Source of the DNA: Chitinispirillaceae bacterium
Lineage (GTDB): Bacteria > Fibrobacterota > Chitinivibrionia > Chitinivibrionales > Chitinispirillaceae
Direction of reading: 5' to 3'
Length of the DNA: 61,143 nucleotides
Assembly (NCBI GenBank): GCA_016929595.1
Contig: JAFGIN010000031.1
Coordinates: 1 to 61,143, forward strand
The stretch's first letter is position 1; the number at the start of each line of letters is the position of its first letter. Position numbers and translations under genes: made by a program. Positions 1 through 61,143 of the stretch are shown here, piece by piece. Below the pieces are notes generated by a model. It saw only the letters and a program-made list of their open reading frames with translations, did not search any database and was not told where the DNA came from.

Positions 1-24
1 AAGGTGCCGAAGGCGGATGGGGGA
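1..24. repeat. Partial copy of GC-rich palindromic intergenic repeat
   Basis: The first 24 bases are identical to 58745-58768, which is the right arm of a longer palindromic element there. The window therefore begins inside a second copy whose left arm lies outside. REP-like short palindromes of this kind are usually scattered intergenic repeats; no gene is encoded. Confidence 0.7.
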
Positions 25-212
25 ACGCGAAAACTGGGAAATATGTAATGCAACAAAAATATTCACTTTTGACCCGTCTGCAGTATACCATCTGAAAAAA
101 AGCAATTTCAGTGAAATAAATGGCAAGACCAGTGAAGCATCCGCTCCACTTCAATCGGTATTTTTGTATTCATAAAGAACAAAAACTACACTATATTAAC
201 GTGGAGGTAAAT

Positions 213-704
213 ATGAATGCAAAAGATTTCAATGTTTTTAGTCTGGGCACGGTGCATGCGACTTCATCAAACTGGGTAATCGAAATTAGTCCTGAGTATC
301 GTGACGCATTGATTGGGCTTGAAGGCTTCTCGCATATCCAGGTGTTTTTCTGGCTTCATCTGCATGATACTGATGAATTGAGGAAGACGGTTACCTGCGA
401 CAAACCATATAAAAAGGCGCCAGATGTTCTTGGCATTTTTGCTACACGATCTGATTACCGACCGAATCCCATAGGCTTATCGGTGTGTCCTGTTAAAAAC
501 ATTGATGTTCGAAAGGGATTCGTTGAGCTTTACTATGTAGATGCAGAAGATGGCTCGCCGATAATTGATATTAAACCTTATCATCCGGGAGTAGATCGTG
601 TAAAAAATGTCACGACACCCGTCTGGTGCGCGCATTGGCCGCAATGGTATGAAGAGATGGGTGGTTTCAACTGGGCTGATGAGTTCAATTTTCCCCTTTC
701 CTGA
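213..704 (+). CDS. trmO: TsaA/TrmO-family tRNA methyltransferase
   Basis: 163-residue protein of the TsaA (TrmO, formerly YaeB) family, which N6-methylates threonylcarbamoyladenosine at position 37 of some ANN-decoding tRNAs using SAM. The diagnostic block GIFATRSDYRPNPIGLS lies near the middle, followed by a DAEDGSPIIDIKPY segment that also matches the family. The frame is open from an ATG at 120, but the ATG at 213 has a GGAGG at 203-207 and gives the normal domain start, so 213 is preferred; the extra 31 residues look unrelated. The C-terminal extension of the longer E. coli enzyme is absent, as in many short homologues. The gene stands alone and is followed by a strong terminator. Family assignment is firm; the exact tRNA substrate is inferred. 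Confidence 0.88.
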   Translation: MNAKDFNVFSLGTVHATSSNWVIEISPEYRDALIGLEGFSHIQVFFWLHLHDTDELRKTVTCDKPYKKAPDVLGIFATRSDYRPNPIGLSVCPVKNIDVRKGFVELYYVDAEDGSPIIDIKPYHPGVDRVKNVTTPVWCAHWPQWYEEMGGFNWADEFNFPLS

Positions 705-759
705 TAAGCCGGGAGGCCTTGAGGCGCCGCTTTCTTGTCGGAATTTAAAAACTTTTCTG

Positions 760-797
760 TCCTGTCCGCCTGTGATGTGGACAGGATTTTTTGTTTT
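760..797 (+). terminator. Rho-independent terminator after trmO
   Basis: TCCTGTCC (760-767) pairs perfectly with GGACAGGA (779-786) across an 11-base loop and is followed by TTTTTTGTTTT. It lies about 55 bases after the trmO stop. Confidence 0.85.
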
Positions 798-882
798 AGA
801 GCAGATTGAATAGTATCTTATGAGTCAGTACAATAGAGTTCACAGTGTCGTTTTGAGCTTCAAAGGCAAGGCTTACGGGCAT

Positions 883-1032
883 ATGTCATTAATCATATAT
901 GAATATATAGATTACAAAAAATTCCTGAGCGACTGGCGAAAAGCAGAAAAGCAACGGAATCCCGGACTAAAGAAAAAGTTTATGATTACGGGGGTAATAG
1001 TCGAAAGAGGTAATCAAGTAGTAAGTCAATGA
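883..1032 (+). pseudogene. Truncated TIGR02147-family gene, N-terminal remnant
   Basis: From the ATG at 883 the frame reads MSLIIYEYIDYKKFLSDW, followed by a basic stretch. This matches the start of TIGR02147 proteins; the intact copy at 29789-30619 begins with the same pattern (NIFAYIDYRKFLHDYY). After about 33 residues the similarity stops and the frame ends at 1032, so roughly 240 residues are missing. No continuation was found in the other frames up to 1338. The remnant sits just upstream of a lipoprotein gene, the same arrangement as the intact TIGR02147/lipoprotein pair at 27-30 kb. A short functional peptide cannot be ruled out, but decay is more likely. Confidence 0.6.
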
Positions 1033-1338
1033 TGAAGTGTCATCAGAAATGTCAGCAGCTCTGTTTAAGATTTTCAGCTGTTGCAAACTCACCTTTCACA
1101 AAACTGGCCAGAAAAGCAAGTCTGACAATCAGCGCATCACAAAAAATTAGTAATAACGTTACAAGTGTTTGGCGTACCTTCTTTTTTTAGCAAAAACTGA
1201 CCGGATTATGTATATTCACAAAAATGTGATCTCAGGGGCTGGGCAAAAATTTCCAAACGGGTACATACATGATTTACCATCATTTTTACGCAGCTTCTTA
1301 ATCGTGCTTCTTATGTTTAAACCGATCCGGAGGATGGC
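1033..1338. other. Intergenic region upstream of lipoprotein
   Basis: About 300 bases without a credible gene. It should carry the promoter of the lipoprotein at 1339, but I see no motif good enough to call. A GGAGG at 1329-1333 is the lipoprotein ribosome binding site. Confidence 0.4.
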
Positions 1339-2220
1339 ATGAACGTTCTTAATTCAAAAGTGCTTTTTTCAACAATAGCACTGGCAGCTTTTTTGGTTGG
1401 TTGCGGTGGTGCAAGCAAAACAAAAATGGGTGAAATTGAAAACAGAATCAAGGCGCTGACTGATAAAGGTACGCCGGACAGCATTTTAGCGAATGTAAAA
1501 GTATTTCAGTATAATGTTGCGGCTGCGCAGAAAATCAATAATTCCGGTCATGCACGCAAGTATACCGATTCTATGCTGGTTGCTATTGAAATTGCAGAAA
1601 AATGGTACGAAGAAGCGATGGTTCAGAATAAGAGTTATCTGGACACCAAGGGCGCAGATCTTAGAAATCGTAAAGCAGCTCTCACTGGCCTGCCATTGAG
1701 AACCGCAGACAGCATGTTTGCTGTTGTCGATAGCCTAGTAAAAATGAACTGGCTCATTATGGCTCGGACAAAACTGGATAAACTCGATACTGCTATGGTG
1801 ACTCTTGAAAATGATGAAAAAAAATCAGTTGAAGTTCGCAAAAAGGTTGTTGGTAAGTGGGGTGATGCTCATTGGGTAAAACCGGAAGAGGCCAATTACA
1901 AGGCTCTGGATAAAAAAGTGTATAAATTTACAAAAGATATGAAGTTCGAAGGCGATGAGTCGATGAAAGGACAGACAACCGAATTTATGAAAGAAGACTG
2001 GCAGTTTCTGTCCTGGGGTGATTATGATATCAAGGGAGATACTATTTTCATTTTTGTCAAACGTGAAAAATGTACACGACAGATTTTTACTCAGTGGCAT
2101 ATAAAAGATAAGAAATGGATCGAGGGTAAGAAACCCACCTACGATTCAACAATTACCAATGGAGCAAAGGATCGTTTTATCCTTTACAGCGATTTGAAAA
2201 GTGATTTCAAAAAAATGTAA
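1339..2220 (+). CDS. Predicted lipoprotein, helical N-terminal half
   Basis: 293 residues. Residues 1-21 form a lipoprotein signal peptide with lipobox LVGC, so Cys22 would be lipidated and the protein anchored to a membrane. The mature N-terminal half (about 30-170) is rich in Lys, Glu and Ala and looks helical or coiled-coil. The C-terminal part (about 170-290) has alternating hydrophobic and aromatic residues (for example WQFLSWGDYDIKGDTIFIFV), suggesting a small beta domain like those that follow W/K-rich lipoprotein helices. Start supported by GGAGG at 1329. I do not recognise the family. The broken TIGR02147 gene just upstream suggests it belonged to a TIGR02147/lipoprotein pair. Confidence 0.75.
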   Translation: MNVLNSKVLFSTIALAAFLVGCGGASKTKMGEIENRIKALTDKGTPDSILANVKVFQYNVAAAQKINNSGHARKYTDSMLVAIEIAEKWYEEAMVQNKSYLDTKGADLRNRKAALTGLPLRTADSMFAVVDSLVKMNWLIMARTKLDKLDTAMVTLENDEKKSVEVRKKVVGKWGDAHWVKPEEANYKALDKKVYKFTKDMKFEGDESMKGQTTEFMKEDWQFLSWGDYDIKGDTIFIFVKREKCTRQIFTQWHIKDKKWIEGKKPTYDSTITNGAKDRFILYSDLKSDFKKM

Positions 2221-2242
2221 TTTGTGGCTTCGATTCAAAGAA

Positions 2243-2335
2243 GACATAAACTACCGATGGCCGAGGCTCTTTTATAGAAATGGCTCTCAGAGGCTGCGGT
2301 TTAAATAGACACAAACTTCCGGTGGCTGAGGCTCT
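2243..2335. repeat. Degenerate direct repeat, two 28-base copies
   Basis: 2243-2270 and 2308-2335 match at 24 of 28 positions with a 65-base period (shared core GGC-GAGGCTCT). The right copy forms the left arm and loop of the terminator hairpin at 2319-2347, so the duplication may be a former second terminator. Confidence 0.55.
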
Positions 2336-2351
2336 CGAAGCCACCGGTTTT
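2319..2351. terminator. Terminator between convergent lipoprotein and sirtuin genes
   Basis: CCGGTGGCT (2319-2327) pairs perfectly with AGCCACCGG (2339-2347) across an 11-base loop and is followed on the plus strand by TTTT. It lies between the plus-strand lipoprotein and the minus-strand sirtuin stop at 2350, so it probably serves the plus strand and perhaps both. Confidence 0.7.
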
Positions 2352-3108
2352 AATCCTTCTCGACAAATTCAGTATTTCCATGCCCGAATTCATTCCGCAA
2401 TTCAACAAAAGAATCATTAAGACTATAGTAACGAGCTTCACAATAGTGATCAAGAGGTGTAGGTGAATCATTGATGATTATCAATGCACCCCCATTGTCA
2501 ATAGTGTATTCTGGAATTGATGCTGCTGGTTGAACAACTAAACTGGTACCGCAGACAATGATCAGATCTGCTTTTGATGCTTCTGCAACAGCTCCACGCA
2601 GAACCGTTTCATTAAGCATCTCTCCAAAGAATGTGATGTCCGGCTTGACAATGCCTTTACATGCAAAACAATGTGGTAAGGCCCCACTCTTTACGATCTG
2701 CGCAATTTCGTCATACTGATATGTTCTTCTGCAGGAAACACAGGTATGAACACGGGGTGATCCATGAATTTCATAGACATTGCAGGAACCCGCTTTTGAA
2801 TGTAAAAGATCGATGTTCTGAGTGATTAATGCTTTAATTAAACCAGCCTTTTCCAGTGATGCACAAACCTCATGAACAACAGATGGTTTTTTTGAGTCAA
2901 GATTATAAATTATATCTTTTGATTTCTCATAAAAATAGGCAGGGTTTTCAAGAAAGTAATCATAATCAAACAACTTGTCAGCATCAAAGCTATTATAAAG
3001 ACCCTGTTTGCCCCTAAAATCAGGGATTCCCGATAAGGTGGAAACCCCTGCACCAGTGAATGCAACACAATGTGATGCATTTTTAATATAGTTAAGTAAT
3101 GTTTTCAT
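2350..3108 (-). CDS. cobB: NAD-dependent protein deacylase, Sir2 family
   Basis: 252-residue sirtuin, cytoplasmic, removing acyl groups from lysines with NAD+. Visible motifs: NAD-binding GAGVSTLSGIPDFRG (about 19-33), TQNIDLLH (about 96-103), catalytic His115 in EIHGS, a zinc site formed by Cys123/Cys126 and Cys147/Cys150, and GTSLVV near 188. The Ala-x-x-Tyr-x-x-Arg signature of SIRT5-type desuccinylases is not obvious, so the acyl specificity is open. The start overlaps the 3' end of hemW by 17 bases, implying translation from the same transcript. The length is normal for a bacterial sirtuin. The symbol follows general bacterial usage. Confidence 0.9.
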   Translation of the reverse strand: MKTLLNYIKNASHCVAFTGAGVSTLSGIPDFRGKQGLYNSFDADKLFDYDYFLENPAYFYEKSKDIIYNLDSKKPSVVHEVCASLEKAGLIKALITQNIDLLHSKAGSCNVYEIHGSPRVHTCVSCRRTYQYDEIAQIVKSGALPHCFACKGIVKPDITFFGEMLNETVLRGAVAEASKADLIIVCGTSLVVQPAASIPEYTIDNGGALIIINDSPTPLDHYCEARYYSLNDSFVELRNEFGHGNTEFVEKD

Positions 3109-4255
3109 AACGAATCAGATCCCTTGCAATAGCATCCGCTCTGAGTAATCCTTGGTCAGAAGGTTTCCAGAAACGGCCATTTCTGGTTAAAAGATTATTA
3201 TCAAGTAATAGTGTAAGCTTATGAGAACCAGCGTAATCCTGAAAATCAAAACCGGTTTTGTTAAAAAACTCCACCTCATCGATTCCATCACTGCGACGTA
3301 CACCTAAAAAAATAATCTCCCGGGCAAGTATCTCCCTGTCGATCGTTTCATACTCTTTAACGGGAGGATTTCCATCAGTGATAGTTTGAATATAGGTAAT
3401 AATATCGTTATTATCAGCAAAACGCAATGGGTGGATATATGAGTGGGCACCAATTCCAATCCCAATATAACTGTTATGATTCCAGTAGATTTCATTGTGA
3501 CGGCACCGATGTCCGGGAAAAGCGAAATTTGAGATCTCATACTGCTCAAAACCGTAGCTTTTCGAGATTTGAAGAACCTTCTGAGCCATTTCATAACTCA
3601 GATCCTCATTGGGAAGCGGCAGGATTTTTTGATGACGACCAAAGGGGGTCTCTTCGTTGATGTTCAGCTCATAGACTGAAAGGTGCTTTATGATCTGGAA
3701 ATTTAGAAGAGCTGTCAGTGTGTAATGTAAAGAGTTAAGTGTCTGACCGGGAAGTCCATAGATGCAGTCAACTCCCACAGAATTGAAACCGGAAAGTGCG
3801 CTACTTCCGAGAATTTCAAAAACACGATCTGCTGAATGTATTCTACCCATAATTGAAAGTTCTCCGGGTACTAACGATTGAACACCGAAGGTAATTCGGT
3901 TTACGCCTGTTTCGAGGTATACTGAGGCTTTCTCATCTGAAAAAGAGTCCGGATTACATTCGATGGTCCATTCGTAATTTTCAGCGAGCATTATAGCTGA
4001 TCGGATTCCGTCAGTGAGTCTATGCCATTGTCTCCGGGAGAGAACTGATGGAGTCCCGCCACCAAAAAACAGGGTGTTGATAACAGGTTTCTTCCAATGG
4101 TATCTCCGGCAGAAAAGTCGTAGCTCTTCAATGACTGCCTCAATGTACCTGTCTGCAAGCACAGAATCAAATGGAATGGACAGGAAATCACAATACCTGC
4201 ATTTCTTCACACAGAAAGGAATATGTATATAAAGAGAGAGTGGTTCGGGGATCAT
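3092..4255 (-). CDS. hemW: Radical SAM heme chaperone HemW
   Basis: 387-residue protein of the HemN/HemW radical SAM group. The N-terminal LYIHIPFCVKKCRYCDF carries the CxxxCxxC cluster motif (Cys15, Cys19, Cys22), followed by FFGGGTPS and ECNPDS, all typical. HemW proteins bind heme and are thought to deliver it to membrane respiratory enzymes; they lack the coproporphyrinogen oxidase activity once assigned. The short N-terminus before the first Cys argues for HemW rather than oxygen-independent HemN. It sits between the DUF4175 gene (22-base gap) and the sirtuin (overlap), apparently in one minus-strand transcription unit starting at DUF4159. Confidence 0.88.
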   Translation of the reverse strand: MIPEPLSLYIHIPFCVKKCRYCDFLSIPFDSVLADRYIEAVIEELRLFCRRYHWKKPVINTLFFGGGTPSVLSRRQWHRLTDGIRSAIMLAENYEWTIECNPDSFSDEKASVYLETGVNRITFGVQSLVPGELSIMGRIHSADRVFEILGSSALSGFNSVGVDCIYGLPGQTLNSLHYTLTALLNFQIIKHLSVYELNINEETPFGRHQKILPLPNEDLSYEMAQKVLQISKSYGFEQYEISNFAFPGHRCRHNEIYWNHNSYIGIGIGAHSYIHPLRFADNNDIITYIQTITDGNPPVKEYETIDREILAREIIFLGVRRSDGIDEVEFFNKTGFDFQDYAGSHKLTLLLDNNLLTRNGRFWKPSDQGLLRADAIARDLIRYENIT

Positions 4256-4277
4256 AAAAAAGTACGTTCGCCCCCCA

Positions 4278-7200
4278 TCATTTCTTTAAATAGATGACAC
4301 CTAACGAATCGAAGTAGGCTTTAATTGCGGTACGATAGTGTGGTGGAAATTTACTTTCAAGCGCGCGTCGCCGTATTGAATAGAATGTATCAGGGTTATT
4401 TCCTGCTTCTGAAAGAGCTGTGCCGGGAGAGTCACTTGTAAATGTTTTCAGAGCTGATTTTGACTTTCGTTCCTCTTTTCCTTCATCCTGTCGATGCATC
4501 GAGAGCGTTGCCTGAAGCATTCTTGATAAAAAACGGTCCTGGCGGTCCCGAAGATCGGTATCAGGAGGATTTCGAAGCTTTTCGGCAAGCTGGCGTGCCT
4601 CTTTTTCAAGCTCTTCCATCCTTTTACCCATGGATGATCCTTCGCCTGATTTATCATTGCCGAATTTTTTTGCAAGTTGATCGAGTTGCTCAGCAAGTTC
4701 CCGTTGTGCATTCTCTGCTTCCTGTCGCGCTTTTGCCTGTGCTTTGCTCATACCACCCGCTTTATCTCCTTCACCGTTTTTACATTCACTACCCGGTTTG
4801 TTTCCCGACATCATCGAACGAAGAAGGTCTGAAACGGCACTGTTGATTGCGCCTTGTTTGCCGGAAAGCTTCTGGAGCTGTTCCATAAGGCTGCTCATAC
4901 TGCCTCCTGATGAGGAATTATTATTCTGATTTGACATCTGTTCCAGAATTGAGATAACTGTTTCAGTAAGATCCCTGAGCGCCTGTTCCTCAGAGAGCAT
5001 CATGTAGAGGGCGTCCGGTGTACCGGTTGATTGTAGTGCTTCGCCTGATTGCCGGTAAAATTCCCGAAAACGTGAGCGGAGCAGCTGCTTAAGCTGAGGG
5101 GGCAGAGCTTTGAGCGTGTCAATTTTCCCCTGTGCAAGGTGCGTAGACTGGATCAGAGCCTGATGCGACAGGGCGATCTCTTTGTCTGAATCGTTCTTCA
5201 TGTTTATAACAATTTCAGCATTCCAGTTTATGATGGTGAACAGGTCGGTTACAAGCGATAGCAGTGTGGATTTCAGGTGCTGCATCTGTTTCATCTTCTC
5301 GGAACTCATTTGTTGACGCAACTGATCTGAAAGTTTCATGAGAGAACTGCCCATGGACGACATTTCATTGCTTTTCGGCTTACCATCCTGTTCTATGGAC
5401 ATCTGCATCAGCTGATTTACATTGTCAATCTTCTGGAGGGAAGACGCTACATCCGGGTGACTGCCCATCTTCTGCTTAAGAGTATCTGTAAAAGATTGTA
5501 TTCTGTCCATAAGAGTTTTTTGTTTGCTGGCAAAATCCGACGAAGATTGTTGCTCTTTAAGGTCAAGCTGTTCCTTTGCAAATTTCTCAGCCTGTGCAGC
5601 CATCATGGCGAGTTCCTGATCCTTTTTAAGCATCTCAAGAAATTTGAGCGTGTTTTCAAGACGGCTCTCAAGCTCCGGAAGCATCTCTTCTGTTTTTTTT
5701 ATCGCTTCTTTCATATCATTCATCGAAAATTGCTGATCCTGCTGGGCGGGCATTTTCATAAGGCTGTCGCCGTACTGTGCAATAAGGTCTTTAAGTGTTT
5801 TTTCGATTTCCTGCATTTTACTCAGAATATCTTCATTGAGAACACCTTCATCCTTTAGTTTAGCAACGCTTTCTTTCAGTGCATCAAGAGCTTTCTGAAG
5901 TGTATCGGCTTGTGCAGCAAACTCTTTTTGAACATCCTGTAAAGCCTGTTTCTGCTCCCAGCTCAACTCATCATTTTCAGCGGTATTACTTTTTGAAAGA
6001 TTTTTCAGCTTATTATTGATTTTTTCCTGCTTATTCTGGACTTCAGAAATTTTATCGCTGATATATTCGCCGTTTTCAGCGATATTCTTATGAATTTCAC
6101 CAAAGCCAGGTAATCTGAATGTAAACGTATCACTGAACGATTCCTGGATCCTGTCAGGGCGGGTGTCACGTACTTTTATCCAGTAGTAAAGTGTGTCACC
6201 CGGGTAGAGAGACTGCTTTTTAAGATCCCAGACAAATTCGGTTCTGCATTCCCTGCTTTTCGTTTGCGGACCGATTTTCTTTGATGCAGTTTCGTGGTTA
6301 TGGTTCGTGTACCATTGACAATACAGCGACTGAATTCCAAAATCATCGACTGCCTCAATCCAAAGTGTCTCAATCTGATTAACATTAAGGGCTTTGTTTC
6401 GAGCGGGGCGGATAATCTGTACAAATGGTGATTCATCCGGAAGCACGCTGATATGAAAGAGAGGAAGTGAATCGTTTGGTACATCGAAAACGTTCTTCAG
6501 TGCAAACGAATAGGAAAGGTCACTTTTAAGTTGAAGAGAAAGCGATGCCGTGTCTTCCTGAATAACCATATCAAGAGAATCGGAAGAAGTAATCAGTTTT
6601 GCGTTTGATAAATCTGTAGAGATAATTTTGATGGATACATCAGATCCTGCAGGAATCAAAATATCCCCCCAATCATCGTTAAATTGCAACGTTTCTGATC
6701 TCATGTATGCCGGAGGTGTGGCGGAGATCCGTAACCCCATGATCATTGGCGGAGGAATAACCTGAATTGATTCTGGTTTACATGTTGTGGCACCATAGCT
6801 GAACTGGTAACGGATGTTGCGGTTCAGTTTTTCAAAAGAGAATTTAAAAGATCCGCTTGAATCCGGCCGCAGAAGGAAGGAACTTTTTTTCTGGCTGTTG
6901 TCGGAAATTATACTGATGCGAGCTGATGGTAACGGTGTTCCTTTGGGAATCAGCTTAAGTGTAGCTGGGCTGCCAAGTGGCAAACGAATCGATCCTGGTT
7001 CTATGGAGATATCTCTGTTTTCAATGAGTGTGAATGGGAGTTTCCAGAAGTCGGTTAGAAGTGGTCTGCAGAATATCAGAGCTATCATCCAAAGGAGCAT
7101 GCTGCCGCCAAAAAGAACCTTAGGAAGATGCGGTACTTCAGGGAGTGCATTTTTTCTTGAAATTACTGAGAGCTGCTCAACAGCGACCCGAAAAGTTTCA

Positions 7201-7556
7201 CGGACAAAACTGTTTGAATGATCCGTTTTTTCCAGCTCAAGGGATATTGAAGGGAGCATGTGCGGTTTTGATGATCGTTTCTCAATAACCTCAGAGATTT
7301 CATGCAAACTAACAGGATGAAAAAGCGTTGAATCAAGGATCTTCCATAAACATGAAAAAATCGTCAGAAGAACAGATAATTCCCATACCGGAGGGAGGAT
7401 AACCCAGGGGAAAAAAGCGAAAAGAACAGTGAGAAATGCTGAAAAGAGAAAGAATACGGTACAAGTGACGCACAATTTATTGACAAGAGATCGTACCGTA
7501 TACCAGGTTTGGTAATAACGCAGGTTTTTTTTAATTTTTTTGAGATCGCTGTTCAT
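4278..7556 (-). CDS. DUF4175-family membrane protein with long coiled coil
   Basis: 1092 residues. Two hydrophobic segments at about 25-75 and one near 150-170 anchor it in the inner membrane. Residues about 190-480 are beta-rich, Ig-like, and presumably periplasmic (ends with the YPGDTLYYWIKVRDTRPD pattern). Residues about 500-1000 are Gln/Lys/Glu/Met-rich with long coiled-coil stretches, then a low-complexity Asn/Ser/Gly segment near 890-910. This layout fits DUF4175 proteins, which are found with MoxR/DUF58/DUF4159 genes; no biochemical function is established. The start overlaps the DUF4159 stop by 4 bases. Its usual MoxR and DUF58 partners lie 7 kb away on the other strand (14572-17480). 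Confidence 0.75.
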   Translation of the reverse strand: MNSDLKKIKKNLRYYQTWYTVRSLVNKLCVTCTVFFLFSAFLTVLFAFFPWVILPPVWELSVLLTIFSCLWKILDSTLFHPVSLHEISEVIEKRSSKPHMLPSISLELEKTDHSNSFVRETFRVAVEQLSVISRKNALPEVPHLPKVLFGGSMLLWMIALIFCRPLLTDFWKLPFTLIENRDISIEPGSIRLPLGSPATLKLIPKGTPLPSARISIISDNSQKKSSFLLRPDSSGSFKFSFEKLNRNIRYQFSYGATTCKPESIQVIPPPMIMGLRISATPPAYMRSETLQFNDDWGDILIPAGSDVSIKIISTDLSNAKLITSSDSLDMVIQEDTASLSLQLKSDLSYSFALKNVFDVPNDSLPLFHISVLPDESPFVQIIRPARNKALNVNQIETLWIEAVDDFGIQSLYCQWYTNHNHETASKKIGPQTKSRECRTEFVWDLKKQSLYPGDTLYYWIKVRDTRPDRIQESFSDTFTFRLPGFGEIHKNIAENGEYISDKISEVQNKQEKINNKLKNLSKSNTAENDELSWEQKQALQDVQKEFAAQADTLQKALDALKESVAKLKDEGVLNEDILSKMQEIEKTLKDLIAQYGDSLMKMPAQQDQQFSMNDMKEAIKKTEEMLPELESRLENTLKFLEMLKKDQELAMMAAQAEKFAKEQLDLKEQQSSSDFASKQKTLMDRIQSFTDTLKQKMGSHPDVASSLQKIDNVNQLMQMSIEQDGKPKSNEMSSMGSSLMKLSDQLRQQMSSEKMKQMQHLKSTLLSLVTDLFTIINWNAEIVINMKNDSDKEIALSHQALIQSTHLAQGKIDTLKALPPQLKQLLRSRFREFYRQSGEALQSTGTPDALYMMLSEEQALRDLTETVISILEQMSNQNNNSSSGGSMSSLMEQLQKLSGKQGAINSAVSDLLRSMMSGNKPGSECKNGEGDKAGGMSKAQAKARQEAENAQRELAEQLDQLAKKFGNDKSGEGSSMGKRMEELEKEARQLAEKLRNPPDTDLRDRQDRFLSRMLQATLSMHRQDEGKEERKSKSALKTFTSDSPGTALSEAGNNPDTFYSIRRRALESKFPPHYRTAIKAYFDSLGVIYLKK

Positions 7557-8248
7557 GGGTTAAAAAACCAGTAAACGACGTTGATACCCATTTTCAACGC
7601 AAGTTCATGCAATGCTGCGCCATCATTATGGATATGTAAATCTTCCATGCCATCACCGATATCCGCACTGTATGTGTAGTATATTAGCATCCTGCTTTCA
7701 AAAAATACTCCAAAACCCTGTGCCACTTCACCATCATGCTCATGAATTTTTGGAAGGCCTTTAAGTTTATAGAAACTGTTGTAGACTGGATGTGTTGAGG
7801 GGATTTTTTGAAGAGGATTTTCAGGGAAAAGAGCGGCGATCTCTTCCCTGAATGATTTATCAAGCCCATAATTGTCATCAGCCCATAAAAATCCACCACC
7901 GATAAGGTAGCGTCTCAGGCGAAGTCTTTCCTGATCACTTAGCCTGAAATCGCCGTGGCCGGTTATGTAGATAAATGGCAATGTAAAAAGTCTGTCATCA
8001 CTGATTTCGACAGTCGCGACAGAATCGCATATAGGTACAGGAGTTCTGGTTTTGATCTCTCGAACAAGGTTTGGCAGGGAGGATGGATTTGCATACCAGT
8101 CTCCACCACCGTTGTATTTCAGACGAGCCAGTGTGAATGAGCACTCCTGGGCGTTTGTCGTGACAAGGCTAAGGGCTGAAATAAAAATAAAAAAGAGGTG
8201 AAAAGATATAAAAGGACGTGCAAGATCCTGATTGTTGGTGCAGTTCAT
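7553..8248 (-). CDS. DUF4159-family secreted protein
   Basis: DUF4159 protein with an N-terminal hydrophobic segment (about 16-32) acting as signal peptide or anchor. The family core is visible: FTLARLKYNGGGDWYANPSS, then IYITGHGDF, RRYLIGGGFLWADDNYG and a C-terminal WFFNP. The fold resembles a glutamine-amidotransferase-like Rossmann domain with a GHG/GGG loop, but no catalytic role is proven. I prefer the ATG at 8248 (231 residues); the frame extends to a TTG at 8272 with no better ribosome site. It is coupled to DUF4175 by a 4-base overlap, so both are likely made together, in line with their frequent co-occurrence beside MoxR AAA+ ATPases. Confidence 0.8.
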   Translation of the reverse strand: MNCTNNQDLARPFISFHLFFIFISALSLVTTNAQECSFTLARLKYNGGGDWYANPSSLPNLVREIKTRTPVPICDSVATVEISDDRLFTLPFIYITGHGDFRLSDQERLRLRRYLIGGGFLWADDNYGLDKSFREEIAALFPENPLQKIPSTHPVYNSFYKLKGLPKIHEHDGEVAQGFGVFFESRMLIYYTYSADIGDGMEDLHIHNDGAALHELALKMGINVVYWFFNP

Positions 8249-8305
8249 CAGAGTTCTGTTTCTCTCGTTCAAAATCTTACTTTCATCAGGTTTAGAGAAC
8301 TAAGG

Positions 8306-8469
8306 GCTCGTGACGAAATAACTTGATCATTCTCGTTTGTCTTTTTGTCAGATTCCGGCGTTGCGATCCTTGGCACATCCATACTTCAAGGATGCAATCT
8401 GCGGTCGCCCCTTGGACTCCGCCAAAAATCCTGCGCGTGAATATATAATCAAATTATTTCGTCACAAGC
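8306..8469. mobile_element. MITE-like element with 22-bp terminal inverted repeats
   Basis: 8306-8327 and 8448-8469 are inverted repeats matching at 20 of 22 positions, sharing the core GTGACGAAATAA / TTATTTCGTCAC. The 164-base element has no open frame worth calling and a more GC-rich interior (8350-8440) than the flanks. The structure is that of a non-autonomous miniature element. No second copy was found in this window. Confidence 0.6.
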
Positions 8470-8677
8470 TCTAAAATACTTAAAACGCTCACTCCAGCGT
8501 AGTAATTTCCATAGCTCCCTTAATGGATTTTATGAAAAAAATGGCAGCGGTTAAAAGTACCTTCTTTCGGGCACCGCATAATGAAGAATGAAATTGTAAA
8601 CAGTACAGGGAAGAAATCACTACGAAAAGCATCGGTCAACTCTCTTTTCTGAGTGGTAGCCGGCTGGATGCTGGTCA
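8470..8677. other. Intergenic DNA with no recognisable gene
   Basis: Between the MITE-like element and the srkA stop. Only a 19-codon frame occurs and it has no supporting signal. I see nothing else here. Confidence 0.4.
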
Positions 8678-9622
8678 TTACTTTATAAAATCGAGCTGAT
8701 CCTTTAAATCAGTAATCTCTTTTTTCCAGAAAGAGTCACTGCCCCAGTCGGGAAAGTTTTTTTTGAATTGTAAATCATCGATCTGACGGCTGCACCAAGC
8801 AAGAAAGTAAATCATTCGCATAGCCCGCAGTGGTTCTATACATTTCAAACTGTTGCGTTCAAATTCTCTGAAATGTTCATAACCTTCCAGAAACAGTTCA
8901 AGCTCACTGCGTGCATTATCGAGTCTGTCGGGGAGCAGCAGCCAGAGGTCCTGTACCGGAGGGCCCATAGCCATGTCGTCAAAATCAATAATAAACAAAC
9001 CTTCATTCATGCGGTCCAGGATATTGCCGTTGTGAAGATCTCCGTGTATCCGGATCTGCTCGATGCCGCTGAATGCTGGTTTACTGATTGAAATTATTTC
9101 ATTAACAACTTTGGAGTAGGGTTCTTTGTATCGTGGCGGAAGAACGTTTGTCCGCAAAAAATCAAGATCCTGCATTGTCGATAGTGTTGGATCTATGTGT
9201 ATCCTTGAGGTTGCCTTTTGTCGTGCCCCGACACAATGGATTCGGGATGTAAGCATTCCGATGCGGAGCCAGTCCTCCCAGGAGTTAATTTCCAGTTGTC
9301 GGCCGGCTTTTTTAGGAAAAAGAGCGAAAAAAATGCCATTTATTTCACCAACAGTGGTTCCGTTCTGAAGTTCGATCGGAGCCACAACGGGTATCTCAGC
9401 TTCCTGAAGCTCTCTGAGAAAGGTATGCTCATCGGCGATAGCCTGAGCAGTCCATCTACAGGGGCGATAAAATTTGGCAATAATCCTGGTAGCATCAACA
9501 GCCCTGAATTCGTATACCCGGTTGATATAACTTGGAAGCGGTGCGGTCATGCCGGTAAGTTTTTTTCCGAGTGCATTCTCAGCCGCACTTAAAAGGATGT
9601 TAATATCACTGTCAAAACCCAT
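8678..9622 (-). CDS. srkA: Stress response kinase SrkA-like (APH fold)
   Basis: 314-residue aminoglycoside-phosphotransferase-fold kinase of the SrkA/YihE type, a cytoplasmic Ser/Thr kinase linked in E. coli to survival under envelope and oxidative stress. Seen: the family block AKFYRPCRW (Lys near 50), catalytic loop HGDLHNGN with Asp195, metal-binding DFDD at 213-216 and GPPVQDLWLLLP after it, which is characteristic of SrkA rather than antibiotic kinases. Length is close to the E. coli protein. A GGAGA lies just upstream of the ATG. It is monocistronic, isolated by about 95 bases from the HAMP gene. Substrates are unknown. Confidence 0.85.
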   Translation of the reverse strand: MGFDSDINILLSAAENALGKKLTGMTAPLPSYINRVYEFRAVDATRIIAKFYRPCRWTAQAIADEHTFLRELQEAEIPVVAPIELQNGTTVGEINGIFFALFPKKAGRQLEINSWEDWLRIGMLTSRIHCVGARQKATSRIHIDPTLSTMQDLDFLRTNVLPPRYKEPYSKVVNEIISISKPAFSGIEQIRIHGDLHNGNILDRMNEGLFIIDFDDMAMGPPVQDLWLLLPDRLDNARSELELFLEGYEHFREFERNSLKCIEPLRAMRMIYFLAWCSRQIDDLQFKKNFPDWGSDSFWKKEITDLKDQLDFIK

Positions 9623-9717
9623 TTTTTCTCCATGTCAGTATAAGGGGAATATAATACCTGACATTGGTGGAGGATGCGGGTTGCAGTGAATGCGGTGGTA
9701 ACGTTATAAGAAAATTC

Positions 9718-10155
9718 CTAAACTCTCCATTTCTGTTGCTCCAGAACCTGGTTCAAAAGTGTTACAATTTGCTGTAACTCATCATCTTTTCTGATTGAAA
9801 TTGTAGGTGGTTCGTTGGAAGCAAGTGCCTGTTTAAGAATTGTTTCTATACGAAACAGAGGGCCCAGGATCCTGTGGGATAGTCTTATACTGAGGACCCA
9901 GGTCAGGAAAACAGAGCCTGCGATAGCAAGACCAATTAATGAAATCATCAATAAATGAAGATCTTTAACTTCATCTTCTGACGTTGTTAGTGGATCAAGA
10001 TTTAAAACAATAGTGAAAACTAAAGTAAAAAGAAAGATAACGAGCGAAAGGCTGGCCGTTTGCGACAAGATCAGGATGCGTGCATATCGAAGCTGGAGCT
10101 TTTTTTTATGATTATCAGGGACAATCTGGAAAATCTTCCTCCGATTTGTTTTCAT
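9718..10155 (-). CDS. Two-helix membrane protein with HAMP-like domain
   Basis: 145 residues: two hydrophobic helices (about 27-52 and 67-90) separated by a short polar loop, then a HAMP-like segment (about 90-142) with RILGPLFRIETIL and a DELQQIVTLLNQVL helix. No kinase, cyclase or methyl-accepting domain follows, so it resembles a receptor stub. Such stand-alone HAMP proteins may work with soluble partners, but none is adjacent. The first 25 residues are basic and cytoplasmic. AAGGA precedes the ATG. The gene is separated by 150 bases from the SUMF1 gene upstream. The name rests on pattern only. Confidence 0.6.
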   Translation of the reverse strand: MKTNRRKIFQIVPDNHKKKLQLRYARILILSQTASLSLVIFLFTLVFTIVLNLDPLTTSEDEVKDLHLLMISLIGLAIAGSVFLTWVLSIRLSHRILGPLFRIETILKQALASNEPPTISIRKDDELQQIVTLLNQVLEQQKWRV

Positions 10156-10306
10156 TACAAAATCCTTTGAAAGAGTGTAAGTGGCCTGCAGAAAAGACTG
10201 TAAGTTTAATTATATTTGTTTTTTTTAAAACAGGCTACATCTCTTTTATAATTAAAAGAGGGGGAAGCTTTTAATGGCTTAATTCATGAAGGTAAATTGA
10301 GACCAC

Positions 10307-12166
10307 TTATCTTTTACAACATCTGAGCCCTGTTTGTGGTTTGGCAGATCCATCAAGGCCTGGGGAAACGGTTTGACACTTTGAGTATGGACCTCCCATC
10401 ATGGCAGGTTCATTGTTCTTACCTTCAACCCATTCAAAAACATTTCCGGTCATATCAAAACCGCCAAATTTACTAACACAGTTAAGGCGGGCTCCGGATC
10501 TTTCAATCTGACGGGTATCTGAATTACATTTATTTTCTTCACGATTGAATCCATACGGGTACGGATTGCCTTCAATACCAGCGCAGGCCCATTCCCATTC
10601 TTCGGCAGTGCAGAGCCTTTTTCCATGAGATTCACAATACTTTTTTGCTTCAAGGAAAGAAATCGAAACAACAGGAACCTGATCTTTTCGGTTCGGGTAT
10701 TCGTATCTGTCGATGCATACCTTAAAAAAAGGCTTACCTTTCCTGCCGGGAGGCATGTCAACGAGGAACATATCGTTGGGGCAGAATAGAGGTTTAGCAT
10801 ATAATTTTATTGGATCTTCAATCTTACTGGAACTGTTCATGAAAATTCTAACTATATCAGCCCTGTTGATAACTTTGGTCGAGCCATCGAGAAGCTTCAT
10901 AATTACCGAATTATTGTTTTGGTTTTGAATCTGTCCAGTAATTTTTACATCAGCTCCCCGTACCCCCCAATCATCTACCTGAGGATTTTTAACAATGACC
11001 GTATCGATAGGTCCCTGGATAACATCTTTTTTAGTAGTATTATTCTCTTGTGGTGGAAGTGTCATTATCTGACGGATTGCTTCTTTTGTAATTGGTATTT
11101 TTGATCCATCTATATTGATCCTCAGCATCGATTTGTCTATAGAGGCTAATGTTCCCTTAAATGATGTTCCCCCCGCAATAATAACTTCAAGAAACAGATT
11201 GTCCACTCCGGTGTTCATTAGTTCTTCATAGGAAAGTTGAACCCTGTCTGATAGTTTCTTAATATCTTTTTTAGGGCGTTGAATCAGCTCATAGTTTTTT
11301 ACCAATGATAATCGGAAAAGGTACGGTTTTCCATCAATAGTTTCAAGTGTGAGACTCGTATCGTTTTTGGCTTCAACAACACCTGTCAATTCGTCACCTG
11401 TTGTTAAAGTAATTTTATATGTGCCTTTCAAAATAATATCATCTGCAGATTTTGCAGGAGGAACATACGTTTTCGAAGTGGAGTCGTTTAATGGTGTACC
11501 TGCGATTGCTGTAGTACCATTCACCTGGTACCACTGTTTCCAGTCCTGTTGTTGTGTACCAATTGAAGCACCGGTGATTCTTGTAAGAGTGCAGGCACCA
11601 ATATGAAAATACAAAGTTACGGTAATGTTTACAGTTGCACGGACAATCGCTCCTGATGCACCCACTTTTTTATCGATAAAATCGATCTGGTGAGTGGTGA
11701 TAACGCTGTTTTCACACAGAGTCATTGAATTATAATCCAGTACCGGAGACGAAAGGATAAACTTGTTTTTCTCACTGGTAAGGTAGGTCATTAACCAGTC
11801 TTCAAACATACCCTCACCCGAGTAACTGGCATTTCTGATCTCTGTAACGTGAACAACTATGGGATAGTTTTCTATGAGTAAAGGTATAGCCTCAGATGCT
11901 CCACTGCCCATATTACCAAGCTTTATTGCTGCTCTGTACCCCTTCGAAACCGTTTCCCGTGGTAATTGGGGTGGAATGTTCTGACCTGTTCGTGTATAGA
12001 AAGAGTATGCCTCGGAGCTGTAGTATATAGGTGGAATCGCCTTTAGTTCCTGTATAAGTGTTTCAATTGAAGTTTGTCCCTGCAGTGAAACGGTTAGAAA
12101 AAGAACGATATTCACAAATAATAGGAACGATGATTGTGATCTATTATCTTTGATATTTCGAAACAT
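10307..12166 (-). CDS. Secreted SUMF1 (formylglycine-enzyme-like) protein with three beta modules
   Basis: 619 residues with a signal peptide (about 12-31). Residues 35-240 form an unrecognised domain. Three related short beta modules follow at about 245-297, 325-368 and 405-443, each running TG-x-V/L then a Ser/Thr-Leu pair, a DG turn and an I/V-rich end; they resemble small SH3/Sm-like barrels. Residues 465-619 are a SUMF1/FGE-sulfatase domain (IDRYEYPN, GKRLCTAEEWEWACAG, GNVFEWVEG, GLRCCKR). SUMF1 domains include formylglycine-generating enzymes, but many secreted bacterial members are non-enzymatic; the second catalytic Cys pattern is not clearly kept, so I would not claim sulfatase activation. 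GGAGG precedes the start. Monocistronic. Confidence 0.72.
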   Translation of the reverse strand: MFRNIKDNRSQSSFLLFVNIVLFLTVSLQGQTSIETLIQELKAIPPIYYSSEAYSFYTRTGQNIPPQLPRETVSKGYRAAIKLGNMGSGASEAIPLLIENYPIVVHVTEIRNASYSGEGMFEDWLMTYLTSEKNKFILSSPVLDYNSMTLCENSVITTHQIDFIDKKVGASGAIVRATVNITVTLYFHIGACTLTRITGASIGTQQQDWKQWYQVNGTTAIAGTPLNDSTSKTYVPPAKSADDIILKGTYKITLTTGDELTGVVEAKNDTSLTLETIDGKPYLFRLSLVKNYELIQRPKKDIKKLSDRVQLSYEELMNTGVDNLFLEVIIAGGTSFKGTLASIDKSMLRINIDGSKIPITKEAIRQIMTLPPQENNTTKKDVIQGPIDTVIVKNPQVDDWGVRGADVKITGQIQNQNNNSVIMKLLDGSTKVINRADIVRIFMNSSSKIEDPIKLYAKPLFCPNDMFLVDMPPGRKGKPFFKVCIDRYEYPNRKDQVPVVSISFLEAKKYCESHGKRLCTAEEWEWACAGIEGNPYPYGFNREENKCNSDTRQIERSGARLNCVSKFGGFDMTGNVFEWVEGKNNEPAMMGGPYSKCQTVSPGLDGSAKPQTGLRCCKR

Positions 12167-12439
12167 TGGAATCCTCCGATGCAGGATTAAAACGGTATGA
12201 ACTGATTTTTAAATATCGACTGTATAAATATATAAGCTTAATCCCGGCAGAGCAACCTTAAGTTCAATACGAGACTGCAGAATAAGCAATATCAGTACCG
12301 CTAGACCGAAATATTAAATGGGATGTAGTATAGAATGGTATAGTCCAAAACCGTTTTTTGAACTTTAGCTTTTGGCCTGAACGTGCCGAATAGTACAATA
12401 AAAGAGTAGAGCAATCTGAAAAAAAGAGGAGGGTAAACG

Positions 12440-12595
12440 ATGACCAATCAGAGAGGTGAGCAATACGTCACATTTGATGACCGCCCTGAGAGGGAGAATG
12501 TGATTGAGAAAGATGAAATACTTAGTCTCATTATCGATATAGAAATCATGTCAACAGCTGAATTCTACAGAAAATACTTTGGTCAGAAAAAATGA
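12440..12595 (+). CDS. Small acidic protein, 51 residues
   Basis: Short frame from ATG 12440 to TGA 12593-12595 with an excellent ribosome binding site (AGGAGGG at 12427-12433, 6 bases from the ATG). The protein starts MTNQRGEQYVTFDDRPE and ends EFYRKYFGQKK; the middle is an acidic, hydrophobic helix (EILSLIIDIEIMS). No signal peptide, no Cys. It is the only plus-strand gene between 3 and 14 kb. I do not recognise the family. The strong Shine-Dalgarno and balanced codon use argue for translation. A hairpin-rich stretch follows at 12616-12697. Confidence 0.55.
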   Translation: MTNQRGEQYVTFDDRPERENVIEKDEILSLIIDIEIMSTAEFYRKYFGQKK

Positions 12596-12615
12596 AAAAA
12601 AAGTGAGGCGATGGT

Positions 12616-12697
12616 GGATTGAATATTCGAGAATTCTTATTCTTCAAGCTGGCGGTACAACAGCCAGCTGGAAAAATATGAAAAACGAATTCAATCC
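12616..12697. terminator. Nested hairpins between small gene and manA
   Basis: Outer arms GGATTGAAT (12616-12624) and ATTCAATCC (12689-12697) pair perfectly; an inner pair AGCTGGC (12647-12653) and GCCAGCT (12663-12669) does so across nine bases. On the plus strand the outer arm is followed by ATTTTAC. It may terminate the small gene and/or manA (stop at 12711), or be a structured RNA element. Confidence 0.45.
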
Positions 12698-12710
12698 ATT
12701 TTACATACTT

Positions 12711-13799
12711 CTAAATGGCTTTACCACCTAAAATTGCACATAACTGATTGTTTTTAGATTGGCCTGCAAGAGATATAATAGTAGCTTGTTCTATTTTGTT
12801 CTTTGTTAAAGGCTCAATAATATCTTGAATCAGATCGGGGATAAACGTAAGTAGTATCTTACTGTTGCTATTTGCGCGGACAGTTACCTCTTTAAGGACT
12901 GCTGGCAGTAGAATTGTTTTACCCTGCTCAATAATTTTTTCATTACCACCATATCGTACTGAAATGAAACCCTCAACAACAGTTACTATTCTGAAAGAAT
13001 TTCTTTGTTGTAGTATGATATCGGATGGTTTCAAAAAGAGGTACTCTTCAAGTGCGAACTGTTTGCATGCGATCCGCAGCGAATAAACATAGTCATTGCA
13101 TTCTATAGTTACAGGATCAATCTTATACGACAATTCTCCCTGCATTTCAAGAGCATCAAGAGCCTGTTCTATATGAAGTTCTCGGGACTTGTTGGATGCA
13201 TCACTGCGGTCCCAGTCGTAAAGACGAAATGTGGTATCTGAAGATTGTTGTACTTCGTAAATCAGACAATTACCCATTATGGCATGTACCGTACCCGATG
13301 GAATGTAATACATTTCACCGGTTTTTATTGGAACTTCATTGAGAATAGAATGCAGTGATTTTGATTCTAATGCAGCTATGATGGTATCTCTGGTTACATC
13401 ACGGGAAAAACCGGTAATAAGTGAAGCGCCATCCTTCGCATCTGCAACGTACCAGCACTCCGATTTCGCGTCTTTTGAACGGATGCCGGGATGAACCTGA
13501 ACAGAAAGGCGGTTTGATGCGTCGATAAATTTGATCAGAAGGGGAAACTGGACATGAGAACTACTTCCTGTAAGTTCGCGAGGTGCTCCTTTAACAAGTT
13601 CTCCGAGGGAGACACCCTGAAGATCACCTGAATTTACTATACTCTGTGAAGATTGAAACCCCGATAACTCCCACGATTCACCAATCAATTTGCCTGAAGT
13701 GATCTGACGATTATACTTATCTTTTAATGTACTGCCACCCCATATTTTCTCGAAATAAATTGGCTCAAATGATAATGGTTCAACTGGAAGCTTAATCAT
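12711..13799 (-). CDS. manA: Mannose-6-phosphate isomerase, class I
   Basis: 362-residue cupin-fold zinc enzyme interconverting fructose-6-phosphate and mannose-6-phosphate, supplying mannose/GDP-mannose for glycans and probably for the polysaccharide locus further on. Seen: EKIWGG near residue 17, SVQVHPG (zinc and substrate region), the zinc-ligand region IPSGTVHAI, and YEVQQSSDTTFRLYDWDR, typical of the Bacillus-like short type I family. It starts with ATGA overlapping the stop of the STAS gene, so the two are translationally coupled. The pairing of a sugar isomerase with a STAS protein is not one I know as standard. Confidence 0.9.
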   Translation of the reverse strand: MIKLPVEPLSFEPIYFEKIWGGSTLKDKYNRQITSGKLIGESWELSGFQSSQSIVNSGDLQGVSLGELVKGAPRELTGSSSHVQFPLLIKFIDASNRLSVQVHPGIRSKDAKSECWYVADAKDGASLITGFSRDVTRDTIIAALESKSLHSILNEVPIKTGEMYYIPSGTVHAIMGNCLIYEVQQSSDTTFRLYDWDRSDASNKSRELHIEQALDALEMQGELSYKIDPVTIECNDYVYSLRIACKQFALEEYLFLKPSDIILQQRNSFRIVTVVEGFISVRYGGNEKIIEQGKTILLPAVLKEVTVRANSNSKILLTFIPDLIQDIIEPLTKNKIEQATIISLAGQSKNNQLCAILGGKAI

Positions 13800-14152
13800 A
13801 CCTTTTCTTTTTCGAGTATTTCACTCGCAAAATCCTCAAATGTTTTAAACAGGAAGCCTTCGAATACAATATCAAATTTTAGTGTTTCAAAAATATAGTT
13901 AATATACTCGTTTGATGAAATGATGAAAATCGCACCATTAAGTTTTCTTACCTTATTGAGGTTATAAACAAGTGCACCTATACCGCCACTACAAATAAAA
14001 GTAACTTCATCAAGATTGAATACAATATGGTAACTTCCTGTTTCGATAACCTGTTGGATTTCTTTGTCAAGTAACCGGGCACTTTCCCAGTCAATACGAC
14101 CTGATGGTTTTACAACTTTGTACTTACCGATCTCAGTTACCGAAAGCTCCAC
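13796..14152 (-). CDS. STAS-domain anti-sigma-factor-antagonist-like protein
   Basis: 118 residues forming a single STAS domain: IGKYKVVKPSGRIDWESA at the N-terminus, then NLDEVTFICSGGIGALV with the Ser (in CSGG) that is phosphorylated by cognate kinases in SpoIIAA/RsbV-type proteins. Start codon is GTG at 14152 with AGGAG about 7 bases upstream. Partner-switching STAS proteins need an anti-sigma/HATPase kinase and a PP2C phosphatase; neither is adjacent, but the response regulator at 22831-23772 carries an HATPase domain of the right general type. Overlaps manA by 4 bases. Role in this organism unknown. Confidence 0.8.
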   Translation of the reverse strand: MELSVTEIGKYKVVKPSGRIDWESARLLDKEIQQVIETGSYHIVFNLDEVTFICSGGIGALVYNLNKVRKLNGAIFIISSNEYINYIFETLKFDIVFEGFLFKTFEDFASEILEKEKV

Positions 14153-14170
14153 ATTAAGCTCCTTTAAAAA

Positions 14171-14353
14171 TTATTGGATCTCTTTGTACTCTCCATCACT
14201 GATATCGGCTCCTTCAGAATTAAACCGCTTTGTCGAATTCACGTCTTTTGACGTCGGCTTCGATTTATTCTGAAAACCTGGAATCAGTCCGATAAAGAAT
14301 CGGATTACGAGAAAGAGGATCACTAATTCAATTAGTTTTAATAATGTTAGCAT
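14171..14353 (-). CDS. Small single-helix membrane protein
   Basis: 60 residues: one hydrophobic helix (about 3-25, LIELVILFLVIRFFIGLIPG) then a polar tail with SEGADISDGEYKEIQ. It lies 18 bases upstream of the STAS gene on the same strand, suggesting a three-gene unit with STAS and manA. The ribosome site is weak. No family recognised. Confidence 0.5.
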   Translation of the reverse strand: MLTLLKLIELVILFLVIRFFIGLIPGFQNKSKPTSKDVNSTKRFNSEGADISDGEYKEIQ

Positions 14354-14571
14354 AGGTACTTTTAAAATACCACTATTATGGTATAATTTGAGCTTCCAGG
14401 ATTCAACATCTAAGTTTTAGTAGAAAAAGAAAATAAATTATTCTACCCTTGCGTATTTAGAAAATATTTAATTTCTGTTCAAAATGACTTAGTTTGCTAT
14501 TCTTAAACATTGTCATGGAATTTATAAATATGAACAGCAAATATAAATTTTAAAATACCCGGAGGAGATTA
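14354..14571. promoter_or_regulatory. Divergent promoter region, membrane protein / moxR
   Basis: AT-rich 218-base gap between the minus-strand small membrane gene and plus-strand moxR; it must contain promoters for both. No clear -35/-10 pair or operator was chosen. moxR has a strong CGGAGGAG at 14559-14566. Confidence 0.35.
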
Positions 14572-15561
14572 ATGACTGTAGACATTTCAGCCCTAAATGA
14601 AAAAATTAAAGAAGAAAGTAGTTTCGTTACACTTTTACGTAATGAACTTGGTAAAGTAATAATTGGTCAATCCCGAATGGTTGATCGCCTTTTAATTGGA
14701 ATCCTTACTCGTGGCCATGTTCTTCTTGAAGGTGTTCCGGGGCTTGCAAAAACGCTGGCGGTTTCTACTCTTGCAAAAATTGTTGACACAGGATTTAAAC
14801 GCATTCAATTTACCCCGGATCTCCTTCCGGCCGATCTGATTGGAACGATGGTCTTTAATCAGAAGTCAGGTGAATTTGTCGCAAAAAAGGGACCGCTTTT
14901 TTCTAACATTATTCTGGCTGATGAAATAAACCGTGCACCAGCTAAAGTACAAAGCGCCCTTCTTGAAGCAATGCAGGAGCGTCAGGTAACCATCGGAGAA
15001 CAAACCTACAAGCTTGATGAGCCATTTTTGGTTCTGGCTACTCAAAACCCGATCGAACAGGAAGGAACATATCCTCTCCCGGAAGCTCAGGTTGACCGTT
15101 TTATGATGAAATTAAAAGTTGTCTATCCAACTCGTGAAGAAGAAAAACAGATTCTTTCGAGAATGGGAAAAGGGGAGGTACCTGAAGTGTCCAGAGTGAT
15201 TTCTGTAGATAAAATTCTCAGTGCACGCAGTACTGTTTCTGAGATCTATATGGATCCAAAAGTAGAAGACTATATTGTCAATATAGTCTATGCCAGTCGT
15301 GAGCCACATTCTGTCGGCTTAGGAGATCTTAAACCTCTGATTTCGTATGGTGCCTCACCACGTGCAACACTTTTCCTTACTCGTGCAGCAAGAGCACATG
15401 CTTTCATTCGGGGAAGAGGTTATGTAACACCTGAGGATGTTAAATCGATAGGTCTCGATATACTTCGTCACAGAATTATTGTAACATATGAAGCGGAAGC
15501 AGAAAATATTACTTCTGAAGATATCGTTCAGAAAATATTTGACAGTGTTGAAGTACCGTGA
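14572..15561 (+). CDS. moxR: MoxR-family AAA+ ATPase
   Basis: 329-residue MoxR ATPase. Walker A GVPGLAKT (near residue 54), Walker B ILADEINRAP, a sensor 1 region LATQNPIEQEGTYPLPEAQ and RFMMKL, and the C-terminal lid EDVKSIGLDILRHRI are all typical. MoxR proteins act as chaperone-like ATPases that mature or activate partner complexes, usually with DUF58 and vWA proteins encoded alongside. It heads a plus-strand unit with the TPR protein (30-base gap) and DUF58. The length is standard. Confidence 0.92.
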   Translation: MTVDISALNEKIKEESSFVTLLRNELGKVIIGQSRMVDRLLIGILTRGHVLLEGVPGLAKTLAVSTLAKIVDTGFKRIQFTPDLLPADLIGTMVFNQKSGEFVAKKGPLFSNIILADEINRAPAKVQSALLEAMQERQVTIGEQTYKLDEPFLVLATQNPIEQEGTYPLPEAQVDRFMMKLKVVYPTREEEKQILSRMGKGEVPEVSRVISVDKILSARSTVSEIYMDPKVEDYIVNIVYASREPHSVGLGDLKPLISYGASPRATLFLTRAARAHAFIRGRGYVTPEDVKSIGLDILRHRIIVTYEAEAENITSEDIVQKIFDSVEVP

Positions 15562-15591
15562 TCAAACAAAGATGTATTCGTAGTACTTAAT

Positions 15592-16605
15592 ATGTTGTTT
15601 TTAATAAAAATATGGTCTTTTTCCAGAGAGCATTCTCTTTCGGCATTTCTGATTGTTGCTGTGGCAGGAATGTTTTTCTATATCTTTGCAGAAAATGAGA
15701 TTATCTATGATCCTGAGAAGGGTATAACTTTTTCAAAAGGCTCCCCTGTATCAGATCAGCCATCTGTTACAAAAAATGTTCCTGAAAGAAAAATTATTCA
15801 TACAGCACCGGTTCGACCAGTATCTTCCGTAAGTCATTCCTCAAAAAAGGAAGATCTGCATATAAATCGTAAGAAAGATCCGCCTGAAGTCTATTTCAAA
15901 TCAGGTTTGGAGTATTTCAAGAATGGAGATTTCAACAACGCATTGAAAAATTTCAATTATGCAGATTCGCTGACCGAATTCCCTTTGTATAAACTCTGGA
16001 AAGCCAAGGTGTTAAGGAGGATGGACAAGTATCAGCCTATGCTTGCTCTGCTTATTAAAATTACAACAGAAACAGATAATTCAGATGTAGCAGATGATGC
16101 CCTGCTTGAAATGGCCATTCATTATAAAAGCATTAATGATTACGAAAAATCTTTGCAGACATTGACCCGGCTTATTGAACAATATCCATTTGGCCTTTCC
16201 AGTGCTACAGGTGAAGAACTCTCTTCCATAGCCAGAGATCAGCGTCGTTTGATTCGTCAGGAAATGATTAACAGTCTGGCCATTCTTGGATATCAAAAAG
16301 ATGATCTTGCAACTGCTTACCACCAGTTTCAAAAAGAAAACGACCTTGAAATCACCGGGACCGGAACGATTGAAACGGTATCTCTTATTAAGCATCTGAA
16401 TGAAATGACGCTGAAAAATCATGAGAAAGAGATCCAAAAAACTAAGCAACTTGAAAAATATCAAAGTCTTATGCTCCCTGTTTATTTACTGTTGTTTGGT
16501 ACAATTACTTCTCTTTTTGTGTTACGAATGAAAATTAATTCCCGAAAAAAACAGTTACTCGAATTGAAACATACAATAATAGAACTCGATACAGGAAAAC
16601 TATGA
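15592..16605 (+). CDS. Membrane TPR protein with peptidoglycan-binding-like domain
   Basis: 337 residues: N-terminal transmembrane helix (about 15-33), a Ser/Pro-rich linker, two or three TPR-like repeats (about 98-210: YFKSGLEYFKNGDFNNALKN and DDALLEMAIHYKSINDYEKS), then a segment that looks like a PG_binding_1 domain (about 222-270, LGYQKDDLATAYHQFQKEND) and a second transmembrane helix (about 288-308). Topology would put TPRs and the wall-binding domain in the periplasm with both ends inside. It lies between moxR and DUF58, overlapping the latter by 4 bases, so it is probably the membrane or cell-wall anchor of that ATPase module. No exact family recognised. Confidence 0.65.
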   Translation: MLFLIKIWSFSREHSLSAFLIVAVAGMFFYIFAENEIIYDPEKGITFSKGSPVSDQPSVTKNVPERKIIHTAPVRPVSSVSHSSKKEDLHINRKKDPPEVYFKSGLEYFKNGDFNNALKNFNYADSLTEFPLYKLWKAKVLRRMDKYQPMLALLIKITTETDNSDVADDALLEMAIHYKSINDYEKSLQTLTRLIEQYPFGLSSATGEELSSIARDQRRLIRQEMINSLAILGYQKDDLATAYHQFQKENDLEITGTGTIETVSLIKHLNEMTLKNHEKEIQKTKQLEKYQSLMLPVYLLLFGTITSLFVLRMKINSRKKQLLELKHTIIELDTGKL

Positions 16606-17480
16606 TTCCCAAAGAAGTTATTCAAAAGGTCAGACGAATTGAAATTAAAACCAAGCGTGTTGTTGACTCTATTCTTTCGGGTGAATACCACAGTGCCTTT
16701 AAAGGGAAGGGAATGGAGTTCTCCGAAGTACGAAATTATATCGAAGGCGATGATATCAGATCCATTGATTGGAACGTAACTGCCCGCATGGGATCACCTT
16801 ATATCAAGAAACATACTGAAGAGCGGGAGCTTTCGGTAATGCTCATGGTTGATGCATCTGCCTCTGGAAGCTTTGGTTCCCTGGATAAGTTCAAAGGTGA
16901 AATTGCAGTTGAACTCTGTGCACTATTGGCATTTTCAGCAATAAAAAATAATGACAGGGTCGGCCTGATCATTTTTACTTCTGAAGTGGAACTGTATATT
17001 CCTCCGCAAAAAGGTAAGAATCATGTACTTCATGTGATTAGAGAGATGCTCTATTTTAAACCGGGAAAGAAAGCTACCAATATCAGCGCTGCGCTGGGAT
17101 TCCTCAATAAAGTTCAAACACGCAGAGCTGTAGTATTTCTTGTATCTGATTTTTTCTCATCTGATTATTCAGCGGCACTAAGAATTTCCTCAAAAAAACA
17201 TGATCTCATAGCTGTCAGCCTTAATGACCCCCGTGAGGTTTCGTTTCCTGATGTCGGTTTAATTGAACTTGAGGATGCTGAGACAGGAAAAACAGTTCTT
17301 GTAGATTCCGGGAGTAAAACATTCCGGGAGTTGTACTCAAAAAAGATGCAGCTTCAATATCAAAAAACTCAAACTCTATTTCGAAACAACGGCATCGATG
17401 AAATTCACATTTCAACTGAAATTGAATACGTTGTCCCACTTGTAAAGTTTTTTAAAAAGCGCGAAAAATTACTTCAATAA
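16602..17480 (+). CDS. DUF58-family vWA-like protein
   Basis: 292 residues. The DUF58 signature YIEGDDIRSIDWNVTARMG sits near residues 46-64, followed by a von Willebrand A-like domain with the MIDAS-type DASASGS (about 85-91) and SDFFSSDY. DUF58 proteins are the regular partners of MoxR ATPases; they are thought to bind metal-dependent ligands and take part in complex assembly or envelope stress. It is the last gene of the moxR unit, coupled by a 4-base overlap to the TPR gene; AGGA precedes its ATG. A hairpin terminator follows. Confidence 0.88.
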   Translation: MIPKEVIQKVRRIEIKTKRVVDSILSGEYHSAFKGKGMEFSEVRNYIEGDDIRSIDWNVTARMGSPYIKKHTEERELSVMLMVDASASGSFGSLDKFKGEIAVELCALLAFSAIKNNDRVGLIIFTSEVELYIPPQKGKNHVLHVIREMLYFKPGKKATNISAALGFLNKVQTRRAVVFLVSDFFSSDYSAALRISSKKHDLIAVSLNDPREVSFPDVGLIELEDAETGKTVLVDSGSKTFRELYSKKMQLQYQKTQTLFRNNGIDEIHISTEIEYVVPLVKFFKKREKLLQ

Positions 17481-17482
17481 AA

Positions 17483-17513
17483 AAAGGATCGGTACAATTA
17501 GTACCAATCCTTT
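17483..17513. terminator. Bidirectional terminator between DUF58 and RG-rich gene
   Basis: AAAGGATCGGTAC (17483-17495) and GTACCAATCCTTT (17501-17513) form a 13-base stem with one mismatch and a 5-base loop, flanked by A-run and T-run. It lies between convergent genes. Confidence 0.75.
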
Positions 17514-17550
17514 ATACATCGTGATCAAATCAAAAAAAGATTGTTCTATA

Positions 17551-18384
17551 TTACCTTCTGCCGAATTTGATTTCGGAATCAGCAGATGCATCCTGTTGAT
17601 TTTCAGAAGAATCCGAAGACGTTGTACCGTTTTCCTGAGACGATGTGTCAGCGGAAGTGGTACTTTCGATAACGGAATCTTCTTCTTTGAGCATTCGGCG
17701 TTTGACTGAAACTTTTCTTCCATGCTGAAGAGAATCATCATTAGCAAAATCCGTCGGTTCAACAGTAGATTGTGTTGCTGGCTGCAAAGAAGCGGCATCC
17801 GCGTTAGTGATTTGATTTACTTTCGGATTTTCTTCTGAGCCAAAACCCTTGCTAGAGTTTACTGATTGTTCTGAGGATTTGTTAAAATCAGCTGAATTAC
17901 CGGAACTATTTCCGGAATCTCTTCGATTATTTCTCTCCTGCCAGTTGTTGCCGCCACGACGATCCCGTTTGTTGTTATCTCGGCCCCCTCTGGAACCATA
18001 ATCGCGGTTATCATGTCGTTTAAGATTTGAATCTTTTGAAAAATTAGTCTGTATCTTCTTTCGGGCATTTTCCTGATCTCTCTCAGCATTTTTTAATTTG
18101 AGATTAATATCCCGAAGAGATTTTTCAACCTGCTCCACTGATCCGGAAGGAGTTGTTGTTGCAGGCTGAGTTTGAGGCTTTTGTTTCAGATCTGCTTGAG
18201 TGCGCCTATTGTTCTGCTGCTGTCTGAAATCACGACCACCGCTTCTTTCACGATCGTTATGAGAATGACTTGATCTTTGAGCAGCAAGCTCATCAACTTT
18301 TTTTGCAGTTGATTTAAGTGCAGAAATTGTAATTATCTGCAGAACAGCGACCAGCAGAGTCGCAAGAATTGCAACGATTTCCAT
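17551..18384 (-). CDS. Membrane-anchored disordered protein rich in Arg-Gly/Asn
   Basis: 277 residues. One N-terminal helix (about 3-22, MEIVAILATLLVAVLQIITI) is followed by an almost wholly disordered tail: Gln/Asn/Arg-rich (about 40-90), a short charged helix (about 85-112), an RGG/RRG-rich stretch (about 125-160), a Ser/Asn/Thr stretch, a basic KVSVKRRMLKEED motif (about 225-237) and an acidic Ser-rich end finishing KFGRR. RGG tails are common in RNA-binding and phase-separating proteins, so a membrane-tethered RNA- or polymer-binding role is possible but unproven. GGAGA precedes the ATG. It follows the polyamine operon on the same strand after a 285-base gap, so it probably has its own promoter. 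Confidence 0.65.
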   Translation of the reverse strand: MEIVAILATLLVAVLQIITISALKSTAKKVDELAAQRSSHSHNDRERSGGRDFRQQQNNRRTQADLKQKPQTQPATTTPSGSVEQVEKSLRDINLKLKNAERDQENARKKIQTNFSKDSNLKRHDNRDYGSRGGRDNNKRDRRGGNNWQERNNRRDSGNSSGNSADFNKSSEQSVNSSKGFGSEENPKVNQITNADAASLQPATQSTVEPTDFANDDSLQHGRKVSVKRRMLKEEDSVIESTTSADTSSQENGTTSSDSSENQQDASADSEIKFGRR

Positions 18385-18669
18385 AAAATGACTTCTCCAT
18401 ATTGTTTGATAAACAGTGCATTTGTTTAATTCTGACGCATTCGTTTTTCTTAGTCATTGTTTGTATTCCCTTGGTTGTATCAGTTAAACTTTGCGTCATT
18501 TTTTAATGTGTGAAATTGTTATCATGCACCTGGTGCTACATCTTGATGTGGTTTCAAGCATGATTGGGATTGAACATTTATTTTTTGCCTTCTCACACTC
18601 CCTTCTAAATTATAGAGTTACGCATTATACACCAGCGCAGTATGCGCTATGTTATTAATAATAAGTTGC
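18385..18669. promoter_or_regulatory. Upstream region of the RG-rich gene
   Basis: 285-base gap with no gene; contains the leader of the minus-strand gene at 18384. No motif called. Confidence 0.3.
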
Positions 18670-18864
18670 TTAATCACCGCCCTTTTTCTGTTGGTCAATG
18701 TCAGGCAGTTGTAGAAACTCATTATCAATTGCATGGTTTTTCCTCACCAGATCAGTCAGAGCTTCGATTCTCTTGAGAATCACGTACATTTTACTCCAGA
18801 TGAAAATAAGACAAAAAGAAAAAAGAAAAAAAACAAAAATCCATAAAATTTTGACTATTTCCAT
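18670..18864 (-). CDS. Small membrane protein, 64 residues
   Basis: One hydrophobic helix (about 5-27, ending IFIWSKMYVIL) and a polar tail. The first four residues MEIV match those of the next gene downstream, and both have a helix followed by a short heptad-like segment (here LKRIEALTDLVRKN), so they could be related anchors. It lies 72 bases after the second aminopropyltransferase gene. The ribosome site is weak. No family recognised. Confidence 0.45.
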   Translation of the reverse strand: MEIVKILWIFVFFLFSFCLIFIWSKMYVILKRIEALTDLVRKNHAIDNEFLQLPDIDQQKKGGD

Positions 18865-18936
18865 GGGGAAACTCTGGCAGAATCTATTGTTAAGAACATT
18901 AATATATTTAAGGAATTCATATCATGCAATAATTTT

Positions 18937-19809
18937 TTACTGTTTCAAAATGTTTTTTATGTATTGTGGCAATAAAAATAATCCTTTGTGCATCTCCTCA
19001 TTATAGTATTCACAAAGATCCGCAATCCCAGCAAAACGCGCATCACTAAAGTTTTCAAGCAGTTGTTCTGTATTGGTGCAGAGAAGAAAACTGCAGAGGC
19101 TGTCGGGAAATGATGCAACAGGACAGATATAGGGTTTACATGAAGAAAACTGTGGCGAAACTCCACTCATCACCATGCGGGTATACTCTTTTCGAATTAC
19201 AGGTGTGTCTGTCTGAAACACTACAATACCATTTTCACCACATCTCTGCGAAACAATGCTGTAAAAATCAGCAGTTTCAAGAGATTGGACAGGGCCAGCC
19301 GGATCGTAGGAGTCTACAATAATCACATCAAACTTATCTTCATTTTTACTGAGATAATGATACCCGTCATCAAAAACCATAGTTACCCGCGGATCAGAGA
19401 AACTTGCTTCTCTGCCCGGGTAAAATCTTTTCACCGTTTCTGTAACCATGTTATCGATCTCTACAAGGGTTATTTTTTTTACCGATGAGTGTTTCAAAAT
19501 CTCTCCAAGACATCCACCATCCCCGCCACCGATAACACATACACTCTTTGGTTCCGGATGCATAAGCATTGGAGGGTGTACAAACATTTCGTGATAAATA
19601 AAACTATCCCGTTCAGTCATGACAATAGAACCACCCAGACACAGCACAAGTCCATAATTGTATGTGTCAAAAATTTCAATTTTCTGAAAGGGGCTTGAAT
19701 CACAGAATACCGCATGCTTCGCTTTTATACTCAAACCGGAGAGTCCGTTTACAAGATGTTCTATCCACAAATTTGAACTGCATACCGGCTGAAAATTTAC
19801 ACTATTCAT
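18937..19809 (-). CDS. Aminopropyltransferase (spermidine synthase-like), second copy
   Basis: 290-residue SpeE-family enzyme transferring the aminopropyl group of decarboxylated SAM to a diamine or longer polyamine. Seen: DSFIYHEMFVHPP (substrate-entry loop), the SAM-binding VIGGGDGGCLGEILKH (about 91-106), VEIDN, and the catalytic-loop Asp in IIVDSYDPAGP. It differs from the copy at 20992-21957 in the catalytic loop (DSYDP here, DMTDP there), so the two may use different acceptors. GAGG precedes the ATG. It is the last enzyme gene of the speD operon, after the decarboxylase (60-base gap). Confidence 0.85.
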   Translation of the reverse strand: MNSVNFQPVCSSNLWIEHLVNGLSGLSIKAKHAVFCDSSPFQKIEIFDTYNYGLVLCLGGSIVMTERDSFIYHEMFVHPPMLMHPEPKSVCVIGGGDGGCLGEILKHSSVKKITLVEIDNMVTETVKRFYPGREASFSDPRVTMVFDDGYHYLSKNEDKFDVIIVDSYDPAGPVQSLETADFYSIVSQRCGENGIVVFQTDTPVIRKEYTRMVMSGVSPQFSSCKPYICPVASFPDSLCSFLLCTNTEQLLENFSDARFAGIADLCEYYNEEMHKGLFLLPQYIKNILKQ

Positions 19810-19869
19810 TAACGTACCTCATAAATCTTTAATATTAAAATGTATGTGAGACCGCATCTCAATTCACAT

Positions 19870-20970
19870 CTAGTCGACTACGACTATTTTTGCTTTGGGA
19901 AAACCATTGAAGTTAGATGCACTTGCACAAGTATATGATCCCATCGAATTGAAAACCAGGAGATCACCTATCTCCAGATGCGGAAGACTGATGTTTTCAT
20001 AAACAACATCTATAGAATCACAGGTCGGACCTGCCAGAACAGAATTGTATCGTGGACCTCCACGTTCGACTACCATCGGATAGTCGGCATGGTCGTACAT
20101 TTTTCCTGAAAACGATCCATATAACCCATCATCAAGATAATACCACCAGACATCGTTACGCAAGGAGCGGCCCATAACCTTTGTTGCAAGTGTCATTGTG
20201 GGTCCACTTAAAACCCGTCCTGGCTCTGCAATGATTCGATAACTTGAAAAGTATCGCTCAAGATACTCCATAATTGGGCTGCAGAACTGTTCTATGGGAA
20301 TAACTGGTGAAATGTAATTTATCGGAAATCCTCCTCCGATATCAATAACCCTTATATTAATTCCCCTTAGAACTGCCTTGCGATAGATATCCCTGCAGTA
20401 CTCAAGTGCTTCTATGTATTTAAGAGAATTTTCATTTTGAGATCCTGCGTGAAAACTGATTCCAAGCACATCAAGTCCCAGTGAATGAGCTTTGCTTATC
20501 AGGTTCCATGCCTTTTCCGGTGCTACACCGAATTTATGAGACAGGTTTACCAGACAACCAGGGTTTTGAATGCTCATTCGTATTAAAATCGAGCACTTGT
20601 CTTTGTAAGGAACAAATTTTAAAAGCTCATCCTCATTATCACAAACAAAGATTGAAATACCATATTCAAGGGAATAACGTATGTCTGAATCCCTCTTGAT
20701 CGGGTGGGTGTGAATGCACCTTTCCGGAGCGATTGAATATTTGTTTATAACATCAATTTCTCCATTAGTGCAGATGTCAAAAAAAGCCTCCTCGCTATTA
20801 AGAATTGAAACCAGATCCGGGGTTGCATTTGATTTTACCGCATAATAAAGGTCGACACCTGGAAGGGCGTTTTTTAGCGCCCGATAGCCTTCCCTGACCT
20901 TGCTCTCGGACAGAAACAGTGTGGGCGTACCATGCACACGCACTAAATCCTGAACTGTAGAAAAATCCAT
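19870..20970 (-). CDS. Ornithine/lysine decarboxylase, PLP fold type III
   Basis: 366-residue fold III basic amino acid decarboxylase of the short eukaryote-like bacterial type, producing putrescine and/or cadaverine. Seen: PLP lysine Lys46 in YAVKSNATP, SFHAGSQ, VIDIGGGFPI, AEPGR, and the active-site GPTCDSID (Cys about 317). The substrate-specificity segment WWYYLDDGLYGSF is of the ODC/LDC kind rather than diaminopimelate or carboxynorspermidine decarboxylase. It lies between two aminopropyltransferase genes, so its product is presumably the acceptor for one of them. GGGAG precedes the ATG. Ornithine versus lysine preference cannot be read from sequence alone. Confidence 0.85.
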   Translation of the reverse strand: MDFSTVQDLVRVHGTPTLFLSESKVREGYRALKNALPGVDLYYAVKSNATPDLVSILNSEEAFFDICTNGEIDVINKYSIAPERCIHTHPIKRDSDIRYSLEYGISIFVCDNEDELLKFVPYKDKCSILIRMSIQNPGCLVNLSHKFGVAPEKAWNLISKAHSLGLDVLGISFHAGSQNENSLKYIEALEYCRDIYRKAVLRGINIRVIDIGGGFPINYISPVIPIEQFCSPIMEYLERYFSSYRIIAEPGRVLSGPTMTLATKVMGRSLRNDVWWYYLDDGLYGSFSGKMYDHADYPMVVERGGPRYNSVLAGPTCDSIDVVYENISLPHLEIGDLLVFNSMGSYTCASASNFNGFPKAKIVVVD

Positions 20971-20991
20971 CAGCTCTTATCTCCCGTAAGA

Positions 20992-21957
20992 TTAAGTTGA
21001 AATAAAGTCATCCGGAAAATCCGGTTTGGCGTCTGTGATAATACGTGTCGGTTTTTGCAAAATTTCGGAAATATAGGGGAATTCAACCTGCATTGATCCA
21101 TGTGTTGCCCCGTTATAGACCTTAAGATTGTCAATATTTGATCCTGAAAGAACTCTATTAATTTTTGCTGGACTCACTTTTCTGATATCAGTTCTATTGG
21201 AGCAGATTGTTATTGACCATAAAACAGCGTACATTTGTATGTACAGATACATGCTGCTGACATTTGCAAAGCTGGTTCCAAGAGTTTTTCTGATAGACGA
21301 AAATGCCTTTGGTCTTGAAACTGGTGATTCTGAATGCATCACAAAAATCCCATGTTCGCTTTTCAGAGCTTTTTTTACCTTCCGGAAAAACTCCCGGGTA
21401 TAAAGATACTTTGATGGTCCGAAGGGGTCGGTCATATCCATAATGATGACATCATATCGTTGTTTCTGTTCAGAAATAAATTCTCTTCCATCAACAACAT
21501 GAATCTGCAGCCGGGGATCTTCAAAACTGGTTCCGTGTATGGCCCCAAGATATTTTCTGGAAAAATCGATAACCCCTTTATCAATCTCTGCCATATGAAT
21601 CTCTTTAACCGATTTATGTTTAACAACCTCGCTCAGCACTCCTCCGTCGCCACCACCAATAATACAGACCGATTCGGGCGATGGGTGCGAACAAAGAGCC
21701 GGATGAACCATCGGTTCATGGTATTGATAGTCATGACGCTCAGTTACCTGTGTTATATTATCCAGCAGTAGTACTTTACCGAATTCATCAGTTTCCACCA
21801 GTTCTATATCCTGGTATTCGGTTTTAGCTTTCCTCAACGATTTTTTTATTGTATAGAAATAACCAAAGTAAGGATTCAATGCCTCTGTGTACAATGAACG
21901 GCGTGAAGCGATGCGGTTATTACAGGAGCTTACTCCCTGTCGAAAATGTTTCTGCAT
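20992..21957 (-). CDS. speE: Aminopropyltransferase (spermidine synthase-like), first copy
   Basis: 321-residue SpeE-family enzyme. Seen: [15 protein letters not shown]-binding [35 protein letters not shown] and [10 protein letters not shown]. The usual catalytic DSTDP is DMTDP here. An N-terminal extension of about 25 residues precedes the conserved [12 protein letters not shown] start of the domain. Its start lies 28 bases inside the speD frame, with AGGAGA inside speD, so translation is coupled to speD; this copy is therefore the more likely classical spermidine synthase. Downstream comes the decarboxylase gene after 21 bases. Confidence 0.87.
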
Positions 21958-22712
21958 TCAAATATCTCCTGCATCTCTTTTTTAACAAGTGTTTTGGTAC
22001 GTGCCCGTTCAGCCTTGGACATTTTTATAATTTCAGGTCCAAAAAGATAATTTTCCAGTTTTTGATTTTTGAGCATCATTTTGCTGTGAAAGATATTGTC
22101 AGATACAATATTGATATCATAGGCAGAATATTTATCGAGTATCTCATCTGAAATGTAATCCTGAATTGATGTAATATCGTGATCTATATAGATTTTCTTT
22201 CCATTGACATCTCTTGTGAACCCCCTTACACGATAGTCCATTAACACTACATCTGAATCAAAACTATCGATGAGAAAATCAAGTGCTTTTAATGGTGAGA
22301 TCATACCGCAGGTAGAGACATCTATATCAACCCGGAATGTTGCGATTCCTGTATTGGTATTATTTTCGGGATAGGTATGAGCTGCAATATGACTTTTATC
22401 AAGATGTGCTACAATTCCATCGTTATCCCGGGGGTAATGGCCCTCATTAATAAGAACAGTGACACTGGCACCTCTGGGATCATAATCCTGAGTTGAAATG
22501 TTTACAATTTTGGCTTCGATGATGTTAACAACTTCTTCAACGATACTCCGTAATTTTTCGGAGTTATAAACATCATCAATATACTCCAGATAATCTATCT
22601 GCGATGCTTTAGATTTTGCAAAACAGATATCGTAAATATTAAAACTCAATGACTTTGTAAGATTGTTAAACCCATGAAGTTTAATCTTACGTCCTCTGCA
22701 CCGGTTGATCAT
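21930..22712 (-). CDS. speD: S-adenosylmethionine decarboxylase proenzyme, E. coli type
   Basis: 260-residue SpeD of the large E. coli-like class, making the aminopropyl donor for polyamine synthesis. It opens with [20 protein letters not shown], close to E. coli SpeD. Self-cleavage is expected before Ser107 in [15 protein letters not shown], where Ser becomes the pyruvoyl cofactor. [17 protein letters not shown] and [13 protein letters not shown] are also conserved. It is first in a four-gene polyamine operon; AGGGG precedes the ATG. The E. coli class is mostly proteobacterial, so its presence here could reflect old transfer. Length is normal. Confidence 0.93.
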
Positions 22713-22830
22713 ATTGGTTCTGTCCCCTGTCCTTTCAATACAACAAAGCGTCCAAAATGTACTTAAATAGATTAATATTCCGCCAATACATCTAACCTGT
22801 CAGCTTTAATTTCAGCTCTTTTCACCCCCC

Positions 22831-23772
22831 TTATAGTTCATTAATATAGAGAGGCTTGTATCCACGGTATTTGTTTGAAAAATAATTAATGAGAATCACT
22901 TCTGTTCTTTTATTTGGATCAATGTTAATAATCATTCGATCAGCGAAGAGGCGGCTCATGTGGATACCCCGACCGGAATCGTCCAGAAGTCCCTCACCAG
23001 TAAGCTGCCGGTCAATTTTATAAAGGACGGTCTCCTTTTTGAGTTTTCCCTGGTTATCGGTAACAGAAACAGCATATTTTTCCCTGTCATATCCACATTC
23101 GACGTTTATATATTCATTGGACTCGAGGGCAACATCTGTAAACTCCTGATATTTTTCGGTTCCATCGTCAAGAGTTGGTGCATGATAGATTGCATTAGTA
23201 ATGATTTCATCAAGAATCAGTTTCATATCTCCAGCAGTTCCGAATTTTTCAGTAAAAAGATCGATAATGTGCTCTCTGGTGTCTCTTGCTTCAACAGATG
23301 AGCGAATGGTTGAACGTTCCATTATAGTCCCATCACTGGCAAGATAGCGTGAAAGGCCAAAGATTTCTCCGGTTAAAAGCCCTGAAACTATCGAATCGAG
23401 TTCGAGAAAATTGAATGGTACGGTTTTAGGAATAATATTGGTTACCTGAGTTTCTTTTGCAGTACGGATGTAGTCATCAATATTGTATGCGGTAATCAGT
23501 GCAGTTTTTGTGCCTGGATAATTTTTTCGCACTTCACTGAGCAGTTGAGGCCCATTCATTCCAGGCATATTAATGTCGGAAATTACAAGATTAAAATTTG
23601 TTTTTTTGAGTTTCTCCAAAGCAACATCAGCAGTTTCAGCAGTTTCAACCGTGTATTTATTTTCCAGAAAATCGACAAGCATCATTCGGATCGCTTTTTC
23701 ATCGTCGACAACCAGGATTTTATACATCTGCTTACTTCTACTCAAATCATCAATACGCTGTTCCATGGTCAT
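22831..23772 (-). CDS. Response regulator with HATPase (anti-sigma-kinase-like) output
   Basis: 313 residues. Residues about 17-135 are a receiver domain with acidic pocket VDDEK, phosphoacceptor Asp66 in ISDINMPG and the conserved Lys of IIPK. After a linker, residues about 170-300 form an HATPase_c-like fold: DEIITNAIYHAP (N box) and a DDSGRGIHMSRLFAD glycine-box region. There is no HisKA dimerisation helix and no DNA-binding domain. This resembles RsbW/SpoIIAB-type ATPases joined to a receiver, as in regulators that act by phosphorylating or sequestering STAS partners. It overlaps the sensor kinase by 4 bases (ATGA), so the pair is one system. Confidence 0.75.
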   Translation of the reverse strand: MTMEQRIDDLSRSKQMYKILVVDDEKAIRMMLVDFLENKYTVETAETADVALEKLKKTNFNLVISDINMPGMNGPQLLSEVRKNYPGTKTALITAYNIDDYIRTAKETQVTNIIPKTVPFNFLELDSIVSGLLTGEIFGLSRYLASDGTIMERSTIRSSVEARDTREHIIDLFTEKFGTAGDMKLILDEIITNAIYHAPTLDDGTEKYQEFTDVALESNEYINVECGYDREKYAVSVTDNQGKLKKETVLYKIDRQLTGEGLLDDSGRGIHMSRLFADRMIINIDPNKRTEVILINYFSNKYRGYKPLYINEL

Positions 23773-25055
23773 TCCTCTGTTGTTGCCCCTATTATTTCAA
23801 AATTATTTTTTTTCTCAAAAGGAAGCTCAATAACAAACATTGTCCGGCCATTTTCACTCTCGAAATAGATTGTTCCACCATGCTCTTCAATGATACGATG
23901 GCAGATACTCAACCCCAAACCAGTACCCTTTCCTGTTGGCTGAGTGCTGAAAAATGGCACAAATATTCGTGAACGGTTGGATTCCGGAATACCGATACCA
24001 TTGTCGGTAATCGAAATTGCAACCCCACCACCCTGACGAAAGTGTGTGGTGATGTAGAGCAAACCGGAAAATTCTTTCTTTTGGGCTCCGAATGCAGCTG
24101 CTTTCTGCTGAATTGACTGAATTGCGTTTGTTGTCAGGTTCATTATAACCTGTTCGATTTTTGATGGATCACAGTTGATTGGCAGTACACCGGGGTCAAG
24201 ATTAAAGCGTCTTTCAATGTTAACAGAGCCACCAAAATGCACCGCTTTAACAGTATTCTCTACAAGCTTGTTAACGTTTACTAATGCAGATGTCTGCTCG
24301 TGATCACGAGAAAGGTGTAATAGGTCACGCATGATCGCCGTTGCACGATCTGAAAGTTCCAGTATTGTCGAAACCCGGCTGAGTCCTTTTTCGTTTAAAC
24401 CATACTTTTCAGGCATTTCGATTAAATTTACCGCCGTCCCTGATATCGCTGAAAGCGGATTGTTAATTTCATGAGCAATTCCGGATGTCATGATACCTAT
24501 ACCTGCGAGTTTCTCAGAACGAATGAGCTGATCATTCATTCTCTTTTCGTTTGTAATATCCCGGATAAATTCAATTACATGTATTGGTTTCTTTTTCTCA
24601 TCAATTACCGGGTACGTCTGAATCTCATAGTAATGGATACCTTCCGATGAGAGCTTCTTGATCCTTCGACAGGATACTGTTGCACTGGTAGTAAATGTTT
24701 TTCTGGAGGTACAGTCTTCACACACATCATTGCGTCCCCACAATGCAGAATAACAGGGTTGCCCCAGAAGCATTCTGATCGGCTTTTTTAAAAATGAAGC
24801 ACAGCTCTGGTTAACTCGTACTATCCGGTAGTTCTTATCGATGATCAGAATCAGATCGGTAATCGCATCGAAAACAGTTTCGAGTTCTCGTTTACTTATA
24901 ATTAGTTGTTCTTCGATAGTTTTTGAAGAGACCGAATCATCCTCAATTTCCTCTTCAGATGTTTTTCTGTACTTCTGGTGAATCATTATCCCCAAAAGTA
25001 ACATAACACAGCAGATAATAACTACGATTATTACAAGTTGAAGAGATTCGACCAT
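23769..25055 (-). CDS. PAS-domain sensor histidine kinase
   Basis: 428 residues: one transmembrane helix (about 7-27), a PAS domain (about 58-170), HisKA with phosphoacceptor His195 in GIAHEINNPLSA, and HATPase_c with NLTTNAIQS, DNGIGIP and GKGTGLGLSI. The PAS domain has three Cys (101, 112, 115) in a C-x10-C-x2-C pattern seen in some anaerobe PAS domains, which could bind metal or sense redox. There is almost no periplasmic part, so the signal is probably cytoplasmic. It is co-translated with the response regulator downstream. AAGG precedes the ATG. Confidence 0.88.
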   Translation of the reverse strand: MVESLQLVIIVVIICCVMLLLGIMIHQKYRKTSEEEIEDDSVSSKTIEEQLIISKRELETVFDAITDLILIIDKNYRIVRVNQSCASFLKKPIRMLLGQPCYSALWGRNDVCEDCTSRKTFTTSATVSCRRIKKLSSEGIHYYEIQTYPVIDEKKKPIHVIEFIRDITNEKRMNDQLIRSEKLAGIGIMTSGIAHEINNPLSAISGTAVNLIEMPEKYGLNEKGLSRVSTILELSDRATAIMRDLLHLSRDHEQTSALVNVNKLVENTVKAVHFGGSVNIERRFNLDPGVLPINCDPSKIEQVIMNLTTNAIQSIQQKAAAFGAQKKEFSGLLYITTHFRQGGGVAISITDNGIGIPESNRSRIFVPFFSTQPTGKGTGLGLSICHRIIEEHGGTIYFESENGRTMFVIELPFEKKNNFEIIGATTEE

Positions 25056-25264
25056 AATACCTTACTTACTTTTTTCCGACAGACAGTATCTGTGATTATA
25101 GTATCTGTTTGTGGTTTTTTTTATGTTTATTTTCAAAATAAGGTCTATTTATTCATATTTTCACATTTTATATTGCATAGAGCGCCAAAAAAACAGTACT
25201 CCGGCGTTTCGGATTCAATTTTACACCCATGAATCTGTGAGATTTATTCAAGGGAGAAAAACAG
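25056..25264. promoter_or_regulatory. Divergent promoter region, kinase / apionate lactonase-like gene
   Basis: 209-base AT-rich gap between divergent genes. No operator or promoter motif was strong enough to call. GGGAG at 25252-25256 serves the plus-strand gene. Confidence 0.3.
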
Positions 25265-27124
25265 ATGGAACTTCAAGAGCTCTATTTTGGCTCAGATTTG
25301 AAACCGGCAGATGTAATGACCTTTGAATGCGGTCCTGTTTCGTTCTTATATCAAAATGGCATGATCCGTTCCGTGATGTACGGGAAGACGGAACTGATAC
25401 GTAGAATATACATGGCTCTCCGTGATTCAGTATGGAATACTATCCCATACACCGTTTCTAAACCTGAAATTAGACAAAATGAAAATACTTTCTCACTCTC
25501 TTTTAATGCTAACCATGTGCATGATAGTATAAAGTTTCAATGGAAAGGTTTAATTGAATGCAGTAATGATGGTATTGTTCGTTTTCAGATGCGGGGAAAA
25601 TCACTTTCAACTTTTTATCGCAACCGCATCGGACTTTGCGTACTCTTACCCCTTTCTTTTTCCGGAAAGGATGTGTTAATAATTGACGCGAAAAATACCG
25701 CCACTAATGGTGTTTTTCCCGTACAGATTGCTCCCCATCAGCCCTTTACCAGCATTTCAAAAGTTAAAGGCAGTGCTCCTCATGGTACTTCATACGAACT
25801 TTCCTTTGATGGTGATATTTTTGAAATGGAGGACCAGCGGAACTGGACTGATGCATCTTATAAAATTTACTCAACTCCACTATCTCAGCCAATACCTGTA
25901 ATAGTTAATGAAAATGATGAAATATCTCAATCTGTTACACTATTGATAAAGTCCGGCAATCAGATTACATGCGAAAAAGAGAAAAAAGAACGTCTTTCAG
26001 TACCGCAGGACAGGACTCGTTTTTTCAGAATTCCACAACTGGGGCTTCATGATTCTACTACTGATCCTGTCAGCCCGCCGGCAATTAATTATCTTAACGG
26101 ATTAAAGATTAATCACTGCCGTTATGACCTGATTATCAATGAAGCAACTTTAATTTCTGATCTGCAGAATATTGCCCAGCGATGCGGTATGTACAAGGTC
26201 CCCATTGAACTTGCTCTTTACTGTAAATCACTCAGCTTACAAATAGTTGATCAGCTTATTGATGCACTGATTATCGCGGGTATTAGAATCTGTCGATTCT
26301 GCATTTATGATGATAATAAAGTAACCTCGCAGGAAACATTAGAAGTGATTGCCCCCCCCTTAAAATTACATTTCCCTGATTCCCTGATTGCATCAGGGAC
26401 TGATTTCTACTTTGTCGAAATAAATCGTAAACATCCTCCTCTTACTATGGTTGAGCAGATTTGCTACTCAGCCAATCCTCAGGTACACACCTTTGATACC
26501 ATTTCAGTAATGGAAAACCTTGAAGGAATCGAAGAAACACTGAAACATGTCAAGACATTTGCAGGTGAAATTCCTGCGATTATTTCACCGTTGACACTCC
26601 GACCACGAAAAAATCCCGGCAATCCCCGAAAAGATGGTGGCGTTGATGTTCGTCAACAAGGATTGTTCTGCTCATCCTGGACCGCCGGAGTGATACAACG
26701 TGCTGCATCAGGAGGAGCATCCAGTATTACCCTCTACGATATTTTTGGTGACGGGGGGGTAATCCGGATGGATGGGTCAGCGGTATTTCCTGCTTATATT
26801 GTCCTTCTCTGGCTCTCAGAGTTATCCGGACAACCAGGTATCTTATGTCAAAGTACGTCGACTATTATTCAGGGGATGATTATCCATTCACCAGATGGAG
26901 ATAAAATGCTCATAGCGAACCACTCCGAACAGAGTCACACTGTGATTATTGAAGGATTACCTGATGAATTTTCATCCAAAGTGCTGGATCAGAATTCATT
27001 TGCAGCTGCAGTTTCCAATCCAATCGCATGGAACAGCATGAGAGGGAAGTATCACCTCTGTGAGGAGCATCGGTGGGAGACGCAGTTACTTCCTTATGCT
27101 GTGGCGTTGCTTTCGTTATCCTGA
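25265..27124 (+). CDS. D-apionate lactonase-like protein (ApnL family)
   Basis: 619 residues, no signal peptide, so cytoplasmic. The N-terminal half matches what I know of D-apionate lactonases: RDSVWNTIPY near 53-62, FQWKGLIE, STFYRNRIGLCVLLP (about 115-129), IAPHQPF and the hallmark MEDQRNWTDASYKIYSTPL at about 187-205. A TIM-barrel-like middle and a small C-terminal beta domain follow. ApnL enzymes open D-apionolactone in apiose breakdown. No other apiose gene (kinase, dehydrogenase, RuBisCO-like) is nearby, so the true substrate may be another lactone. The gene is monocistronic. Recognition is from memory of the family. Confidence 0.6.
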   Translation: MELQELYFGSDLKPADVMTFECGPVSFLYQNGMIRSVMYGKTELIRRIYMALRDSVWNTIPYTVSKPEIRQNENTFSLSFNANHVHDSIKFQWKGLIECSNDGIVRFQMRGKSLSTFYRNRIGLCVLLPLSFSGKDVLIIDAKNTATNGVFPVQIAPHQPFTSISKVKGSAPHGTSYELSFDGDIFEMEDQRNWTDASYKIYSTPLSQPIPVIVNENDEISQSVTLLIKSGNQITCEKEKKERLSVPQDRTRFFRIPQLGLHDSTTDPVSPPAINYLNGLKINHCRYDLIINEATLISDLQNIAQRCGMYKVPIELALYCKSLSLQIVDQLIDALIIAGIRICRFCIYDDNKVTSQETLEVIAPPLKLHFPDSLIASGTDFYFVEINRKHPPLTMVEQICYSANPQVHTFDTISVMENLEGIEETLKHVKTFAGEIPAIISPLTLRPRKNPGNPRKDGGVDVRQQGLFCSSWTAGVIQRAASGGASSITLYDIFGDGGVIRMDGSAVFPAYIVLLWLSELSGQPGILCQSTSTIIQGMIIHSPDGDKMLIANHSEQSHTVIIEGLPDEFSSKVLDQNSFAAAVSNPIAWNSMRGKYHLCEEHRWETQLLPYAVALLSLS

Positions 27125-27349
27125 ATTTCCTCAAATCTGTTTTTCGCTCAGTAACTGGTTAATAATTTTTTTTGAAACTTTTTGTGATAATACATAACTC
27201 GGCTTTATATTGACAGAAGATAGACAGATGCGTTTATTTACTGTCAATATGAAGCCATTACTATCAGTTGATACAGAAAGTGCACCTGTGATGGGAGGGC
27301 TATTACCTCATACTTATTCAACATCATCTTTCAGTTTTAGTTGCCAGTT
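27125..27349. other. Convergent intergenic gap with a 10-bp inverted repeat
   Basis: ATATTGACAG (27207-27216) and CTGTCAATAT (27241-27250) are perfect inverted repeats 24 bases apart. They are not followed by a T-run on either strand, so a simple intrinsic terminator is unlikely; a protein site or a weak hairpin is possible. Confidence 0.4.
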
Positions 27350-29779
27350 TTAAAATGTTCTTAAATCAGCAGAGCACCAGACCTCTAACGTTTTTGATGT
27401 AATCCCTATATTGCCACCGATTAACCAGATTTTGTCATTATAAACAACAGCATGGCAATTATCGGGGTATTTACCTGATGAAGAAACCTTGAGCCATTTT
27501 ACACCATCTTTTGAGTACCATACGTCTCCCCCGCAGGAAACAGGATTTCCAGATTCTTGACTAATGCCACCGACAAGGAAGATTTTATCTTCATAAGTAA
27601 TGCATTTATGTCCATATCGAGGTGAGAATTCTGCAGCGGGGTTAACCTGTGTCCAGGTGATACCATCAGAAGAAGACCAGATATCATTCAGGTTGTTTTT
27701 TCGTGAATCAACACCGCCGATAACCCACATTTTATTCTGAAATTCGACAGCCGCGAATTGATCTCGTGGTAAAAATGGAGCTGAATCGGTTGCTGTATTC
27801 AAGGTTATACCATCAGATGAATAGAGCACCGCATCAGCTGTGGAATCTTCACTGTTTTGTTTCATACCACCTAAAATCCATATGCGATCGTTGAAGGTCA
27901 TACTATAACGCATGTTATAGGCATTAGATAAAAGATGTGAATCCACAGGTGCTTGTGTCCATTCGATTCCATTTGAAGAATACCAGAAATCATTAACCCG
28001 TTTCAAAGCATAATTAACTTTCCCACCGATAATCCATATTTTGTTATCATATACAATGGTTTTATGGTTGAATATATCGTTATAACTACTGAAGGTACTT
28101 AGCGAAGTAGATTTTACCCACTCTGTTCCATCTGTCGAGTAGCGAATTTCACCAGAAGGAGAAGAGGTTCCTTTGTCAACTATTCCACCGATAATCCACA
28201 TTTTATTATCAAATACAGCACACGAATGATCGTATGTAAGGGGTGCAGAACTGGTTAGACGACGGAACATGTATACGGATATTTTTTTTGTAGCTGTAAC
28301 GCTGTTACCATCATCATCGGTAACCCGAACAGATATTGGTAGCTCAGGATCAGCCTGGTTCGGAGCTATAATAAAGGTATCTGATTGTAATGAAGAAGTA
28401 ACGTAGGAGTCGGTTCCGGTTTTCCATTCGATCAGGTTGATATTTCCATAAGTATCTCTGGTTTCAATATTAAGCTTGATTGTATCACCAAATGCATAAA
28501 GAGAATCGTCAGCCTGCAATATTACAACTGGCAGGTCAGTAACAACCACTAATTCGGTTGAAGAAGACCAGGTTTTACCAGCTCCATCAGTTACTCTGCA
28601 GGTAATGCTCTGCCTTCCCGGCGCACTACTGTATATGTAAAGAGAATCGGTAATGTTGTCTATCGGTTCATTTAAGTCTGTTGTTTTCACAAGTTGAGAA
28701 TTGTTGCCAAACCATTGGATAGACTTGAGTTTTCTAATCGGGTTTGAGGCCTGAACAAAACAAAGTATGGAATCATTGATAGATGCGCTGTCAGAAAAAA
28801 CCCTTTTCTTCAGATGATAATGTTTAAATGAAAAAAATGGTTGAATTTTTAACGGAGGGACTGCAGTGATACCAGTGTATTTGTAAGTCTGACCAATAAT
28901 GGTTCCATTACTTCGAACTGCGACACGATATTTAAAACGATAACTGTTAGTATCTGTGAAAGAGAAGGTACCTGATGTAATACCTTTTTTAAATATTGTG
29001 TCGGCAAAAAATGTGTCATTCCTCGCTGCAATAGGTTTACTGGAAAATTCAGTGGAATCATAGAAATCACGGTAGATAACATAATCCTGTAAATTTCTGT
29101 AATCTGCAGTGTCCCATGATAAATTTACAATACCATTCAATGTATCATAATCAATTTTAAGACCTGTCACGACAGGAATTCCAGTATAGGGAAGAACCAG
29201 TGTGTCAAAAAGAGTGTCTCTGGTTGAAGACTCAATGGTGATGTCTGCAAACAGTGGAGAATAATCAGCAAGTATTGAGACTAGTTTAAGCCGATATTTA
29301 CCAGTAGTCATCGGTTTCAGAGTAAACATACCATCAGAATCGACATTGCTATAAAGATCAGTTCCCAAAATTCTTACTATTACCGTTTGAGGATCGTGAT
29401 TTGGTTGAAGCTTTATAAAGCCTGCAATTGCTATAGGTTTTCCAAGAGTATCGGATTTTACTGTAGATGAATTAGTGGTGACAGTAACAGAATCCTGGAA
29501 AGCTATTTGGGAATCTTTTCTTGATAAAATGGTGTAGATTCCATTAGGTACTTTATTGAATTTATAGGTTCCCTTTGCATCGGTTATTGTTTCATATCGG
29601 GATATAGTATCATTGATTCCGAAAAATCTTACAACAGCTCCAGTCGCAGGTGTCAGGTCATTATTATAAACCACAGCAGATTTGCTTGTTTCTGTATCGC
29701 TGATCGTTCCTGAAATATTTTCATTTGAACAGGATAGAAGAAGCAAATATATCAATATTAGCATAGTCATTGGCTCCAT
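27350..29779 (-). CDS. Lipoprotein with carboxypeptidase-regulatory, FN3/Ig and six kelch repeats
   Basis: 809 residues. The short signal peptide ends in LLLSC, so Cys17 would be lipidated. Then two carboxypeptidase-regulatory-like beta domains (about 20-115 and 115-195), an FN3-like domain after the LPYTGIP linker (about 200-305), two Ig-like domains (about 310-510), and a C-terminal beta-propeller of six kelch-like blades (about 520-805) marked by repeats such as NKMWIIGG, NKIWIIGG, DRIWILGG, DKIFLVGG. The whole reads as a long surface stalk carrying a binding head; no enzyme motif is seen. TAGGAGA precedes the ATG. It is 9 bases downstream of the TIGR02147 gene and shares its N-terminal layout with the lipoprotein at 31163. 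Confidence 0.8.
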   Translation of the reverse strand: MEPMTMLILIYLLLLSCSNENISGTISDTETSKSAVVYNNDLTPATGAVVRFFGINDTISRYETITDAKGTYKFNKVPNGIYTILSRKDSQIAFQDSVTVTTNSSTVKSDTLGKPIAIAGFIKLQPNHDPQTVIVRILGTDLYSNVDSDGMFTLKPMTTGKYRLKLVSILADYSPLFADITIESSTRDTLFDTLVLPYTGIPVVTGLKIDYDTLNGIVNLSWDTADYRNLQDYVIYRDFYDSTEFSSKPIAARNDTFFADTIFKKGITSGTFSFTDTNSYRFKYRVAVRSNGTIIGQTYKYTGITAVPPLKIQPFFSFKHYHLKKRVFSDSASINDSILCFVQASNPIRKLKSIQWFGNNSQLVKTTDLNEPIDNITDSLYIYSSAPGRQSITCRVTDGAGKTWSSSTELVVVTDLPVVILQADDSLYAFGDTIKLNIETRDTYGNINLIEWKTGTDSYVTSSLQSDTFIIAPNQADPELPISVRVTDDDGNSVTATKKISVYMFRRLTSSAPLTYDHSCAVFDNKMWIIGGIVDKGTSSPSGEIRYSTDGTEWVKSTSLSTFSSYNDIFNHKTIVYDNKIWIIGGKVNYALKRVNDFWYSSNGIEWTQAPVDSHLLSNAYNMRYSMTFNDRIWILGGMKQNSEDSTADAVLYSSDGITLNTATDSAPFLPRDQFAAVEFQNKMWVIGGVDSRKNNLNDIWSSSDGITWTQVNPAAEFSPRYGHKCITYEDKIFLVGGISQESGNPVSCGGDVWYSKDGVKWLKVSSSGKYPDNCHAVVYNDKIWLIGGNIGITSKTLEVWCSADLRTF

Positions 29780-29788
29780 AATATTCTC

Positions 29789-30619
29789 CTACTTGGACAT
29801 GGGAAACAGATTAAGGTTGATATGATAAACCCGTGATGGCTCTATTTGATCTTTCTGGACAATCGCTCTTACTTCGGACTTATATTGCTTAGTACGTTCG
29901 GTGATTTGCCTGAAAGCTTCGTCAGATAAGCTTACTGTCATGGTAATATTGCGATAATCCAGATCCGATCCATTTATAATCACATTTTTTGCATGCTCAA
30001 GACAGGTGATCTGGAATTGCTCAATAAGTTCATTATGACCAACAGTTCCAGATGAGATCACTTTATCGGCTGGTTTCCAGTATCCCTGGTCATTTAGTAC
30101 TATTAACCCAAGTTGTTTAAGAAGAGTAATTGAATCGCTGGCTTGTTTTTTTGAAATTTTTGGAAAAATTTTGTTTACTATCAATTTCAAATCATCTTTA
30201 AAATCAATGATATCCAATAAAGCTCTAACAGCACTATGATACCATTCCTTATAGTAGGCATAAGCTTTTTTATCAATCAGACAATGTGGTGTATTATTTA
30301 ACCGTATGATCTGGTCAAAAAAGAACTCTTTTTCATGAATACTTGAAGACTGATTGTAGTTGACCAATGCCCGAAAATAATGAGATTCTTCTGTGTTGAG
30401 TGAAAGAAGGTCAATAAAACGGTCGATAAAGGTGGAAGTAACATCCATTCTACCTTTAATAACATTGCTGAAATAACTCTTTGAATTTTCCTGTCCCAGT
30501 TTAAAACAAATATAAGTATGTGTAAATCCGGCATCAATGGATTTTCGAAAATTGTAATAGTCATGTAAAAATTTTCGATAATCGATGTAAGCAAAAATGT
30601 TTATGTTATTCTCTTTCAT
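29789..30619 (-). CDS. TIGR02147-family protein
   Basis: 276 residues of the TIGR02147 family, a paralogous family expanded in Fibrobacter. Family marks: NIFAYIDYRKFLHDYY at the start, a helix-turn-helix-like segment near 30-75 (FSNVIKGRMDVTSTFIDR), FRALVNYNQS, a winged-helix-like middle (SITLLKQLGLIVLNDQGYWKP), and a C-terminal MTVSLSDEAFRQITER followed by VYHINLNLFPMSK. The layout suggests a regulator with DNA-binding and sensory parts, but the function is not established. It precedes a lipoprotein gene by 9 bases and diverges from another lipoprotein, so control of surface proteins is a reasonable inference. Confidence 0.82.
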   Translation of the reverse strand: MKENNINIFAYIDYRKFLHDYYNFRKSIDAGFTHTYICFKLGQENSKSYFSNVIKGRMDVTSTFIDRFIDLLSLNTEESHYFRALVNYNQSSSIHEKEFFFDQIIRLNNTPHCLIDKKAYAYYKEWYHSAVRALLDIIDFKDDLKLIVNKIFPKISKKQASDSITLLKQLGLIVLNDQGYWKPADKVISSGTVGHNELIEQFQITCLEHAKNVIINGSDLDYRNITMTVSLSDEAFRQITERTKQYKSEVRAIVQKDQIEPSRVYHINLNLFPMSK

Positions 30620-31162
30620 ACCTTAATAATAAATGATATGGTCGCGAGATTCAACTAGTGTTGGTGCTAAATTTTATAGAACGTTTTTCCAGTATTTCAA
30701 ACATGCACCGAAAGTACTATTCTGATATTAATTATCTGTAATGTAATACTATTCTTGTGTTTTCCATCAGAAAACGGATATTGCGATATTTATGGTAAAA
30801 CGGTTGAAATTAAGAGCTATATTATGATCATATACAAAGACCTCAAGCGCATAATGTTAATAAGCCAGAAATAGATGAATGTTTTATCTTATTTTTTGAA
30901 TTCATGTAAAAGTGATCACAAAAGAGAGATATTTAAGAATATCGTTCCATTTTTAAGAGGATATAGTCTTTTTTGAAACTTAAAACATTGTTGCAATTAG
31001 ATTAATCCTTATTGATCTTAATAATATACAAATAGAAGTATTGTATTTGTAATAGTTACATAGATATAGTAACATTCTTTAAAAACAAATATTTTACTCA
31101 CTAAAATTGATATGTTTAAATTTTGAATCCAAAAATACAGGAATATGAAGTTAGGAATTTAT
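30620..31162. promoter_or_regulatory. Long AT-rich divergent region with an inverted repeat
   Basis: About 540 bases, no gene. TACAAATA (31027-31034) and TATTTGTA (31044-31051) form a perfect 8-base inverted repeat with a 9-base spacer, and GTTAC / GTAAC follows nearby (31055-31073) with a similar 9-base spacing. Either could be an operator for the divergent lipoprotein and TIGR02147 genes. Confidence 0.4.
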
Positions 31163-32989
31163 ATGAAAAAATCAGCGTTAATTGTGTACGCGTTAAATGT
31201 TCTTTTTTTTGTCAGCTGTTCCAATATCATAGATTCGGAAACCGCTCAAGCAATTAATAAATCCAGTATCTCCGGAATCCTTACTTTACAGGATGGTGCG
31301 ACTCGTGCCGACAGGGCTATGGTAATACTCAGACCAGCTGCTATGCTTGGAATGGTAGGCGATATCAGTAGAGATACTACAATCGATACTACTTTTACTA
31401 ACAATTTTGGACATTATGAATTTCAAAATGTCCAAAATGATCAGATATACTCCATTGAAGCGCGTAAAGATAACAATGCAGTTTATATCAAGTCAGTTCC
31501 TAATATGACATCCGAAACGGTTGATCTTGGAACAGACACATTGAAACCAACCGGGGCGATTACAGGAAGTATATATCTTTCGGGAGGTGGAAATTACCAG
31601 AATGTATATATACTTGCATTTGGCATTGATCGTTTTGTTCATGTCAATGCAGATGGAACATTCTACTTGAAGGGACTGGGAGAAGGAAACTATGCATTGC
31701 GTATAATTTCAGCGATTCCGGATTACGGTATTGTCGACCCAGCTGCTTTAACAGTTGTATCGTCCTGCACAACAGATATCGGACGTATTGTTTTACCATT
31801 TACGGGAATCCCAAGGCCATCCAATGTTAACGTTTCATACGATGAACATTTAATGGTAGCTACGGTTTCATGGGCTTCATCTACTGCAAGTTCACTGATT
31901 GGTTATAATGTATACCTGCGGACAGGTAACAGCAATTTTGAAAAAATTTCTGATAGCGTATCTGAAAGTGTTACTGATTCCATTGTTACGGACACTTTTT
32001 ACAGAGTAGATCTCCTTGAACACCAGAATCAGACCATCCAGTTTGCAGTTACTGCTGTTGACTCTTCATTTGTTGAATCGGGCTTTGGTACAAGCGAGAC
32101 AAAAATACTCAGTTCATCCTGGTGTGGGAAAACTATCAATTTCGAGAATGGGTATCCATTAAATAATGATGGTGTATATCTTACATTCAATAAAATATTT
32201 ATTTTACATAAAACCGGCACTCAAATAAAAAACATTATCGGATATGATTCTGATGGCAAATCGACAGGTGAATGGAACCCCTACACTTCTAACAATATAG
32301 ATACTTCAGGAAAGTTCTTCGTTGATATGATTTTTGATAATGACGGTAATTACTATATCTCAGAAAATGAACGCATTTGTAAGTTTGACTCATCTTTCAA
32401 TTTTATCGACTCTATAAGTGGATCCAATGCTGTCAGTTATCTCCCGACCTTCGCTAATGTTGACAATGGAATAATTTGTGTGGCAAATTCAGCAGTCATG
32501 GTAGCAGAAGGCAGTTTGACCAGATTTTACGATACAAAACTGAAGCTGCTTGGGACATGGAAAACATGGGCAGGGAGAGTTGAAGATTTCAGAGTTTTAA
32601 ATGATACAATCGCTCTTGTTGTGGATATAGCAGGCATGATGCAACGGGAAAAGTGGATTGTCTATCTTAATAAACAGTTCAACGAGTTGAGTAGAATTGA
32701 AATGAAATTATCTGAATTGGCAGGGGGAAAAGTTCCAGGAAAATTTGACAAAATCTATATAGCTCAAATGGAGCTGCTCTCTGATGGAGGATTCATAATC
32801 CATGCTGGTGGTAAACGTTTAAATGAATCTTTACAAGCAACTATGTGGCTCTGGGAATTTGATTCATCCAGACAGTTGCATTCAAGAGTGAATTTACTGT
32901 GTTCGCGTTTTTTACAAGATAAAAATGGTCATATTTTTACAGATAATTGGGGTAATAAGCTTCCGGAAATAGTGTATAATTGTAGATAA
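31163..32989 (+). CDS. Lipoprotein with carboxypeptidase-regulatory and FN3-like domains
   Basis: 608 residues from the ATG at 31163, which has AGGAA 7 bases upstream; the frame extends to 31145 but with no ribosome site. The signal peptide ends FFVSC, giving a lipidated Cys. Two carboxypeptidase-regulatory-like domains (about 35-125, 125-210) and an FN3-like domain after LPFTGIP (about 215-320) match the layout of the 809-residue lipoprotein across the divergent gap. The C-terminal part (about 325-600) looks like an NHL- or propeller-type beta domain (FDNDGNYYISENERICKFD) in place of kelch blades. Probably a cell-surface protein; function unknown. Confidence 0.75.
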   Translation: MKKSALIVYALNVLFFVSCSNIIDSETAQAINKSSISGILTLQDGATRADRAMVILRPAAMLGMVGDISRDTTIDTTFTNNFGHYEFQNVQNDQIYSIEARKDNNAVYIKSVPNMTSETVDLGTDTLKPTGAITGSIYLSGGGNYQNVYILAFGIDRFVHVNADGTFYLKGLGEGNYALRIISAIPDYGIVDPAALTVVSSCTTDIGRIVLPFTGIPRPSNVNVSYDEHLMVATVSWASSTASSLIGYNVYLRTGNSNFEKISDSVSESVTDSIVTDTFYRVDLLEHQNQTIQFAVTAVDSSFVESGFGTSETKILSSSWCGKTINFENGYPLNNDGVYLTFNKIFILHKTGTQIKNIIGYDSDGKSTGEWNPYTSNNIDTSGKFFVDMIFDNDGNYYISENERICKFDSSFNFIDSISGSNAVSYLPTFANVDNGIICVANSAVMVAEGSLTRFYDTKLKLLGTWKTWAGRVEDFRVLNDTIALVVDIAGMMQREKWIVYLNKQFNELSRIEMKLSELAGGKVPGKFDKIYIAQMELLSDGGFIIHAGGKRLNESLQATMWLWEFDSSRQLHSRVNLLCSRFLQDKNGHIFTDNWGNKLPEIVYNCR

Positions 32990-33094
32990 ATTCTGATGAT
33001 AAAAGAGATGGTTGCAATTTATTTCTGATATTTAATAGATGAGATGTCGATTGTTGATATGGCTGACTGGTAATGTCAGTAATTTAAAAACTTT

Positions 33095-33766
33095 ATGGAC
33101 TTTAGAATGCAAAAAAATTCATCATCTATTTTCCCCCGAATTGTTTTATTAATCTTATACTGCTCTGTATTTAGTTTTAGCCAATTCGAATGGAAACAAT
33201 CGATCACAAAGGATTCTCTTCCTTATCAAACCTCATTAAATGGTATAGTATTTGGAAATGGTCAATTTTTTATTGGAGGTTGGAATTTCAATGGAATCGT
33301 ATCAGGGAGTTCTGGGCATGCAACATATGAACCTGATCCTCTTGTGTTGACTTCTTCAAATGTACAGATATGGACAAAAACGGTTGTCGACTCGTCCATT
33401 CAATTTACCTCGATAGCTTATGGAAATACTACTTTTACTGTTCTTGCCAGCAATAATTCTGTATGGTATTTAAAAGAGAACAAGTCTGATACCTCAGATA
33501 AACAGATTCTGTTAAGAAATTATAAATTCCAAGTAAAGATAGTTACCAGCAAAACAAACATTTCTATTCATGTGCTTGACAATACATCGTTACATTCTCC
33601 AGCTAAAATAGCCTTATTTACCTGCGCAGGCAGGAGATTGTGTGAATATTTTTCTACTCCGATTAACAATACATTTACATTTCCTGTAAATGGGATTCCT
33701 GCAGGTAAATATTATGTATCGTTTGACTATGGAAATGGTGAAAAGAACACACACTTTCTCTTGTGA
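33095..33766 (+). CDS. Secreted protein with truncated repeat and sorting-like C-terminus
   Basis: 223 residues with an N-terminal signal segment (about 15-30). Residues 45-130 contain one or two copies of a repeat (GIVFGNGQFFIGGW, SIAYGNTTFTVLAS) like those that form long propellers in secreted bacterial proteins, here far fewer than usual, suggesting internal loss. The C-terminal 75 residues (KIALFTCAGRRLCEYF, GIPAGKYYVSFDYGNG, HFLL) resemble the C-terminal beta sandwich used as an outer-membrane sorting domain in Fibrobacterota and Bacteroidota. Start choice between 33095 and the ATG at 33107 is unclear. Sits in the accessory surface-protein region. Confidence 0.55.
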   Translation: MDFRMQKNSSSIFPRIVLLILYCSVFSFSQFEWKQSITKDSLPYQTSLNGIVFGNGQFFIGGWNFNGIVSGSSGHATYEPDPLVLTSSNVQIWTKTVVDSSIQFTSIAYGNTTFTVLASNNSVWYLKENKSDTSDKQILLRNYKFQVKIVTSKTNISIHVLDNTSLHSPAKIALFTCAGRRLCEYFSTPINNTFTFPVNGIPAGKYYVSFDYGNGEKNTHFLL

Positions 33767-33941
33767 GCTATTGAAATCATAGCAGATCAATACAAATACA
33801 TAGCAATTTCATTGAACAATTAAGGGAATCTATCTGTTGGATTTATGGATGCTGCTACAAAAAGTAAAAATTTGAAAAATGTATTTAAAACAGCACTAAA
33901 ATTACTTTAAGACACTATTACACCATTATTAAGGGAAGTAT

Positions 33942-34700
33942 ATGAATCCCAGATCTCTTTTCAAAATCAGAGGCCTGAAAGTCGGACATTGCGTAGTCTG
34001 TGACAAACCCACATTGTTTATACTGAATGATAAGTGTTGTCAAATTAGAAATCATGCTCTGTGCATAAATTGTCGCAGCGTAGCAAGACAGCGGCATATT
34101 GCGCACTGTGTCGTTTTGGCATTGAAAGAAAAAAATGTAAATAAGTATAGTGATTTAAAAAAACGATCTGACATTTCCATATACTTTGCAGAAAACGGAA
34201 CACCTAATGTCAAAATGTTGCATGGTAGTCAAACACTTGCAACATCTGAATTTTTTGACGATTGTCTCCCCGGTGAAATGAAGAATGGGATCATGTGTCA
34301 GGATTTACAAGATCTTACATTTGATGAAAATAAATTCGATATTGTTGTCACGCAAGATGTGTTTGAACATATTCAGGATTGGATAGCTGCAGCTAAAGAG
34401 ATTCATCGGGTCTTAAAAAAAGGAGGCGCACATGTTTTCAGTATTCCTTTTTATTTTACTTCAAAAACAAAAAAACTGTTTGATTTTGTCGATGAAAAGT
34501 TTGTTCCAATAATTGAACCTGTTGAGTATCATGGAGATGGTATCAGGGGCAGCATACCCACCTATAGTCATTTCGGTTTTGATATGATAACAGAAATCGC
34601 AGAACTTGGATATGATATTATAGTAAACATACCCAAGTACTGGGAGTATCATCATTATGGTTATTTCGATTGTTATACCTTTATCGCATACAAAAAGTAG
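33942..34700 (+). CDS. SAM-dependent methyltransferase with Cys-rich N-terminus
   Basis: 252 residues. An N-terminal Cys cluster (CVVCDKP ... CC ... CINC) resembles a zinc ribbon; then a class I methyltransferase with DIVVTQDVFEHIQDW and KEIHRVLKKGGAHVFSIPF, typical of Methyltransf_11 enzymes in glycan clusters. The SAM-binding glycine motif at the start of the fold is weak (the region near 75-95 reads FAENGTPNVKMLHGS). It is the last plus-strand gene before the polysaccharide operon and meets the GT4 gene tail to tail (12-base gap). A role in methylating a sugar or chain end is likely but inferred. Confidence 0.7.
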   Translation: MNPRSLFKIRGLKVGHCVVCDKPTLFILNDKCCQIRNHALCINCRSVARQRHIAHCVVLALKEKNVNKYSDLKKRSDISIYFAENGTPNVKMLHGSQTLATSEFFDDCLPGEMKNGIMCQDLQDLTFDENKFDIVVTQDVFEHIQDWIAAAKEIHRVLKKGGAHVFSIPFYFTSKTKKLFDFVDEKFVPIIEPVEYHGDGIRGSIPTYSHFGFDMITEIAELGYDIIVNIPKYWEYHHYGYFDCYTFIAYKK

Positions 34701-34712
34701 CTTGAAAATTGT

Positions 34713-35867
34713 TTATGCTATTTTCATAACTGAAGTTAATTGTTTGACAATTTTACTTATCTCGTAATTGGAATGTACCACTTTTTGATTCTTTTCGACA
34801 ATTTCTGAATACCTTTTGTTACCTTTAAATAAAAGTTCAATCTGTGAGTAAAACTCTTCCATATTTGTAAATGAAAAAATTTCCAGGTCCTCCAGCCCCT
34901 CACCTCCTAACGGGGTTGAAATTATTGGGCGTCCAAATGCAGCAGCTTCAATAATTTTAGTTCTTAAACCACGCCCGGAGACAATAGGATTTACAAAAAT
35001 ATCGATACTTTTATAGAAGTCATCTATCTTTTCAAGGTCTCTTTTAAATGTTACATTTGGATAAGAACCATAACACTTAATAAAGGTTTCAGGGAGGTTC
35101 TGCCCGGCAATAACTACTCGAAAATTGTCGTCGTTATGGTTTAGTATAGACATAAATAAAAAATGGACAGCATCAGTATTAGGCACATGATTAAAATTTC
35201 CGATAAATCCAATAGATCTGTTCCCGGGGGCATTAATAGCTGGAAACTGCTGAAGATCAATTCCATATTTTATTATTTCACATTGTACTTGTGGAAATTT
35301 TTCAATAACGACTTTTTTTTCCTGCTCTGAAATGCAAATAAAACAGCGAATTCTGCTGAAAAATTTCCTGTAAAACTGGAGTGTTTGGAAATACTTGAAG
35401 CGCTTGATTATACGGGTACTGCTGAAGAGGTTCGCATTATTTGATACTTCCCTTATTTTTTCGAAATACAGATCGTCTTCAATGTAGATGATATTTTGAT
35501 TTGATCTTGAAACAAATTCAAGGAATGCCAGTGCCAGTGGAAATGCTACCAGAACTGCATCGTATGATCTGTTTGCAAGATATTTCGAAACTTCATCAAT
35601 TGTATCGTATTTATTGGCACGTACATCCAAATCTGACAGCAGCATTCTGCTTTTCAGGTCTCTTTTTTCTTTTCTTGTAATAATTTTATAATAGTTGAAT
35701 CCCGTGCTATCGCTTTTAAATCGATCTATCTCCTTACAGCCATCAATACAGATTAAATCGACAGCTCCATACTTTGTGAGTTCTTCCACAAAATAGTGAA
35801 GTCTTTTTGCGCCTCCAAAGCGTGTTTCTCTGAAAAGTAAAAAAGAAGAAATTACTAGAATGTTCAA
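34713..35867 (-). CDS. Glycosyltransferase, GT4-like
   Basis: 384 residues, GT-B fold, cytoplasmic. Seen: N-terminal ILVISSFLLFRETRFGGAKR loop, ICISEQEK, SIGFIGNFNHVPNTDAVHFL at the start of the second Rossmann domain and GRGLRTKIIEAAAFGRPIIS with the family Glu. Sugar specificity is unknown. Last gene of the eight-gene polysaccharide operon, 68 bases after the SGNH hydrolase. Confidence 0.85.
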   Translation of the reverse strand: MNILVISSFLLFRETRFGGAKRLHYFVEELTKYGAVDLICIDGCKEIDRFKSDSTGFNYYKIITRKEKRDLKSRMLLSDLDVRANKYDTIDEVSKYLANRSYDAVLVAFPLALAFLEFVSRSNQNIIYIEDDLYFEKIREVSNNANLFSSTRIIKRFKYFQTLQFYRKFFSRIRCFICISEQEKKVVIEKFPQVQCEIIKYGIDLQQFPAINAPGNRSIGFIGNFNHVPNTDAVHFLFMSILNHNDDNFRVVIAGQNLPETFIKCYGSYPNVTFKRDLEKIDDFYKSIDIFVNPIVSGRGLRTKIIEAAAFGRPIISTPLGGEGLEDLEIFSFTNMEEFYSQIELLFKGNKRYSEIVEKNQKVVHSNYEISKIVKQLTSVMKIA

Positions 35868-35935
35868 TTTGTATACCTGTCTTTTTATGTACCTTTATTT
35901 CAACGGTGTTGCATAAATTCAGGGGATAACGATCA

Positions 35936-37126
35936 CTAATTTGATAATAAAACATAATCAATAGTGAACCTGTGAGGCCCTTTATGTGTAATTGTACAGG
36001 TTTTAGAGTTCCCTGTGTACATACTGAAAAATCGGGTGTATTCAAAAACATAAAAGTTTGATATACTATTTTTTTTACCATTACATTCTATAAGAATACT
36101 GGAAGTATCGTTTGTCTGCATATGTATTCCAAATGAAATTTCCTCGGAATTGGTTATGAAACTCAAAAAAGAGATGCTATCCCTACTATCGCTTTGAATT
36201 TTCACTCTACTCATTTCTCTGTTTTCAATAATCCAGTTTTCATTGTTGATTGTAATTGGATCGGTGGTATGCAAAACATATGCTTTTTCAAAAAAATCCG
36301 AGTACTTACAGGGTGGGACAGCTATACTTTCTGATGCGGGTTTATCGATTTCTGATTTTAAATATGTGTACAGCAGTGATGCACAAACCTTATGACCGTT
36401 ATCAGATGGATGTGGATCATCGTAGAAGAAGATGCCCCAATTCTTTTCCCTGTTCTTCTCGATAATTGGCCATACAGCGTCTCTGTAACTAATCATTGGC
36501 AAAGAGTAGTGAAGCCCTACATTAATGTGTGATGATTGAACATTAGTTCCATCACCTCTGGCAAAAAAAAGAAGCACCACCGGAACGTCAGAATCATGAT
36601 TCAAACATTGACGGATCAATCCTTCCATATATTTATGAATATTAGAGGTATCCTTTATGTCCCAGTCGTTCACAGCAAATTCAATTATAATTAAATCGGG
36701 TTTATGTTGCAATAGATCCTCTTTCACTCTTGAGCATCCAAACCGACTGTGTGTTGCACCTATACCTGCATTAATTTCATGAATTGTTTCGATAGTATTG
36801 AAACAGCTTTTGATATGCTCACAGAAAAGAGATGAAAAACGGTTCGATTTAGACGTTGCTGCAGCTCCATCAGTGATAGATCCTCCAATAAATCCGACAT
36901 TCAGAGTTTTGCTGGATTTACATTTTGATATAAATTGCTGCATCCGGTAATTATTTCCCCCGCTGATAAGGGATTTATTAAATATCGAATCATTTGGAAA
37001 TGTAAAATCAGCAATCTCAAATGGTGTTATTGCAGAGTGATCGTCACTGTCGTTAACATTTAGACAGAAAAGAAATAACGAAACAGTCACTGTGATGACT
37101 AATGCTATGTTGATCCTTTTTTTCAT
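35936..37126 (-). CDS. SGNH/GDSL-type hydrolase, exported
   Basis: 396 residues. N-terminal helix (about 8-22) is a signal peptide or anchor. SGNH blocks: block I GGSITDG with nucleophile Ser (near 84), block II INAGIGATHS, block III EFAVNDW, block V DDPHPSDNGH with Asp and His. A C-terminal beta domain (about 280-396) has no clear match. Such proteins deacetylate or acetylate extracellular polysaccharides. It overlaps the acyltransferase stop by 4 bases, so the pair may add and remove acyl groups on the polymer of this locus. Activity inferred from motifs. Confidence 0.78.
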   Translation of the reverse strand: MKKRINIALVITVTVSLFLFCLNVNDSDDHSAITPFEIADFTFPNDSIFNKSLISGGNNYRMQQFISKCKSSKTLNVGFIGGSITDGAAATSKSNRFSSLFCEHIKSCFNTIETIHEINAGIGATHSRFGCSRVKEDLLQHKPDLIIIEFAVNDWDIKDTSNIHKYMEGLIRQCLNHDSDVPVVLLFFARGDGTNVQSSHINVGLHYSLPMISYRDAVWPIIEKNREKNWGIFFYDDPHPSDNGHKVCASLLYTYLKSEIDKPASESIAVPPCKYSDFFEKAYVLHTTDPITINNENWIIENREMSRVKIQSDSRDSISFLSFITNSEEISFGIHMQTNDTSSILIECNGKKNSISNFYVFEYTRFFSMYTGNSKTCTITHKGPHRFTIDYVLLSN

Positions 37127-37674
37127 AGTAACTCGTCGGTATTAAATAGTGGAAAATAGTTTACTGTATATTCCAGTTTATCGGGACGGCTGTTTATTTT
37201 TTTTGCGGGGTTACCTGCAATAATATCGTATCTGTTTGTACTTTTTGTTACGACGGATCCAGCCCCCACGATAGAACCTTCATTTAGAACAACTCCTGGA
37301 AGAATGATAGCCCGCGCTCCAATCCATACGTAATCAGCAATAGTTGTCTGCTTACAGACAGTTTCAAATGTCGAAGATTTTGAATCATGATCCAGAGATA
37401 AAATGTATGTTTCCGGGGAAATGCTGACATTGTTTCCAATCTGCACAAACGATCTTCCATCGATATAGCAATTTCTGTTAATAACCGTGTTGTTACCTAT
37501 TGTGATGTTTCTTCCGGTGAAAAAGCACCCCATGTGAATAGCGGTGTCTTTTCCTATTACTATTCTTAAAATCTTTTGCAAATAGATGCGCCTTATAGTA
37601 TATGAAGGGATATGGGTTATAAAAGAATTATAAAAATAATACAAAAACGCTTTTAGAAAGGTTTTAACTTTCAT
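37123..37674 (-). CDS. Hexapeptide-repeat O-acyltransferase
   Basis: 183 residues forming a left-handed beta helix: ITIGNNTVINRNCYIDG, FVQIGNNVSISPETYI, VWIGARAIILPGVVLNEG and IVGAGSVVTKS. The active-site His is expected in SLDHDSKS. The family (CysE/LacA/NodL/WbbJ) transfers acetyl or other acyl groups from acyl-CoA to sugars. It is adjacent to Wzx (2-base gap) and the SGNH hydrolase (overlap), so the acceptor is probably the repeat unit of this polysaccharide. Confidence 0.85.
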   Translation of the reverse strand: MKVKTFLKAFLYYFYNSFITHIPSYTIRRIYLQKILRIVIGKDTAIHMGCFFTGRNITIGNNTVINRNCYIDGRSFVQIGNNVSISPETYILSLDHDSKSSTFETVCKQTTIADYVWIGARAIILPGVVLNEGSIVGAGSVVTKSTNRYDIIAGNPAKKINSRPDKLEYTVNYFPLFNTDELL

Positions 37675-37676
37675 AG

Positions 37677-39194
37677 TTATTTCTTCTTAAACTCTAATGC
37701 TGGAAGTAATTTTATCTTCATTAAAATCAGAATATCTGCTAAGGCAAGCGTCGAGCCTGCTAAGAAATGAACGACCAGTCTTCCCACATCAGTAATTTCC
37801 AGGCTGTATGATAGCTTTTTCAAAATTATTGCAATGCCAACAATTAAAACAGCATTAATCGTCGGTATAAAAAAGATTTCAAACATAAATTCGACAAAAG
37901 AGATCTCAAGTGCTTTCGTTCCAAAGTAAAATAATACAATACTTCCAACGATAAATCCTATACTTGTACCCCAGACAACACCTTTAATTCCCCAGAAATA
38001 TATAAAAGTAACCGATAAAATAGAGTTAATTACCATTATAGCCGCATTACCAATTATTTCTGGCCGCATCTTTCCGGCACTTTTTAGAATTGAGGTCAGA
38101 ATTCCAGTAGATAAGTGAACTGTTGCACCAACCAGAAGAACATGCAATACGTACACAGAATCAGGGTTAAGGTTTTTTCCGATCCAGAAGGTAAGTACGG
38201 ATTCTCCTGAAATAATTATTAAAGAAAAAATTATTGAGCTGAACATTAAAAAATATTTTGAAAAATCGGTTGCGACTTTTCGAACTTTACTTAGGTCATT
38301 ACTTGCAAGCAGTTCACTGGAATAAGGCATAATTATAAGGAAAAAAACATAAGGAATTTCTCTCAAAAATGTAATTATTTTTGTACCTATATCATAAATA
38401 GCTATTGATGCAGGACCAAGATATTTTCCAATAAGCAATTTGTCAAGATTGTTTGCAATATAATTCGCAAAGAATGCAACCTGTATTTTCATTCCAAAAC
38501 TGATCATTCTTATCAGTTGAAACTTTTTTACATATTTCAGGGAAAGGCTCAATGATGGAAACAATTTGTAGCCATAGATTAAATTAAGAACAAGTATAGC
38601 GCTGTTTGAAATGAAAATTGCCATTATCATTGTGTCGATTGTTGGATTGCTGCTGAAAAAGGTATAGATAATTGAAACATATAAAATTTTTCCAACTATT
38701 GATATGTAGCTTGCGATATCAAATCGCTGATAACACTGAGGAATAGAAACTGCAATTTCATTTAAAAGTGCCACGCAGGATGTTATTACCAGAAAAAAAA
38801 GCGATCTGGAATTATTCTGAATTGTATCACCAATGTTAAAAAACCCGAAAATATATGGTCCGAATATTCCGGATGCAGCTATAAGGATTGCAGATATGGC
38901 TATCAGTGTATAAAATGCAGTGCAATAAAATTCTTTAATGCTGTCATACTTCTTATGTGCCAGATCTTCCGATATGTATTTCTTAAATGAAACAGAAACT
39001 CCAAATTGAGCGAGTAAAAAATAATTTGTTATCGAAAGCAAAAAAACCCAGCGGCCATAATTACCATTACCAAATCTTGAAACAATCAAGGGTAATGTAA
39101 ATATGCTTACTGCCAGCGAAAAGAATCTTTCAACTGAAGCTATTGTGGTGTTTTGAAATAAAGACTTTTTAATTTTAATTACCTCAGTATTCAA
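37677..39194 (-). CDS. wzx: Oligosaccharide flippase, Wzx-like
   Basis: 505 residues with about 12-14 hydrophobic segments, of the MATE/MOP polysaccharide-transporter class. The N-terminal pattern SVERFFSLAVSIFTLPLIVSRFG and the NYIANNLDKLLIGKYLGPASIAIYD block are typical of Wzx. It would flip undecaprenyl-linked repeat units to the periplasm for Wzy. Located between the GT2 (12-base gap) and acyltransferase genes. Symbol is by role; sequence identity between Wzx proteins is low. Confidence 0.82.
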   Translation of the reverse strand: MNTEVIKIKKSLFQNTTIASVERFFSLAVSIFTLPLIVSRFGNGNYGRWVFLLSITNYFLLAQFGVSVSFKKYISEDLAHKKYDSIKEFYCTAFYTLIAISAILIAASGIFGPYIFGFFNIGDTIQNNSRSLFFLVITSCVALLNEIAVSIPQCYQRFDIASYISIVGKILYVSIIYTFFSSNPTIDTMIMAIFISNSAILVLNLIYGYKLFPSLSLSLKYVKKFQLIRMISFGMKIQVAFFANYIANNLDKLLIGKYLGPASIAIYDIGTKIITFLREIPYVFFLIIMPYSSELLASNDLSKVRKVATDFSKYFLMFSSIIFSLIIISGESVLTFWIGKNLNPDSVYVLHVLLVGATVHLSTGILTSILKSAGKMRPEIIGNAAIMVINSILSVTFIYFWGIKGVVWGTSIGFIVGSIVLFYFGTKALEISFVEFMFEIFFIPTINAVLIVGIAIILKKLSYSLEITDVGRLVVHFLAGSTLALADILILMKIKLLPALEFKKK

Positions 39195-39206
39195 ACGGCT
39201 CGAATA

Positions 39207-40112
39207 TTATAATATCCAGCCATTTTCAAGACCTGCCAATTCTTCTTTAAAATAATCATATACTGCCTTCTTTTTGAGAATAACCGCATATAAGATTTTT
39301 GTACAGAAATACATTTTGAGCAGTTGCTTTATCAAATATGATTCTACTTTACCTTTATGTTTGCCTATATATTTACTCCAGCTGGCAAAATTCATCTCGG
39401 TTATAAAGCTCGATCTTCTGTTTTGGCTAGCCCCACCAATATGTACAATTTTTGAATAACCATAATGATAAATCTCGTATCCAGATTTTTTTGCCCGTTT
39501 TGCAAGGTCTGTTTCTTCAAAGTATAAAAAAAATCGTTCATCGAAATAGCCTATTTTGTCAAGAAGATCTTTTTTAACAATAAAAAAAGCTCCACAGGGG
39601 AAATCTATTCTTTTTACCACATTTTTCTTCGTTGGTGTAATAGCTCTAAATTCACAGTATTTATTACTGATTACTTCTTTAATTACTGTAATTAATTCAG
39701 GAAATTGTCCATACGATACTCCATAGGACAAATCCGGATTCAATAGCAAACAACCAGCTCCGAAACATGAATCGTCACTTTCTATCCAGTCAATGATTGT
39801 TTTTATTGAAGAGTCAATCAAGTAGGTGTCGCTATTCAAAAATAACACATGTTTCCCACCAGCGATTTTCAACCCTTCATTATTTGCTTTTCCGAAGCCC
39901 AAATTGATATTAGAACAGATTACTTTAACAGTCCTGTTATTTTGTGCTAACTGGTTAAGCCATCTCTTTGAATTGTCTTTAGAATTATTGTCGATAATGA
40001 TGATTTCGTATGTTACATTAAATAGGTATTGCTCAATGCTGTTAATACAGTTTATTAATAATTCACAGGTGTTGTAATTTACAATTATAATTGATAGGTC
40101 AATTTTAGACAT
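39207..40112 (-). CDS. Glycosyltransferase family 2, rhamnosyltransferase-like
   Basis: 301 residues, GT-A fold. Seen: LSIIIVNYNTCELL, EIIIIDNNSKDNS, NLGFGKANNEGLK, the metal-binding LFLNSDTYL and the acceptor-loop FLYFEETDLAKRAKKSGY. This layout is like WbbL-type rhamnosyl- and related transferases; the exact sugar is not readable. Fourth gene of the Wza-led operon. Confidence 0.85.
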   Translation of the reverse strand: MSKIDLSIIIVNYNTCELLINCINSIEQYLFNVTYEIIIIDNNSKDNSKRWLNQLAQNNRTVKVICSNINLGFGKANNEGLKIAGGKHVLFLNSDTYLIDSSIKTIIDWIESDDSCFGAGCLLLNPDLSYGVSYGQFPELITVIKEVISNKYCEFRAITPTKKNVVKRIDFPCGAFFIVKKDLLDKIGYFDERFFLYFEETDLAKRAKKSGYEIYHYGYSKIVHIGGASQNRRSSFITEMNFASWSKYIGKHKGKVESYLIKQLLKMYFCTKILYAVILKKKAVYDYFKEELAGLENGWIL

Positions 40113-40122
40113 AGCTGGATTT

Positions 40123-41526
40123 TCACTGTTTAAGCTCTATGGGAATAATGAGTCCGGGAGAATGTGCTACTCTATTATAAAATTTTCTTCGCTGCCAACC
40201 TGTTTCAACCAGGGCAAATAAAAGTGCAAGGAAAGGTACAATGTTATCTCTTATTAAATATCCGCTTGTAATTGAAATAATGCAGTGCTGTAACATAACA
40301 AGAAATGTTATTAAGCCGATTGTCTGAAGAGTACTATTACGATGGAATACTAATACAATTGATTTAAAAAAGAAAATACTTAATAGTAATAAGAATAAGC
40401 CTAATCCGATGAATCCGTATTTGTGTAAAATTTCAATATATTCATTGTGAATACTCCACCAATGGTGCCACTTTGTATTTCCAATGGTATCTACTAAATG
40501 AATTCTTGCTCCTGAACCGTACCCAAACATACTGGCCTTCTGTATTACCATATAAGATTCATAGATTCTATATCCGGTTGAAGATGTTGGGTTTATAAGT
40601 TCTTCAATCTTAAAGTCACTCAGTCTATTTGTTATAAGCCCGGTTAATTGATTGTTAAAAAATCCCTGCAAACCGACTAAAACCAATAGAGCGATAGAAA
40701 TCTTTAGAAAAATCCTTGAAAACTTTTTAAAGTTTATGACCAGTTTGGCTATAAAGAATAAAATTAAACATACAGTGAAGCTCAACCAGATCGATCTTGT
40801 TTGAGTAAAAATCATTGCAAAAAAGCACACAACTATACAAACGATCAAAATCTTTTTCGCGACATTGTTTTTTAGAAATAGAAGCAGTATTATTGAAAGT
40901 ATGAGAGCATCCGCAAAAAAAGGCTCATTCCATGTCAGTTTTCTATTTGGTGAAGTAAAATAGGAAAAATTTATGATCATACCAAATATAGCTGAAGAAA
41001 GAATGATTACCATTAATATCAACACATAATTTTTAAATGTGATTTTTTTGTAAATAAAAATTACCGGTGCGAGCAGTAACATCAGATTATCATTGAGATC
41101 GAGCAGGACGTAAGGATCAAATCCGTAACGTTGCAGCGTGGGTATGGTCATTATACAACAATAGATAACATATACGTACAAAGAAAAAAACAACAATGTA
41201 ATTGGAATTTTTACTTTAAATATATCCTTTCTTCTGAACACAATAAGGAAAAGGATGATACCTATAAAAATTTCGGGAATCAAAAAAAATTTTATTCGTG
41301 ATGTAATGAGGATTGGGTCATAGAGCGCGATACTATTAAAAAAATAAAAACATAGCAATGTTGTTATCGATCGATTAACAAAAAATACTGGAAGGGAGAT
41401 CAGTACAAATGCTATCGGACTGAAATTAAGCAGGTTAGTAATAAAAGAAACGACAATGAAATAAACTGCCGGGAATATATAAACATAGCTTTCCGAACTA
41501 TTTTTTTCCTTAATTAGAGAACTCAT
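40123..41526 (-). CDS. wzy: O-antigen polymerase/ligase-like membrane protein
   Basis: 467 residues with about 11-12 transmembrane segments. The Wzy_C (O-antigen ligase/polymerase) signature is present: TRSIWLSFTVCLILF, and the large periplasmic loop with WWSIHNEYIEILHKYGFIG. Presence of Wzx, Wzz and Wza in the same operon argues for a polymerase (Wzy) rather than WaaL ligase. Overlaps the Wzz start region by 4 bases. The symbol is by context. Confidence 0.8.
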   Translation of the reverse strand: MSSLIKEKNSSESYVYIFPAVYFIVVSFITNLLNFSPIAFVLISLPVFFVNRSITTLLCFYFFNSIALYDPILITSRIKFFLIPEIFIGIILFLIVFRRKDIFKVKIPITLLFFSLYVYVIYCCIMTIPTLQRYGFDPYVLLDLNDNLMLLLAPVIFIYKKITFKNYVLILMVIILSSAIFGMIINFSYFTSPNRKLTWNEPFFADALILSIILLLFLKNNVAKKILIVCIVVCFFAMIFTQTRSIWLSFTVCLILFFIAKLVINFKKFSRIFLKISIALLVLVGLQGFFNNQLTGLITNRLSDFKIEELINPTSSTGYRIYESYMVIQKASMFGYGSGARIHLVDTIGNTKWHHWWSIHNEYIEILHKYGFIGLGLFLLLLSIFFFKSIVLVFHRNSTLQTIGLITFLVMLQHCIISITSGYLIRDNIVPFLALLFALVETGWQRRKFYNRVAHSPGLIIPIELKQ

Positions 41527-42707
41527 TTGTTATTTAATTTGAATAAATTGACGATTCTTCTATACAATTCGTAGTTATCTCTTTTAAGACTGATAGAGTA
41601 TTCAATTAATAGAATCACGCCGAAGCAGAAAAATGAATTGAATGCCATGGAGAAGATAAGTAAAAATGTTCGCTTTGGTTTAAACCTTTTGTCAGGAATG
41701 CGGGCGGGATCAAGAACTAAAAGATTTGGAGTTTGCTTTGCTTCTTCAAATTTAGCGGCCTCATACTGCTGCATTGCGAATTCGTATATTTTTTCCTGAA
41801 CTAACAAACTCCTTTTTAATTTGAAAAATTCCAGTCCCAGATCCGGAACTGTATCTAATGGTAAGAAAATTCCAGATGTTTTCTTTTTCGAAAGCTCATT
41901 CTTTTGTTGTTGAATTGTTGTTATTTCAAGTTCCAGCTGCTGAATTTCGGGGCTGTTATAGTTGTAGATCTTTTTTGTTGTAGCCAATTTCTGCTTTGCA
42001 TCAATTAATTGTGCTTCTATTACGGCAAAAGCTTCAATGGTCGCTTTCGTTTGACTTTCAATATCAATTAATGAATACTTATTCTGAAATGCATTAAGCC
42101 CGTTTTCACAGTCTGCGAGGTCTTTTTTTATGATATATAACCGTTCTTCGATAAACTGTCGATTATTTTTTGCACTTTCAGTCATCAGTATTCTATACAT
42201 ATCATCTAATTTTTTAGCGACAAAATCAGCCATCTTTGCTGCACGTTCTGGATTTTCGTCAATAACATCGACCACCATCATACCTTCATCAGAAATATTA
42301 AAAAAGAAATGCTTATTATATTCTTTCAAAACATCTTCAAAAAAATATTTATCCTGTTTATCGAATTTATAAACAGATATGAGGTTAAATTTCTTTATCA
42401 CCTCTTCTTTCAGGGATCTGCTGTTAAATACTGCAATGAACTTGTTATCAAAATCGTCATTTGGAGAAAATAAAGAACCGCTTAATTTGGATAACGAAAG
42501 TCCACTTGCAATTCCCAGTACATTGTCCTGTTTCGGCGGAAAGAGAACGGTTGTTGCTTTGTAAGAAAATGGGAGGGTCAGTAAAATAATCACTGATACT
42601 ATCAAGGCAATCAGCATATATATGCCAAACAGCCACTTCCATTTTTTTAGAATATATAAAAGGTCAAGAATATTAAAAGTCAAATTGTAAGAAGAGTTAC
42701 CGCTCAT
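41523..42707 (-). CDS. wzz: Chain-length determinant, Wzz-type, without kinase domain
   Basis: 394 residues: N-terminal transmembrane helix (about 21-43), a periplasmic helical region with long coiled coil (about 160-330), and a C-terminal helix (about 350-375) after the Pro-rich LDPARIPDKRFKPKR. This is the polysaccharide co-polymerase fold. There is no Walker box or Tyr-rich tail, so it is not a full Wzc; a separate BY-kinase was not found in the window. Overlaps wzy by 4 bases; 9-base gap after Wza. Confidence 0.83.
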   Translation of the reverse strand: MSGNSSYNLTFNILDLLYILKKWKWLFGIYMLIALIVSVIILLTLPFSYKATTVLFPPKQDNVLGIASGLSLSKLSGSLFSPNDDFDNKFIAVFNSRSLKEEVIKKFNLISVYKFDKQDKYFFEDVLKEYNKHFFFNISDEGMMVVDVIDENPERAAKMADFVAKKLDDMYRILMTESAKNNRQFIEERLYIIKKDLADCENGLNAFQNKYSLIDIESQTKATIEAFAVIEAQLIDAKQKLATTKKIYNYNSPEIQQLELEITTIQQQKNELSKKKTSGIFLPLDTVPDLGLEFFKLKRSLLVQEKIYEFAMQQYEAAKFEEAKQTPNLLVLDPARIPDKRFKPKRTFLLIFSMAFNSFFCFGVILLIEYSISLKRDNYELYRRIVNLFKLNNK

Positions 42708-42716
42708 CGATATTCC

Positions 42717-44255
42717 TTATTTTTGGTTACTATAGATCATCCATGCCAGAGAAATTGTTGTCAGTGTTGCTGATAATATGGGCATAAAAACAGTTGAGAA
42801 AATTCGCAATTTCTGTTTTTCGGGTACAACGATGATATCTCCCGGTTCAATTTTATTACGGTCTTTTATAACCATAATATTTTCCGGATAAACGGCCAAA
42901 ACATACGCATTTGATTTATCACCGTTATTAGCCAGGCCACCGGCAGCTTTTATATAATCAGCCACACTCATATTATTCGAAAACCTGACAACACCTGGAA
43001 AACCTACATTTCCACTTACATAAATGCTTTTGTCTAGTTTAGGGATGTATAAAATATCATCTTCAATTAACAAAATAGAGTCATGCTCATTATGGAGACG
43101 AAGTATGGAATAATCTTTAAAGGAATTCATTTTTCTAAGACTGGTTTGTATTTCCGGATAAATAGAAAGAGGAATTGAAGGATTAATCGAAGTTAAATTC
43201 TCTCCTGGATTATTTTTTCTTCTGATAATACATGAACGTTTAAAATCAGCATAGCTGGTAATCCCGCCTGCCATTTCCAATAGTTGTTTGAGAGTTGTTT
43301 TTTTACTATTTATTGAATAATTTCCAGGACGGGAAATCTCACCTTTAATCGAGACCGTTTGAAATACCGGATATAATGACTTTTTTAATATAGTTACCTG
43401 ATCACAATCCTCCAGTACAATCGTATCACTATGGTCATAATCTGTTTGAATTATTTCTTCACTAATCGCTTTTTTAACCAGTATAGAACTCTTATCTGCT
43501 GACTCATCAAGAATGCACAAGTTAAGTATTGATTTTAACGTTTCATTTTTTTTGAGTGGTACTTCACCTGTAAGGCCATTAATAACAGGTCCATCAAGTT
43601 TAATTTTTGAGGTTTTGTATGATACATAAATATTCTGGCCCGGATAAAGGTATGGGTTTGCCATTAAATTATTTTTAAAAAGAAACTCGTACAGATCGAT
43701 AGTCAGGGTGTCCTTATGGTTTACTAATAATACTTCCCGCAGACTGGTATTTGGTATGCTGCGAAAGTTTGAATCTGCATTTGCTTTTTCAATCGCATCA
43801 AAAACCCTGTACTTTCCGCGCATTGTATAAGTACCCGGTTTTAGTACGCATCCTCCAATTGTGAAGGTAGGAGATTTTATTTTTGTCAAAGATATGTAAA
43901 ACTCTACATTTTTTCCTTTAACAGATTCAATTAACTTTCTGTTAATTACCTCTTTTGCTTCAGTTAAAGTTTTCGGGCCTACCTTTATAAGACCAATTTC
44001 CGGAATAAACACATCGGCTTCAAGTGTAACTTGCCCTATGAATATGACTGCCGGTGAATTTATGGCGTATGCAGTAAGTTGATCCCCATGTCCAATTATG
44101 TAAGTGTTCGGATCAATACCATTATCTTCTATTATAGTTTCATCTTTTTCCGGTAACTTGATTTTGTCAAGCATTATCTTCGGTTGAAGAAATGGATTCA
44201 TTTGAGCGTAACTTAGTGTAACTATTGAAATAAAGAAAAATATGACTTTGAACAT
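42717..44255 (-). CDS. wza: Polysaccharide export outer-membrane protein, Wza-like with SLBB domains
   Basis: 512 residues with a signal peptide (ends SYAQ, about 18). Poly_export domain at about 45-130 (NTYIIGHGDQL), then SLBB-like domains (FTIGGCVLKPGTYTM, VSIKGEISRPGNYSI, VYVSGNVGFPGVVRF) and a C-terminal transmembrane helix (about 487-507). It lacks a lipobox Cys, unlike E. coli Wza, so it is not lipidated but may insert by the C-terminal helix. First gene of the eight-gene minus-strand operon, so its upstream region holds the operon promoter. Confidence 0.85.
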   Translation of the reverse strand: MFKVIFFFISIVTLSYAQMNPFLQPKIMLDKIKLPEKDETIIEDNGIDPNTYIIGHGDQLTAYAINSPAVIFIGQVTLEADVFIPEIGLIKVGPKTLTEAKEVINRKLIESVKGKNVEFYISLTKIKSPTFTIGGCVLKPGTYTMRGKYRVFDAIEKANADSNFRSIPNTSLREVLLVNHKDTLTIDLYEFLFKNNLMANPYLYPGQNIYVSYKTSKIKLDGPVINGLTGEVPLKKNETLKSILNLCILDESADKSSILVKKAISEEIIQTDYDHSDTIVLEDCDQVTILKKSLYPVFQTVSIKGEISRPGNYSINSKKTTLKQLLEMAGGITSYADFKRSCIIRRKNNPGENLTSINPSIPLSIYPEIQTSLRKMNSFKDYSILRLHNEHDSILLIEDDILYIPKLDKSIYVSGNVGFPGVVRFSNNMSVADYIKAAGGLANNGDKSNAYVLAVYPENIMVIKDRNKIEPGDIIVVPEKQKLRIFSTVFMPILSATLTTISLAWMIYSNQK

Positions 44256-44524
44256 TTCAGGCCTTTTTTAAGACAACAATTAAAGATTGGTAATCAGAAT
44301 ATTATTCTGCTGAATATACTAAATTATTTATTTTAATATACATGTATATACGCATATTTCTTTAGAATACGACGGATAACGATCCTCATCAGGTTCAAAA
44401 TTAAATTTTCAGATGATTAAAAATTGAAAAATGAAGCACCGTTCTTAATTTGAATTATGCAGAACATATCTTCAGGACCTTGTGAGGATATTATGCAATC
44501 ACCAGTTAAAACTTGTGCTTAATT
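44256..44524. promoter_or_regulatory. Upstream region of the wza operon
   Basis: AT-rich leader with CAGAAT-ATT-ATTCTG (44295-44309), a perfect inverted repeat, and a 12-base palindrome TATACATGTATA (44337-44348). Either may be a regulator site; no promoter box is called. Confidence 0.4.
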
Positions 44525-44650
44525 AATTCTACAACGTTAGAATACCGAATTCGCATCAAACGGTCATAGCAGCGGAGCCGAAATGACCGTTTGATGCGGC
44601 CGTCTCGACTCCGCTCGACGACCGGTAAGTAATTCTAACGTTGTAGAATT
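44525..44650. mobile_element. 126-bp nested palindromic MITE-like element
   Basis: Terminal 19-base inverted repeats AATTCTACAACGTTAGAAT (44525-44543) and its perfect complement (44632-44650). Inside, CGCATCAAACGGTCA (44552-44566) and TGACCGTTTGATGCG (44584-44598) form a second perfect 15-base pair. Non-coding, more GC-rich than its surroundings. A divergent second copy begins at 61055 and runs off the window. It ends four bases before the GT32 stop codon. Confidence 0.75.
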
Positions 44651-44654
44651 AAAA

Positions 44655-45416
44655 TTAGTCTTTCACAATAGACTTTAATTTATTAATAAACTTTATAAAG
44701 ATTGATTGCTTTTTTTCCTCTTTCCAGCTCCCGACACAATAGTGAACGGCATAGCTTTTATCTGTTTTAAAATCCGGTCTTCCGGCAAAAACAGACGAAT
44801 CGTAAATGTGCATTCCATTATCAAAGTTTTGTTCTCTGTCTATATATTTAAAGCCGAACTGTTCAGCATTCATCGACAAAATTGTTGGTGCAATAATCTG
44901 ATTGAAATAACTTCCATCAGGAAGTAAAAAATGCTGTTTTTTGTAATAATCGAGGCATTTCTGAAGAAACGGATGACCTTTCTGGCTCCCCAGAAAGGCA
45001 GATTGCATTCCAATACCCGGGATCGGAGTAAATGGTTCCTTACTGGTGCCATCTTGGAATAAATAATCTTCAGTGTTCTGTTCCTTCATTATTGAGGGAT
45101 GGCATTCGATCGAAGAAAAAAAGTCATGATTTAAAAATTCATCAAATCTTTTAATAACCTGAACATCAGTATCCAGATAGATGCCACCTTCTGTAAACAA
45201 TGCATATAAACGAACATAGTCTGCAACAAAAGCCCACTTTTTTAACTGATAAGCTTCGTTTACAAAAGTTGGTTCAGCACAACCAAATCGTTTTTCATCC
45301 CAAACGACTATTTTATAATCATTCATTAAATTTCGCCAGGAGTCGATGCATTTTTGTAAGTTTTCCGGTAAAGGATTTTTTCCAAACCAGCAGTAATGAA
45401 TAACTTTTGGTATCAT
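44655..45416 (-). CDS. Glycosyltransferase with DXD motif, GT32-like
   Basis: 253 residues. Seen: IPKVIHYCWFGKNPLPE at the start, then AFVADYVRLYALFTEGGIYLDTDV with the DXD metal-binding motif (about 95-99), typical of the Och1/capsular polysaccharide family. Cytoplasmic, no signal peptide. It is monocistronic, separated from the wza operon by the MITE-like element, and faces a divergent GT2 gene across about 96 bases. Confidence 0.85.
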   Translation of the reverse strand: MIPKVIHYCWFGKNPLPENLQKCIDSWRNLMNDYKIVVWDEKRFGCAEPTFVNEAYQLKKWAFVADYVRLYALFTEGGIYLDTDVQVIKRFDEFLNHDFFSSIECHPSIMKEQNTEDYLFQDGTSKEPFTPIPGIGMQSAFLGSQKGHPFLQKCLDYYKKQHFLLPDGSYFNQIIAPTILSMNAEQFGFKYIDREQNFDNGMHIYDSSVFAGRPDFKTDKSYAVHYCVGSWKEEKKQSIFIKFINKLKSIVKD

Positions 45417-45512
45417 CTATATTACTTTCGTAAGATTGTTCCGATTGTAGATAATTTTAAAATATGTTAAATTTAATTTTTTGGTAAAGGTAATTACATC
45501 GGGAAAAACCAT

Positions 45513-46406
45513 ATGGAAAAGCCTCTAGTTTCAATAATCATTTTAAACTGGAACGGTCAGGAATTTATCGAAGATTGCCTGAACTCTGTTTTGCATTCTA
45601 CCTGCAAACCTGTTGAAATTATTGTTATCGATAACGGGTCCACAGATAATTCTATAAAAATAATCAAATCTTACCAGAATTCTGTTATATTAATCGCTCA
45701 CACAAAAAACCTTGGTTTTGCAGCGGGGATGAATTCCGGTTTCAGGGCAGCAGTTGGAGAATACGTAGTTACCCTGAATAATGATGTGGTTGTTGAAAAA
45801 GAGTGGCTTCAAAGGCCCGTGGAAATTCTCAATTCAAAACCAGATGTTGGAATCATCTCCTGCAGGCAAATGGTCTACGGAAAAAACGATATCATAGACA
45901 TCGTATATTCGGCTCCATCCGTATATTTATTGCCTAAACCTGTTGGTGCTGATCAAAAATATTCTGATCATCCTGAATTTCACGAAGAAAAAGAGGTTTT
46001 CGGCGCAAGTGGTGCATCTGTAATATATCGTAAAACATTGATCGACCAGTTTAACGGATTTGATGAACGTTTTTTTGCCTATCATGAGGAATCAGATCTT
46101 CATATGCGGGCACATAACAACGGATGGAAATGTGTGTATGTACCATCTGCAGTTGTCTATCATATGGGTTCAAGGAGTTTTGGAAAACTCAGCCGAACCT
46201 TCCATTACTATCACGAAAGAAACCGGTGGTGGTACATTGCTAAAAATTACTCTCCGCTCAAAATCATCTATCACCTTCCCTGGCTGCTCTTTATGGAATT
46301 ACGGCTCATCAGAGTTATTTTTCTTAAATCAAGATGTCCGGATATCTATATAAAGGCGCGAGTTGATGCAATTGAGGGATTGATTAAGTATAAATTCTTT
46401 AAATAA
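45513..46406 (+). CDS. Glycosyltransferase family 2
   Basis: 297 residues, GT-A fold: VSIIILNWNGQEFIEDCLNS, EIIVIDNGSTDNS, NLGFAAGMNSGFRAA, metal-binding TLNNDV, and FFAYHEESDLHMRAHNNGW. Similar in layout to WbbL-type transferases. The only plus-strand glycosyltransferase of the locus; it converges with the GT9 gene (8-base gap). Confidence 0.87.
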   Translation: MEKPLVSIIILNWNGQEFIEDCLNSVLHSTCKPVEIIVIDNGSTDNSIKIIKSYQNSVILIAHTKNLGFAAGMNSGFRAAVGEYVVTLNNDVVVEKEWLQRPVEILNSKPDVGIISCRQMVYGKNDIIDIVYSAPSVYLLPKPVGADQKYSDHPEFHEEKEVFGASGASVIYRKTLIDQFNGFDERFFAYHEESDLHMRAHNNGWKCVYVPSAVVYHMGSRSFGKLSRTFHYYHERNRWWYIAKNYSPLKIIYHLPWLLFMELRLIRVIFLKSRCPDIYIKARVDAIEGLIKYKFFK

Positions 46407-46414
46407 CCCAGTTG

Positions 46415-47596
46415 CTAACTTCTTTCCCACAACATATTAAAACGATCCAGAACACTCTGTGAATCGATTTTTTTCATGCATGGGCTATAGTGTCCAAAAA
46501 TGCAGGTATGAATACCACATGGGAATTTCGGGCATGAGCTATCCCGCAAGTATTCAACATTATCACTGAAAGGACGCCATTCATCAAAAATATTGGCACC
46601 GGAGTACAAAGAAAGAGTCGGGATATTAAAACATGATGCAAGATGTCCGCAGAAGGTATCAACGCTAACAATAACTTTTGCATTACGTACGAATTCTGCA
46701 TATTCAGGCAGAGTTACACGTACCTGGTGAAATAATGGAGAATGCGGAGCAACCGCTGCAATCTTTTCCTGATCCATATCAGCACATACGACATTTATCT
46801 TCCTTGAGATTACTTTGTCAATAAATGTTCTCCAGCTTTCCAGCGGCCATTCACGATTTTTACCGCCTGTGCTCATCTGGATGAATACATATTCTTTTGA
46901 GTTCAATGATTTTTCCTGTAGTAGCTTAGCAACAGCTGTTTTCGCAGTTTCAGGGATTCTGATTTGAAGAGGTGCAACGTTGTGTGTGTGGCCTGTTAGA
47001 GAATCCAGCATCCTTGTCTGCATGCCACAGATATGCAAATTATACTCACGCTTCCAGGAGATCGATTTGTTTAAAAAAAATCCTCCACCCCGTACTGAAG
47101 TTCCGACGCGAAATTTTCCAAGCATCCAGGCAATAAAATTATTACGAATTTCCCCATGAACTTCAAAAACAAGATCAAATGATTTAAAATGTTGCAAACA
47201 AAATTGCAGCACTCCGATCCAACCGGCGTTTTTTTCACGTGACAACCATGGTGTATGTAAAATAAGAATCGAATCGATTCCATCAATCATCTCGGCAATG
47301 GGAACTGCAAGTGAACGTATCAAGACAGAGATTTTTGCATCCGGATATGTTTTTTTGATTGATGCTATAAGTGAAGAGCTCAGGATCATATCTCCAATAT
47401 GATCTAATTGTATAATCAAAATAGATTGTGGATATTTTTCAGTCGTTCTCTTACGAAAAAAGAAAAGAAGGCTGCCGATTCTTTCAATAATCCATATCAA
47501 AATTGCTGTTCTGGCATGAGAGACCCTGAAGTATGACTTAAAAACCGACCAGCCAATAAATTCTTTGTTAATCATTTTATTAACTTTACGAATCAA
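46415..47596 (-). CDS. Glycosyltransferase family 9 (heptosyltransferase-like)
   Basis: 393 residues. GT9 marks: ILIIQLDHIGDMILSSSLIASIKK (about 57-80), FIQMSTGGKNREWPLESW, and VSVDTFCGHLASCFNIPTLSLYSG with a Cys-rich C-terminus (CPKFPCGIHTCIFGHYSPC) seen in a subset of GT9. Likely start is a TTG at 47596 that overlaps the stop of the upstream gene and has AGGAAAA 6-7 bases before it; an ATG at 47575 lacks a site. An N-terminal amphipathic segment of about 50 residues precedes the domain. Co-transcribed with the GT4 gene. Substrate unknown: heptose or another sugar. Confidence 0.82.
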   Translation of the reverse strand: MIRKVNKMINKEFIGWSVFKSYFRVSHARTAILIWIIERIGSLLFFFRKRTTEKYPQSILIIQLDHIGDMILSSSLIASIKKTYPDAKISVLIRSLAVPIAEMIDGIDSILILHTPWLSREKNAGWIGVLQFCLQHFKSFDLVFEVHGEIRNNFIAWMLGKFRVGTSVRGGGFFLNKSISWKREYNLHICGMQTRMLDSLTGHTHNVAPLQIRIPETAKTAVAKLLQEKSLNSKEYVFIQMSTGGKNREWPLESWRTFIDKVISRKINVVCADMDQEKIAAVAPHSPLFHQVRVTLPEYAEFVRNAKVIVSVDTFCGHLASCFNIPTLSLYSGANIFDEWRPFSDNVEYLRDSSCPKFPCGIHTCIFGHYSPCMKKIDSQSVLDRFNMLWERS

Positions 47597-48708
47597 ATCT
47601 TTTCCTCTATAAAATCACTCATGATCAAATTCCACCGATACTGCTCCTCCATCAGAGCAACCCCTTGTTCGTTGTATCTAAAGGGTGATTTTAGAAGTGC
47701 TCGTATCGTTGTTTCCATTGAGTCAATACTTTTCTCGATATACACAACATCTTTAAAAAGCTCCACATCGCCGCAATTGTTACACACGACCTGAAGCCCG
47801 CATGCCAGATATTCCCTGACTTTCAGGATTGCTCTACAATCGTTTGCCGGCGTTTTACGCATGTAATTAATCCCGATCTGATGCTGTGCAACAAAGTCGG
47901 GTATTCTTTCATGTTTCATTCTTCCGGTAAAGATAATCTGTTTTTCAAGACCCATCTGGCTGATTTGCGATTCGAATTTTTTTCGCTGTACCCCATCTCC
48001 GACAACATGAATGGTCGTGTTTGGAAGATCTTTACATATATTTACAAGCGTCAGAATGCAATCTTCAAAATCCGAAGTGATTCCTAGTGTTGCAACATAG
48101 ATAATTGACCTTGGTACCCTCTGAACAGTTCGTGAATTGATACGAAGAAAAGCTTCAGTAACCCCCTGCGGAAGATAATACAATTTTTCCTCATCAATAT
48201 TCAATTGATTGACCAGATAGTTTCTCAAATTGGGGGTATGGTAGGTAATGATAGGAAACCGTTTTGCAAGCAGGTCAAAGAAAAATTTGTAGATTCTGTA
48301 TTTACTGCTGCCTTCAGGAAAATACGCGAAATCCAGATCATCTATGTCGAGTATTTGTCTCTTTTTTAAAAAAAAGGCAAGTAATGAAACGATCCCATTA
48401 TTAGGTGCTGGCTTTAGTGTGTAAAGAACCGGGCAATCACGGTGTCTGAGAAAAACGAACAGATTAAAAATTGAGGAAATGATTATGTCAAAAAAAAGAT
48501 ATCCTGTCTGGGGACAGGAGTAATAGGTTATCCCTCTGGAGTGATATAGGGGTTTTCCGTTTTTAATTTTCCTGTCGACATATACAACTTCGTAATCGTG
48601 CCTGACAAGTTCGATTGCCATATTCCAGAAACGGATTGCGCTCCCACTTACGCTGGTAAATGGAGAGATCATCACGATTTTAGATGGGTTACTTTGTAAA
48701 GAGGACAT
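47593..48708 (-). CDS. Glycosyltransferase, GT4 family
   Basis: 371 residues, GT-B fold. Seen: MISPFTSVSGSAIRFWNMAI, ILDIDDLDFAYFPEGSSKY, IIYVATLGITSDFEDCI and HERIPDFVAQHQIGINYM, with ACGLQVVCNN. It overlaps the radical SAM gene by 20 bases upstream and the GT9 gene by 4 bases downstream, so these three form one unit. Sugar specificity unknown. Confidence 0.83.
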   Translation of the reverse strand: MSSLQSNPSKIVMISPFTSVSGSAIRFWNMAIELVRHDYEVVYVDRKIKNGKPLYHSRGITYYSCPQTGYLFFDIIISSIFNLFVFLRHRDCPVLYTLKPAPNNGIVSLLAFFLKKRQILDIDDLDFAYFPEGSSKYRIYKFFFDLLAKRFPIITYHTPNLRNYLVNQLNIDEEKLYYLPQGVTEAFLRINSRTVQRVPRSIIYVATLGITSDFEDCILTLVNICKDLPNTTIHVVGDGVQRKKFESQISQMGLEKQIIFTGRMKHERIPDFVAQHQIGINYMRKTPANDCRAILKVREYLACGLQVVCNNCGDVELFKDVVYIEKSIDSMETTIRALLKSPFRYNEQGVALMEEQYRWNLIMSDFIEEKI

Positions 48709-50128
48709 TGAATTTCCGCATACTCTGTGTGAAATTCCCCCATGACCTGAACATCCTCCAGAACATCCTCCACAGATATACCGGGCGACGGTAATAGCGT
48801 CGGTAAAAAGTTTTCAGATACGTATTAAGATCATTATTGGTAAGATGGGGGAGTTCTACTGATGAATTGTGCACGCTGTCGTGCTTTTCCCATTCTTTGG
48901 TAAGAAAACAGTTGTTTTCTTCAAGGAGCTGATAGTAATCTGTTCCCGGCAGCGGTGTAGGGGCGGATACCTGAGTAAATTCAGCGTTGAGTTCAAAAGC
49001 AAAATTAATCGTATCTTCAACTGTCTCCTTAGTATCCCAGTAAAAACCGAGCATGACACAGTTAAGAACATCGATTCCGTACTTTTTTGCAATCCTGACA
49101 CCGCGAGAGATTTCGGCTTTTGTGGTTCCTTTCCGGATTTTTTTAAGGATTTCATCGTTCCCGGATTCAACTCCATAAAGCACCATCCGGCACCCTGCAC
49201 GTTTAAGCCATTTTGCTTCATCATCGGTCATCAGTTGCGGTCGGCATTGTACCGAAAAGGTAAAATCCAGTTTCTCTTGTACAAGTAGTTTGCAGATTGC
49301 AATCACTCTTTCCTTGTCAATATCAAAAGTATCATCATCGATACGAAGTTCCCTGACTCCAAGGTCATTAACAAGATATCGGATCTCTTTTACCACTCTC
49401 TCTGGAGACATCGCCCTGTATTTGTGGCTGTAAATAGTCTGGGGATAACTGCAGTAGATGCAATTGAAAGGACAACCCCGTGATGTTATCATGGTTGCAG
49501 CAGGAAAACGGATAAAAACACTTTCGTAGAATTTACTCAGATCGAGCAGATCATATGCAGGTATCGGGAGCTGATCGAGATTCTCAATCCTGTCTGCATC
49601 TTTATTTATAATCACTTTACCATCACTGTTTTTCCAGCTAAGCCCATCAATAACCGTAAGATCTGTTTTGTTTATCAAAGCACTACAAAGGTCACGGACA
49701 GAATAATCCCATTCTTTACGTAGAATGTAATCTACTGAAGGATCGTTGATCTCATTCTTATGAAGAGCTGTAACAAAGGGTCCTGTCCATATTACCACTA
49801 TACCATGTTCTTTTGCAAATGATGATATCGCCCGAGCCACGCTTGCATTGATATGTTCAACCATGATAACAAGCGCAAAAGGAGCATACTCGAGAAGTTT
49901 TTCTTTTGTGATTGTCAGATCATACTTCATTGTCGGACAATGAAAATAGCGCACATCATAGCCGCTATCCCTTAAAACTGCTGCGCAGGAGAGGTTCTGG
50001 TAACTGTAGGTCTGCTCACCTGTTTCGTTTAAGCAGGGATGACGCCGGCCGGCTTTTGATATTTTTGAATCAATAGTCCAGTTCAGAAGAGGAGGGGGTT
50101 CGATAAACAGTACTTTTTTCACCCGCAA
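48689..50128 (-). CDS. B12-binding-domain radical SAM protein
   Basis: 479 residues: an N-terminal cobalamin-binding-like domain (about 1-160), a linker, then radical SAM with SRGCPFNCIYCSYP (Cys219, Cys223, Cys226) and a C-terminal helical part with repeated YRRP/WRMF (about 440-465). Members near sugar genes often methylate unactivated carbons or modify lipid or glycan precursors. The canonical DxHxxG of the B12 domain is not clear, so cobalamin may not be bound. First gene of a three-gene unit with GT4 and GT9. Confidence 0.82.
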   Translation of the reverse strand: MRVKKVLFIEPPPLLNWTIDSKISKAGRRHPCLNETGEQTYSYQNLSCAAVLRDSGYDVRYFHCPTMKYDLTITKEKLLEYAPFALVIMVEHINASVARAISSFAKEHGIVVIWTGPFVTALHKNEINDPSVDYILRKEWDYSVRDLCSALINKTDLTVIDGLSWKNSDGKVIINKDADRIENLDQLPIPAYDLLDLSKFYESVFIRFPAATMITSRGCPFNCIYCSYPQTIYSHKYRAMSPERVVKEIRYLVNDLGVRELRIDDDTFDIDKERVIAICKLLVQEKLDFTFSVQCRPQLMTDDEAKWLKRAGCRMVLYGVESGNDEILKKIRKGTTKAEISRGVRIAKKYGIDVLNCVMLGFYWDTKETVEDTINFAFELNAEFTQVSAPTPLPGTDYYQLLEENNCFLTKEWEKHDSVHNSSVELPHLTNNDLNTYLKTFYRRYYRRPVYLWRMFWRMFRSWGNFTQSMRKFNVLFTK

Positions 50129-50244
50129 TTCCTTTCAATACATTTAAAACATCATACCCTCTTTAACCATGGGTAGATTTTAAGCGGTTTTATATAAATT
50201 AGCTCTGCATGACTACCTGCTGAGTAGTAACCATAATTGTACTA

Positions 50245-50955
50245 TTACGATTTGATCGACTCTAATATTTCATGCGCCGCAATTCCAGGATTTTTGGCTC
50301 CCGTTATCGGACGGCCGATCACCAGCAGTGTAGCACCGTTTTTAATCGCTTCGGATGGCGTTGCAATCCGTGCCTGATCTCCGGCTTCTGATCCCACGGG
50401 TCTGATTCCCGGGGTTATCTTTATGAACTGTTCCGGCAGGTGCGGTTTCACCGACGGCAGATCTGCTGCTGAGCAGACAATCCCCGCAAGCCCTGCTTTA
50501 AGTGCACAGGTTGCAAGATGTTTAACATAGTCAACTGGTGAGACCTGAATCATAAGGTCGGATTTTAAAGCATCAGCACTTATACTGGTAAGTAGCGTGA
50601 CTCCGACAATTGATGGCGGTGTTTCGCTATGTTTATGAGCAGCTTCAACCGCTGCTTTCATCATATCGATGCCACCCTGTGTATGGATTGTTAAATAATG
50701 AACACCAAGATCACACGCTGAGTCAACCGCTTTGGCTACGGTGTTTGGAATGTCATGAAATTTCAAATCCAGAAAAATTCTGCAATCAGCTTTTTTTACT
50801 ACTGAAAGTACTGTTGCCCCAAAACGGGTAAACTGTTCCAGACCGATCTTATACACACCGATTGATTCAGAAGTCTGATCTACCAGAGTTTCGATTTCTT
50901 TGATTGTCGAGACATTATCCAAAGCAAGAGCAAGTTTAAATTTGTTATTTACCAT
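50245..50955 (-). CDS. pyrF: Orotidine 5'-phosphate decarboxylase
   Basis: 236-residue class I OMP decarboxylase, last step of UMP synthesis. Seen: LALALDNVST, YKIGLEQFTRFG, the catalytic DLKFHDIPNT (Lys and Asp pair), VGVTLLTS and ITPGIRPVGSEAGDQARIATP with IGRPIT near the end, all typical. AGGTG precedes the ATG. Monocistronic; no other pyr genes near. Confidence 0.93.
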   Translation of the reverse strand: MVNNKFKLALALDNVSTIKEIETLVDQTSESIGVYKIGLEQFTRFGATVLSVVKKADCRIFLDLKFHDIPNTVAKAVDSACDLGVHYLTIHTQGGIDMMKAAVEAAHKHSETPPSIVGVTLLTSISADALKSDLMIQVSPVDYVKHLATCALKAGLAGIVCSAADLPSVKPHLPEQFIKITPGIRPVGSEAGDQARIATPSEAIKNGATLLVIGRPITGAKNPGIAAHEILESIKS

Positions 50956-51520
50956 GTATCACACCTGAGAAAAATTGAATTGTTGCTTATTTAGATGTGG
51001 AATCTGTGTACATCTTAAAAAATCCGCTTATATAGAGTCCAATCGATGTGTCTGCGAATTAGATAATAGTGAAAATATAAACATTTTGAGCTTCATGGTG
51101 GGATAAATTCTTATATAACCCATATAGTAAGTTACTTATCAGAAGCAATACAAAGATAACGTGGAGCTAAAGGCATCGGTCTATACGGTGCACTGAGCTT
51201 GCCGAATGTGCGGTGCACTGAGCTTGCCGAATGTGTCATCCCGTGGGCGGGGAGGGGCCCCGGCGGGCGATGTCTGCCATCTCTTCACAGAAAGAAGTTA
51301 TTCAGAAAATATTTCCTGTAAAAAATCAAGAATTATCGATGTCGGATTCGGGATTGAAGCTTATTTAAAAACAGAATGGTAAACAGGATAATGATTTTAG
51401 CTTCCTGTTGTTTCTAAAGAGTTTTTATAATAATATTCCGATCCCGATATCGAAAGCGACCCCGATCCCGTATTGCGCCCGATGCCCATCCTCTTCACCT
51501 TTAGATGTGTCTTCACCAAC
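50956..51520. other. Repeat-rich intergenic region without genes
   Basis: Holds the 25-base tandem duplication (51186-51235), a GC-rich patch around 51241-51290, and degenerate GGTATC-type hexamers in both orientations near 51336-51360 and 51438-51470. No coding frame is convincing. Confidence 0.5.
51186..51235. repeat. Perfect 25-bp tandem duplication
   Basis: 51186-51210 and 51211-51235 are identical (each starts CGGTGCACTGAGCTTGCC). Non-coding. It may be the remnant of a larger dispersed repeat. Confidence 0.85.
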
Positions 51521-51558
51521 AATAAGTAAAAGAAGCCCTCGTGAATGACTCGAGGGCT
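51521..51558 (-). terminator. Rho-independent terminator of amt-glnK
   Basis: On the minus strand AGCCCTCG (51558-51551) pairs perfectly with CGAGGGCT (51541-51534) and is followed by TCTTTTACTTATT. It starts 8 bases after the glnK stop. Confidence 0.85.
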
Positions 51559-51566
51559 GATGAAGA

Positions 51567-51908
51567 TCAACCGATTGCATCTTGTCCCTGTTCGCCAGTT
51601 CGAATACGAATGCATTCAGGCAGGTCAAGAATAAAGATTTTTCCATCACCGATGTTACCTGTTCTGGCCCCTTTAATGATTGCGTCAACGGTCGGTTTGA
51701 CAAAATCATCATTGACTGCAATTTCGATACGGACTTTTTTCAAGAGATTAATCTCAAATACACTCCCGCGGTACGATTCAGTATAACCTGCCTGCTGACC
51801 ACAGCCGATAACATTCGTCACCGTCATTTTTCGAACATCTGCAGCGAAGAGTGCGTTTTTTACATCAGGCAGTTTCGCTGGTTGAATTATTGCCACAATC
51901 ATTTTCAT
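51567..51908 (-). CDS. glnK: PII nitrogen regulatory protein (GlnK/GlnB type)
   Basis: 113 residues. Core PII features: [15 protein letters not shown] at the start, the T-loop [17 protein letters not shown] and IGDGKIFI with a C-terminal IRIRTGE. Tyr46 is kept but position 51, uridylylated in enteric PII, is Phe. PII reads ATP/ADP and 2-oxoglutarate and usually blocks Amt. It overlaps the amt gene by 4 bases, with GGAGG before its ATG, so the Amt partner role is well supported. It may be regulated without covalent uridylylation. Confidence 0.92.
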
Positions 51909-53287
51909 CTGACTACCTCCTGAACTTTATTACGAGCAGTTTTTGATGATTCAAAGCTGATACTGGGACCTATATCCTCAGTAGTAAAAATCTGAAACCC
52001 ACTGTACCCTTCAAGTCCCATCTCTCCGACATCCAGACCGCCAATCTCCTCCTCATGAGACACCCGTAAACCGAAGATACTTTTAATAATTGACCAGAGA
52101 AGAAACGAGAGAATAAAAACAGTGGTTCCCGTAGCTGCAATACCGGTAAGTTGTATACCGAGCTGTTTAAAACCACCTCCATAAAAAAGGCCGGCCTTTC
52201 CACCAAAGAGTTCAGGTGCAGCAAAGAGTCCCACTGCGAGTGTACCCCAGATACCATTAACAAGGTGAACCGAAAGTGCGCCTACAGGGTCATCAATTTT
52301 AAGTTTATCAAAAAACATGACAGAATATACAACAATGATACCAGCGATGAGGCCTATAAGAATCGATGCTGCCGGGGTGACAACCGCACAAGGTGCTGTT
52401 ATCGCGACTAGTCCCGCAAGGCAACCGTTAATTACCATCGACAGATCGGGTTTTTTACTTATTCTCCAGGAAACCGCCATCCCCCCGATGATCCCGGCGC
52501 ATGAAGCCAGTGCGGTTGTAAGTGCGATGCGGGGGACATTTTCATCCATGGCGAGTTGACTTCCAGGATTGAATCCGAACCATCCGAACCACAAAATGAA
52601 ACCACCCAGTGTCGCAAGCGGTATCGAATGGCCTAATATCGCCCGCTGCGATCCATCAGCACGGTATTTTCCCATGCGTGGCCCAAGAATAAGAATTCCT
52701 GTCAAGGCACACCATCCACCAACAGAATGTACCGCCGTTGATCCGGCAAAATCATGAAAACCCAATGATGAGAGCCAGCCTCCACCCCAGATCCAGTGTC
52801 CGGTAAGTGGATAGATGACTGCGACCATAACTATGCCAAAAATAATGAACGAGATCAATTTGATACGTTCCGCGACAGCGCCAGAGATTATTGAACAACC
52901 AGCTGCAGCAAATGCGAGCTGAAAAAAGAAAAAAGCGAACACAGGAATATTGGTAACCGGGCTGTTTGCGGTACTACTAAACAAAAAAGAGTCTGTTCCG
53001 ATAATTGCTCCACCTTTTCCAAACATCAGCCCGTAACCCAGTGCCCAGAATGCAATTGCAGCAAGAGCGAAAACCATAAAATTTTTTGCCAGGATGTTAA
53101 CTACATTTTTTGCCCGACAAAATCCAGCTTCGACGAATGCAAAACCGGCATTCATAAAAAAAACTAAAAATCCGGCGATAAGTACCCACATGGTATCCAC
53201 CATATTATACTGAGTACCATCTTCAGCAAATACTGCACAGAATGATGCCAGTATCAACAGAAGAGCTTTTCTTCCATGCATTTTCAT
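51905..53287 (-). CDS. amt: Ammonium transporter Amt
   Basis: 460 residues from the ATG at 53287, preceded by AAGGAGGG; the frame extends to 53368 but that start has no site and adds residues before the signal peptide. Signal peptide about 1-20 (cleaved after VFA), then 11 transmembrane segments. Amt signatures: [51 protein letters not shown] and [10 protein letters not shown] (second pore His). The protein forms a trimer in the inner membrane. Coupled to glnK. A sigma-54-like promoter lies about 75-90 bases upstream. Confidence 0.93.
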
Positions 53288-53779
53288 TTTGAAACCCTCC
53301 TTAAAGGAATAGTTGTTAGATATTTTTTTAGTGATTGTAATTACATCCTTAAAGCCCCTCCTATGCAAGTGCTGTTCCAGTTGTCGGATAATATATTTGT
53401 CAGGGGTTTATCTGTAAGAGAAAAGAATTGAATAAACGAATAAACAATGTAAAAACATTAAAAATTTTTAAAGATGTCTTATAATATTTCGGAGTTTTAT
53501 GCATGTCCGTGATTGTTACGATAAACAGAAAAAGGCTGGAATGCGAAACAAGAATGTGCTCTTTTAAAGGGGTGGATACAATTATGTACAGGATATTTCA
53601 AAATTATGAATATGCAAAAATTCCTGCTCAGTATGAGCTTGTTAAAGGGTGAAATTATGGTTCGGAGGTTCACCGCATTCGTAATGTTCAGTGTGTAGCA
53701 GGGTCTTTTTTACAACGAATCGGTGGAGCCTTGGGCAATACTCTTTTTGAAGAAATTATTTCTGGCATTTTCAATCTTA
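53288..53779. other. Long leader and spacer upstream of amt
   Basis: About 490 bases. The amt-proximal part carries the sigma-54-like promoter (53364-53379). The rest holds only short frames of about 22 codons, one with a CGGAG before its ATG near 53501, none of which I would call a gene. A possible site for nitrogen-regulator binding was not resolved. Confidence 0.45.
53364..53379 (-). promoter_or_regulatory. Sigma-54-type promoter of amt-glnK
   Basis: Minus-strand TGGAAC (53379-53374), five bases, TTGCA (53368-53364). This differs from TGGCAC-N5-TTGCA at one position, and the invariant GG-N10-GC spacing is exact. Transcription would start near 53353, giving a leader of about 65 bases before amt. 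An RpoN-dependent, nitrogen-regulated operon is inferred. Confidence 0.65.
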
Positions 53780-54550
53780 CTACCGGCACAAAACCCAATT
53801 GCTGTTGTAATAACACAATCGCAATGGAAGACTGAATGTCGTTTCTTCACCAGGAAGGGCTTTTAAAAGTGGCTTTCCATACTTGTCAACAACCTCGATC
53901 AGTTGTCCTCCGGCATGATACAGTACCCTCATGTTATCAAAATCAATAGGAGCCATTCCCCAGGTATTATCAGAAAAAAGCTCCCGGGTAAAAAAGGTCC
54001 TTTGATCATTCAAGCGTTCCTGCCGGGGAATATAATAGGCATTCGCGAGCTCCTCTGTTTTAATTTTTAATAATGGTTCAAGTTCATCATAGCTTTTGTT
54101 CTGCAGGATCTGATGCAGTCGGGTAATATACCCTTTTAAGCTCTCAAGTGGAAGTGTATCATTGGTTATAACTTCCGCCTTTTTCCATAACCAGTCTCCA
54201 TAAGGGATATCCAGTTCAAATGTGCTCTCCAGATTAACAGGGAATGCAGTTTCATCTTTTACATAGTGCCAATCAACAGAAGCAACCCTGGTCGAAATAA
54301 AATCAGGCTTGACTCCCGAATATTCAATGATGCTGAATTGTAAAGATTGCTCATTAAGTTCTTCACTCCATTGTGGATTTATTGAAATATTTATACTGAA
54401 TTTATTTGTGCCGGAGTGTACCCACTGATTAATCGGCAGCCGTTTTGACGGTAACTGATGAAAACGATTTACAATCAATTCGATACCATTAATTTTTACA
54501 GAAAAAGCGACTTTGTGATTTGAAATATCAATGAAAATATGTTTCTGCAT
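53780..54550 (-). CDS. Uncharacterised protein, 256 residues
   Basis: No signal peptide or membrane segment. The N-terminal half is beta-rich (KVAFSVKINGIELIVNRF, RLPINQWVHSGTNKFSI, SVDWHYV). A helical stretch follows (about 125-170, KGYITRLHQILQNKSYDEL), then a C-terminal small domain with IDFDNMRVLYHAGGQLIEVVD and LRLCYYNSNWVLCR. The start overlaps the DUF3592-like frame by one base (TAATG), so the two are a translational pair, which suggests a shared process. I do not recognise a family; an immunity-like or stress protein is only a guess. Confidence 0.6.
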   Translation of the reverse strand: MQKHIFIDISNHKVAFSVKINGIELIVNRFHQLPSKRLPINQWVHSGTNKFSINISINPQWSEELNEQSLQFSIIEYSGVKPDFISTRVASVDWHYVKDETAFPVNLESTFELDIPYGDWLWKKAEVITNDTLPLESLKGYITRLHQILQNKSYDELEPLLKIKTEELANAYYIPRQERLNDQRTFFTRELFSDNTWGMAPIDFDNMRVLYHAGGQLIEVVDKYGKPLLKALPGEETTFSLPLRLCYYNSNWVLCR

Positions 54551-54924
54551 TATTTTTTCCAGTTTATTAGCTGTTTTATTTCTATTAAACGTTCACTACT
54601 GATACCCTCATAATTCTTAAAAGCAAAAAAGAATGCTACAAGTGCTCCAACACCGATCAAGATAACAAATGCATAAGACGATCCCGATGCTCCTGGTTCA
54701 AGAACTGATTCTTCAGGGTTCCCCGGATTATAAAAAACCTTAACTGTTGATCCGATTGGGTATTTGTCTCTAATGCTCTGTACTACCGATAACACATGTG
54801 ACATTTCCGAAAAAGACAGCCTGTCATTTGAATACTCTTTTCCTTTGAAATTATATGAATAGGTAATTTTGACCGATCCTGTCTGCCGTTTATGCTCAAC
54901 AAACTCATTATTGGTTTGTTTTTG
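54550..54924 (-). pseudogene. DUF3592-like gene lacking its start, truncated
   Basis: The frame reads continuously from a TGA at 54925-54927 to the stop at 54550, but contains no ATG, GTG or TTG until 54804. Upstream codons translate as KITYSYNFKGKEYSND, which is the beginning of the DUF3592 beta domain, and the part after 54804 (KYPIGSTVKVFYNPGNPEE and a transmembrane helix, about residues 43-62 of the ATG-started frame) is its end. So the ATG at 54804 starts in mid-domain and the N-terminal helix is missing. Either a frameshift near 54925 or a 5' deletion has occurred. The C-terminal part may still be made from 54804 (84 residues). Confidence 0.55.
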
Positions 54925-54989
54925 TCATCATGCAATGATTTACTACATGTTTTCTTAATTTTTTCTATAATTCTGACTCCTGACTCCTT

Positions 54990-55092
54990 CCCGAGCTCGG
55001 GATGGATACCTGCTGAGTAGTAATCTTAATTTGTTTGTACCTTGACGGAGAATCGATGTCGGGGTCGGTATCGCTATCGCTATCGGTATCGA
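54990..55092. repeat. Composite intergenic repeat with GGTATC-type hexamers
   Basis: TACCTGCTGAGTAGTAA at 55007-55023 also occurs at 50214-50230. Then 55067-55090 is four hexamers (GGTATC, GCTATC, GCTATC, GGTATC) after GGGGTC. A GGTATC triplet occurs at 56838-56855 in a similar context, preceded by GGAGTC. No gene. Confidence 0.7.
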
Positions 55093-55176
55093 AGCTTGCT
55101 GAAAAAGCGAATGGATTTTGTTCATGCATACTATACAAAACATATATTCTATGTTGAATTTAATTAAGCATGAAAT

Positions 55177-55549
55177 TTATCCGGTATCTGATTGTATACG
55201 TACCTTTTGTCCACTAATCCTTGGAGGAGGAAATCTCCAGCGAGGCAGAACTTTTGCTGTTTCAACTGCCAATGATGGATGCCCTCTTGTTTCGACAAAC
55301 GTAAATGATTCCACTTTTCCCTGCCCGTTAATGCCGTTCCTGCTCAAAAAAACGGGCTGAGTATTTCTATCCAAACCCTGCAGTAATTAAACGTTCACCT
55401 GGATTAAGCAGTTTACCGTTGTTAAATGAGTGTGTTCCAACAACAACCCTGGAATATAAAAATGAGAAGAGTTGTGAAGCAGCAGAGTGCAAATTTATGC
55501 ATTTGTCATATCCACCAGGGGGCATTGTAAAAAAAACACAGATAACCAA
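55177..55549 (-). pseudogene. Possible TonB-C-terminal-like remnant, frameshifted
   Basis: Two minus-strand frames abut. The first ends SFNNGKLLNPGERLITAGFG (stop at 55367). The second, in another frame from 55374, reads FTFVETRGHPSLAVETAKV then LPRWRFPPPRISGQKVRI, which resembles the VxxWRFxPPxxxGxxV end of TonB-type C-terminal domains. Neither has a ribosome site or a complete domain. Together they look like a decayed gene with a frameshift near 55370. Weak evidence. Confidence 0.28.
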
Positions 55550-55598
55550 CTGTATCAGTGTAGCTGTTCTGAAATATAATAAATCCAGTCAAATACTA

Positions 55599-56303
55599 CT
55601 ATTGAGAAAAAGCAGTTTTAATAACTTTGGCTTTTACAGAAAGCTTCTTCAGAATTTTTTTATCTATGTCAAACCGCACCAAACCAACCAGAAGGATTAT
55701 TACAATTGCTGTAAAACAGACCGTCATTCTCATAAGAATCCCTCTAAGCCGGACCGATCGTCTAAATAGAAACATAAGATAGGCAGCTGTCTCTTTTACA
55801 CGGAGAAATATGACCATCGCCAAAAATACGATGGCAATTTCAATGAGGAATGTCCAGTGAGAAAGGTAATTCTGAACCCACCAGATATGAATATCCGATA
55901 CGGAAAAAACATTAAATGCTTTGTTGTTCAGAGGATATAGCCAGTAAATAACTCCGGTAATCGTATCACATACCAGATGCAATAGAGCTGAAAGACAGGC
56001 TGTTACGGATACAATAGTAAAATTGGAATTTTTGAATAATTTACCGGTAACTATCGAAAGAACCGTTAATGAAATCCATAGTATTGGCATATGAGTTATA
56101 TATGAGTGGTGTGGTGTCTTGTTCGGATCAAAAAAGAGATGATAGATAAAATCAACATCGGGAAGAATGGCTCCAATCAGACCGGCAAACATTACGGCCT
56201 GATAAAATCGATTACTTCTTTCAGGGTCGATCGATTTTTTAAATACTGTGCGCGTCAAAAATCGTGTCAACAAATACCCTGCGGGTGCGTGTGCCAGAAG
56301 CAT
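55599..56303 (-). CDS. YdjM-like membrane protein (metal-dependent hydrolase family)
   Basis: 234 residues with five or six hydrophobic segments. Seen: LLAHAPAGYLLTRF at the start, GAILPDVDFIYHLFFD, a His-rich loop NKTPHHSYITHMP and LLHLVCDTITG, the His/Asp pattern of the YdjM/DUF457 membrane-bound hydrolase family. Such proteins have putative metal-binding His/Asp near the membrane; their substrate is unknown. It is monocistronic. The last 25 residues are basic. Confidence 0.75.
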   Translation of the reverse strand: MLLAHAPAGYLLTRFLTRTVFKKSIDPERSNRFYQAVMFAGLIGAILPDVDFIYHLFFDPNKTPHHSYITHMPILWISLTVLSIVTGKLFKNSNFTIVSVTACLSALLHLVCDTITGVIYWLYPLNNKAFNVFSVSDIHIWWVQNYLSHWTFLIEIAIVFLAMVIFLRVKETAAYLMFLFRRSVRLRGILMRMTVCFTAIVIILLVGLVRFDIDKKILKKLSVKAKVIKTAFSQ

Positions 56304-56924
56304 AGGCCCTCATATTGTGGTAAAGATTAAAAATATGATTACGAAATTAAGACTTCTTTATTGCCGGGAAAGGCAGATTATATAATTGGAATTTACTGCA
56401 TTAAAAGCAGATGCCAATCGAAACTGTATTTTGGAAATTTATACATGTCGGCAGCTCAAATGGATTATGGAATTTCATGGGTGTTTTCTGACGAGCGGTG
56501 AAATTTTGACATTGAACAGGTAAATAGTACGTTTTACAAAAAACTGCTTGATTCTACAAATTTTCATGACACTGCCCATCCCTCACCATTGGGACCGCGT
56601 GTTAAAAACTTCAGAGGCCCGTTTCGTTGGTCGCTACAATAACAATATGCTCAAAGTGGGCAGATGGTAGGTTCGTCAGCTGTAACATACGTTAATCGAT
56701 TATAAAAGACCCGATTTCCGCATTCTTTTTATCTGATCCGGAGTTTTTGTGTTTATAGTTTTTTCGTTGTTAACATGAGAAAAAAAGGAATTATTAATTG
56801 TCTCATTATATAATGCACAGGTTTTCATCTCGGAGTCGGTATCGGTATCGGTATCGAAAAGCACAGTAAATGTGGATCGATCCCGATTTCGATAGTGACC
56901 ACGATAATTATAAGACCGATATTA
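56304..56924. other. Intergenic region with hexamer repeats, no gene
   Basis: About 620 bases. Contains three GGTATC hexamers at 56838-56855 and a complementary-type hexamer run near 56878-56905. No frame longer than about 25 codons looks real. The repeats sit just downstream of the ArnT-like stop. Confidence 0.45.
56838..56905. repeat. GGTATC hexamer array and inverted counterpart
   Basis: 56838-56855 is (GGTATC)3. About 25 bases later, 56878-56905 reads as degenerate hexamers of the opposite orientation. The same pair-like layout occurs at 51336-51470. Confidence 0.55.
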
Positions 56925-58625
56925 TCAGTGTTCAATCGGTTCGGGGTCCCTGCGATAGTAAACAAAGCCATACTCTGTTTTAAGCCGCTTGAGTTTATAT
57001 TCTGGTTTACTGTACTCTCTGTCCTGATGTATCCTTCCGACAAAATATACAGGTTTGTCGATATCTCCACGCAGCAGCCATTCCCGATCGTAGCTTTTGG
57101 GGTGCAAACCCGGTTTCTTCTTCCCGTAATATAAATCAGCGTAACTTTTAAAGAGCGACCGTATATATACATCTTCATTTGAATGTTCCTTGTAGAACGC
57201 AATCGGTCCTCCCTGTGAGTATTGTTCAATTCCGGGAGTGAAAACAACAAGAAATGAATGGACACAAAACACACTGGCAGCCATCAGTACGACAAAACCC
57301 GGAACAAAACGTTTCTTCCCGATCAGTATCAGCGCGCAGAGAAGAATCCCAAAAAAGAATACGCCAACAAATGATTCCCACCCTGTCCAGACAACCGGAT
57401 TCGAAAGGCAGGCAACCGCGAACTTATCTTTTATGAACGGCATAATTGCGTTTTTATTTATCAGAACAAAAGGAAAAGCCGTTATTGCAATCGCTATTAT
57501 AACAGAAAAAACGACCAGAGATGCTTGAAGTGCTCTGTTCCACTTGAATTTATTTGTAACCATTCCATACATATGGAGCGCTGAGAGATAAGTCACAGGA
57601 AACCATGTTAGTGATGCATACAGGACAGTTTTGGTTTTAACGATAGAGAAAAGGATCATTACAACCCAGAAGAGTATGATTACCAGACGGTTGAAGAGCT
57701 GCTGCCTGTTTTCGGGCTCGTCTCTTTTGATAAATGAACGTATTGCAAAAAACGATGCCGGAAAACATCCAAAGAGTGTAACAAGAAAATGAAAGTAGAA
57801 TGGACGACCATGACCAGCATCTCCGGTACTGAATAAGCGGATCTGATATCGGATAAACTCCTTAATAAACCAGGTACCATGGAAAAGCGTTTCGATACCG
57901 TAAAAAACAAATGTTACAAATAAAAGAGATGCAGTAAAAGAGAGGAGGTCTTTAAGTGTGAAAAAAAGTTTGAACCGCTGTAATGCCCAATACACGCTCA
58001 TTACCAATGCTATCAGAAGAAATGCTACCGGCCCCTTCGCGAGCACGGCGAAGCCTGTCACAGCTCCTGCAAGAGCAAACATGATTACTCTTTGTTTTTT
58101 CTTTTCGGCAAGCAGCGCCCATGCAATACATGTCAATCCCAGAAAAATAAAAAGGTTGAATACCGGGTCTATTATACCGGATTTAAAAAAAACGTGCGGA
58201 AGAAACGATGCTGGAAAATTAAGCGCCCACAGAAGCCCAAAGCGATAATCGTAGAGTTTTTTTCCTATACTGAACACTACAAGCATGGTAACTATGCCAA
58301 AAAGCGCATTCACAAAGCGAGCGGAAAACTCACTTACCCCCAATGCTTTCATAGAAAGGGTTTGAAGCCAGAAAAATAGAGGGGGCTTTTCCCAGAATGG
58401 CTCATAATTAATTGTCACCCGCATATAGTTTCCAGTTTCAATCATCTCCCGTGATGCTTCAGCGAAGTTTATCTCGTCCCAGTCGAACAGGTGCACATTT
58501 CCCAATGCCGGGAAAAAAAACAGCGCACCAAGAATAACTAACAACCCATAGTGAAACCATGTTTTTTTGTAAAATGGAGCAGGAGTTCTTTCACTTTGAA
58601 GTGGATTATGATAATTCATACTCAT
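56925..58625 (-). CDS. ArnT/PMT-like membrane glycosyltransferase (GT39/GT83 type)
   Basis: 566 residues from the ATG at 58625 (AAGG upstream; a GTG two codons earlier also opens the frame). About 12 transmembrane helices. The first periplasmic loop has LFDWDEINFAEASREMIETG with the Asp-Glu of the active-site loop, and YEPFWEKPPLFFWLQ, both signature of ArnT and dolichol-type protein O-mannosyltransferases. The enzyme transfers sugar from a polyprenyl phosphate to lipid A or another acceptor outside the inner membrane. No arn genes are adjacent, so acceptor and donor are open. Confidence 0.85.
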   Translation of the reverse strand: MSMNYHNPLQSERTPAPFYKKTWFHYGLLVILGALFFFPALGNVHLFDWDEINFAEASREMIETGNYMRVTINYEPFWEKPPLFFWLQTLSMKALGVSEFSARFVNALFGIVTMLVVFSIGKKLYDYRFGLLWALNFPASFLPHVFFKSGIIDPVFNLFIFLGLTCIAWALLAEKKKQRVIMFALAGAVTGFAVLAKGPVAFLLIALVMSVYWALQRFKLFFTLKDLLSFTASLLFVTFVFYGIETLFHGTWFIKEFIRYQIRLFSTGDAGHGRPFYFHFLVTLFGCFPASFFAIRSFIKRDEPENRQQLFNRLVIILFWVVMILFSIVKTKTVLYASLTWFPVTYLSALHMYGMVTNKFKWNRALQASLVVFSVIIAIAITAFPFVLINKNAIMPFIKDKFAVACLSNPVVWTGWESFVGVFFFGILLCALILIGKKRFVPGFVVLMAASVFCVHSFLVVFTPGIEQYSQGGPIAFYKEHSNEDVYIRSLFKSYADLYYGKKKPGLHPKSYDREWLLRGDIDKPVYFVGRIHQDREYSKPEYKLKRLKTEYGFVYYRRDPEPIEH

Positions 58626-58719
58626 AAACACCTTTACTGTTCAAATATTTTCACAATGTTATACATGACGACATCAATAGTTGCGATTATCTATACCCTT
58701 ACATTTTTACAACCCCTAT

Positions 58720-58768
58720 CCCATCCTTCCCCCGTTAACGGGGGAAGGTGCCGAAGGCGGATGGGGGA
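58720..58768. repeat. GC-rich palindromic repeat (REP-like)
   Basis: 58725-58748 is a perfect 24-base palindrome centred on CCCCCGTTAACGGGGG, flanked by CCCATCC (58720-58726) and GGATGGG (58759-58765). The right arm reappears at the window start (1-24). It lies between the fur-feoA and ArnT-like genes. Confidence 0.8.
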
Positions 58769-58784
58769 AAATCGGATCTATTCG

Positions 58785-58816
58785 CGATATACTATGTCGC
58801 TATGCATAGTATATCG
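58785..58816. other. Perfect 12-bp inverted repeat after fur-feoA
   Basis: CGATATACTATG (58785-58796) and CATAGTATATCG (58805-58816) pair perfectly with an 8-base spacer, 6 bases past the fur-feoA stop. No T-run follows on the minus strand, so it is a weak terminator at best, or an operator. Confidence 0.5.
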
Positions 58817-58821
58817 ATCGA

Positions 58822-59508
58822 TCAATCAATAACGGTCACTTGTACCTTCATACTCATTCCCCGCCCCAGTGCCATTCTGGTTCCGTTGCATACTATCACA
58901 ATTCTTCCGCCATGATTTGCAATCATCTCCCCTTCGCATCCTGGAGCAATTCCCAAATCCATCAGGTGACTTCTGAATCCGTCTCCCCGACCTGTTCCAA
59001 TGTCAACAACTTTGAACCGTCCCCCAGTTTCTATCATTGAGAGAGGTATAGTCTGCCTGTTGCTTTTCCCAAAGCATTTTTTGCACAGTCCATGGATCTG
59101 CATCTTGTGGGAAAATGGATGAAACCCGTATTTTCTAGCCTCGTCAAGCTGTGCCGCTTCAATAAGAGGAGACATGAACTCGATGATTGTACCACATTTC
59201 AGACAGTACAGATGATCGTGATGTTCTCCTATATGGAGATGCTCATAACGGGCGACATTATCTGCAAATACTCTTTCGGTTGCGAAACCGTATTCTACCA
59301 GAAGATTCAGAACATCACGGATGACAATGTCACTTGCATGTATTCCCTTGTCTTTGATAAAAAGGCGAATTTCATCGAAGGATACGTGGTGGTCAAGCGA
59401 AAAGAAAAACTCTATTACGCTGCGCATTTTTTCATCTGTGTCAACGCCATTTGCGTTAAGGAACTCAAGACATTCATTTAAAATGCGTTCATGTTTTGAC
59501 TTATTCAT
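58822..59508 (-). CDS. Fur-family regulator fused to a FeoA domain
   Basis: 228 residues. The N-terminal Fur half (about 1-147) has a winged helix and the dimerisation motif HHDHLYCLKCGTIIEF with CLKC and CKKC zinc pairs. The C-terminal 78 residues are a full FeoA domain (QTIPLSMIETG, LMDLGIAPGCEGEMI, GTRMALGRGMSMKVQV). FeoA usually is a small SH3-like protein that works with the FeoB iron transporter; here it is joined to a metalloregulator, which would let iron status or the Feo system speak directly to the DNA-binding part. Neither feoB nor a separate feoA is nearby. GGAG precedes the ATG; no frameshift marks the join. Confidence 0.85.
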   Translation of the reverse strand: MNKSKHERILNECLEFLNANGVDTDEKMRSVIEFFFSLDHHVSFDEIRLFIKDKGIHASDIVIRDVLNLLVEYGFATERVFADNVARYEHLHIGEHHDHLYCLKCGTIIEFMSPLIEAAQLDEARKYGFHPFSHKMQIHGLCKKCFGKSNRQTIPLSMIETGGRFKVVDIGTGRGDGFRSHLMDLGIAPGCEGEMIANHGGRIVIVCNGTRMALGRGMSMKVQVTVID

Positions 59509-59835
59509 TCAATCTCCGAACTGTTACCCGTAAACCGTATACTCTCTTAGGATGTATCAGTTTTTTAGCTGGAAAAACGGATTTGTCTGATGGCTCATAT
59601 ATTCAAGAATCATTCCCCGTAAGGGGCAAAATAACCCTCTTTACAGGAAACTCCCGGAAACGGTATATGGACAGCTTTTTATTAAAAATGCAGTCCTGAT
59701 GATACCAGAAGTCGGGACCAAGTGGCAAAATACTCAATAAAAAGGTGTGTATCAATGAGAAAATACCCTGTTCTGTGTCATTATGGTATATTGAATAATC
59801 TGAGAAACCATGAATCAATTTATAGCGGAGGTGTT
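59509..59835. promoter_or_regulatory. Divergent region, fur-feoA / PorV-like gene
   Basis: About 330 bases. Presumably holds promoters for both genes. No Fur-box palindrome was recognised. The only frame here is an extension of the PorV-like gene that I do not accept as coding. Confidence 0.35.
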
Positions 59836-60960
59836 GTGATCAGAGTTGTAATTCTGGCGGTAGCTGCCATTATTCACCTTTCATCTGCATCCAATGAGGT
59901 AGATCTGATTATCACTCCTCAGAGGAGCTTTTACAGCGCTGCGCAAAAAGCTATGGGTGATGCAGGTATTGCGCTGCAATCGGGGATCACTGCAGGTCTC
60001 CTCAACCCATCACTGGTGAATGTGTATCGAAAAGATATAAGGGAAACTCATGGATCTGTTACCGCCGGGTTTGGCAGAGATTCACTGTATAATAAATCGA
60101 TGATTCCTTTAGGGGTGAGTTACTCCGCTGAAGATGGTACTGCTGCATTGTTTTACCGATATCTGTTAAGTGATGAAGAGTTGTCTCATCATGAATTGAC
60201 CTTCAATCTCTCCGGGCTGCTGTTTCCAGAATCTGAAGATCAGGGGGCAGTCGATTTCGGTATAAATATACGCATTGAGACGATGAAATGGAAAAACAGG
60301 GAACTGGAACCTCTGTATATGGTTACACGACATATGGATACTGCTATTGGTAAAAAGACCGATACAATTGCGCTTTCAGCTCCAAATATGTTCAAGGGAG
60401 AATTAAGCCAGACAAATTGTATCCTTGATCTGGGTTTTTTCCAGCCTGATGTCCTTCCCGGTGTAGATTTCGGATTGGCACTGAAAAATCTGGTCGGGTA
60501 CACCTGGAGGAAAGAGAGACCTTTTATAAACACAGTAAGGGATACCCTGAATGATTCGATTGCTGTTGACTCGCTTTTGTATTCAAATCAGAAACAGAAA
60601 AAAAGGCAATGGATCAACAGGAAGTATAAAACACTCTCTGCCGGCATTGTCTATCGTACAGTAATTAAGCCGAACACTTTTACATTGTCGATTCCTCTTG
60701 ATCTGGAAATATTTGGCCTGTTTGATAAAAAGATGAAAAACACTTTTGTTTTTAAAGGCGGTATTGAAGCGCTTGTGGCTGGACATTTTGCGCTTCGACT
60801 TGGCTACTCACGCTCACCGGGAATACTTATGAAAGATTTCTCTAAAATAAAGAAGCTCAATTTTTTTACCGGTGGCGGTGGTGTGAGGATCGATCCGTTG
60901 ACCTTCGATTTTTATGTTTCGCATAATGTTTTTGGAACGACGCTGACATTTGACTATTAG
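59836..60960 (+). CDS. PorV/PorQ-like outer-membrane beta-barrel protein
   Basis: 374 residues from a GTG at 59836 with AGCGGAGG at 59824-59831; upstream codons to 59722 do not resemble a signal peptide, while VIRVVILAVAAIIHLSSAS does. The mature start (RSFYSAAQKAMGDAGIALQ and GLLNPSLV) is the pattern that opens PorV/PorQ and FadL-like barrels. The rest alternates polar and hydrophobic residues as in beta strands, ending in FGTTLTFDY with a terminal aromatic, the usual barrel-assembly signal. PorV-type proteins assist type IX secretion in Bacteroidota and are widespread in this superphylum; no por genes are near. Confidence 0.65.
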   Translation: MIRVVILAVAAIIHLSSASNEVDLIITPQRSFYSAAQKAMGDAGIALQSGITAGLLNPSLVNVYRKDIRETHGSVTAGFGRDSLYNKSMIPLGVSYSAEDGTAALFYRYLLSDEELSHHELTFNLSGLLFPESEDQGAVDFGINIRIETMKWKNRELEPLYMVTRHMDTAIGKKTDTIALSAPNMFKGELSQTNCILDLGFFQPDVLPGVDFGLALKNLVGYTWRKERPFINTVRDTLNDSIAVDSLLYSNQKQKKRQWINRKYKTLSAGIVYRTVIKPNTFTLSIPLDLEIFGLFDKKMKNTFVFKGGIEALVAGHFALRLGYSRSPGILMKDFSKIKKLNFFTGGGGVRIDPLTFDFYVSHNVFGTTLTFDY

Positions 60961-61054
60961 AGTCTATATAATCACTTTGATATCATCAGAACTCACTAAA
61001 GAGAACGGTTTAAAATTCTGATCATTCGGCAGATTCAAATAAGCAGAATTGTTT

Positions 61055-61143
61055 ACTTCTACAACGTTAAAATACCTGAATCGCATCAAAAAGGTCATTG
61101 AGCGGAGTCGAAATGACAAGCGTGATTTGCTTAAAACGCGTCG
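61055..61143. mobile_element. Second copy of the 44525 element, cut by the window end
   Basis: The left terminal repeat (TTCTACAACGTTA) and the following CGCATCAAA...GGTCA block match the element at 44525-44650. The right half lies outside or has diverged (61120-61143 differs). Confidence 0.65.

Follow-up and report, generated by a model that had tools for sequence, protein, structure and literature searches.

Dedicated secretion chaperones in type III secretion also act as regulators, and they offer one of two useful comparisons for the locus described here. The TIGR02147 protein would resemble them in sensing an unexported client and feeding back on that client's expression. It differs in that its clients carry Sec-type signal peptides and in that it itself contains a predicted DNA-binding domain; we know of no sequence relationship between the two. 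Nor do we know of any description of a regulatory scheme in which every exported protein is sensed individually by way of a tag that follows its signal peptide. The second comparison is with the RRNPP/RRNPPA peptide-sensing regulators (Rgg, PlcR, PrgX), a family described in PMC9765709. Like these, TIGR02147 appears to be a cytoplasmic helix-turn-helix (HTH) protein whose gene adjoins that of an exported product and whose paralogs differ in the peptide that each of them recognises. Unlike them, it lacks TPR repeats (there was no match in 51 TIGR02147 paralogs, all 51 of which matched DUF4423), it is found in Gram-negative hosts, and it has no sequence relationship to the family; moreover, whereas they respond to small pheromones, the element that it would read is a tag carried by a large exported protein. 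Our search of the literature found no paper mentioning TIGR02147 by name and no description of a function or partner for TIGR02147 (Fsuc_second)/DUF4423, a DUF4423 protein being mentioned in a table only.

The locus lies in the middle of the window, that is, the whole 61,143-nucleotide stretch of DNA that was analysed. Its features are:

29789-30619, minus strand: TIGR02147/DUF4423 protein, 276 aa, with an N-terminal Xre-like HTH, a winged helix and a helical C-terminal part
30350-30580, minus strand: predicted Xre-like HTH, residues 14-90, from a profile match and helices in the AlphaFold model
29798-30277, minus strand: DUF4423 region, residues 115-274, which holds nearly all of the tag-covarying positions
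30011-30013, minus strand: codon of Gln203, equivalent to reference position 197 by alignment mapping; as elsewhere in the family, Gln here pairs with Thr at tag position 6
27350-29779, minus strand: tagged partner lipoprotein, 809 aa, with signal peptide, Cys17, tag, stalk and a kelch head with six GG repeats
29678-29710, minus strand: tag GTISDTETSKS, residues 24-34 of the partner, a diverged form (PWM 3.7; tag-profile E 3.3e-7)
29174-29194, minus strand: LPYTGIP linker, residues 196-202 of the partner; related stalks also have an xTGIP linker
30620-31144, no strand: A+T-rich intergenic region of 525 bp, the site where an autoregulatory operator would be expected
31145-32989, plus strand: divergent stalk lipoprotein, 614 aa, tagless (tag score -1.2) and without a TIGR02147 of its own
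31793-31813, plus strand: LPFTGIP linker, residues 217-223 of the divergent lipoprotein

The TIGR02147 protein of the window is a full-length member of its family. It scored 240.8 bits against the NCBIfam TIGR02147 model over residues 6-276 (cut-off, 50) and 85.2 bits against DUF4423 (PF14394; cut-off, 30; E 5.8e-24). In a profile search, chains with Xre-type HTHs were the best sequence matches, with residues ~20-72 matching C.BclI and CI at E values of 0.0037-0.3; HTH_3 was matched in 6 of the 51 paralogs, the window protein not being among them. The AlphaFold model of the protein has a pLDDT of 89. When this model was compared with the PDB using Foldseek, no significant structural relative emerged, and the only matches were weak ones to winged helices.

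The original prediction held that the TIGR02147 gene sits 9 bases before one lipoprotein gene and diverges from another. The coordinates bear this out: 9 bases separate the TIGR02147 stop from the start of the 27350-29779 gene, and 525 bp lie between the divergent genes. The six-bladed kelch head that it had assigned to one lipoprotein agrees with the six kelch GG repeats of the 27350-29779 protein. It had also seen a common N-terminal layout; both linkers were indeed found and the two stalks are 33% identical, with the carboxypeptidase-regulatory-like matches in both proteins falling mostly below the Pfam cut-offs. The propeller-like domain proposed as the head of the divergent lipoprotein found no confirmation: this head had no Pfam match, and the single-sequence AlphaFold model of the protein had a pLDDT of just 32. 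A single-protein scan with the window protein uncovered two orthologous pairs (L205, 69%; L206, 57%) plus one Oligoflexia relative. Both pairs share the 9-bp gap of the window pair and have lipoproteins resembling its own, that of L206 with a clear kelch head, and the tag reads GTISETDTGKS and GTASETDTAMI in orthologs of the 27350-29779 lipoprotein. A counterpart of the divergent gene is missing beside both pairs. The divergent lipoprotein is likewise absent among the tag-profile matches listed, and its stalk relatives elsewhere are tagged proteins that adjoin TIGR02147. The window pair is one TIGR02147/tagged-protein module with a kelch head; the divergent lipoprotein is an additional version of the exported protein that has no tag. 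Of the two lipoproteins, TIGR02147 here has just one, that of 27350-29779, as its partner.

TIGR02147 is present in 157 of 168 genomes of the phylum, in up to 85 copies per genome, and 54 matches were found in the source genome (6.6 Mb, draft). It was missing from every sampled genome of two genera (G009 and G023-G029, genus g10; G018 and G035, genus g17). Predicted lipoproteins accounted for 47 of the 52 genes downstream of TIGR02147 in the source genome, compared with 39 of 214 in a background of close same-strand neighbours (Fisher p 1e-22); here, a simple home-made rule, lenient for signal peptides, was used to predict both signal peptides and lipoboxes, and gene calls were open reading frames of draft genomes. 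Lipoprotein genes are therefore enriched beside TIGR02147, as had been predicted. The neighbour pattern was the same, with a few exceptions, at about 100 loci drawn from further genomes of the phylum. The most common spacing between TIGR02147 and its partner is a 4-base overlap (-4 bp). Because the DNA upstream of most copies is free over a long distance (>150 bp in 39 of 51 full-length copies of the source genome), TIGR02147 is usually the first gene of its unit. A shared operator upstream of TIGR02147 operons was sought and rejected: no shared palindrome was found, and a weak T-rich motif alone exceeded the shuffles. The heads of the partners vary between copies and include LamG/DUF2341, LRR, kelch and FGE.

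A few TIGR02147 copies, e.g. C76, C149, L161 and L169, have no tagged neighbour. At L080 and L037 (G000:C76 and G000:C149), TIGR02147 is followed by another, untagged signal-peptide protein of ~960 aa, and the N termini of the two are alike. In the downstream lipoproteins of L031-L080, the position preceding the lipid Cys is often filled by Q, R, K, N, Y or H instead of G/A/S, which suggests that the source genome has a relaxed lipobox.

The partners share an 11-residue tag, G-G-x-[ST]-[ED]-T-x-N-[GPA], located a few residues behind the signal peptide or lipid Cys. Its composition is mostly G, G/T, G/T/V/S, S/T, E/D, T/V, G/T, N and then G/P/A/T. A tag score of at least 5 was reached by 42 of 52 partners but by only 2 of 331 other signal-peptide genes of the source genome. 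A motif trained on other genomes only recovered 32 of 50 source-genome partners at a score of 5 and 39 at a score of 3. When the source genome was searched with the tag profile, the best 40 of 45 matches all lay behind a TIGR02147 gene. In six genomes without TIGR02147, no convincing tagged protein occurred among the matches listed; these were weak, and the strongest readable one mainly covers the signal peptide. In the window, the exported protein that adjoins TIGR02147 carries the tag and the divergent one does not. Codon usage in the tag equals that of the genome; therefore, selection acts on the protein, and a nucleic-acid role of the tag was ruled out on the same ground.

The original prediction had thought the module perhaps peculiar to Fibrobacterota, which proved too narrow. 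Sampling outside the phylum covered one class, that of the Oligoflexia relative, and TIGR02147 was found in 43 of its 58 genomes. A GN-type variant of the tag is present in 32 of 44 adjoining signal-peptide genes of this group versus 5 of 123 others (p 3e-19), and H occupies position 197 nearly throughout its TIGR02147 proteins. Because the tagged neighbours in this group often have no lipid Cys, the link is with the tag and not with lipidation, stalk or head. Judged by sequence, it is the tag that defines a TIGR02147 partner, rather than lipidation, stalk, head or LPxTGIP linker. The idea of a regulator/surface-protein module with exchangeable heads thus survives in part: there is an amplified two-gene module whose heads differ, but it is defined by the tag, not by the stalk and linker.

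Six loci contain two stalk lipoproteins and one TIGR02147 (the window, L334, L335, L336, L338 and L348). In all six, exactly one lipoprotein is tagged, in either gene order; the tag on the first copy of L336 was seen only upon scanning all candidate Cys residues (L315). By comparison, L333 has two TIGR02147 genes and two tagged stalk lipoproteins. A single ancient subfamily of tagless stalk copies was also considered, but placing them in one clade was rejected (AU p 0.00035), and the tag state requires about four changes on the tree. Two very large stalk lipoproteins (L344, 191-3754, minus strand; L339, 3258-6500, plus strand) have a weakened tag, AGNSIKKGNP, with no TIGR02147 in the stretch examined.

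Positions of the tag covary with particular positions of TIGR02147, nearly all of them in DUF4423 (92 non-redundant pairs). With tags permuted within genomes (124 pairs), the maximal z for the tag was 11.3, compared with 4.1 for 24 post-tag columns; earlier control columns yielded maxima of 4.7 (stalk) and 3.3 (signal peptide). Q197 goes with Thr6 of the tag (49/52 vs. 20/72 otherwise) and W188 with Asn-Gly in the tag (20/22 vs. 15/102 otherwise), and Pro at tag position 9 occurs only with H, Y or T at position 197. The window pair obeys the first of these rules, having Gln203 together with a Thr at position 6 of its tag. Couplings link tag positions 2-4 to TIGR02147 positions 117, 127-130, 177-181 and 245, and tag positions 5-9 to 188, 197, 217-218, 234 and 241. 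The coupled positions thus run in colinear order, as those of an extended peptide in a groove would. In 51 held-out pairs (<60% identity), a 12-coupling model trained on the 92 pairs gave the true tag a mean relative rank of 0.119 (chance, 0.5; p 5e-10), whereas ten random-column models gave 0.28-0.50. Taken alone, the rules for H197 and K245 did not reach significance among these held-out pairs (p 0.09 and 0.66, respectively). Recognition of the tag by TIGR02147 is strongly indicated by this covariation, which may also arise by indirect coupling and does not in itself prove contact.

The pairing, the tag, the ratio of one tag per TIGR02147 and the covariation of tag and DUF4423 residues are all strongly indicated by the sequence comparisons; from them we infer physical binding of the tag, DNA binding and the sign of regulation. 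We consider it probable that TIGR02147 is a cytoplasmic partner that reads the tag of one neighbouring exported protein and exerts feedback on the operon through its HTH. It would recognise the protein encoded by its own neighbour via the short tag just behind the signal peptide, for which a groove is most likely provided by the DUF4423 part. Because no signal peptide was seen on TIGR02147 and the tagged protein is exported, contact would be made before export, with the partner still in the cytoplasm. The N-terminal HTH would then most likely convert the presence of unexported cognate preprotein into transcriptional feedback on its own operon; this outcome appears likeliest because the N-terminal part is Xre-HTH-like and the middle winged-helix-like. 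With only slightly more reserve, we propose that the DUF4423 family consists of proteins that read peptide tags by a residue-level code, dozens of orthogonal pairs per cell controlling the synthesis or export of each protein singly. This proposal provides a testable function for the large and unstudied TIGR02147/DUF4423 family. If confirmed, the natural code of many receptor-tag pairs would be a source of orthogonal protein-peptide pairs.

The main rival to transcriptional feedback is a private chaperone. TIGR02147 would be a dedicated export or translation factor that holds or pilots the tagged preprotein of one client, its HTH serving for dimerisation or for contact with some nucleic acid that is not an operator. 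Consistent with this idea are the ratio of one factor to one client, the frequent translational coupling (the -4 overlap), the placement of the tag where the preprotein meets the export machinery and the failure to find a shared operator. However, an Xre-like HTH with a winged helix is typical of transcription factors, and the clients include ordinary proteins with Sec-type signal peptides, which rarely need private chaperones; we thus regard it as unlikely, if worth serious attention.

Less likely still, the tag could be an envelope sorting or anchoring signal only, with TIGR02147 a local regulator that travels along and the covariation a product of common inheritance. The tag does remain on the mature protein near the lipid Cys, and related pairs are co-inherited, with a weak mirror-tree signal. 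Yet the stalk, post-tag and signal-peptide columns are co-inherited as well and show no comparable covariation. Neither other lipoproteins nor genomes that lack TIGR02147 have the tag; it has also been lost several times in extra stalk copies and is kept on non-lipidated proteins in the Oligoflexia-class group.

It is very improbable that, once the protein has been exported, its tag region is set free and re-imported as a peptide signal for TIGR02147, after the fashion of Gram-positive pheromone regulators. The gene for an HTH receptor does adjoin that for an exported protein, and there is cognate specificity among paralogs, but the tag belongs to the N-terminal end of proteins that are large and often lipidated, neither a small propeptide gene nor a cleavage motif was seen, and TIGR02147 has no TPR domain. 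Least credible is the originally predicted Fibrobacterota-specific adhesion module with a common stalk and exchangeable heads, for although heads do differ between copies, stalk and linker are not general among the partners, the tag is shared without the stalk, and in the Oligoflexia-class group the module occurs with a variant tag borne by unrelated proteins.

Several other genes of the window deserve mention. At 820-1032 (plus strand), ~300 bp ahead of a lipoprotein gene without a tag (1339-2220), lies a 70-aa open reading frame with a second half that matches the N terminus of TIGR02147 (IYEYIDYKKFLSDWR), an apparent remnant. Beside the divergent lipoprotein, a small secreted protein is encoded at 33095-33766 (plus strand), with a C terminus weakly like a T9SS sorting domain (TIGR04183, 18.6 bits; cut-off, 23). 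The product of 25265-27124 (plus strand) is a distant relative of D-apionate lactonase (234 bits, under the equivalog cut-off of 750). At 58822-59508 (minus strand), a Fur-family domain is fused to a FeoA domain in a single protein.
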